Shown here: positions 1 through 33,784 of the stretch, in pieces
Numbering within the stretch: position 1 is the stretch's first letter
Layout: every line of letters starts with the position of its first letter
NCBI GenBank assembly: GCA_021824365.1
Contig: JAKAKY010000004.1
Coordinates: 1-33,784 of the forward strand
Length of the DNA stretch: 33,784 nucleotides
Source: Bacteroidota bacterium
GTDB taxonomy: Bacteria > Bacteroidota > Bacteroidia > Chitinophagales > Chitinophagaceae
Reading direction: 5' to 3'
Notes under the pieces: generated by a model
Told to the model about the DNA's origin: nothing
Database searches by the model: none
Seen by the model: only the letters and a program-made list of their open reading frames with translations
Made by a program: the position numbers and the translations under genes

Positions 1-1
1 A

Positions 2-379
2 CCAGTAGGTCCTGCCCTTGGTTCCAAGGGAGTTAACATTATGGAGTTCTGTAAACAATTCAACGCAAGAACCCAGGATAAAATGGGTAAAGTAGTACCT
101 GTTTTAATTACAGTTTACTCCGACAAATCATTCGACTTTGTTATTAAAACTGCACCGGCTGCCGTTCAATTAATGGAAGCAGCAAAAATTCAAAAAGGTA
201 GCAAAGAGCCCAATCGTGCAAAGGTTGGAAAAGTAACATGGCAGCAAATTGAAGGTATTGCAAAAGATAAAATGCCTGATATGAACTGTTTTACTTTAGA
301 AAGCGCTATGAAAATGGTTGCAGGTACTGCACGTAGTTTAGGATTGAACATTGAGGGAGATGCTCCCTGGAAAAACTAA
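2..379 (+). CDS. rplK: 50S ribosomal protein L11 (3' part; the 5' end lies outside the window)
   Basis: L11 binds the GTPase-associated region of 23S rRNA at the base of the L7/L12 stalk. The frame is open from base 2, and the first visible residues read [20 protein letters not shown], the conserved L11 N-terminal segment. The ATG at 41 is therefore an internal methionine and not the start. The C-terminal rRNA-binding domain is complete and carries the usual motif around [12 protein letters not shown] before the stop at 377-379. About 20 N-terminal residues are missing because of the window edge. It is co-directional with rplA, 26 bases downstream, as in the standard rplK-rplA-rplJ-rplL order. 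The identification is secure. Confidence 0.97.
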
Positions 380-405
380 TTATTCACCTTAAATAACTTT
401 ATAAA

Positions 406-1098
406 ATGTCACTGACTAAAAAAAGAAAAGTAGCAGAAAGTAAGGTGGATAAAAACAAAGTTTATTCCCTTAAAGAAGCAGCTGCATTAGTAAAAGAAAT
501 TAATTGTACAAAATTCGATAGTTCTGTTGATGTACATATTCGTTTAGGAGTAGATCCTAAAAAAGCTGATCAGCAGGTACGTGGTACCGTAAGTTTACCC
601 CATGGTACAGGTAAAACCAAACGCGTTTTGGTATTGTGTACACCAGATAAAGAAGACGCTGCAAAGCAGGCAGGAGCAGATTATGTTGGCTTGGACGAGT
701 TTATTCAAAAAATTGAATCCGGATGGGTAGATGTAGATGTAATTATTGCTACCCCCTCTGTAATGCCCAAAATTGGTAAATTAGGTAAAGTATTAGGTCC
801 TCGTAACTTAATGCCTAACCCCAAAACCGGTACCGTTACCAATGATGTAGCCGCAGCTGTAAATGAAGTAAAAGGTGGTAAAATTGCATTTAAAGTTGAT
901 AAAGCTGGTATTGTGCATGCTTCCATTGGCAGGGTTTCTTTCGATGCCAATAAAATTGCAGAAAATACAACTGAATTAATTAATGCCATTTTAAAATTAA
1001 AACCCTCTACTGCAAAGGGAATTTATTTAAAAGGCGTTAATATGGCCAGTACTATGAGCCCCGGAATTACCTTAGATGCAAAATCATTAGCCAACTAA
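406..1098 (+). CDS. rplA: 50S ribosomal protein L1
   Basis: L1 forms the mobile L1 stalk next to the ribosomal E site and, in many bacteria, represses translation of its own mRNA. The protein has 230 residues, the normal bacterial length. The L1 signature is intact at residues 122-144, with [20 protein letters not shown] in its core. The start at 406 gives the expected basic N-terminus, [13 protein letters not shown]. The gene sits 26 bases after rplK and is followed by rplJ, so it is almost certainly cotranscribed with both. I saw no obvious L1-binding mimic in the short 380-405 gap, which is simply AT-rich. Nothing about the gene looks unusual. Confidence 0.98.
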
Positions 1099-1100
1099 GT

Positions 1101-1133
1101 CCCGGTGATTCGGAATTCCGAAAATGACACGGG
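1101..1133 (+). promoter_or_regulatory. Hairpin in the rplA-rplJ gap, candidate r-protein operator
   Basis: CCC-GUG (1101-1107, with G1104 bulged) can pair with CAC-GGG (1128-1133). Above an asymmetric internal loop, UUCGG (1109-1113) pairs with CCGAA (1118-1122) around an AAUU loop. The inner part is also a 14-base perfect DNA palindrome, 1109-1122. The ATG at 1124 falls inside the internal loop, which argues that rplJ translation starts instead at 1151. Stem, internal loop and stem just upstream of rplJ recall the L10 leader of other bacteria. Assignment as an L10 or L10-L12 binding site is inference. Confidence 0.4.
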
Positions 1134-1150
1134 TATTTAAAAAATTAGTT

Positions 1151-1669
1151 ATGACCAAAGAACAAAAAAATGAAGTGATTGAATTTTTAAAAGAAAAATT
1201 CTCACAATACAATAACTTTTATATTACTGATACTGAATCATTGACAGTTGAGCAGGTTGGTAAATTACGGAAAGCTTGTTTCGATAAGAATGTGGAGCTG
1301 AAAGTAGCTAAAAATACATTGATTAAAAAAGCATTGGAGGCCATAGATGCCGAAAAGTATACAGGTGTATATGAATCTTTGCACAATGTAACAGCATTAC
1401 TTTTTTCTGAAAATCCGAAAGATCCTGCTTTAATTATTTCTTCATTCAGAAAAGCGGGCAATAATGAGAAACCTCAGTTGAAAGCCGCTTTTATTAATGG
1501 TGATATTTATAGTGGAGATGCTAATCTTGCTACATTAACAAAAATCAAAACAAAAGATGAATTAATAGGCGAAGTAATTGGTTTATTACAATCACCTGCT
1601 AAACGTGTATTAGCTGCTTTATTGCACCACCACGAAAAACAGGCAGAAGCAACTACTGCAGCTGAATAA
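1151..1669 (+). CDS. rplJ: 50S ribosomal protein L10
   Basis: L10 anchors the L7/L12 dimers to 23S rRNA and L11, forming the stalk that recruits translation factors. The start at 1151 gives 172 residues beginning MTKEQKNEVIEFLKEKF, which matches the normal Bacteroidota L10 N-terminus. An in-frame ATG at 1124 would add MTRVFKKLV, is not expected from the family, and lies within a predicted hairpin, so I reject it. The N-terminal RNA-binding domain contains LRKACFDKNVELKVAKNTLI. The C-terminal helix, ending near LLHHHEKQAEATTAAE, is where L7/L12 dimers dock. The gene lies between rplA and rplL in the usual order. Confidence 0.96.
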   Translation: MTKEQKNEVIEFLKEKFSQYNNFYITDTESLTVEQVGKLRKACFDKNVELKVAKNTLIKKALEAIDAEKYTGVYESLHNVTALLFSENPKDPALIISSFRKAGNNEKPQLKAAFINGDIYSGDANLATLTKIKTKDELIGEVIGLLQSPAKRVLAALLHHHEKQAEATTAAE

Positions 1670-1728
1670 TTCATTGAAATTTTTTATAACCAACACCTCT
1701 GAGGTAAAAATGGGGTATTTTTCCATAA

Positions 1729-1764
1729 CCTTCCGCCGGAGCAAAAGCAATGAAGGCGGTTTTT
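1729..1764 (+). terminator. Weak attenuator-like hairpin between rplJ and rplL
   Basis: CCGCC (1733-1737) can pair with GGCGG (1755-1759), directly followed by TTTTT (1760-1764). An overlapping alternative pairs CCTTC (1729-1733) with GAAGG (1752-1756). Each stem is only 5 base pairs with a long loop, so full termination is unlikely. Partial termination or RNA processing that adjusts L12 relative to L10 would be plausible, because L12 is made in excess over L10. This is inference from the sequence only. Confidence 0.3.
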
Positions 1765-1778
1765 AAAACTTAAATATT

Positions 1779-2156
1779 ATGGCAGACGTAAAAGCATTAG
1801 CCGAAACCCTTGTAGGTTTAACCGTTAAAGAAGTACAAGAATTAGCAGACGTATTAAAAGCAGAATATGGTATTGAACCCGCCGCTGCTGCAGCTGTAGT
1901 AGTTGCAAGTGGTGATGGTGGTGGTGTCGCTGCTGCTGCTGAACAAACTTCTTTTGATGTAATTCTGAAAAGCGGTGGAGCCAGTAAATTAAATGTGGTT
2001 AAAATTGTTAAAGAATTAACCGGCTTAGGTTTGAAAGAAGCAAAAGACTTGGTTGATGGAGCGCCAAAACCAGTAAAAGAAGGTGTTTCTAAAGCTGAAG
2101 CTGAAGAATTAGCCAATAAACTGAAAGATGCCGGTGCTGAAGTTGAAATAAAATAA
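1779..2156 (+). CDS. rplL: 50S ribosomal protein L7/L12
   Basis: L7/L12 is the multicopy stalk protein that recruits and stimulates the translational GTPases. The protein has 125 residues. An N-terminal dimerisation and L10-binding helical region (about 1-31) is followed by an Ala/Gly-rich flexible hinge (about 34-56, [20 protein letters not shown]). The conserved C-terminal domain (57-125) contains [20 protein letters not shown], the factor-binding face. It is the last gene of this ribosomal protein cluster and is followed within 25 bases by a strong terminator. The gap from rplJ is 109 bases and may hold a weak attenuator. All features are normal for the family. Confidence 0.98.
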
Positions 2157-2178
2157 ATTGACCGAAAATCATTCCTTC

Positions 2179-2213
2179 ATTACCTCCGAAGTACTTTCGG
2201 AGGTAATTTTTTT
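2179..2213 (+). terminator. Strong intrinsic terminator after rplL
   Basis: Twelve perfect base pairs, ATTACCTCCGAA (2179-2190) with TTCGGAGGTAAT (2196-2207), close a five-base loop and run into seven Ts (2207-2213). It ends the rplK-A-J-L transcript and separates it from rpoB. Some read-through into rpoB cannot be excluded. Confidence 0.9.
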
Positions 2214-2306
2214 GAAACAATTCTCGAATTTGGCACAGCATTAACTCGATATAAATTATCCTGATTGCTATACTGAAAGCAAAATCAAGTCAATATGGAA
2301 ATAAAT

Positions 2307-2341
2307 TTTGTTTTTTCTTTCGCCTCCTTTCCGTACTTTTG
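2307..2341 (+). promoter_or_regulatory. Candidate rpoB promoter, Bacteroidota type
   Basis: The -7 element TACTTTTG (2334-2341) matches TAnnTTTG exactly. A TTTG at 2307-2310 gives a 23-base spacer, at the long end of what is reported for Bacteroidota primary-sigma promoters. Initiation near 2347 would give an rpoB leader of about 130 bases. It lies downstream of the rplL terminator, so rpoB appears able to be transcribed on its own. Confidence 0.5.
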
Positions 2342-2451
2342 CCATCCTTATTTTAAGGCATTTAGATTCCGGTGAATGGGAATGGCCATTAAATCCCTTT
2401 CATCTTTGTATAACAGAGCGCCGGGAACTTATCGTTTCCCTATTTATTAGC

Positions 2452-2465
2452 TAAAACCGGTTTTA
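2452..2465 (+). promoter_or_regulatory. 14-base palindrome just upstream of rpoB
   Basis: TAAAACCGGTTTTA is a perfect inverted repeat ending nine bases before the rpoB ATG. As RNA it could only form a short hairpin overlapping the ribosome-loading region. As DNA it has the symmetry of a dimeric regulator site. Nothing else supports a function. The rest of the 2157-2474 gap holds the rplL terminator, the candidate promoter and no recognisable gene. Confidence 0.3.
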
Positions 2466-2474
2466 CAAAATATT

Positions 2475-5400
2475 ATGTCAACAACAACACTGAACAAAAG
2501 GATCAACTTTGGCAAAACAAAAAACTTAGCTGAAGCACCTGATTTATTAGACATTCAACTTGAATCATTCCGTGAATTTTTTCAGTTAGAAACTACACCC
2601 GATAAAAGGAATGTAGAAGGTTTATTTCGTGTATTTAAGGAAAATTTTCCTATTACAGATACACGTAATATTTTCGTACTGGAATTTTTAGATTATTTTA
2701 TCGATCCGCCACGCTATTCAATTGAAGAATGTATGGAACGCGGTTTAACTTATGCCGTTCCATTAAAAGCAAAACTTCGCTTAAGTTGTAATGACGAAGA
2801 ACATGTGGATTTCCAAACCATTGTTCAGGATGTGTTTTTAGGCAATATTCCTTACATGACACCTCGTGGCACATTTGTAGTAAATGGTGCAGAACGCGTT
2901 GTTGTATCTCAATTACACCGCTCTCCGGGTGTTTTCTTTGGCCAGTCAGTTCACCCGAACGGCACAAAAATTTATTCTGCACGTGTTATTCCTTTTAAAG
3001 GTGCATGGATGGAATTTGCTACCGATATCAATAACGTAATGTATGCGTATATTGATCGCAAGAAAAAATTCCCCGTAACCACACTCTTGCGTTCAATTGG
3101 TTACGAAACAGATAAAGATATTCTTGAATTATTTGGCATGGCCGATGAGGTAAAAACCGATAAAAAAGAGTTATCTAAATTCATCGGGAAAAAATTAGCA
3201 GCCCGTGTATTAAGAACCTGGGTGGAGGACTTTGTGGATGAAGATTCCGGTGAAGTAGTATCCATTGAGCGTAATGAAATTGTAATGGAACGGGATACTA
3301 TTTTAGATGAAGATGCTATTGATACCATTATTGAATTAGGTGTGAAAAGCGTTTTCATTCAAAAAGAAGATGTTGGCGGTGATTATGCCATCATTTACAA
3401 TACTTTAAATAAAGATACTTCCAATAGCGAATTAGAAGCCGTTCAGCACATTTATCGCCAATTGCGTGGTGCCGATGCTCCTGATAATGAAACAGCAAGA
3501 GGCATTATTGATAAATTATTTTTCTCTGATAAACGTTACGATTTAGGTGAGGTTGGCCGTTACAAAATTAATCGCAAACTAAACCTTGATTTATCCATCG
3601 AGAAAAAAGTATTAACCCGGTTAGATATTATTGAAATAATCAAATATTTAGTTCGTTTAACCAACGGCAAGGCTGAAGTAGATGATATTGACCATTTAAG
3701 CAATCGTAGGGTTAGAACAGTAGGTGAGCAATTGTATGCCCAATTTGGTGTAGGTTTAGCCCGTATGGCTCGTACCATTCGTGAAAGAATGAACGTACGT
3801 GATAATGAAGTATTTACACCGGTTGATTTAATAAATGCACGTACTTTATCTTCTGTTATTAATTCCTTTTTTGGAACATCACAATTATCTCAATTCTTAG
3901 ACCAAACCAACCCCTTATCAGAAATAACCCACAAACGCAGAATTTCAGCTTTAGGGCCCGGTGGTTTAAGCAGAGAAAGAGCAGGTTTTGAGGTGCGTGA
4001 CGTACACTACTCACACTACGGTCGTTTATGTACTATTGAAACGCCTGAAGGTCCGAATATTGGATTGATTTCTACCCTTTGTGTTCATGCCACTATTAAT
4101 GATATGGGCTTTATAGAAACCCCATACCGTAAAGTAGAAAATGGAAAAGTTAATTTGAAAGAGCTAACTTATTTAAGTGCTGAGGAAGAAGATAGTGCTA
4201 AAATTGCACAAAGTAATACCCCACTTACACCTAATGGCGAATTTAAGGTAGACCAGGTTATTTCCCGTGAAACCGGCGACTTTCCCATTTTAGATAAAGA
4301 AGAAGTAGAATATATGGATGTGGCGCCTAACCAAATTGTAGGATTAAGTGCTTCATTAATTCCTTTCTTAGAACATGATGATGCTAACCGTGCATTGATG
4401 GGTTCTAACATGCAACGTCAGGCTGTACCTTTAATTAGATTGGAATCTCCTATTGTAGGTACCGGTTTAGAAGGTAAAGCAGCTCGTGATGCAAGAATTC
4501 AAATTCATGCCGAAGGCGATGGTGTAATTGAGTTTGTAGATGCAAATGAAATTCATGTGCGTTACGAAAGAAGTGAAACGGAAAGACTTATTTCTTTCGA
4601 TAATGATTTGCGTGTGTATAAATTAACCAAATTTATTAAAACCAATCAGGCCACTTCTATTAACCTTCGGCCTGCTGTCAGAAAAGGTCAAATCATTAAA
4701 AGAGGTGATTTCTTAACCGAAGGCTATGCCACTCAAAATGGTGAATTGGCTTTAGGAAGAAACCTGCAAGTGGCATTCATGCCATGGAAAGGATATAATT
4801 TTGAAGATGCCATCGTAATTAATGAAAAAGTAGTTCGCGAAGATTTATTTACCTCTATACATATTGATGAATATGAATTAGAAGTACGTGATACTAAATT
4901 GGGTGAGGAAGAATTAACACCCGATATACCAAATGTATCAGAAGAAGCAACAAAAGATTTGGATGAAAATGGTATTATCAGAATTGGTGCATATATTAAA
5001 GAAGGTGATATATTAATTGGAAAAATTACACCTAAAGGTGAATCAGATCCTACACCGGAAGAAAAATTATTAAGAGCTATTTTTGGTGATAAAGCCGGTG
5101 ATGCAAAAGATGCTTCTTTAAAAGCTCCAAACGGAACCGAAGGCGTTGTAATTGATAAAAAATTATTTCAACGTGCCAAGAAAGATAAAAATAGCAAGCA
5201 AAAAGAAAAATCACAATTAGAAAAGGTTGAAAAAATACACCAGCAAAATGTAGAGGTTTTAAAAGAACAATTGCACAGTAAGTTGCAAGTGTTATTAAAA
5301 GATAAAACATCCGCAGGTGTTACTAATACTTTTGGTGAGGTTCTAATTGGCAAAGGTGCAAAATTCAATGCTAAAAATATTGCTGCTATCGAGTATCAAA

Positions 5401-6278
5401 GTGTTAATCCGTTAGGATGGACAGGTGAAGCAGAAACTGATCATTATATTAATACTATGTTGCATAATTATAGTATTAAATATAATGAAGAGACAGGAAG
5501 ATATAAGAGAGAAAAATTTAATATCTCAATTGGTGATGAATTACCTGCCGGCGTTTTAAAATTAGCAAAAGTATATTTAGCGGTTAAACGTAAACTGAAA
5601 GTAGGTGATAAAATGGCCGGACGCCACGGAAATAAAGGTATTGTAGCAAAAATTGTACGTGCTGAGGACATGCCATTTATGGAAGATGGTACACCGGTTG
5701 ATATTGTTCTAAACCCATTAGGGGTACCTTCACGTATGAATCTGGGGCAGATTTATGAAACCATTTTAGGCTGGGCTGGTAAAAAATTAGGAGTTAAGTT
5801 TGCTACTCCAATTTTTGATGGCGCCAGTACAACAGAAATTGAAAAATACTGTGAAGAAGCCAACATCCCATTAAACGGTCACACTTATTTATATGATGGT
5901 GAAACCGGTGAGCGTTTTGATCAGAAAGCTACAGTGGGCGTTATTTATATGATTAAACTTCACCACATGGTTGATGATAAAATGCATGCTCGTTCAATTG
6001 GGCCATATAGCTTAATTACACAACAGCCATTGGGCGGTAAGGCACAATTCGGTGGTCAGCGTTTTGGTGAAATGGAAGTGTGGGCTTTAGAAGCATATGG
6101 GGCAGCTAATATATTACAGGAATTATTAACATTAAAATCTGATGATATTATTGGTCGTGCTAAAACTTATGAAGCTATTGTAAAAGGTGAAAACATCCCT
6201 AAAGCTGGTGTGCCCGAATCATTCAATGTATTGGTTCATGAATTAAGAGGTTTAGGTCTCGATTTAAAATTTGAGTAA
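2475..6278 (+). CDS. rpoB: DNA-directed RNA polymerase subunit beta
   Basis: The beta subunit forms half of the RNA polymerase active-site cleft and binds rifampicin. The protein is full length at 1267 residues, normal for Bacteroidota. Visible landmarks are the rifampicin region near residues 464-490 ([20 protein letters not shown], then ISALGPGG), the segment around [13 protein letters not shown] (about 518-530), RHGNKG near 1050, and the C-terminal block with [20 protein letters not shown] near 1183. The residues equivalent to E. coli D516, H526 and S531 are all wild type. A charged, probably coiled-coil segment rich in Lys and Glu lies at about 895-940. The gene is flanked by its own candidate promoter and a strong terminator. 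rpoC, its near-universal neighbour, is absent from the window. Confidence 0.99.
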
Positions 6279-6301
6279 TCTGCCTGAATATTTTGCCATA
6301 C

Positions 6302-6336
6302 AAAGCCGTTTGAATTATTATCAAACGGCTTTTTTT
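6302..6336 (+). terminator. Strong intrinsic terminator after rpoB
   Basis: AAAGCCGTTTGA (6302-6313) pairs perfectly over 12 bases with TCAAACGGCTTT (6321-6332) around a seven-base loop, followed by Ts to 6336. It lies 24 bases after the rpoB stop and closes that transcript before the unrelated lactonase gene. Confidence 0.9.
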
Positions 6337-6450
6337 ATCTTTTGTTTATACGTTGGAATGGCTTAACAAAAATCAAATTCTGTTGCTTCATGAATTTTTA
6401 AGTAAAGCATTCGTTTTAAAACAGTTAACTTGTACTTAAAATATTCTTTT

Positions 6451-7572
6451 ATGCGTTTATTGCTTGCCATTTGTTGTTCATTTTTTTCAATTTTAGGCAT
6501 CAGCCAGCCCCATGAATATTATATGCTGGTAGGTAGTTATACCAATCATATTGAAGTATATAAATTTAATACCAATACCGGTGCTGCCAATTTGGTGAGT
6601 ACCTTCACAGGCACTTCAAATCCTTCTTACCTTACTGTAACCAATAATGGAAAATTTGTTTATGCCGTTAATGAAAATCACAAAGAAGTACCCGGTGGTG
6701 TAAGTGCTTTCTCTTTCAACAAAAAAAATGGAACACTGCAATTATTGAATACTACACCAGGCGGAGGTGATGATCCTTGTTATATTGATGTAGATGCTAC
6801 CCATACCTGGGCTGCTGTAGCTAATTATAGTAGTGGCAGTTTATCTATGTTAAAAATTAATTCCGATGGTTCATTACTACCACTGGCGCAAAATATTGAA
6901 CACCATGGATATAGTGTTAATGTTACCCGGCAAGAGCAGGCACATGTGCATTGTACCATTTTTTCGCCAGATAATAAATACTTATTTGTAGATGATTTAG
7001 GAACTGATAAAGTGTATCAATATCATTTTAATCCTGCCAATGAAACTGCTCCTTTATCTGAAACAGATACTGCTTTATTTGATGTACCTGATGGGTATGG
7101 TCCACGGCATTTAACCTTTAGCCCCAGCAGAAAGTTTGCTTACTTAATTACTGAATTAGCAGGTAAAGTAATCTGTTTTGAATATGATAGTACAAAAGGA
7201 AGATTGCATGCCATACAAACCATTGCATCGTGTACGGTTGGTGACCCCAATGAACGCGGAAGTGCTGATATTCATATCACTCCCGATGGAAAATATTTAT
7301 ATACCTCAAACAGGGGTAAGGCAAACGATATTACCATATACCGAATTGCTGCAAATGGTACTTTAACAGAATTAGGCCATCAATCAACATTAGGTATTCA
7401 TCCCCGCAATTTTACCATTGATCCAACAGGAAAATTTTTATTGGTAGCCAATAGAGATACCAATAATATTGTGGTATTTACTATTTATAAAAGTACCGGT
7501 ATGTTAGTGCCTACAGGTGTTCAAATTAAAACTGAAAAACCGGTTTGTTTAAAATTATTTCCTGTTCAATAA
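6451..7572 (+). CDS. Secreted lactonase-family seven-bladed beta-propeller protein (6-phosphogluconolactonase / cis,cis-muconate cyclase-like)
   Basis: This belongs to the lactonase beta-propeller family (Pgl/YkgB-like; Pfam family Lactonase). Members include cytosolic 6-phosphogluconolactonases and muconate-lactonising enzymes. The protein has 373 residues from the ATG at 6451. A TTG at 6430 would only add MYLKYSF before the signal peptide, so I chose 6451. Residues 1-19 (MRLLLAICCSFFSILGISQ) look like a cleavable Sec signal, so the mature protein is probably periplasmic, which fits poorly with a role in the cytosolic pentose phosphate pathway. Repeating blade motifs include NPSYLTVTNNGKFVYAVNE, HVHCTIFSPDNKYLFVDDLG, GPRHLTFSPSRKFAY and HPRNFTIDPTGKFLLVANRD. 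The true substrate is unknown. The gene stands alone on this strand, and its last 18 bases overlap the end of thrC. I saw no clean promoter in 6337-6450. Confidence 0.85.
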   Translation: MRLLLAICCSFFSILGISQPHEYYMLVGSYTNHIEVYKFNTNTGAANLVSTFTGTSNPSYLTVTNNGKFVYAVNENHKEVPGGVSAFSFNKKNGTLQLLNTTPGGGDDPCYIDVDATHTWAAVANYSSGSLSMLKINSDGSLLPLAQNIEHHGYSVNVTRQEQAHVHCTIFSPDNKYLFVDDLGTDKVYQYHFNPANETAPLSETDTALFDVPDGYGPRHLTFSPSRKFAYLITELAGKVICFEYDSTKGRLHAIQTIASCTVGDPNERGSADIHITPDGKYLYTSNRGKANDITIYRIAANGTLTELGHQSTLGIHPRNFTIDPTGKFLLVANRDTNNIVVFTIYKSTGMLVPTGVQIKTEKPVCLKLFPVQ

Positions 7573-8853
7573 GAACTCTTTTAATGCCTCAAAGTTAGCA
7601 GGCATATTGATACTTATTTTTTCTTTTGTAAAAAGCCCTCTAATTGCCTCCGGGATGGGTATTTGTAAGCCTGTTGTTTTTTCAACTACCTCAGGAAATT
7701 TTACCGGATGTGCAGTGGCAGCTATATAGCCATCATGATCGGGGAATTGCATTAAATATTGGGATAATGCTGCGAATGCAACCGCCCCATGTGGATCAAG
7801 TAAATAGTTATATTCTTGATAAACGGTTTGAATGGTTTGAATAGTGGTTGCATCATCAATACTATAACTGCTTATTTTATTTTTTAATGCCTGAAATGAG
7901 TGATCAAATATTTCCAAAATTCTGATGAAATTACCTGGGTTGCCTACATCCATTGCATTTGAATAAGTTGGAACCGAATGTTGCGCCTGATAAATACCGG
8001 TATGTAAATAGTTGGTTACCGCTTTATTGGCATTACAAGATGCAATAAAATGCTGCACCGGTAGTCCGGATTGGTGTGCTAATATTGCTGCACAAATATT
8101 GCCGAAATTGCCACTTGGCACAGCTATAACGGGTGAGGTTTGCTGTTGCCATTGTTGGTATGCAAAAAAATAATATAGTTGTTGTGGCAGCCATCTGGCT
8201 ACATTAATAGAATTAGCCGAAGTGAGCGTTAATGTATCTTTCAAGTCTTTATCTATAAATGCTTCTTTTACCATTGCCTGGCAATCATCAAAATTACCTT
8301 CAATTTCAAGTGCTGTAATATTGCTACCCAAAGTGGTTAGTTGTAATTCCTGTACTTTGCTTACTTTATTTTTTGGGAATAAAATAATTACTTCAACACC
8401 ATCTACACCTAAAAAACCATTGGCAACTGCACCACCTGTATCGCCGGAAGTAGCTACGAGCACTGTTACAGGCTTATTATTAAGTCGGTTAAAATAAGCT
8501 AAACTCCTGCTCATAAATCTTGCACCTACATCTTTAAAAGCTAATGTGGGCCCATGAAATAATTCTAATGCAGCAATAGAAGGAGTGATGGAAACCAATG
8601 GGAATGGAAAATTTACCGTTTCATCTACCATTTTTTCAAGCACAGATAATGGCATTGCATTACCTACATAAGGTTGCATTACTGTAACTCCGATTTCTGT
8701 TTTATGGTATTGTTTAATATTATCTATGAAATCTTTAGGTAGGGAAGGAATAGTTTCCGGAAAATACAATCCTTTATCCGGTGCTTGTCCCTGTATGGTA
8801 GCAACTGAAAAATCTACAAAAGGTGCCTGATGGTTTAAGCTAAAATATTTCAT
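7555..8853 (-). CDS. thrC: Threonine synthase
   Basis: ThrC converts O-phosphohomoserine to threonine using pyridoxal phosphate. The start at 8853 gives 432 residues beginning MKYFSLNHQAPFVDFS, the normal family N-terminus. A longer in-frame start at 8925 would add 24 hydrophobic residues unlike the family and is rejected. The PLP lysine is K107 in GPTLAFKDVG, and the phosphate-binding loop follows at ATSGDTGGAVANGF. The gene is last in thrA-thrB-thrC, 95 bases after thrB. I saw no terminator in that gap and none after thrC, whose end overlaps the convergent lactonase gene by 18 bases. Confidence 0.96.
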   Translation of the reverse strand: MKYFSLNHQAPFVDFSVATIQGQAPDKGLYFPETIPSLPKDFIDNIKQYHKTEIGVTVMQPYVGNAMPLSVLEKMVDETVNFPFPLVSITPSIAALELFHGPTLAFKDVGARFMSRSLAYFNRLNNKPVTVLVATSGDTGGAVANGFLGVDGVEVIILFPKNKVSKVQELQLTTLGSNITALEIEGNFDDCQAMVKEAFIDKDLKDTLTLTSANSINVARWLPQQLYYFFAYQQWQQQTSPVIAVPSGNFGNICAAILAHQSGLPVQHFIASCNANKAVTNYLHTGIYQAQHSVPTYSNAMDVGNPGNFIRILEIFDHSFQALKNKISSYSIDDATTIQTIQTVYQEYNYLLDPHGAVAFAALSQYLMQFPDHDGYIAATAHPVKFPEVVEKTTGLQIPIPEAIRGLFTKEKISINMPANFEALKEFLLNRK

Positions 8854-8948
8854 GTTTATCAAATAATAGACGGATGTTGATATAATGTTTAAAGTGAAAC
8901 GAGCAATCGATATGATTTTATACAAAATAATATATATTCATTACCTTG

Positions 8949-9884
8949 CTAATTGATAATTTTTACACCTTGCTGATTAATAGTGGTTACATGCGTATAG
9001 TAATCTAAGCCAATGGTATTGTACATTTCTTTCATAATATTTTCAACTGATAGAGCAATATCTAATGTTTTACTCAGCATAAAAATGGAGGGGCCCGAAC
9101 CTGAAATACCGCCTCCTAATGCACCTGCTTCTTTACATTTGTGCTTTATTTCATAGAAGCCTGGAATTAAAATGCTTCTGACCGGTTCAATAATAACATC
9201 TTCTAAGCTTCTTCCAATTAAATCATAATTGTGTTGAATAAAGCCTGCTACTAAGCCTGCAATGTTACCCCATTGTTTAATAGCATCTTTCAGTAAAACG
9301 TTTTGTTTTAAAATTTGACGCGCATCTGCAGTTCGTACCTCAATTTGCGGGTGAACAACTGTTACATATAAATCCGGCGCAGCTATTGGAATAATATCTA
9401 ACGGAAAAATAGAACGGATGAGGGTAACACCACCATAAATAACAGGTGCAATATTGTCTGCATGTTTTACCCCACTGGCTACTTTTTCTCCAAACATGGC
9501 AAACCGAACCAGGTCTGATTGAGTGAAATGATTGTTCACTAAATAATTGGCTGCTACCACTACACCGGCTGCACTGGCAGCACTGGAGCCAATACCGCTG
9601 CCCGGTTTTATTTGTTTGTTGCTATGAAGGGTAAAGCCTTTTATTTCAGGTAACGCTTCTAAAAAAGCCAACAGTGCAGCACCGGAAACATTTTCTTCTG
9701 CTTTAAGTGGTAGGTTGAAATCATCTTCATTGATAATGGTTACACCCTTTGTATCGCTAATGGTTAATGTATAAATATCTTCCGGCGTATGGATTGCAAA
9801 GCCTAATATGTCAAAACCACAAACAATATTAGCAACAGTAGCCGGACTACTAACGGTAACGCTTTGTTGTTTTATTTGTACCAT
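8949..9884 (-). CDS. thrB: Homoserine kinase
   Basis: ThrB phosphorylates L-homoserine with ATP to O-phosphohomoserine, the substrate of ThrC encoded next. It is a GHMP-superfamily kinase of 311 residues, normal length. The N-terminal domain holds the ATP loop KPGSGIGSSAASAAG (93-107). The third GHMP motif appears near the C-terminus as GALGGGISGSGPSIFML. Near the N-terminus, SPATVANIVCGFDILGFA matches the usual SSANLGPGFD-like substrate segment. The gene follows thrA by 63 bases and precedes thrC on the same strand, so the three are very probably one operon under the leader described upstream of thrA. Confidence 0.96.
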   Translation of the reverse strand: MVQIKQQSVTVSSPATVANIVCGFDILGFAIHTPEDIYTLTISDTKGVTIINEDDFNLPLKAEENVSGAALLAFLEALPEIKGFTLHSNKQIKPGSGIGSSAASAAGVVVAANYLVNNHFTQSDLVRFAMFGEKVASGVKHADNIAPVIYGGVTLIRSIFPLDIIPIAAPDLYVTVVHPQIEVRTADARQILKQNVLLKDAIKQWGNIAGLVAGFIQHNYDLIGRSLEDVIIEPVRSILIPGFYEIKHKCKEAGALGGGISGSGPSIFMLSKTLDIALSVENIMKEMYNTIGLDYYTHVTTINQQGVKIIN

Positions 9885-9947
9885 TTATTTTTTTATTTAA
9901 ATGAGTTTATTGTTCTAACCCAAAATATTTTTTTTGCATCCATTAAT

Positions 9948-12386
9948 TTATTGCGCTACGCGAATAATATCGGCAAAAACACCTGAAGCAGTTACATCAG
10001 CACCGGCACCGGCACCCTTAATTACTAAAGGCTGTTCCGGATATCGCTGAGTATAAAACAACACAATATTATCTTTTCCATATAGATGATAGAAATCAGA
10101 ATCGGCAGGTATATGCTTTAATCCTACTTCAGCTTTACCATCCACATATTCAGCAACAAATTTTAATTTACTGTTGTTAACATTGGCTTTTAAATATAAT
10201 TCTTTAAAATGCGCTTCATGCTTTTCCAATTCGGAATAAAAATTTTCAACCGTCCCTTCCATACAAGCAGGTGGTAGAAAAGAGTGATTGGTTACATCTT
10301 CCATTTCTAAACCAGTTCCTGCTTCTCTTGCCAATATCATTATTTTGCGCATTACATCGGTACCGCCTAAATCTAATCTGGGATCGGGTTCGGTGTATCC
10401 CTCTGCCTGTGCCCGTTTTACAACAGTTGCAAATGTTTCTGTTGCATTATAATTATTGAAAACATAATTCAAAGTGCCGGATAATACTGCCTGAATTTTA
10501 TGAACACTATCGCCACTTCTGATTAAATCATTTAAAGTGCCAATAACGGGTAAGCCTGCACCTACGTTGGTTTCAAAAAAGTAAGGAACATTAAACTCCT
10601 TCGCTAATTGTTTTAGTTTTGTATAGTTTTTGTAAGCGGATGAAGCGGCAATTTTATTGCATGCTACAATTGCAATAGAATGGGCTAATAGTTCAGCATA
10701 GGTTTCTGCTACCTGTTGGTTGGCCGTTACATCTACTACCACACTATTTCGTAAATTTTTGGATATAATTGTTTCAATAAATGCACTTAATTTCATAGAT
10801 GGCGCTTCCTTTAACAATTGTTGCCATTTGCCAAGTTCAATTCCATCATCATTAAAAAGCATGTGCCGGCTATTGCCTATACCGGTAATTCTTATTTGTA
10901 AATTCAGGTGTTGTAATAAATATTCTTGTTGTTGTTTTATCTGATCTAATAATTTACTTCCTACATTTCCTGAACCAATAATAAACAGATTGAGTTGTTT
11001 GTAACTCGATTCAAAAAAGGCCTCATGCAAAACGTTCACTGCTTTTTTTACATCTTTGAATGCAACAACAGCAGATATATTTCTTTCTGATGAACCCTGT
11101 GCAATGGCCCTGATATTTATACCATTTCTGCCTAAGGCTGCAAACATTTTTCCTGCAATGCCCGGATGGCTTTTCATTTTATCGCCTACCAATGCAACAA
11201 TGGATAATTCATGTTCAACTTTTAAAGGATCTACTTTTCCTGATGCAATTTCATGAACAAAATGATTATCTACAACAGTTTTAGCAATATTTGCATCTGC
11301 TGTATTTACGGCAACACAAATAGAATGTTCTGATGAACTTTGTGTAATAAGTATTACATTAATTCCTGAGGAGGATAATGTTTCAAATAATCGTTTTGAA
11401 AAGCCAGGAATCCCCACCATTCCGCTTCCTTCTAAACTTAGCAGGCTAATTGTATTAATACTGGATATTCCTGTAATAATTTCTGATTTTTGAGCAGAAA
11501 TATTTTCAATAGCGGTACCTGCTTGCTGTGGTTGAAACGTATTTTTAATCCAAATGGGTATCAGTTGTTGCATAGCAGGCTGAATAGTAGGGGGGTAAAT
11601 TACTTTTGCGCCAAAATGGGATAGTTCCATTGCTTCTCTGTAAGAAGTAGAAGAAATGGTTTTAGCATTTGAAACCCACCTGGGATCGGCAGTCATCATT
11701 CCGGTTACATCTGTCCAAATTTCCAATGCTTCCGCCTGAATGGCAGCTGCGAAAATGGCTGCAGTGTAATCAGAACCGCCGCGGCCTAATGTAGTTGTTA
11801 AACCTTCTGCATTGGCAGCAATAAATCCCGGTACAACCAACTTTTTAGATTCAGATTGTGCAATATAATTTTGAATATTTTTATAGGTGACAGGAAAATT
11901 AACTTGTGCATAACCAAATTGGTTATTGGTAATAATTAATTTTCTACTATCTAACCATTCATTGGTAATATTGATTGTATTTAAATAATGAGATATGATG
12001 GTAGAGGAAAGCAATTCTCCATAGCTCACAATTCTATCCAATGTTCTTGAAGAGAGTTCGCCCAAACGGAAAACACCCTCACATATATCTTCTAATTCGT
12101 TAAATTTTTGTTTTACGCTGCTTAAGCAACTGCTCTGGCTGGTAACGGGTAATAAGTTTTTAACCGTTTCTAAATGCCTGGTTTCTATATTCGCTAACAA
12201 TTGTTTGTAGTTATCATCGCCTTTTGAAGCAGTAGTTCCGGTTTGTATTAAAGCATCTGTAACACCACCCAATGCCGAAACAACTATAACACATTTATCG
12301 TATTGTTTGCCTGCTGCTATTTCGGCTACCTTTTTTATATTTTCTGCATTTGCAACAGAAGAACCGCCAAATTTTAAAATCCTCAT
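9948..12386 (-). CDS. thrA: Bifunctional aspartate kinase / homoserine dehydrogenase
   Basis: This fused enzyme catalyses the first and third steps from aspartate to homoserine; the middle enzyme, Asd, is not encoded here. The protein has 812 residues. The kinase domain covers about 1-300, with KFGGSSVANAENI (5-17) and GRGGSDYTAA (201-210). Two ACT-type regulatory segments lie at about 310-455 and include AQGSSERNISAVV (429-441), typical of threonine feedback. The homoserine dehydrogenase domain begins with the NAD(P) loop FIIGSGNVGSKLL (468-480) and contains GAGLPVIGTLNDLIRSGDSV followed by the QAVLSGTLNYVFNNY block. It is the first structural gene of the thr operon, with a 16-codon leader peptide 141 bases upstream of its start. 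Confidence 0.97.
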   Translation of the reverse strand: MRILKFGGSSVANAENIKKVAEIAAGKQYDKCVIVVSALGGVTDALIQTGTTASKGDDNYKQLLANIETRHLETVKNLLPVTSQSSCLSSVKQKFNELEDICEGVFRLGELSSRTLDRIVSYGELLSSTIISHYLNTINITNEWLDSRKLIITNNQFGYAQVNFPVTYKNIQNYIAQSESKKLVVPGFIAANAEGLTTTLGRGGSDYTAAIFAAAIQAEALEIWTDVTGMMTADPRWVSNAKTISSTSYREAMELSHFGAKVIYPPTIQPAMQQLIPIWIKNTFQPQQAGTAIENISAQKSEIITGISSINTISLLSLEGSGMVGIPGFSKRLFETLSSSGINVILITQSSSEHSICVAVNTADANIAKTVVDNHFVHEIASGKVDPLKVEHELSIVALVGDKMKSHPGIAGKMFAALGRNGINIRAIAQGSSERNISAVVAFKDVKKAVNVLHEAFFESSYKQLNLFIIGSGNVGSKLLDQIKQQQEYLLQHLNLQIRITGIGNSRHMLFNDDGIELGKWQQLLKEAPSMKLSAFIETIISKNLRNSVVVDVTANQQVAETYAELLAHSIAIVACNKIAASSAYKNYTKLKQLAKEFNVPYFFETNVGAGLPVIGTLNDLIRSGDSVHKIQAVLSGTLNYVFNNYNATETFATVVKRAQAEGYTEPDPRLDLGGTDVMRKIMILAREAGTGLEMEDVTNHSFLPPACMEGTVENFYSELEKHEAHFKELYLKANVNNSKLKFVAEYVDGKAEVGLKHIPADSDFYHLYGKDNIVLFYTQRYPEQPLVIKGAGAGADVTASGVFADIIRVAQ

Positions 12387-12423
12387 AAATTTATATTATT
12401 TTATATAATAATTATTTTTAAAA

Positions 12424-12460
12424 ACAAATACTTTAATTTGTCAGTAAGTACTAAATTTGT
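12424..12460 (-). promoter_or_regulatory. AT-rich alternative hairpins in the thrA leader
   Basis: On the minus strand, ACAAAT (12441-12436) can pair with ATTTGT (12429-12424) around a six-base loop, followed by four Ts, which gives a weak terminator-like hairpin. A second ACAAAT (12460-12455) could pair with the same 3' arm instead. Two competing partners for one arm are suggestive of switching between leader peptide and thrA. The stems are short and AT-only apart from one pair, so this is tentative. Confidence 0.25.
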
Positions 12461-12501
12461 TACAATAAAATCTTTTTGAAGAAAACAGCGAAATTGCCCG
12501 G

Positions 12502-12538
12502 TGTATAGTATACAATAATTTTACCCTTTACAGGGTAA
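12502..12538 (-). promoter_or_regulatory. Hairpin over the leader-peptide stop, and adjoining palindrome
   Basis: TTACCCT and AGGGTAA (12521-12527 and 12532-12538) form a perfect seven-pair stem with a four-base loop. On the minus strand it contains the last three sense codons and the stop codon of the thr leader peptide. Next to it, 12502-12514 (TGTATAGTATACA) is a 13-base palindrome that could be a protein-binding site. Neither is followed by a T-run, so neither is itself a terminator. Confidence 0.35.
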
Positions 12539-12578
12539 TGGTTGTGGTAGCAAATATGTTCAGAATGGAGTTAAGCAT
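12528..12578 (-). CDS. thrL: thr operon leader peptide (16 codons, Thr/Ile rich)
   Basis: An ATG at 12578 opens a 16-codon frame reading MLNSILNIFATTTITL and ending in TAA at 12528. Four of residues 11-15 are Thr and the other is Ile; the codons are ACC ACA ACC ATT ACC. It lies 141 bases upstream of thrA on the same strand. A Thr/Ile run in a tiny ORF ahead of thrA is the hallmark of transcription attenuation, as in E. coli ThrL, where threonyl- and isoleucyl-tRNA supply controls ribosome stalling. The sequence outside that run does not resemble E. coli ThrL, so this is functional rather than obvious sequence homology. A strong downstream terminator was not found, so the exact mechanism is open. 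The gene symbol is used by analogy. Confidence 0.7.
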   Translation of the reverse strand: MLNSILNIFATTTITL

Positions 12579-12627
12579 TGCTAAATAAGAATCAGATTTA
12601 ATTGCTGTTTTTTTACTGATTATGCTG

Positions 12628-12660
12628 CTAAGATAAATGAAATCTAATGATACTTCCAAA
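12628..12660 (-). promoter_or_regulatory. Candidate thr operon promoter
   Basis: On the minus strand, TTTG (12660-12657) is followed after 21 bases by TATCTTAG (12635-12628), which differs from the Bacteroidota -7 consensus TAnnTTTG at one position. Initiation near 12621 would place the leader-peptide ATG about 43 bases downstream. The match is imperfect. The rest of the 12387-12728 gap holds the thr leader elements and the upstream region of ppc, in which I found no clean promoter. Confidence 0.35.
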
Positions 12661-12728
12661 ATATTTATTAATTTTCAACCCCAAAACGATAGCTTGTCAC
12701 TTTTTTAATCTAAAACTTTTATAACATC

Positions 12729-15302
12729 ATGTCAGCGTCAGCTAATTTATCCATATTCCAAAGTCAGGTGGCAATTAAGTTTCAATTATACAATAGTTTA
12801 TTTACTTCCTTACCTTTTCACCGAATTGAGAAAACCGGAATTTTAGTTTCATTGCTTTTATTGAATTGCGAAGAAGGCTATAAAAAAAAGCAGGGCCCTT
12901 TAGAAATTATTCAGGAATTTTTCAATAAGCAAACCAATATTCATTCTGAACAGGAAAAAATTGATTTGCTTTTTAGGTTTGTGCAATATATTGAGAGGCA
13001 GGTAGTATTGTTTGATGCCCTGGAAGATGCCGCTTTTAAGGAAGTAAATGATATGCAGGGTAAAGGAACGGTTAAGCAACTGCTTTTAGAGGCAGAGCAA
13101 AAGCAGATGATGGATACGTTAAAAAAGCGTATCAACGATTTTAGTATTCAATTAGTACTTACGGCACATCCTACGCAATTTTATCGGGGTGCAGTATTGG
13201 GTATTATTCATGATCTTTCTTCAGCCATTAATACCAATAACGAAAAACAGATATACACTTATTTGCAACAGTTGGGTAGAACACCTTTTTTTCAACAGCA
13301 AAAACCAACACCTTACGATGAGGCCGTAAGCTTAATCTGGTATTTGGAAAATGTATTTTATCATGCTGCCGGCCGGATCATTACTTATCTAAAAGAAAAT
13401 GCTCCCGATTTATTGAGTAATCATCATGCAATAATCAGAATGGGTTTTTGGCCGGGTGGTGATAGAGACGGAAATCCCTTTGTTACCCGTAATATTAGTA
13501 TACAAGTGGCTAATAGCCTGCGCGAAAGTATTATTCGATCCTATTATAGTGAAGTGCGAAGGTTAAAGCGGCGTTTAACTTTTAAAGGGGTAGATATTGC
13601 TTTAAATAATCTGGAGAAAAGATTGTATGATAATTTATTTGTTCCGGAACATGCATTTGATTTAACCAAAAACGAAATATTGGATGCACTCCAAAAAATA
13701 AGGCATCAGCTAATATATGAGCACAATTATTTGTTTGTAAATCTGGTAGAATCTTTTATCAATAAGGTAGAATTATTCGGATTGCATTTTGCCACTTTAG
13801 ATATTAGGCAGGATAGCAGTATTCATGTTAAAATATATACCAGTATTCTGAATGATACTGAAGTGTTAGCTAAAAATTATGCTGAAGCTACTGAAGCAGA
13901 GCAATTAGATATGCTGGCTAATATAGTTACTAATATTGATTCAGCTGTGTTGAAAGATCCTGTGCAAAAGGATACATTAGATATTATTGCCGCTGTAAAT
14001 GATATTCAGCGTTTAAATGGGGAGGCCGGCTGTAACAGATATATTATTAGTCATTGTTTCAGTGCTGTTAATGTGATGGAAGTGTTTGGCATGTTTTTAA
14101 TGATGGGGTGGAAGAAGCACCATTTAGCTATTGATATTGTTCCCTTATTTGAAACCATTGACGATTTAAACAATGCTGCAAATATAATGGAAACATTGTA
14201 TCAGCATCGTGTTTATAAAAACCATCTTCAACAAAGAAATAACAAGCAAATCATTATGCTTGGTTTTTCAGATGGCACGAAAGATGGTGGTTATTTAATG
14301 GCCAACTGGAGTATTTATAAAACGAAGGAGGCGTTAACGGCTATTTCTAAACAATATGGCATTAACGTAGTATTCTTTGACGGACGCGGTGGCCCACCTG
14401 CAAGAGGCGGCGGTAAAACCCATCAATTCTACGCATCAATGGGTAGCAATATTTCAAATAAAGAAATACAGTTAACCATTCAGGGACAAACGGTAAGTTC
14501 CAATTTTGGAACAATTGATTCTGCACAATATAATATTGAGCAGTTAATACATGCCGGAATGTCGAATGAAATTTTTTCTGATAATAAAATTACCTTTCAA
14601 AATAAGGAGGAACAATTAATGGAAGAAATAGCCGAAACCAGTTATCAGGCTTATTTACAATTAAAAAACCATCCTTATTTTATAGATTACCTGATACATG
14701 TTAGCCCACTTAAATTATATTCTGAAACCAACATAGGAAGTAGGCCTACTAAAAGAGGTGGCTCCAGTAAATTAACTTTAAATGATTTACGTGCTATACC
14801 GTTTGTAGGTTCATGGAGTCAGATAAAAATTAATGTTACGGGTTATTATGGTGTAGGAACAGCATTGCAAGCGGCAGAACAAAATGGGAAATGGAACGAA
14901 ATCAAAGCATTATATCAACATTCCTTATTTTTTAAAACACTGATTGATAATTGTGAAATGGCCATGCAGAAATGTTTTTTCCCATTAACTGCATTTTTAG
15001 CAAATGACTCTCGATATGGCGAAATTTGGAACATGTTGTATACTGAATATGAATTAACTAAAAAATATGTATTGCTTTTAAATAATAAATCTACTTTAAT
15101 GGCCAATTATCCGGTAGATCAAATGTCTATTCAAATGCGCGAACGCATTGTTTTACCATTAATAACAATTCAGCAATATGCCATTACAAAAATTCGGGAA
15201 CTGGAAACTTATTCATTACAAGAGTCATTAAAAAATACGTACGAAAAATTGGCTATGCGTTGTTCATTTGGTATTATTAATGCCGGTCGAAATTCAGCTT
15301 AA
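12729..15302 (+). CDS. ppc: Phosphoenolpyruvate carboxylase
   Basis: PEP carboxylase adds bicarbonate to PEP to form oxaloacetate, replenishing the TCA cycle and feeding aspartate synthesis. The protein has 857 residues, somewhat shorter than the roughly 880-930 of many bacterial enzymes. Conserved blocks are LTAHPTQ (144-150, catalytic His147), GFWPGGDRDGNPFVT (near 239-253), FFDGRGGPPARGGGKTHQFY (near 550) and GSRPTKRGG (near 670). The residue before GRGG is Asp where E. coli-type enzymes have His (LFHGRGG), and the C-terminus reads NAGRNSA instead of the usual RNTG. I recall both as common in a Bacteroidota subgroup, so I do not read them as inactivation. It is divergent from the thr operon, a sensible partner because its product becomes aspartate. 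Confidence 0.95.
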   Translation: MSASANLSIFQSQVAIKFQLYNSLFTSLPFHRIEKTGILVSLLLLNCEEGYKKKQGPLEIIQEFFNKQTNIHSEQEKIDLLFRFVQYIERQVVLFDALEDAAFKEVNDMQGKGTVKQLLLEAEQKQMMDTLKKRINDFSIQLVLTAHPTQFYRGAVLGIIHDLSSAINTNNEKQIYTYLQQLGRTPFFQQQKPTPYDEAVSLIWYLENVFYHAAGRIITYLKENAPDLLSNHHAIIRMGFWPGGDRDGNPFVTRNISIQVANSLRESIIRSYYSEVRRLKRRLTFKGVDIALNNLEKRLYDNLFVPEHAFDLTKNEILDALQKIRHQLIYEHNYLFVNLVESFINKVELFGLHFATLDIRQDSSIHVKIYTSILNDTEVLAKNYAEATEAEQLDMLANIVTNIDSAVLKDPVQKDTLDIIAAVNDIQRLNGEAGCNRYIISHCFSAVNVMEVFGMFLMMGWKKHHLAIDIVPLFETIDDLNNAANIMETLYQHRVYKNHLQQRNNKQIIMLGFSDGTKDGGYLMANWSIYKTKEALTAISKQYGINVVFFDGRGGPPARGGGKTHQFYASMGSNISNKEIQLTIQGQTVSSNFGTIDSAQYNIEQLIHAGMSNEIFSDNKITFQNKEEQLMEEIAETSYQAYLQLKNHPYFIDYLIHVSPLKLYSETNIGSRPTKRGGSSKLTLNDLRAIPFVGSWSQIKINVTGYYGVGTALQAAEQNGKWNEIKALYQHSLFFKTLIDNCEMAMQKCFFPLTAFLANDSRYGEIWNMLYTEYELTKKYVLLLNNKSTLMANYPVDQMSIQMRERIVLPLITIQQYAITKIRELETYSLQESLKNTYEKLAMRCSFGIINAGRNSA

Positions 15303-15381
15303 AATAAAAAAGTTGATTAAACCAAACTTATCAATTTTAAGAAAATAAATAATATAAAAACTTAATTCTCTATTTAAGTAT

Positions 15382-15411
15382 AAAAGGAAAGGGGCAAAAT
15401 GCCCCTTATCC
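15382..15411 (-). terminator. Intrinsic terminator after the amt gene, possibly bidirectional
   Basis: AAGGGGC (15389-15395) pairs with GCCCCTT (15401-15407) around AAAAT. GGA (15386-15388) and TCC (15409-15411) extend the stem past one bulged base. On the minus strand the short form is followed by TTTCCTTTTA, which suits termination of the transporter gene ending at 15443. On the plus strand it lies about 85 bases after ppc without a clear T-run, so it serves ppc less well. Confidence 0.7.
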
Positions 15412-15442
15412 ATTGTTTATACCACCCCCTTATTAATGTATA

Positions 15443-17002
15443 TTACTCTTGAAAATGATATGCTGAAACCCCATGTTCAAATTTATCAAGTCCATCACCA
15501 TATTCAGCTTCCGGTTCAACACGGAGTTTCCAGGGATATGGCAATTTATTTACGACCCACATCAATATTAATGCAATTAAAAAGGTCGATAAAGTAATCA
15601 CTGCACTACCTATAAATTGTGCTTTCAAAACGTCTAAACCTCCACCATAAAATAAGCCCTTTACCGGAGAAGAATTATCTGCACCTGTTGGTCCAGTTGC
15701 GCCATATTGACCACAAGCAAAAAGGCCCAAAGATAATGTACCCCATATGCCTGCTATTCCATGCACCGGAACAGCGCCAACCGGATCGTCAATTCTCAAA
15801 AATTCCAATAAAAGCGTTCCATAGTACACTACTACTCCTGCAATAAGTCCTATTAAAATAGCACCTAATGGGGAAACCCAGTAACAAGGGCAGGTTATTG
15901 CAACAAGGCCAGCTAATAATCCATTGACTGTAAAAGCTAAATCAAACTTACCCTTATTAGGGCCGAGCCACAGCGGCAGAATCATTGCTGTTAAAGAAGC
16001 AGCACAAGCTGCAAGCGTTGTATTAGCAGCTATTCTTCCAATTCCATCTGCATCTATTGCGGAAAGCGTACTGCCAGGATTAAAACCATACCAACCAAAC
16101 CAAAGTATAAAAGCACCAACAGTTGCTAATGGTAGATTATGGGCTGGTGGTAATCCGCCTTTTTCTTTATCATCCCTGGTAAAGATTCGTCCAATACGAG
16201 GCCCTAAAACTAAGGCGCCTGCTAAAGATATTACACCACCAATTGTATGCACTACGGTAGATCCGGCAAAATCTCTAAATCCTTGTCCTAAAGATGGGAA
16301 AAAATGCCCTTCACTACCCATTAAAGCCAACCAGCCATCAGGACCCCATGCCCAATGCCCTATTATGGGATAAATGAAACCTGTTACACCTACACTATAT
16401 AATATGTCACCTCTGAAACTTGTTCTTCCAATCATTGCACCCGATGTAATGGTAGAAGTTGTATCTGCAAATGCGAATTGAAAAATCCAATGTGCCAAAA
16501 TTGGAATACCAGTCGTTTCATAAGTTGCCGGAGCTCCGGACAAGAAGAACCAATGTGTTCCAACAAAACCATTTCCATGGCTAAACATGAAAGCATATCC
16601 AATTGCCCAGAAAAGTATACCGCAAATTGCTGTATCAAAAATACACTCCAAAAGTACGTTTACAGTTTCTTTTGATCTTGCAAAACCCGCTTCCAGCATA
16701 ACAAAACCTGCCTGCATTCCAAAAACTAAAAAAGCTGCAACAAGTGTCCATACTGTATTTATGGAATTGAATGTAGTTATTTCGTGAGGGGTAAAAGTTT
16801 CTGCTGCAAATGCAGTATTAGCAAACATGCCCGGTAAACTTTTTATTAATATTATAACAGCAATTACTCCAAAAATTTTTCCTGAAAAAATGGTTAATGC
16901 TAATCTCATTTTTTCTTTTTTGGTAAGATGATAAACCACTGAATTTCCGGTAGATCCTGTTTTCCTAATTTGTTTTAAATAGTAAATTGTAGAAGAAAAC
17001 AT
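15443..17002 (-). CDS. amt: Ammonium transporter, Amt family
   Basis: This inner-membrane Amt/Mep/Rh-family channel brings in ammonium as a trimer. It has 519 residues from the ATG at 17002. A second start at 16909 gives 488 residues and puts a signal peptide at the very N-terminus (MRLALTIFSGKIFGVI... ending NTAFA before AETF), which I find at least as likely. Visible family motifs are GMQAGFVMLEAGFARSKETV, HWAWGPDGW (first pore histidine of the twin-His pair), DFAGSTVVHTIGGVISLAGA, LPLATVGAFILWFGWYGFNPG and PVHGIAGIWGTLS (second pore histidine). About eleven transmembrane segments are expected. It differs clearly from the second Amt in this locus, so the two are not recent duplicates. It lies 45 bases after the barrel protein gene, probably in the same transcript. 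Confidence 0.93.
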   Translation of the reverse strand: MFSSTIYYLKQIRKTGSTGNSVVYHLTKKEKMRLALTIFSGKIFGVIAVIILIKSLPGMFANTAFAAETFTPHEITTFNSINTVWTLVAAFLVFGMQAGFVMLEAGFARSKETVNVLLECIFDTAICGILFWAIGYAFMFSHGNGFVGTHWFFLSGAPATYETTGIPILAHWIFQFAFADTTSTITSGAMIGRTSFRGDILYSVGVTGFIYPIIGHWAWGPDGWLALMGSEGHFFPSLGQGFRDFAGSTVVHTIGGVISLAGALVLGPRIGRIFTRDDKEKGGLPPAHNLPLATVGAFILWFGWYGFNPGSTLSAIDADGIGRIAANTTLAACAASLTAMILPLWLGPNKGKFDLAFTVNGLLAGLVAITCPCYWVSPLGAILIGLIAGVVVYYGTLLLEFLRIDDPVGAVPVHGIAGIWGTLSLGLFACGQYGATGPTGADNSSPVKGLFYGGGLDVLKAQFIGSAVITLSTFLIALILMWVVNKLPYPWKLRVEPEAEYGDGLDKFEHGVSAYHFQE

Positions 17003-17047
17003 AGTTGTAGGGTTTTAATATGATTAAATAATTAAGGTTGGTAATCA

Positions 17048-18106
17048 TTAAAATTTATATACAGCAGCAATTAAAAAATTACCAGCACTCATAGAAGGGT
17101 TGTTTGAACTATTTGTAAATATTTTATTTTTTGCATTATCGAGCCTTATTTCAGGAATAATAGTAAGGTTATTGATTTTTATATTGCCCGATAAAGTTGC
17201 CGCAAAAATATTTGTACCAATTCCCGCTACGTTTTTTGTATCATTAAAATATTCTCCTCTAAGTGTCAGTCCAAATTTAGCTGTGGGATCGTAATTGAAA
17301 TAAAGTGCATTACTTGACCAGTTGTTGCTGGTACCTGTAACTTTTACATTTTTTATTGTACCATCATAAGCAATATTAAATTTACTTGTTATTACAGCAT
17401 TTAATACCAAATCAAATTGAGTTAAGTAGGTACCACCTTGAAAATTTAAATAGCCTTTAAATTTGTCATCTTTAGTACCAGTGCTAAATTGAGCAATTGC
17501 AATTTTTGTTTGTGAGGTAGTTGTTGAAAAATCAGTGGGATTAGCGATTCCAACCATCATAGCAGATTTGCCACCTATGGATATGTCAGCTTTCAAACCA
17601 GTATGAAAGAAAGGGCCATAGGAAAAACCATAACTCATACTGTAGTTTCTGTTTGCATAAGCATCTAATAATTCCCATCCAATATGTGTTGCCCATTTGC
17701 CAGCAGTAAATTTAATGAATGATACAGGCGAATAGGTTAAATAAGCTTGCTTAACTGCAGCCAATGTGTTAAAACCATTTCCCGATCCGATAGGATAACC
17801 GGAGCCATCATTGTAAGAAAATTCTTCGGCTCTTCTTCCAAAACCCAAATCAGCAGTAGCACTAATTTTCCCAAATGAATGGTCAACTCTAATTGAAGCC
17901 ATACCCAATTCGAACGAATTGTTTGAATTAGTAAAACTGGTTTTGTTGTTATTTGCTTTACCAGCAAAATCAGATTTATAATATACATCTACTGAGTAAG
18001 TAAATGTGGTGCTACTTTCTATTTTTTTTGTAGAGTCCGTTTGAGCCTCAATAGAAGTAACTGCTGCAAAACTTATTGCAGTTAGCTGGCAGATTTTCTT
18101 TAACAT
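17048..18106 (-). CDS. Outer-membrane beta-barrel protein (porin-like) between two ammonium transporters
   Basis: I do not recognise a named family. The start at 18106 gives 352 residues with a clean signal peptide, MLKKICQLTAISFAAVTSIEAQ, cleaved before TDSTKK; an upstream ATG at 18142 would only add MLYPFINKKPTT. The mature protein alternates hydrophobic and polar residues in many short strands rich in Gly, Asn, Ser, Thr and aromatics. It ends in FLIAAVYKF, whose terminal Phe fits the outer-membrane assembly signal. This is the pattern of a transmembrane barrel. Its position between two Amt genes on the same strand suggests that it helps ammonium or another nitrogen compound cross the outer membrane, but that is inference from context. 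It could also be a general porin. Confidence 0.8.
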   Translation of the reverse strand: MLKKICQLTAISFAAVTSIEAQTDSTKKIESSTTFTYSVDVYYKSDFAGKANNNKTSFTNSNNSFELGMASIRVDHSFGKISATADLGFGRRAEEFSYNDGSGYPIGSGNGFNTLAAVKQAYLTYSPVSFIKFTAGKWATHIGWELLDAYANRNYSMSYGFSYGPFFHTGLKADISIGGKSAMMVGIANPTDFSTTTSQTKIAIAQFSTGTKDDKFKGYLNFQGGTYLTQFDLVLNAVITSKFNIAYDGTIKNVKVTGTSNNWSSNALYFNYDPTAKFGLTLRGEYFNDTKNVAGIGTNIFAATLSGNIKINNLTIIPEIRLDNAKNKIFTNSSNNPSMSAGNFLIAAVYKF

Positions 18107-18129
18107 TGTGGTTGGTTTTTTGTTAATAA

Positions 18130-18180
18130 AAGGGTACAGCAAACAGGCTTGGTCAGAAGCTTGTTACCTGCTGTACCTTT
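18130..18180 (-). terminator. Long hairpin terminator between the distal Amt gene and the porin gene
   Basis: GGTACAGCA (18133-18141) pairs with TGCTGTACC (18169-18177). Inside it, AACAGGCTT (18142-18150) pairs with AAGCTTGTT (18157-18165) with one non-Watson-Crick pair, around the loop GGTCAG. On the minus strand the structure is followed by CTTTTATT. It begins six bases after the stop of the Amt gene at 18186. It may end that transcript or attenuate expression of the two genes that follow. Confidence 0.65.
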
Positions 18181-18185
18181 TTGTG

Positions 18186-19601
18186 TTATGATGCATGCAT
18201 AATAACTTCTTTTTGAATGATAGATCCTTCTTCGTTTTCGCCAATTTCTTCTAATAAAATAGTTCCCTGAACATATTTTTCATCGTGCTGAGATCTGTCT
18301 AAACCCAGTTCTTCTTCTGCAGAACTTACTCTAAGTGGTAAAATGAAGTTGATAAATTTGAATATGGCAAACGACATGGTGAAACTATATGCTACCACAA
18401 TCAGCATAGCTTTTAATTGAATGAAGAACAGCCCGGCATTCCCATATAACCAACCATTATTGCCGGCAGCGTTAACCGTTTTTGTAGCCAATAAACCGGT
18501 TAGTAACATGCCCACAATACCCCCTAAACCATGACAGGGAAAAACATCTAATGTATCATCGAGCGCAGATTTTGATTTGTAATGAATTGCTATATTAGAA
18601 ATGACGGCCGCAATTACCCCAACAAAAATGCTTTGCGGAATACCGATAAAACCTGATGCAGGTGTAATAGCAACCAGCCCAACTACTGCGCCAATGCAAA
18701 AGCCAAGTACGGAAGGTTTTTTACCTTTCACTGCATCAAAAAACATCCAAGAACATCCTGCAGCGGCTGCTGCAATACTAGTAGTGGCAAAGGCAGATAC
18801 GGCTAACGCATTGGCAGCCATAGCAGAACCTGCATTGAAGCCAAACCATCCAAACCATAATAAACCGGTTCCTATTAAAACATAGGGAATATTGGCAGGA
18901 GGAATTTCGCGTTGTTCTAAATGCGCTTTTCTACGTTTTAAAACCAGAGCCCCTGCTAAGGCAGCACAACCTGCTGAAATATGAACAACTGTACCACCGG
19001 CAAAGTCTAACACGCCCATTTTAGCCAAAAAGCCATCCGGATGCCAGGTCCAGTGTGCAATGGGTGCATATACCAATAAGCTGAATAGTGCAATAAATAA
19101 AATATAGGCAGTAAAGCGTATACGTTCCGCCACAGCGCCTACTACTAAACCGGGTGTTATTATTGCAAACATTAATTGAAAAAGTGCAAATAATGTAAGG
19201 GGGATGGTTGGTGCGCCAATCCAAGGTGCTCCAGAAGCTACCCCATTAAAGAAAAAATGGGTGGTGGGGTTACCAATTAATCCACCGATTGAGTCACCAA
19301 AGGCGAGGCTATAACCAACTACTACCCATAGAATACTAACAATACCGGCCGCTACAACACTTTTTATCATAGTAGACAATACATTTTTTCTATGTACCAT
19401 ACCACCATAGAAGAAAGCCAGGCCCGGAGTCATTAAAAAAACCAATGCCGTTGCTACTAATATCCAGGCAATATCTGCAGTATTGTATTGCCCTTTGGTA
19501 TCCGCAAAATCTGGTAATGAGGGAATAAATAAAGCTGCTATTGCAACAATGCCGAGTAATGTAAAGGGGACGATTGTTTTAAATGATAGTTTTTTTAACA
19601 T
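18186..19601 (-). CDS. amt: Ammonium transporter, Amt family
   Basis: This is a second Amt-family ammonium channel, 471 residues. The N-terminal stretch (MLKKLSFKTIVPFTLLGIVA) is a membrane segment or signal peptide. Motifs are TPGLAFFYGGMVHRKNVLST, GAVAERIRFTAYILF, HWTWHPDGF (first pore histidine), DFAGGTVVHISAGCAALAGA, GTGLLWFGWFGFNAGSAMAA and CHGLGGIVGMLLTG (second pore histidine). These are closer to the classical AmtB type than those of the neighbouring paralogue. The cytoplasmic C-terminal tail (about 430-471) is acidic and carries EEELGLDRSQHDEK, similar to the Amt tail contacted by PII proteins. No glnK/glnB lies beside it, which is unusual for amtB loci. It lies downstream of gltBD on the same strand, beyond a terminator. 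Confidence 0.95.
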   Translation of the reverse strand: MLKKLSFKTIVPFTLLGIVAIAALFIPSLPDFADTKGQYNTADIAWILVATALVFLMTPGLAFFYGGMVHRKNVLSTMIKSVVAAGIVSILWVVVGYSLAFGDSIGGLIGNPTTHFFFNGVASGAPWIGAPTIPLTLFALFQLMFAIITPGLVVGAVAERIRFTAYILFIALFSLLVYAPIAHWTWHPDGFLAKMGVLDFAGGTVVHISAGCAALAGALVLKRRKAHLEQREIPPANIPYVLIGTGLLWFGWFGFNAGSAMAANALAVSAFATTSIAAAAAGCSWMFFDAVKGKKPSVLGFCIGAVVGLVAITPASGFIGIPQSIFVGVIAAVISNIAIHYKSKSALDDTLDVFPCHGLGGIVGMLLTGLLATKTVNAAGNNGWLYGNAGLFFIQLKAMLIVVAYSFTMSFAIFKFINFILPLRVSSAEEELGLDRSQHDEKYVQGTILLEEIGENEEGSIIQKEVIMHAS

Positions 19602-19687
19602 GATACAGTTATTAATTTAAATTTAATAAATATATGTACTTTATTTTGCGAAAATAATAAAAAAATATCAAAAACTAAATAAAATAT

Positions 19688-19695
19688 CAAATGTA
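19688..19695 (-). promoter_or_regulatory. Candidate -7 element for the Amt gene
   Basis: TACATTTG on the minus strand fits TAnnTTTG and lies 87 bases upstream of the start at 19601. No TTG or TTTG lies at the proper distance upstream, so only half of the promoter is visible. The 19602-19784 stretch is otherwise very AT-rich with no gene, and I saw no sigma-54 type site in it. Confidence 0.3.
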
Positions 19696-19784
19696 ATATA
19701 TAATAATATGAAATATTTTTAAAAATAGGGAGTATACTAATTTTTATAAGTTATTGATTTTCAATTTATTAATTGAAATAAAAT

Positions 19785-19814
19785 AAAATAGCCACCCATT
19801 TGGGTAGCTATTTT
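19785..19814 (-). terminator. Intrinsic terminator after gltD
   Basis: AAAATAGC-ACCC (19785-19797, with one mismatch at C19793) pairs with GGGT-GCTATTTT (19802-19814) around ATTT. On the minus strand it is followed by ATTTTATTTTATTTC. It lies 24 bases after the gltD stop and ends the gltBD transcript. Confidence 0.8.
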
Positions 19815-19837
19815 AAAAATATTAAAATTTAATTAAT

Positions 19838-21346
19838 TTAAATTACAGCCCATAAAGACTCATCTTTTGTTTCTAAAATGGATTTGCCCATTAAAAATTC
19901 ATCTACTTTTCTGGCACATTCTCTTCCTTCGCTAATAGCCCAAACCACCAGCGATTGACCTCTTCGCATATCACCGGCAGTGAATATTTTGGCAATATTG
20001 GTTTGAAAACTTTTTTCAGTGGCTTTTACATTGCCTCTTTCATCTAATTCAACGCCTAATTCTTCTATTAATCCATTGTGTTCCGGGTGTATAAATCCCA
20101 TTGCCAATAATGCTAATTCGCAGGGTAATTCCCTTTCGCTACCTTCTTTTTCAATAAATCTTGCAGGCTTTCCATCATTGGTAACGGCCCATTCTAAATC
20201 TACTACTTTAATGGCTTTTAGTTTGCCGTTTTCATCACCTATAAACGATTTTGTTGCAATAGCCCATTTTCTGTCAGCCCCTTCTTCATGTGAAGTAGTG
20301 GTTTTTAGCAACATGGGGTAGGTGGGCCATGGCATATAAGGCGTTCTGCTTTCCGGTGGTTTCGGCAATAACTCAAATTGTGTTACAGATTTGGCTTTAT
20401 GCCGGTTAGAGGTGCCAACACAATCGCTGCCGGTATCACCACCACCTATTACTATAACATTTTTTCCAGTAGCCGTTAATTCATGCCCCAACATATTGCT
20501 TTCTACATAAAAATTTTCATCGGCAGTTGTTTTTTTGCCGATTACACGTTTGTTGTTCTGTTTTAAAAACTGCATGGCAAAATACACGCCATTTAATTCC
20601 CTGCCGGGTATTGTTAAATCTCTTGGAATAGTGGAACCACCTGCTAAAACAATCGTATTGAATTCGCGCAGCAAATCATTAATACTAAAGTTTACACCTA
20701 TATTGGCATTGCATTTAAATACAACTCCTTCTTGTTCCATTAATTGTATTCTCCTGTCTACTACCGATTTTTCCAATTTAAAATCAGGAATGCCATAGCG
20801 CAATAATCCACCCGGTGCATCATCGCGTTCAAATACTGTTACCGCATGTCCGGCATAATTTAATTGTGCCGCCGCTGCTAATCCTGCCGGGCCCGAGCCA
20901 ATTACGGCTACTTTTTTGCCCGTATTCACATTAGGCTTTTTGGGTTGAACAAAACCTTTTTCAAAGGCAATTTCAATGATGTGTTTTTCTATTTCTTCAA
21001 TGGTAACAGCGGGTTGATTGATGCCTAATACACAGGCACTTTCGCATGGTGCAGGGCATATACGGCCGGTAAATTCAGGAAAGTTATTGGTAGAAATTAA
21101 AATTTCATAGGCTTCTTTCCAATTGCCATCATAAACAGCATCATTAAATTCGGGAATAACATTGCCCAACGGGCAGCCATTATGGCAAAAAGGTACGCCA
21201 CAATTCATGCAGCGTGCAGCTTGACGGTTGAGTTGTTCATCCGTAAAAGGAAGCACAAATTCTTTATAATCCTTTAACCGCTCTTCAACCGGCATTTTTT
21301 TGGGAGACTCTCTATCAAACTCTATAAATCCTGTTGGTTTACCCAT
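19838..21346 (-). CDS. gltD: Glutamate synthase small subunit
   Basis: GltD passes electrons from NAD(P)H through FAD and iron-sulfur centres to the large subunit, which makes glutamate from glutamine and 2-oxoglutarate. The protein has 502 residues, normal length. N-terminal cysteines for iron-sulfur clusters are C46, C49, C54 and C58, and then C97, C101 and C105. The FAD fold begins at KKVAVIGSGPAGLAAAAQLN (residues 144-163), and a second nucleotide fold follows at NVIVIGGGDTGSDCVGTSNR. The start MGKPTGFIEFDRESPKK is the standard N-terminus. The gene follows gltB by 45 bases and is closed by a terminator. Whether NADPH or NADH is used cannot be told from inspection alone. Confidence 0.97.
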   Translation of the reverse strand: MGKPTGFIEFDRESPKKMPVEERLKDYKEFVLPFTDEQLNRQAARCMNCGVPFCHNGCPLGNVIPEFNDAVYDGNWKEAYEILISTNNFPEFTGRICPAPCESACVLGINQPAVTIEEIEKHIIEIAFEKGFVQPKKPNVNTGKKVAVIGSGPAGLAAAAQLNYAGHAVTVFERDDAPGGLLRYGIPDFKLEKSVVDRRIQLMEQEGVVFKCNANIGVNFSINDLLREFNTIVLAGGSTIPRDLTIPGRELNGVYFAMQFLKQNNKRVIGKKTTADENFYVESNMLGHELTATGKNVIVIGGGDTGSDCVGTSNRHKAKSVTQFELLPKPPESRTPYMPWPTYPMLLKTTTSHEEGADRKWAIATKSFIGDENGKLKAIKVVDLEWAVTNDGKPARFIEKEGSERELPCELALLAMGFIHPEHNGLIEELGVELDERGNVKATEKSFQTNIAKIFTAGDMRRGQSLVVWAISEGRECARKVDEFLMGKSILETKDESLWAVI

Positions 21347-21391
21347 ACTTTATATCTTTAAAAATGAATAAGTGTTGAAAAATGGTGCAAC

Positions 21392-24300
21392 TTATTTTTT
21401 TTGACTAACTGCTTTTGTATTTTTTTCTTTCAATACTTTTTTATAATCTTTTGGAAAAACTTTGATGAAATTCTTCAACTGATTGTCAAAATCACCTAAC
21501 ACAAAACGGGCTATCGTGCTTCCGGTATAATCGAAATGTGATTGAATGAGTTGTTGTAAATCTTTGCTATCTGCTTCATCTAACGGGTCTAAATCAACCA
21601 TCTCCATATTACAATTTTGTTTAAAACTGTTGCCGGTATCGTATATGTATGCTATACCGCCACTCATACCTGCGGCAAAATTTCTTCCTGTATTACCCAG
21701 AATCACTACTTTTCCACCGGTCATATATTCACAACCATGATCACCTACACCTTCGGTAACCGCAATAACGCCCGAATTACGAACTGCAAAACGCTCACCT
21801 GCTTTTCCTCTAATAAAGGCTTTGCCTGAAGTAGCACCATAAAAGGCTACATTACCTATGATGATATTGTTTTCAGGCGTGTAAGAAGCTGTTTTAGGAG
21901 GATAAACAATAAGTGAAGCACCGCTTAATCCTTTCCCAAAATAATCGTTGGCATCACCTTCTAACTCCAATGTAATACCATTGGTATTGAAGGCACCGAA
22001 ACTTTGGCCTGCAGTTCCATTAAATTTGAAATGTATGGTATCTGCCGGCAATCCTTTTGAATGATAATTTTTTGTAATTTCATTTGAAAGGATAGCACCC
22101 ACTGTTCTATCTGTATTTTTAAGGTTGAAATGTGCCTGAACTTTTTTACCACTCTCCAGAGCAGGTTTCGCTTTTTCTAATAACTGCCAATCTAATACAT
22201 CTTCTAAACCATGATCCTGTTCTTCCTGATGGTATAAACCCACATAAGGCGAAGCAGGTTCTTTATACAAAATAGGTGAAAGGTCTAATTGACTGTATTT
22301 CCAATGTTTTACATTTTCTCGAACGGTTAGGTTATCTACCTGGCCAACCATTTCGTTGATGGTTCTAAAGCCCAATTCGGCCATAATTTCTCTCAATTCC
22401 TGTACAACAAATTGAAAGAAATGAATAACGTGTTCCGGATTACCGGTAAAGCGTTTGCGTAATTCAGGATCTTGTGTGGCAACACCTACGGGGCAGGTAT
22501 TTAAATGGCATTTGCGCATCATAATACAGCCTTCCACAATTAAAGCAGCAGTTGCAGCGCCCCATTCTTCAGCACCCATTAAAGTAGCAATGGCAATATC
22601 TCTTCCTGTTTTCATTTGTCCATCGGCCTGCAAAACCACTCTGCTGCGCAATTTATTTTTTACTAAGGTTTGATGTGCTTCTGCAAGGCCCAGTTCCCAA
22701 GGCAATCCTGCATGTTTAATAGAGCTAATGGGCGATGCGCCGGTTCCTCCATCGTAACCTGAAATTAAAATTACATCTGCTTTAGCTTTTGCAACGCCTG
22801 CAGCAATAGTGCCTACCCCGGCTTTGGCCACTAATTTTACACTAATTCTTGCTTTTCTGTTGGCATTTTTTAAATCGTAGATTAATTGTGCCAAATCTTC
22901 TATAGAATAAATATCATGATGGGGCGGTGGTGATATTAAACCTACACCCGGTGTAGCATGGCGTACTTTTCCTATCCATTCATCTACTTTATGGCCCGGT
23001 AATTGTCCACCTTCGCCGGGCTTAGCGCCCTGCGCCATTTTAATTTGTAATTCATCAGCCTCAGTAAGATATAAACTGGTTACACCAAAACGGGCAGAAG
23101 CTACTTGTTTAATGGCACTGCGCATGCTATCGCCATTTGGCAATTTTTCATAACGCAGTTCGTCCTCTCCACCTTCACCGGTATTGCTTTTTCCACCCAG
23201 CCTGTTCATGGCAATGGCCAAAGTACTGTGTGCTTCATGTGAAATAGAGCCAAAGCTCATAGCGCCGGTAGCAAAGCGTTTATAAATATTTTCAGCCGGT
23301 TCAACTTCATCTATTGAAATAGATTCATGTGTTCTTTTAAAATCTAATAAACTACGGATGGTACAGGCTTTTATACCCTGCTCGTTAATGAGTTTTGCGT
23401 ATTTTTTATAGGTGTTATAATCATTCATTCTGGTTGCATATTGCAGTAAATGAACGGTTTGCGGGTTAAATAAATGTTCTTCACCTTTTCTTTTCCATTG
23501 GTACAGCCCGCCAACGGCTAACCGTTGTACCGGCAATTCTTTCTTGCTAAAAGCAAGGTTATGTTTCGCTAAAGCTTCACGGGCAATTTCATCTAATCCC
23601 ATTCCCTGAATACGTGAAGTGGCACCTGTAAAATATTTATCAACTACCGATTTGTTTACACCAACTATTTCAAATATTTGTGCACCCTGATAGGATTGCA
23701 GGGTGGAAATTCCCATTTTTGAAAAAACTTTCAGTAAGCCATCGCATACTGCTTTTATATAATTTTTTTTGAGTTGGTCGGCATCTAATTCGGTTTGTAA
23801 GAATCCATCCATTTTCATATCGCGGATAGTAGACAATGCCAAATAAGGATTAATGGCGGTTGCCCCAAAGCCAATTAAACAGGCAAAATGATGTACTTCC
23901 CACACATCACCGGCTTCTACAATAATACCCACTTGTCCGCGATAGCCTTTTCTGATTAAATGATGGTGCACTGCTGCTGTGGCTAATAGTGAGGGAATGG
24001 GTGCATGTTCACTATCAATGGCGCGGTCTGAAAGAATTAATACTTCAAAACCATCTTCCACTGCATCTACTGCATAGCGGCAAAGCCGGTCAATCCCTTT
24101 TTGTAAAGAACCCTGTTTGCCATCAGCCCGAAAATAAGTTTGTAAGGTTTTGGCTTGAAAGATGCCCGTATCAATGCTTCTGATTTTTTCTAATTCATGA
24201 TTATTGAGAATAGGGTGTTTTAAAGCTACACTATGACAATCTAATGGGTCTTCCACCAAAATATTACCATTATTACCGGCAAAAGTAGCTAAGCTCATCA

Positions 24301-25933
24301 CCATTTTTTCGCGAATGGGATCGATTGGTGGATTAGTAACCTGTGCAAATAACTGTTTAAAATAATGGCTTAAATGTTGTGGTTGGTTGCTTAAAACTGC
24401 CAAAGGTGTATCAGTACCCATTGAGCCGATGGGCTCTTTTCCATCTAAAGCCATTGGCGCAATAATGGTTTCTAAATCTTCGGTTGAATAACCAAAAGCT
24501 TTTTGGTATTTAAATACCTGATCGTGGTGTAAATGACTAAAGGTTACCCTTGGCTCAGGTAATTCTTCTAATCTTATTTTATATTTGTTTAACCATTCGG
24601 CATAAGGTTTTCCGGAACAAATTTCGTTCTTCAATTCTTCGTCGCTAATAATTCTGCCTTGCTCCATATCCACCACAAACATTTTTCCCGGTTGCAGGCG
24701 ACCTTTCTCAATAATTAATTCGGGTGCTACAGGTAATACACCCGTTTCAGACGCCATAATTACCCGGTCATCTTTGGTAACACAATACCTTGATGGACGT
24801 AATCCGTTTCTGTCTAAAGTAGCACCAATAATTTTACCATCCGTAAACGAAATTGAGGCCGGGCCATCCCATGGTTCCTGAAAAGCGGCATGAAATTCGT
24901 AAAACGCTTTTTTAACGGGGTCCATCTGTTCATTACCATCCCATGCTTCCGGAATCAGCATCATCATTACATGTGGTAATGAACGACCGGAAAGGGTGAG
25001 TAATTCAATCATATTATCCAAACAGGCAGAGTCTGATTGATTTTCTGCTACAATGGGTAACAGCATGTCCATTTCTTCTTTTGTAAAGTAGGGCGTAGTA
25101 AAGCCTTTTTCACTGGTTTTTAGCCAGTTTAAATTACCCTGTAGGGTATTAATTTCTCCATTGTGTGCAATGTAGCGAAAGGGTTGTGCTAATTTCCAGG
25201 ATGGAAAAGTATTGGTGGCAAAACGAGAGTGCACCAAACCGAAAGCACTCACTACTTTTTTGTTCACTAAATCGGGGAAATAATTCCGCACCTGCATACT
25301 GGTTAGCTGGCCTTTATACACAATGGTTTTGTAGGATAAAGAAGCGATATAAAAACCAATAGCATCTTTTTTTACAGTATCCTGAATAGTGTGCGATGCA
25401 TAATTTCTTAAAACAAATAATTTTCTTTCAAATGCATCCGGATGGTTAATATGATCGGGGCAGGCAATAAAAACCTGTTCCATTTCGGGTTCAACGAAAA
25501 GTGCGGTTGGCCCTATATTAGCGGGATTAACCGGTACTTTTCGATAGGCCAATATTTCAAGCCCCAATGTTTCGGCGGCACGATTAAAAATATCTCTGCA
25601 TTCTTCTTTTAAACGAATGTCTTTTGGAAATAAAATCATTCCTACGCCATACTTTCCAAATGAGGGCAGATGAACCCCCAGTTTCACACATTCTTCAAAG
25701 AAAAATTCGTGTGGTAATTGTATCATAATACCGGCACCGTCACCCGTATTGTTTTCGCAACCACAGGCGCCGCGATGCTCCATATTTTCCAAAATGGTTA
25801 AAGCGTCTAATACATTTTGGTGCGACTTATTTCCCTTAATATTGGCAACAAAGCCAATGCCACATGCATCATGTTCAAAAGCGGGGTTGTATAAACCGAT
25901 AGTTTCAGCCATTTTTTTGTTAGAATTTACCAT
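21392..25933 (-). CDS. gltB: Glutamate synthase large subunit
   Basis: GltB releases ammonia from glutamine at its N-terminal amidotransferase site, channels it internally, and forms glutamate from 2-oxoglutarate at an FMN and [3Fe-4S] site. The protein has 1513 residues, full length. The nucleophile is C24 in NPAFEHDACGIGF, so about 23 residues would be removed as a propeptide from the start at 25933; an ATG at 25912 would leave 16. The iron-sulfur cysteines are in MMRKCHLNTCPVGVATQDPE. The synthase domain has GGKSNTGEGGEDELRYEKL and LISGYDGGTGASPISSIKHA. The C-terminal GXGXG-type beta-helix repeats are also present. It is cotranscribed with gltD and lies close to two ammonium transporters, giving a compact nitrogen-assimilation cluster. 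Confidence 0.97.
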   Translation of the reverse strand: MVNSNKKMAETIGLYNPAFEHDACGIGFVANIKGNKSHQNVLDALTILENMEHRGACGCENNTGDGAGIMIQLPHEFFFEECVKLGVHLPSFGKYGVGMILFPKDIRLKEECRDIFNRAAETLGLEILAYRKVPVNPANIGPTALFVEPEMEQVFIACPDHINHPDAFERKLFVLRNYASHTIQDTVKKDAIGFYIASLSYKTIVYKGQLTSMQVRNYFPDLVNKKVVSAFGLVHSRFATNTFPSWKLAQPFRYIAHNGEINTLQGNLNWLKTSEKGFTTPYFTKEEMDMLLPIVAENQSDSACLDNMIELLTLSGRSLPHVMMMLIPEAWDGNEQMDPVKKAFYEFHAAFQEPWDGPASISFTDGKIIGATLDRNGLRPSRYCVTKDDRVIMASETGVLPVAPELIIEKGRLQPGKMFVVDMEQGRIISDEELKNEICSGKPYAEWLNKYKIRLEELPEPRVTFSHLHHDQVFKYQKAFGYSTEDLETIIAPMALDGKEPIGSMGTDTPLAVLSNQPQHLSHYFKQLFAQVTNPPIDPIREKMVMSLATFAGNNGNILVEDPLDCHSVALKHPILNNHELEKIRSIDTGIFQAKTLQTYFRADGKQGSLQKGIDRLCRYAVDAVEDGFEVLILSDRAIDSEHAPIPSLLATAAVHHHLIRKGYRGQVGIIVEAGDVWEVHHFACLIGFGATAINPYLALSTIRDMKMDGFLQTELDADQLKKNYIKAVCDGLLKVFSKMGISTLQSYQGAQIFEIVGVNKSVVDKYFTGATSRIQGMGLDEIAREALAKHNLAFSKKELPVQRLAVGGLYQWKRKGEEHLFNPQTVHLLQYATRMNDYNTYKKYAKLINEQGIKACTIRSLLDFKRTHESISIDEVEPAENIYKRFATGAMSFGSISHEAHSTLAIAMNRLGGKSNTGEGGEDELRYEKLPNGDSMRSAIKQVASARFGVTSLYLTEADELQIKMAQGAKPGEGGQLPGHKVDEWIGKVRHATPGVGLISPPPHHDIYSIEDLAQLIYDLKNANRKARISVKLVAKAGVGTIAAGVAKAKADVILISGYDGGTGASPISSIKHAGLPWELGLAEAHQTLVKNKLRSRVVLQADGQMKTGRDIAIATLMGAEEWGAATAALIVEGCIMMRKCHLNTCPVGVATQDPELRKRFTGNPEHVIHFFQFVVQELREIMAELGFRTINEMVGQVDNLTVRENVKHWKYSQLDLSPILYKEPASPYVGLYHQEEQDHGLEDVLDWQLLEKAKPALESGKKVQAHFNLKNTDRTVGAILSNEITKNYHSKGLPADTIHFKFNGTAGQSFGAFNTNGITLELEGDANDYFGKGLSGASLIVYPPKTASYTPENNIIIGNVAFYGATSGKAFIRGKAGERFAVRNSGVIAVTEGVGDHGCEYMTGGKVVILGNTGRNFAAGMSGGIAYIYDTGNSFKQNCNMEMVDLDPLDEADSKDLQQLIQSHFDYTGSTIARFVLGDFDNQLKNFIKVFPKDYKKVLKEKNTKAVSQKK

Positions 25934-25972
25934 TGTTATTTAAATTATTTTTATATAATGGCAGCAATCGTT

Positions 25973-25980
25973 CAAATATA
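25973..25980 (-). promoter_or_regulatory. Candidate -7 element for gltBD
   Basis: TATATTTG on the minus strand is an exact TAnnTTTG match 39 bases upstream of the gltB start, and it is the same eight bases as the ilv promoter -7 box. No TTG lies 17-23 bases upstream of it; that spacer is nearly all A and T. It would allow gltBD expression independent of the upstream ilv operon. Confidence 0.4.
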
Positions 25981-26009
25981 TTCAATTTTTTTAAAAATTT
26001 GTATAATAA

Positions 26010-26037
26010 ATCTAAGTTTTTAAGCAAAAATTTAGAT
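26010..26037 (-). terminator. Weak AT-rich hairpin overlapping the ilvA stop codon
   Basis: ATCTAA (26010-26015) pairs with TTAGAT (26032-26037), and TTTTT (26017-26021) with AAAAA (26026-26030), around the loop AAGC with one mismatch between the two stems. On the minus strand it is followed by TTATTATAC. It may end the ilv operon weakly, but the stem has almost no G-C pairs. Confidence 0.3.
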
Positions 26038-27285
26038 GAGATAGCTGTAAAGTGTGTCCTGTTTATTAATTTCAGTAAAATCGATGTAATTGTGTTGCAT
26101 TCTGGTTAAAAGGGGGGCATAATCATTACGGTCGGTTAATTCAATGCCTACTAAAGCCGGGCCTGTTTCTTTATTGGTTTTTTGCATGTACCCGAAGCGG
26201 GTAATATCATTATCAGGGCCTAATACTTTGTTTAAAAATTCTCTTAAAGCACCGGATCTTTGTGCAAATTGAATCAGGAAATAATGTTTCAATCCTTCGT
26301 ATTGTAAGGAACGCTCTTTAATTTCGGGCATTCTGTCAATATCATTGTTGCCACCGCTTACAATGCAAACCACTGTTTTATTTTTTATTGGAGTGGCATA
26401 TTGCTCAAGTGCAGCAATGCTTAAGGCACCGGCAGGTTCTGCTACTATGGCATTTTGGTTATAGAGGTTTAAGATGGTGGTACATACCTTCCCTTCGGGT
26501 ACCAAACAAATATTATTCAGTATTTCTTTGCAAATAGGGTAAGTAAGACTGCCTACTTTTTTAACAGCTGCACCATCTACAAAACGATCAATTTTTTGAA
26601 GCATTATCGGCTCACCGGCTTCAAAAGCTTTGTACATGGAAGGTGCCCCTTCAGGTTCTACCCCAATTAATTGGGTGTTGGGAGCATTTTGTTTAAAATA
26701 ACTGCCAACTCCGGCAGCTAATCCGCCACCTCCTATTGGCATGAATAGATAATCGATATGGGATAATGATTCAAGTATTTCTATGCCTACTGTTGATTGT
26801 CCCTCTATTACTTTCAGGTCATCGAACGGAGGAATAAATGTCATTTCATTTTTGAGGGTAAATTGTTGGGCTGCAAGGGCGCAATCATCAAAGGTATCGC
26901 CGGTTAATTTAATTTCAATGGCATCTTCACCAAACATTTTGGTTTGGTTAATTTTTTGTTTGGGTGTAATAATGGGCATAAATACAATACCCTTAATGCC
27001 TAAGTATTTGCAACTATACGCAAAGCCCTGTGCGTGGTTGCCTGCACTGGCGCAAACAACACCCTTTTTTAATTGGGTTTCGGAAAGGCTGTTTAACAAA
27101 TTAAATGCACCACGCAGTTTATAAGAGCGCACTATTTGTAAATCTTCGCGCTTTAAATAGATATTGCATTGGTATTGTTTGGATAAAACAGGATTATATT
27201 GCAAAGGGGTATGCAATACCACCTGCTTTAGTTTATGGTAAGCTTCATGGTAATTGAATGGATATGTTTTTTCTATTACATGCAT
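26032..27285 (-). CDS. ilvA: Threonine ammonia-lyase (threonine dehydratase), biosynthetic
   Basis: IlvA deaminates threonine to 2-oxobutanoate, the committed step to isoleucine. The protein has 417 residues. The PLP lysine is K56 in the motif IVRSYKLRGA (51-60). The phosphate-binding glycine loop reads GGGGLAAGVG. A single C-terminal ACT-like regulatory domain covers about 330-417, beginning near GLKHYFLIQFAQRSGALREF, so feedback by isoleucine is expected, as in the shorter Bacillus-type enzymes. The catabolic form lacks such a domain. It is the last gene of the ilv operon, 57 bases after ilvC, with a perfect 13-pair hairpin in that gap. Its substrate comes from the thr operon encoded elsewhere in this window. 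Confidence 0.95.
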   Translation of the reverse strand: MHVIEKTYPFNYHEAYHKLKQVVLHTPLQYNPVLSKQYQCNIYLKREDLQIVRSYKLRGAFNLLNSLSETQLKKGVVCASAGNHAQGFAYSCKYLGIKGIVFMPIITPKQKINQTKMFGEDAIEIKLTGDTFDDCALAAQQFTLKNEMTFIPPFDDLKVIEGQSTVGIEILESLSHIDYLFMPIGGGGLAAGVGSYFKQNAPNTQLIGVEPEGAPSMYKAFEAGEPIMLQKIDRFVDGAAVKKVGSLTYPICKEILNNICLVPEGKVCTTILNLYNQNAIVAEPAGALSIAALEQYATPIKNKTVVCIVSGGNNDIDRMPEIKERSLQYEGLKHYFLIQFAQRSGALREFLNKVLGPDNDITRFGYMQKTNKETGPALVGIELTDRNDYAPLLTRMQHNYIDFTEINKQDTLYSYLI

Positions 27286-27300
27286 TCCCGAATCTTTAAC

Positions 27301-27335
27301 AAAGATGATGGTGTATTGAGTGCACCATCATCTTT
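27301..27335 (-). promoter_or_regulatory. Perfect 13-pair hairpin between ilvC and ilvA
   Basis: AAAGATGATGGTG (27301-27313) is perfectly complementary to CACCATCATCTTT (27323-27335) with a nine-base loop. On the minus strand it ends 16 bases before the ilvA ATG and is followed by GTTAAAGATT, with no real T-run. It could be a partial terminator, an mRNA-stabilising or processing stem, or a structure limiting ilvA translation. It lies inside an apparent operon, so it may set the IlvA level separately from IlvC. Confidence 0.6.
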
Positions 27336-27342
27336 GTAGTAT

Positions 27343-28392
27343 TTATTTTTGATTTTCAGGCCTTAAACTACGTACGGTTTTACCGGCTTTCCACATTTCG
27401 CTTTCTCTTAATTCTTTCAATTCAACTTCTAATTTTTCACGATAATCGGGCTGGCTGTTCAGATCAATAGAACGCTGTGATTCTTTTCCGGCAGCAACGC
27501 TTTCATATAATTCTTTAAAAACGGGAGTTGTGGCATCTCTAAATTTTTTCCACCAGTCTAAAGCGCCTCTTTGTGCGGTGGTAGAGCAGTTGGCATACAT
27601 CCAATCCATACCATTTTCAGCAACTAACGGCATAAGGCTTTGTGTAAGTTCTTCTACTGTTTCGTTAAAAGCTTCGCTGGGTGAGTGGCCTTTATCGCGT
27701 AAAACCTGATACTGTGCCGCAAATATGCCCTGAATAGCGCCCATTAATGTGCCTCTTTCTCCGGTTAAATCACTATAAACCTCTTTTCTAAAATCGGTTT
27801 CAAATAAATAACCGCTACCTACGGCAATACCTAAAGCAATTACTCTATCTTTTGCTTTGCCTGTTGCATCCTGGTAAATGGCATAACTGCTGTTTAAGCC
27901 ACGGCCTTGTAAAAACATTCTTCTTAATGAAGTACCCGAACCCTTTGGGGCTACTAAAAATACATCTACATCTTTTGGCGGAATGATGCCGGTTTGTTCA
28001 TTGAAAGTGATGCCAAAGCCATGTGAGAAGTAAAGCGCTTTACCTGGTGTAAGATGTTTTTTAACTGTGGGCCATAAGGCTATTTGTGCTGCATCGCTTA
28101 GCAGGTAACAAATGATAGTGCCTCTTTGCAATGCTTCTTCAATTTCAAATAAAGTTTGGCCGGGTACAAAACCATCGGCAATGGCTTTATCCCATGTTTT
28201 AGAGTTTTTACGTTGTCCTACAATTACATTAATACCATTGTCGCGTTGGTTTAAAGCTTGTCCGGGTCCCTGAACGCCATACCCAATTACAGCAACAGTT
28301 TCATTTTTTAAAACTTCCTGTGCTTTTGATAATGGAAATTCTTCGCGGGTTACTACGTTTTCTTCAACACCGCCGAAATTCAATTTTGCCAT
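27343..28392 (-). CDS. ilvC: Ketol-acid reductoisomerase
   Basis: IlvC isomerises and reduces 2-acetolactate and 2-aceto-2-hydroxybutanoate with NAD(P)H and magnesium, giving the dihydroxy acids used by IlvD. The protein has 349 residues, a class I-like length. The Rossmann loop is GYGVQGPGQALN (37-48), where many bacteria have GYGSQGHAHALN; I recall the GPGQ variant as usual in Bacteroidota. The cofactor-specificity loop reads VGQRKNSKTW (58-67). Active-site candidates are H124 (SHGFGI), and D208 and E212 as metal ligands in EVYSDLTGERG. The gene lies 45 bases after ilvN and upstream of ilvA in the same operon. The cofactor preference cannot be decided by eye. Confidence 0.96.
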   Translation of the reverse strand: MAKLNFGGVEENVVTREEFPLSKAQEVLKNETVAVIGYGVQGPGQALNQRDNGINVIVGQRKNSKTWDKAIADGFVPGQTLFEIEEALQRGTIICYLLSDAAQIALWPTVKKHLTPGKALYFSHGFGITFNEQTGIIPPKDVDVFLVAPKGSGTSLRRMFLQGRGLNSSYAIYQDATGKAKDRVIALGIAVGSGYLFETDFRKEVYSDLTGERGTLMGAIQGIFAAQYQVLRDKGHSPSEAFNETVEELTQSLMPLVAENGMDWMYANCSTTAQRGALDWWKKFRDATTPVFKELYESVAAGKESQRSIDLNSQPDYREKLEVELKELRESEMWKAGKTVRSLRPENQK

Positions 28393-28437
28393 TGTGCTAA
28401 TTTTTAATTTTTAAAGTTAGTTGTTTACTATTTTGAA

Positions 28438-29025
28438 TTACATGGTAAATACTTCTGCCTGTTTACTGAGGTATACATTTTCAATTACTTCCTCACCGGG
28501 CTCAGTTTGTTCAAATTCTTTTAATTTTTCATGGAAGCCATGACTCGATTTGATGATGGCTACTCTTGCACTTCTTACAAATTCAATTAAGCCATAAGGT
28601 TCTAAAAATTTCACCAATCGATCGGTTTCTTCCCGATGGCCGGATGTTTCAAAAACGGTATAATCTTTTCTAATTACAACCGCTCTTGCGCCATATTCTC
28701 TCAATAACCTTTCTACTTTTACTTTTTCTGCAATGGCTTCTGTAGAAACTTTATACATGGCCAGTTCTTGCCATACAATTTCATCTTCTGTATTATAGTA
28801 TGCTTTCAAAACTTCTACCTGTTTTTCTATTTGGCGGCATAGTTTTCTTACTACATCTTCGGTTTCATTAATAACAATGGTAAACCGGTGTATACCTTCC
28901 GATTCGGAAGGAGAAGTATTGAGGCTTTCAATATTGATTTTTCTACGCGAAAAAATGATGGCAATTCGGTTTAAAAGGCCAATTTGGTTTTCGGTATAAA
29001 CGGTAATGGTAAATTCCTGTTTCAT
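28438..29025 (-). CDS. ilvN: Acetolactate synthase small (regulatory) subunit
   Basis: The small subunit activates the catalytic subunit IlvB and confers feedback inhibition, usually by valine. The start at 29025 gives 195 residues beginning MKQEFTITVYTENQIGLLNR. A longer frame from 29088 would add 21 unrelated residues and overlap ilvB, so I reject it. The ACT domain spans about 1-75, with the ligand loop around NQIGLLNRIAIIFSRRKINI and SESEGIHRFTIVI. A second domain typical of longer small subunits follows, with EYGARAVVIRKDYTVFETSG and PYGLIEFVRSARVAI. The gene follows ilvB by 32 bases and precedes ilvC by 45, inside the ilv operon. Confidence 0.95.
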   Translation of the reverse strand: MKQEFTITVYTENQIGLLNRIAIIFSRRKINIESLNTSPSESEGIHRFTIVINETEDVVRKLCRQIEKQVEVLKAYYNTEDEIVWQELAMYKVSTEAIAEKVKVERLLREYGARAVVIRKDYTVFETSGHREETDRLVKFLEPYGLIEFVRSARVAIIKSSHGFHEKLKEFEQTEPGEEVIENVYLSKQAEVFTM

Positions 29026-29057
29026 GTTTGTGCTATTATAATTTGAATGAATTGCAA

Positions 29058-30803
29058 TTACTGTAACCTGATTTCTGCAACGCTGCAACCCTGCGGCACC
29101 ATTGGGAAAACATTGTTTTCTTTACCAACCATTACTTCCAATAAATAGCTGCCATTATGATTCAGCATGGTTTGTAATGCATTTTTCAAATCTTTTCTTT
29201 TATCAATACTATTGGCTTCAATGTGGTAGGCTTTGGCTAATTGAACAAAATCGGGGCTGGTAATATCTACAAACGAGTAGCGCTTGTCGTTAAATAATTG
29301 CTGCCATTGCCGAACCATGCCCAGAAACCGGTTATTTAATATTAATATTTTTACATCTACATTAAATTGCATAATGGTACCTAATTCCTGAAGGGTCATT
29401 TGAAAACCCCCATCGCCTGTAATGGCTACTACTGTACGGTTAGGTGCGCCATATTTTGCGCCAATGGCTGCCGGTAAGCCAAAACCCATGGTACCTGCTC
29501 CACCCGATGTGATGTTGCTTTTCGACTGATTGAATTTAGCATAACGGCAGGCTACCATTTGGTGTTGGCCAACATCTGTAACAATAATGGCATTACCGTT
29601 GGTTAATTCATTCAAAGTTTTAATTACTTCGCCCATGGTCATGATATCGGTGCGTGGATTCAGTTCTTCATGTATCACTACATCATATTCTTTCTGGGCA
29701 AATTCACTGAACTTGTCAATCCATACTTTATTTTGATTGGGCTGTATTAATTTGGTGAGCATGGGTAAGGTTTCTTTGCAATCGCCCCAAACCGCTACCG
29801 TTGTTTGTACATTTTTGTCAATTTCAGCGGGGTCAATGTCTAAATGAATTACTTTGGCTTGTTTGGCATATTTATCTAAACGGCCGGTTACCCTGTCGTC
29901 AAAACGCATACCCACAGCAATCAACACATCACATTCGTTGGTTAATACATTAGGGCCATAATTACCGTGCATTCCTAACATGCCCACATTTAAAGGATGA
30001 TCTGTTGGCAGGGCACTTAATCCTAAAAGTGTCCATGCAGCGGGTAAATTAGCTTTTTCTATGAATGCTTTAAACTCGTTTTCTGCTTTGCCTAAAATAA
30101 CACCCTGGCCAAATAAAACAAAAGGTTTTTTTGCTTCATTGATAAGTTGTGCGGCTTTTTCAATAAATTCTTTTCTTATAATTGGTTTTGGGCGGTAGCT
30201 TCTAATATGTTCGCATTTTTTGTAACCTTCATAATCAAATTTTTGCAACTGTGCATTTTTGGTAATATCAATTAAAACCGGTCCGGGCCTTCCGGTACGT
30301 GCAATGTAAAAGGCTTTGGCTAAAACATGTGGTATTTCAGTTGCGTCAGTAACCTGGTAATTCCATTTTGTAATAGGTGTTGTAATATTGATTACATCTA
30401 CTTCCTGAAAAGCATCAGTACCTAACAGGTGTGCAAAAACCTGGCCGGTTACACAAACTAGCGGAGTACTATCTATCATAGCATCTGCTAATCCTGTTAC
30501 CAAATTGGTTGCACCCGGGCCACTTGTAGCAAATACAACACCGGTTCTACCCGAACTACGGGCATAGCCTTGTGCTGCATGAATGGCACCTTGTTCGTGC
30601 CTTACCAGTATGTGTGTCAGTTCTTTATTATAATCGTACAATGCATCATAAATAGGCATAATGGCTCCACCGGGATATCCAAATATCGTATCTATCCCTT
30701 CTGCTATGAAGGCTTCTAATACTGCTTGTGAGCCGGAAATATTAGTTGTGTTGCCGGGTGTTGAGGCTGCAATATTTTTAGGTGCTGTAAGTATAGTTTC
30801 CAT
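29058..30803 (-). CDS. ilvB: Acetolactate synthase large (catalytic) subunit
   Basis: This thiamine-diphosphate enzyme condenses two pyruvates to acetolactate (valine, leucine), or pyruvate with 2-oxobutanoate to acetohydroxybutanoate (isoleucine). The protein has 581 residues. The N-terminal ThDP domain contains FGYPGGAIMPIYDAL (41-55) and the catalytic E70 in RHEQGAIHAAQGYARS. The middle FAD-binding domain follows. The C-terminal ThDP and magnesium motif runs from GDGGFQMTLQELGT to the NNRFLGMVRQWQQLF block. The biosynthetic (AHAS) type is supported by the adjacent small subunit. The gene begins 14 bases after the ilvD stop, so translation of the two may be coupled. Confidence 0.97.
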   Translation of the reverse strand: METILTAPKNIAASTPGNTTNISGSQAVLEAFIAEGIDTIFGYPGGAIMPIYDALYDYNKELTHILVRHEQGAIHAAQGYARSSGRTGVVFATSGPGATNLVTGLADAMIDSTPLVCVTGQVFAHLLGTDAFQEVDVINITTPITKWNYQVTDATEIPHVLAKAFYIARTGRPGPVLIDITKNAQLQKFDYEGYKKCEHIRSYRPKPIIRKEFIEKAAQLINEAKKPFVLFGQGVILGKAENEFKAFIEKANLPAAWTLLGLSALPTDHPLNVGMLGMHGNYGPNVLTNECDVLIAVGMRFDDRVTGRLDKYAKQAKVIHLDIDPAEIDKNVQTTVAVWGDCKETLPMLTKLIQPNQNKVWIDKFSEFAQKEYDVVIHEELNPRTDIMTMGEVIKTLNELTNGNAIIVTDVGQHQMVACRYAKFNQSKSNITSGGAGTMGFGLPAAIGAKYGAPNRTVVAITGDGGFQMTLQELGTIMQFNVDVKILILNNRFLGMVRQWQQLFNDKRYSFVDITSPDFVQLAKAYHIEANSIDKRKDLKNALQTMLNHNGSYLLEVMVGKENNVFPMVPQGCSVAEIRLQ

Positions 30804-30817
30804 GAAAATAATTTTAA

Positions 30818-32518
30818 TTATGATTGAAATGGTTGTTCATCGGTAACACAACCTTCTGAAGCTGATGTTACCAACTGAGCATATTTATACAAAATGCCAT
30901 TGGTTGCTTTTAAGGCAGGGCGTTTCCATTTTGATTTTCGGGTTTCAATAATGCTATTATCTACTAACAAATTGATGGTATTTTTTACCGCATCAATTTC
31001 AATAATATCATCATTTTCTACCAGCGCTAATAAACCACCTGTAAATGCTTCCGGGGTAATATGGCCTACCACAAATCCGTGTGTTCCACCACTGAAACGC
31101 CCGTCGGTAATTAGTGCCACACTTTTGCCTAAACCTGCACCAATAATGGCACTGGTAGGTTTTAGCATTTCGGGCATACCGGGTGCACCTTTGGGGCCTA
31201 TGTAGCGAATTACGACGACATCGCCAGGTTGAATTAAATTATTTTCAATGCCTTTAATAAAATCGTGTTCTCCATCAAATACACGTGCAGTGCCTTTAAA
31301 ATGGGTGCCTTCTTTACCGCTAATTTTTGCAACGGCCCCTTCGGCAGCCAGATTTCCAAATAAAATTTGCAAATGCCCTGTTACTTTAAGGGGTTGTTCA
31401 ATGGGCCTGATAACCTGTTGTTGGTTAAAATCCAAATCGGGTGCAGTAGTTACATTTTCTGCTATTGTTTTTCCGGTAACAGTAAGGCATTGACTGTGTA
31501 AGAACCCTTTTTTTAATAAATATTTTATTACTGCAGGAAGCCCGCCATATTGGTGTAAATCTTCCATTAAATATTTACCACTTGGCTTAAAGTCGGCCAG
31601 TACCGGTACTTTATTACTAATTTTTTGAAAGTCGTTGATGTTTAAAGGTATGCCTACACTTTTGGCTATGGCTATTAAGTGAAGCACAGCATTGGTACTG
31701 CCTCCTAAAACCATTATAACGGTAATTGCATTTTCAAAAGCTTCACGAGTCATAATATCTCTTGGCTTAATATCTTTTTCCAGTAAAACTTTGATGGCTT
31801 TACCGGCTGCTTCACATTCTTTTTGTTTATCTTTGCTTAATGCGGGATTGCTGGAGGAATAGGGTAGGCTCATGCCTAATGCTTCAATAGCCGAGGCCAT
31901 GGTGTTAGCAGTATACATACCACCACATGCACCGGCACCCGGACAGGCATGCTGAATAATACCTTTAAAATCACCTTCACTTAATTTGCCTGCTATTTTT
32001 TGGCCTAATGCTTCAAATGCAGAAACAATATTCAAGTCTTCACCTTTATAATGCCCGGGAGCAATGGTTCCGCCATAAATCATTAATCCGGGCCTGTTTA
32101 GTCTTCCCATAGCCATAACAGAACCCGGCATGTTTTTATCGCAACCCGGTATAGTAATTAAACCGTCATAGTATTGTGCACCTGCATTGGTTTCTATGCT
32201 ATCGGCAATTAAATCCCTACTCACCAACGAATAACGCATACCGTCTGTCCCCATACTTATACCATCACTTACACCAATGGTATAAAATCGTAATCCTAAC
32301 AAACCTTCTGTTGCGTTAACACTTTTTTTCACTTCTGTAGCCATATCATTCAAATGCATATTGCAGGGGTTACCATCCCAACCCATACTGGCTATCCCAA
32401 CTTGTGCTTTATTAAAATCTTCATCTTTAAAACCAATAGCATAATACATTGATTGCGCTGCCGGGTGTGTTTCATCTTGTGTTAATGTTTTACTGTATTT
32501 GTTTAATTCGTTTAGCAT
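30818..32518 (-). CDS. ilvD: Dihydroxy-acid dehydratase
   Basis: IlvD dehydrates 2,3-dihydroxy-isovalerate and -methylvalerate to the 2-oxo acids that IlvE aminates. The protein has 566 residues, normal length. Cluster cysteines are in GNPCNMH (C52), GCDKNMPG (C126) and [18 protein letters not shown] (C192 and C198). Three of them, C52, C126 and C198, match the spacing of the [2Fe-2S] type of this family rather than an E. coli-like [4Fe-4S] enzyme; this assignment rests on pattern only. The C-terminal domain contains [20 protein letters not shown]. It lies between ilvE (30 bases) and ilvB (14 bases) in a tightly packed operon. Confidence 0.97.
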
Positions 32519-32548
32519 AGTATTAAATTTGTATATTTTTTATATATC

Positions 32549-33454
32549 TTATTCCGTTCCTAATACTTCATTTAGAAGTGTTTTTTTATTTTCCGCAATT
32601 AAATTTTTATAGGTTGTTTGAATGAGTTTACTGATGGTTTCAGCCCAGGGTTTTGTAAAGGGTTTATCATCTAATGAAGCAATACCAATTACTTCTGCTG
32701 CCGTTCCGCAGAAGAAAGCTGCATCTGCATGATACATATCTTCAATTTTAAATTGTATTTCTTTAGCGGGGATATTTAATTCATTGCACAATTCCAAAAT
32801 GGTTGCACGTGTTATACCGGGTAAAATATTTCCTAATTGGGGTGTGAACAATGTACCATTCTTTTCAAAAAATACATTGGCACCGGGGGCTTCTGCCACA
32901 TAGCCATGCATGTCTAACAAAAGCGCCTCATCATATCCTTTTTGTTTTGCTTCCTGACTGGCTAAAATGGAATTTACATAGTGCCCGGTAGCTTTTGCAT
33001 GAATGTGAAAAGCTTTCGGATTGGGCCTTTCAAAAGAAGAAGTAACTACCCGTAACATTTTATCGCCTAAAAAGGGATCCATTTGCCAGGCTTCAATAAC
33101 AATATGTGAGGTAGTATTTTTAGCAAAACTCATATTGGCTGGGGCATAAACTAACGGACGTATATAGGCGTCTTGTAAATCATTTAATGCTAATACTTTG
33201 TAAGCAGCTTCTATCAATTCTTCAACTGTATAAGGGTATGGCAAATTCAGTGCCTGTGCAGATTGTTGCAGCCTTTCAAAATGTGCCTCTGCCTTAAATA
33301 TTTTTGTTGTTCCTGCTATTGTTTTATAGGAGCGAATACCCTCAAAAACACCATATCCGTAGTGTAAGGTTTGGCTATACAAGTCGGTATTGGCATCGGC
33401 TGCTTTTACATAACTGCCGTTTAAGTAAATAAAAGTATTTTGGTTGTAATACAT
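32549..33454 (-). CDS. ilvE: Branched-chain amino acid aminotransferase
   Basis: IlvE transfers the amino group of glutamate to the 2-oxo acids of isoleucine, valine and leucine. It is a fold-type IV PLP enzyme of 301 residues. The early motif LHYGYGVFEGIRSY (30-43) is typical, the PLP lysine is K154 in IHAKATGHYVNSILA, and the phosphate-binding region follows around YDEALLLDMHGYVAEAPGAN and GTAAEVIGIASLDD. D-amino acid transaminases share the fold, but the operon context settles the assignment. It is the first structural gene after the leader peptide and terminator, so it is the gene most directly exposed to attenuation. Its glutamate donor is made by GltBD encoded nearby. Confidence 0.95.
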   Translation of the reverse strand: MYYNQNTFIYLNGSYVKAADANTDLYSQTLHYGYGVFEGIRSYKTIAGTTKIFKAEAHFERLQQSAQALNLPYPYTVEELIEAAYKVLALNDLQDAYIRPLVYAPANMSFAKNTTSHIVIEAWQMDPFLGDKMLRVVTSSFERPNPKAFHIHAKATGHYVNSILASQEAKQKGYDEALLLDMHGYVAEAPGANVFFEKNGTLFTPQLGNILPGITRATILELCNELNIPAKEIQFKIEDMYHADAAFFCGTAAEVIGIASLDDKPFTKPWAETISKLIQTTYKNLIAENKKTLLNEVLGTE

Positions 33455-33477
33455 GTGTTTGTTTTTGTTGTATGAAA

Positions 33478-33506
33478 TAAAAAACCCGCCTTTGTTGAGG
33501 CGGGTT
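33478..33506 (-). terminator. Attenuator terminator of the ilv operon
   Basis: On the minus strand, AACCCGCCT (33506-33498) pairs perfectly over nine bases with AGGCGGGTT (33491-33483) around a six-base loop, followed by a T-run (TTTTTTA, 33484-33478). It sits after the leader-peptide stop and 23 bases before the ilvE ATG, so it would stop transcription before the structural genes. The leader segment at 33537-33547 can pair with its 5' arm instead (33497-33508; 9 of 11 positions), forming a plausible antiterminator. Confidence 0.88.
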
Positions 33507-33536
33507 AAATTTGTTTATTGGTTAGAACAAATAAAA

Positions 33537-33635
33537 TTACCCCCCTCCAAGGACAGGCAGGATAATGACAATAACAATAACTGCTGAAATTACCGACAGT
33601 TGAAATGAAATAGCATTATATAATTTGTTCTTCAA
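33537..33635 (-). CDS. ilvL: ilv operon leader peptide (32 codons, Val/Ile/Leu rich)
   Basis: A TTG at 33635, preceded by an A9 tract, opens a 32-codon frame ending in TAA at 33537. It begins MKNKLYNAISFQLS, and residues 15-29 are VISAVIVIVIILPVL: five Val, five Ile and two Leu out of 15. It ends in three Gly codons, GGA GGG GGG. No in-frame ATG exists between the upstream stop at 33695-33693 and this point, so the TTG start is inferred. The control codons fit the operon, which makes isoleucine and valine and has no leu genes. The final G-rich codons double as the antiterminator strand, which explains the odd Gly tail. The arrangement parallels E. coli IlvL without evident sequence homology. 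The symbol is by analogy. Confidence 0.85.
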   Translation of the reverse strand: MKNKLYNAISFQLSVISAVIVIVIILPVLGGG

Positions 33636-33652
33636 TTTTTTTTTATTTGGAA

Positions 33653-33683
33653 CAAATATACCTGTTGTATGCGTATGAACAAA
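33653..33683 (-). promoter_or_regulatory. Promoter of the ilv operon, Bacteroidota type
   Basis: On the minus strand, TTTG (33683-33680) is followed after exactly 19 bases by TATATTTG (33660-33653). Both elements match the Bacteroidota consensus (TTTG / TAnnTTTG) and so does the spacing. Initiation a few bases downstream, near 33648, would leave about 12 bases before the leader-peptide start. This is the best promoter match in the window. Confidence 0.85.
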
Positions 33684-33709
33684 GAACTTTTTTATTGAAC
33701 AAGCGGGGA

Positions 33710-33784
33710 CTAAATAATAGTCGACTTGCGCAACTCAATATTTTTGTGATTAATATCCTCGAAATTGTTGTTACTGGCTATAAA
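33710..33784 (-). CDS. Possible 3' end of an unidentified upstream gene
   Basis: On the minus strand the frame entering the window at 33784 stays open for 24 codons, reading FIASNNNFEDINHKNIELRK and then STII before TAG. The composition looks protein-like, with codons such as GAG TTG CGC AAG. It stops 27 bases before the ilv promoter, where an upstream co-directional gene could end. The piece is too short to identify and may be chance. No terminator is visible after it. Confidence 0.3.
   Translation of the reverse strand, partial: FIASNNNFEDINHKNIELRKSTII

Follow-up and report, generated by a model that had tools for sequence, protein, structure and literature searches.

The ilv operon and the leader ahead of it

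The window analysed here, meaning the whole stretch of 33,784 nucleotides, is contig C67 of a 2.9 Mb genome from the family Chitinophagaceae. Judged by IlvE, the nearest named relatives are Hydrotalea flava (93% identical) and H. sandarakina (89%). The minus strand carries six consecutive genes, all identified by NCBIfam models above cut-off: ilvE, branched-chain aminotransferase (32549-33454; NF005146 and TIGR01122); ilvD, dihydroxy-acid dehydratase (30818-32518; TIGR00110); ilvB and ilvN, the large and small subunits of acetolactate synthase (29058-30803, TIGR00118, and 28438-29088, TIGR00119); ilvC, ketol-acid reductoisomerase (27343-28392; TIGR00465); and ilvA, threonine ammonia-lyase (26032-27285; TIGR02079). 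The products of the operon are valine and isoleucine, which matches the regulatory codons of the leader described below. Inside the operon, the gap between ilvC and ilvA holds an 18-pair hairpin (27299-27337), after which there is no T run on the minus strand.

Reading the minus strand from 33683 to 33475, a promoter-like element, a 32-codon ORF and a T-tailed hairpin precede ilvE, the first gene. Promoters of the Bacteroidota type have the consensus TTTG/TAnnTTTG, to which the window's element conforms exactly. Here the -33 element TTTG (33680-33683) is separated by a 19-bp spacer from the -7 element TATATTTG (33653-33660), and transcription is predicted to start at about 33648. The predicted leader peptide LKNKLYNAISFQLSVISAVIVIVIILPVLGGG is encoded at 33537-33635, with a TTG start at 33635 and a TAA stop codon at 33539-33537. 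Twelve of its residues 15-29 are Ile, Leu or Val; the core of the regulatory run, Val-Ile-Val-Ile-Val-Ile-Ile, covers residues 19-25 (33561-33581) and is followed by Leu26, Val28 and Leu29. The intrinsic terminator AACCCGCCT-CAACAA-AGGCGGGTT (33483-33506) consists of nine pairs closed by the loop CAACAA, has a predicted energy of -15.2 kcal/mol and runs directly into the U-rich tail TTTTATTT (33475-33482), with 28 nt lying between the hairpin and ilvE. The original prediction had placed exactly this promoter, this TTG-started ORF with its 12 Val, Ile or Leu residues and this nine-pair terminator ahead of ilvE, and all of them were recovered from the sequence and its translation.

The last codons of the leader and the first base of its stop codon form the antiterminator arm GAGGGGGGT (33539-33547), which pairs with positions 33505-33497 in the 5' arm of the terminator with one G.G mismatch. 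The duplex has a predicted energy of -16.6 kcal/mol and was equalled by 0.7% of 300 shuffles. The pairing of the terminal Gly codons with the terminator, as originally proposed, is conserved in the relatives.

The run of branched-chain residues is by itself not very rare, as at least 12 Ile, Leu or Val residues occur in 11 of the 30,321 in-frame 15-mers of the window. These 11 form six separate places, and by their coordinates the other five lie in or opposite long ORFs. The weight of the evidence is in the combination of elements and their conservation, not in the Val/Ile/Leu run alone. No Rfam family, including the T-box and riboswitch families, matched at the gathering score over the 33,784 bases of the window. 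At E up to 10, none of the Rfam leader families (the Phe, Trp, His and Thr leaders among them) came over threshold at 33440-33784, where the best match was Phe_leader with 27.1 bits against the 55 needed. Comparison of the leader peptide with NCBIfam and Pfam gave a single Pfam match (E 0.31), under its cut-off.

Conservation of the leader in Chitinophagaceae

A set of loci was chosen through IlvE while the leader was ignored; after removal of three duplicates it comprised 34 distinct ones, among them that of the window. In 18 of them, a leader ORF with Val/Ile codons and, after it, a terminator were found: in 17 of the 19 Chitinophagaceae loci (L007 being placed in the family by similarity only) and in one Bacteroidia MAG (L025). 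This is what the original prediction had expected of the region upstream of ilvE in relatives, and the case that it had named as contrary, a terminator kept after loss of the ORF or of its Val/Ile bias, was not seen in the family within this set. The 16 loci lacking the leader comprise ten of Sphingobacterium, two in which ilvE stands close behind the preceding gene (L008, L036), two whose upstream sequence spans just 118 and 143 nt (L037 and L038, the latter divergent and ambiguous), and L023 and L039. None of the ten Sphingobacterium loci showed the leader within 420 nt of ilvE; at nine of them a hairpin of unrelated appearance stands roughly 290-335 nt ahead of this gene, without an ORF of the kind.

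The frame is kept at the three remaining Hydrotalea loci (L004, L005, L006), which start at the same place with TTG, TTG and GTG, and also in other members of the family. In the 18 leaders, the distance from the run to the arm is 12 nt in 11 cases and 9-15 nt in all, and the distance from the start of the arm to the end of the stop codon varies from 9 to 21 nt. The arm and terminator form a duplex matched by at most 5% of 300 shuffles in 16 of the 18 (not in L007 and L032). Pairing of Hydrotalea arms with their own terminators (-15.8) had no advantage over pairing with terminators from other groups (-16.7, -16.8).

A covariance model of run, arm and terminator (R1), built from leaders with a Val/Ile run, was used for the family-wide survey. 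It matched in 155 of 244 family genomes at E up to 0.01 and in 130 at E up to 2.1e-6, the latter matches being termed strong. In the same draw of genomes ilvD was found in 161. A strong match and ilvD occurred together in 125 genomes, the leader only in 5, ilvD only in 36 and neither in 78 (Fisher 6e-29). The leader is not universal, there being no strong match in 36 of the 161 genomes holding ilvD. Altogether 110 loci were read: 100 out of the 130 with a strong match, plus 10 with a weak one. The first downstream ORF of the 100 strong loci encodes IlvE in 66 and IlvD in 31 (97 in total); the remaining three show an ORF without a name (L068), a short, putatively ACT-like ORF (L080) and none that was found nearby (L077). 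The 10 weak loci precede ilvD in three cases and other amino-acid genes in six, two of these (L147, L148) being assigned by likeness to L145 and L146, and one is at a contig end.

The 97 strong and three weak leaders before ilvE or ilvD make up the 100 located leaders. A T-tailed terminator was picked by script in 99 of them (none in L092), with a pick that seems wrong in L095 and L098 at least. Over these 99 leaders the arm/terminator duplex averaged -15.6 kcal/mol versus -6.8 for shuffles, and at most 5% of 100 shuffles paired as well in 96 (not in L095, L128 and L129). Gap and composition figures obtained through R1 are partly selected by the model, and the 18 leaders of the IlvE-seeded set serve as their control: the run-to-arm gap is 11-13 nt in 75 of 99 leaders (median 12, sd 2.1), and of the 1188 residues in the richest 12-residue stretches 524 are Ile, 399 Val and 77 Leu. 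Across the family, sensing would mainly concern codons of Ile and Val, not of Leu. Within the runs, position 2 is T in 85% of codons, position 1 is A or G in 91% and position 3 is mixed, a pattern which indicates that amino acids are kept rather than a nucleotide repeat. The position of the stop codon floats, its end lying from -3 to 33 nt from the start of the arm (sd 5.0); in L106 and L141 it falls at or before the arm, yet the gap is 12 nt. A near-fixed gap together with a floating stop codon fits a stalled-ribosome mechanism, in which the front edge of the ribosome must end just short of the arm.

The promoter-like element is conserved as well. In the 50 nt before the leader, a loose -7 box (TA..TT[TC][GA]) occurs in 92 of 100 loci versus 15.1 expected from mononucleotide shuffles, and the strict TAnnTTTG in 38 versus 4.6. 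In 59 of these 92 relatives the start codon follows the end of the box after 16-18 nt. The distance in the window, 17 nt, falls within this mode and supports the TTG start. Automatic start choice settled on other ATGs at L044 and L069, both of Hydrotalea, so that the scripted count of start codons is in error at these two loci. A TTG within the -33 region is present in 61 of 92 relatives, a count made without a control.

Covariation, which the original prediction had suggested as a check, speaks for the terminator; for the antiterminator, the signal in the family alignment was weak. In alignment A3, both sides have changed at every one of the nine stem pairs; its 103 rows include three low-scoring opposite-strand matches, and it is fitted to the terminator of the model and hence leans towards the stem. 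The antiterminator is conserved in the rigid family alignment with weak covariation: five double-changed cells were counted versus 1.7 after shuffling, 10 of 500 shuffles scored as high, and slides by two columns still paired at 78-85%. For this reason an alignment-free swap test was used, which covered leaders of the whole class.

Related leaders in the class Bacteroidia

At E up to 0.01, R1 matched in 85 of 248 order-level and 87 of 395 class-level genomes, family members included; many of the weak matches at these levels may be due to chance. Five matches that were read (L207, L208, L213, L176 and L192) are not leaders. Divergent ilv leaders were found in several other families, and in these different arms match different terminators. 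The swap test took ilv leaders and those for other amino acids together, with 37 leader units recovered from 32 of the 36 loci given (the script returned no unit for L175, L202, L206 and L149). Arms paired with their own terminators at -14.1 and with swapped ones at -9.2, and 0 of 5000 permutations were as good. Covariation of the antiterminator across the class is clear without any alignment. The class-wide run-to-arm gaps derived by script are looser (median 9, sd 4.4).

Tandem units of Val/Ile leader and terminator before a single ilv operon were seen by eye in L198, L199, L201, L202, L209 and L212. Adjacent R1 matches accompany L198, L199, L209 and L212, and such matches occur in pairs in the genomes G435, G375, G680 and G459. 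Two units were recovered by script in L177, L189, L201 and L209 and, before asnA, in L190.

Related leaders precede thrA, pheA, phhA, asnA, hisG, ilvA, a cysteine synthase-like gene and a serine O-acetyltransferase gene. These genes were named by their best NCBIfam match, which is under the cut-off of the model for L146 (prephenate dehydratase) and L206 (cysteine synthase). Leaders with Tyr codons stand before phenylalanine 4-monooxygenase in L145, L147 and L188 (the genes of L145 and L188 identified by NCBIfam), and Phe/Tyr leaders before prephenate dehydratase in L146 and L148. Before AsnA (TIGR00669), L190 carries at 1350-1648 two Asn-rich leaders in tandem, MKTNFNNNFYFNPKN and MMNFYFNNNFNYATPPGGD, both with a terminator of their own; an asnA leader peptide was not met with in the best 10 of 27 literature matches. 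Runs of Cys codons were noted by eye in the leader MKHTLFTCCCCCCLLRT before the cysteine synthase-like gene (L206) and in MHAPVNCCCCIATP before serine O-acetyltransferase (L149). The leader MTNFNNIIIAIISIIAIQQ, found in L214 upstream of ilvA (141-1382), contains eight Ile and no Val, which matches the isoleucine-only role of the enzyme.

Two further leaders were observed by eye in the window's own genome, a His-codon leader MTFSSIYMHHHTLPTL before hisG (L220, contig C47) with the arm GTAAGC, and a Phe/Tyr-codon leader MKQIAANTGFCFFFYYYFNQ before pheA (L221, contig C247) with the arm GCCGGGTGT; both arms are complementary to their own terminators. No Leu leader was seen by eye in the 255 nt before the putative leuA of Hydrotalea flava.

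The window itself holds a second leader, MLNSILNIFATTTITL (12528-12578, minus strand), ahead of thrA-thrB-thrC (12386-7555). Its stop codon lies in the loop of a conserved hairpin, ACCC-TGTAA-AGGGT (12521-12539), and a CATATCATCC-like box follows downstream in relatives. No clear intrinsic terminator was found at this Thr leader. The motif occurs in 47 of 244 family genomes versus 12 for a reversed control pattern, and 23 of the 30 motif loci fetched precede a putative aspartokinase-like start.

Probable attenuation, its alternatives and its meaning

The ilv leader is interpreted, with a probability of about 90%, as a ribosome-mediated transcription attenuator of the ilvEDBNCA operon that senses a shortage of valine or isoleucine. 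RNA polymerase would start at about 33648, and a ribosome would translate the 32 codons of the leader. If Val-tRNA or Ile-tRNA is short, the ribosome is expected to stall in the Val/Ile run, and its front edge would end before the arm GAGGGGGGT, leaving it free. The free arm would pair with the 5' arm of the terminator as soon as the latter is transcribed, so that no terminator forms and the operon is read. When both amino acids are plentiful, the ribosome would reach the stop codon and cover the arm, and the terminator could form. By sequence and folding, the locus shows these features of an attenuator: an ORF between the promoter and the first gene, codons in it for the amino acids of the operon, an intrinsic terminator, and a predicted antiterminator that excludes the terminator depending on the position of the ribosome.

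A ribosome footprint extends from -18 to +13 around the A site. In masked folding, this block was made inaccessible and all RNA upstream was kept unpaired. With the A site at codons 15-23 the window leader folded into the antiterminator, and with the A site at codons 24-33 into the full terminator, which supports the switch predicted for the window; the original scheme of read-through upon stalling and termination upon arrival at the stop codon is reproduced. In a nascent RNA ending at 33491, the arm was still predicted to pair with the A site up to codon 27, not beyond. Stalling at Leu26, Val28 or Leu29 would, in the same folding model, cover the arm and favour termination. Folded unmasked, the leader forms the terminator (z -3.35). 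A protector or pause hairpin (region 1:2) is a feature of attenuators of the E. coli trp type. Such a hairpin did not rise above shuffles in the present leaders, as the arm was paired upstream in 77 of 85 versus 76 of 85 with shuffled upstream sequence.

The leader might sense valine and isoleucine and act through Rho, mRNA decay or ilvE translation, the hairpin being secondary. A precedent is the similar ilvB leader of Streptomyces coelicolor, where mutation of the candidate regulatory codons was without effect (cited in PMC1262725), a result that also speaks against the attenuator reading; the conserved Thr leader of the same window, too, has no obvious intrinsic terminator. This output is nevertheless improbable, given the T-tailed hairpin assigned by script in 99 of 100 leaders (with at least L095 and L098 looking wrong), the changes on both sides of all nine stem pairs (in an alignment fitted to the stem), and the fact that the partner of the leader's last codons is the 5' arm of the terminator itself.

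It is much less probable still that the ORF encodes a functional small membrane peptide and that the terminator is independent of it. Twelve Ile, Leu or Val residues out of 15 are strongly hydrophobic, and equally rich stretches occur at the five other places of the window; however, Ile and Val outnumber Leu, Phe and Ala, unlike in general hydrophobicity, and the composition of the run tracks the gene downstream, as in the Ile-only leader before ilvA (L214). Runs of Thr, His, Phe, Tyr, Asn and Cys codons precede genes of their own pathways, and the leader's last codons pair with the terminator. The hairpin could also merely end an upstream transcript beside an incidental ORF, since directly upstream the same strand carries a coding end interpreted as that of leuB. 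This is the least probable explanation of all: the conserved promoter-like box and the leader stand between the putative leuB and the hairpin, the leader frame is conserved across the family, and leaders precede ilvD as the first gene in 31 of the 100 strong loci read. Attenuation by a stalled ribosome is thus the best-supported reading, and the original observation is confirmed in all checked details.

The kind of regulation is known and classical. Attenuators of the E. coli ilv operons consist of a short ORF rich in branched-chain codons, a terminator before the operon and an antiterminator favoured by stalling. The present leader is alike in these three respects and differs from those of ilvGMEDA and ilvBN in its peptide, in the scarcity of Leu codons, in having no protector hairpin above shuffles and in the position of the arm, which is found among the last codons or at the stop codon, in most cases 11-13 nt past the last codon of the run. 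Both E. coli operons are named among leader-peptide attenuators (PMC1183508). Actinobacterial ilvB leaders similarly combine Ile/Val/Leu codons and a terminator before ilv genes (PMC1262725). Within the phylum, strong clues for leader-peptide attenuation before amino-acid operons have been reported in Flavobacterium psychrophilum, with pheA and hisG elements named, so that attenuation was already suggested there; the term 'ilv' is absent from the main text of that study, and its section on these elements gives no arm geometry (PMC9723704). Leader-peptide-like (attenuator-like) sORFs were also described in 5' UTRs of Bacteroides thetaiotaomicron, the example given being upstream of a hypothetical gene, with validation left to the future (PMC7366714). 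Among the literature matches listed, by titles and abstract starts, no ilv leader was described in Bacteroidota.

The possible wider network is more interesting than the ilv leader itself. On balance, we lean towards a broad and largely undescribed attenuation network in the class Bacteroidia that shares a single compact layout: after the regulatory codons come some 12 nt and then an arm with complementarity to the 5' arm of the terminator, and the stop codon may lie anywhere. It would cover ilv, thr, his, phe, phhA (Tyr), asnA (Asn) and cys genes and include tandem attenuators before one operon as well as the second, Thr-leader type with its stop codon in the loop of a conserved hairpin and no evident intrinsic terminator. 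Ribosomes of Bacteroidia have been reported not to recognise Shine-Dalgarno sequences (PMC9976891), and G-rich arms such as GGAGG would therefore be harmless in leaders, where they could sit without acting as ribosome-binding sites.

For branched-chain amino-acid synthesis, the analysis offers a regulatory mechanism that is specific and testable, in a phylum for which the literature matches listed hold little on attenuation. As no Rfam family reaches threshold, the leader could be added to Rfam. An attenuator would imply a coupling of transcription and translation in the phylum that is close enough for attenuation to work. If the mechanism is true, the near-fixed distance between codons and arm, combined with a floating stop codon, would be a natural measure of the front edge of the stalled ribosome.
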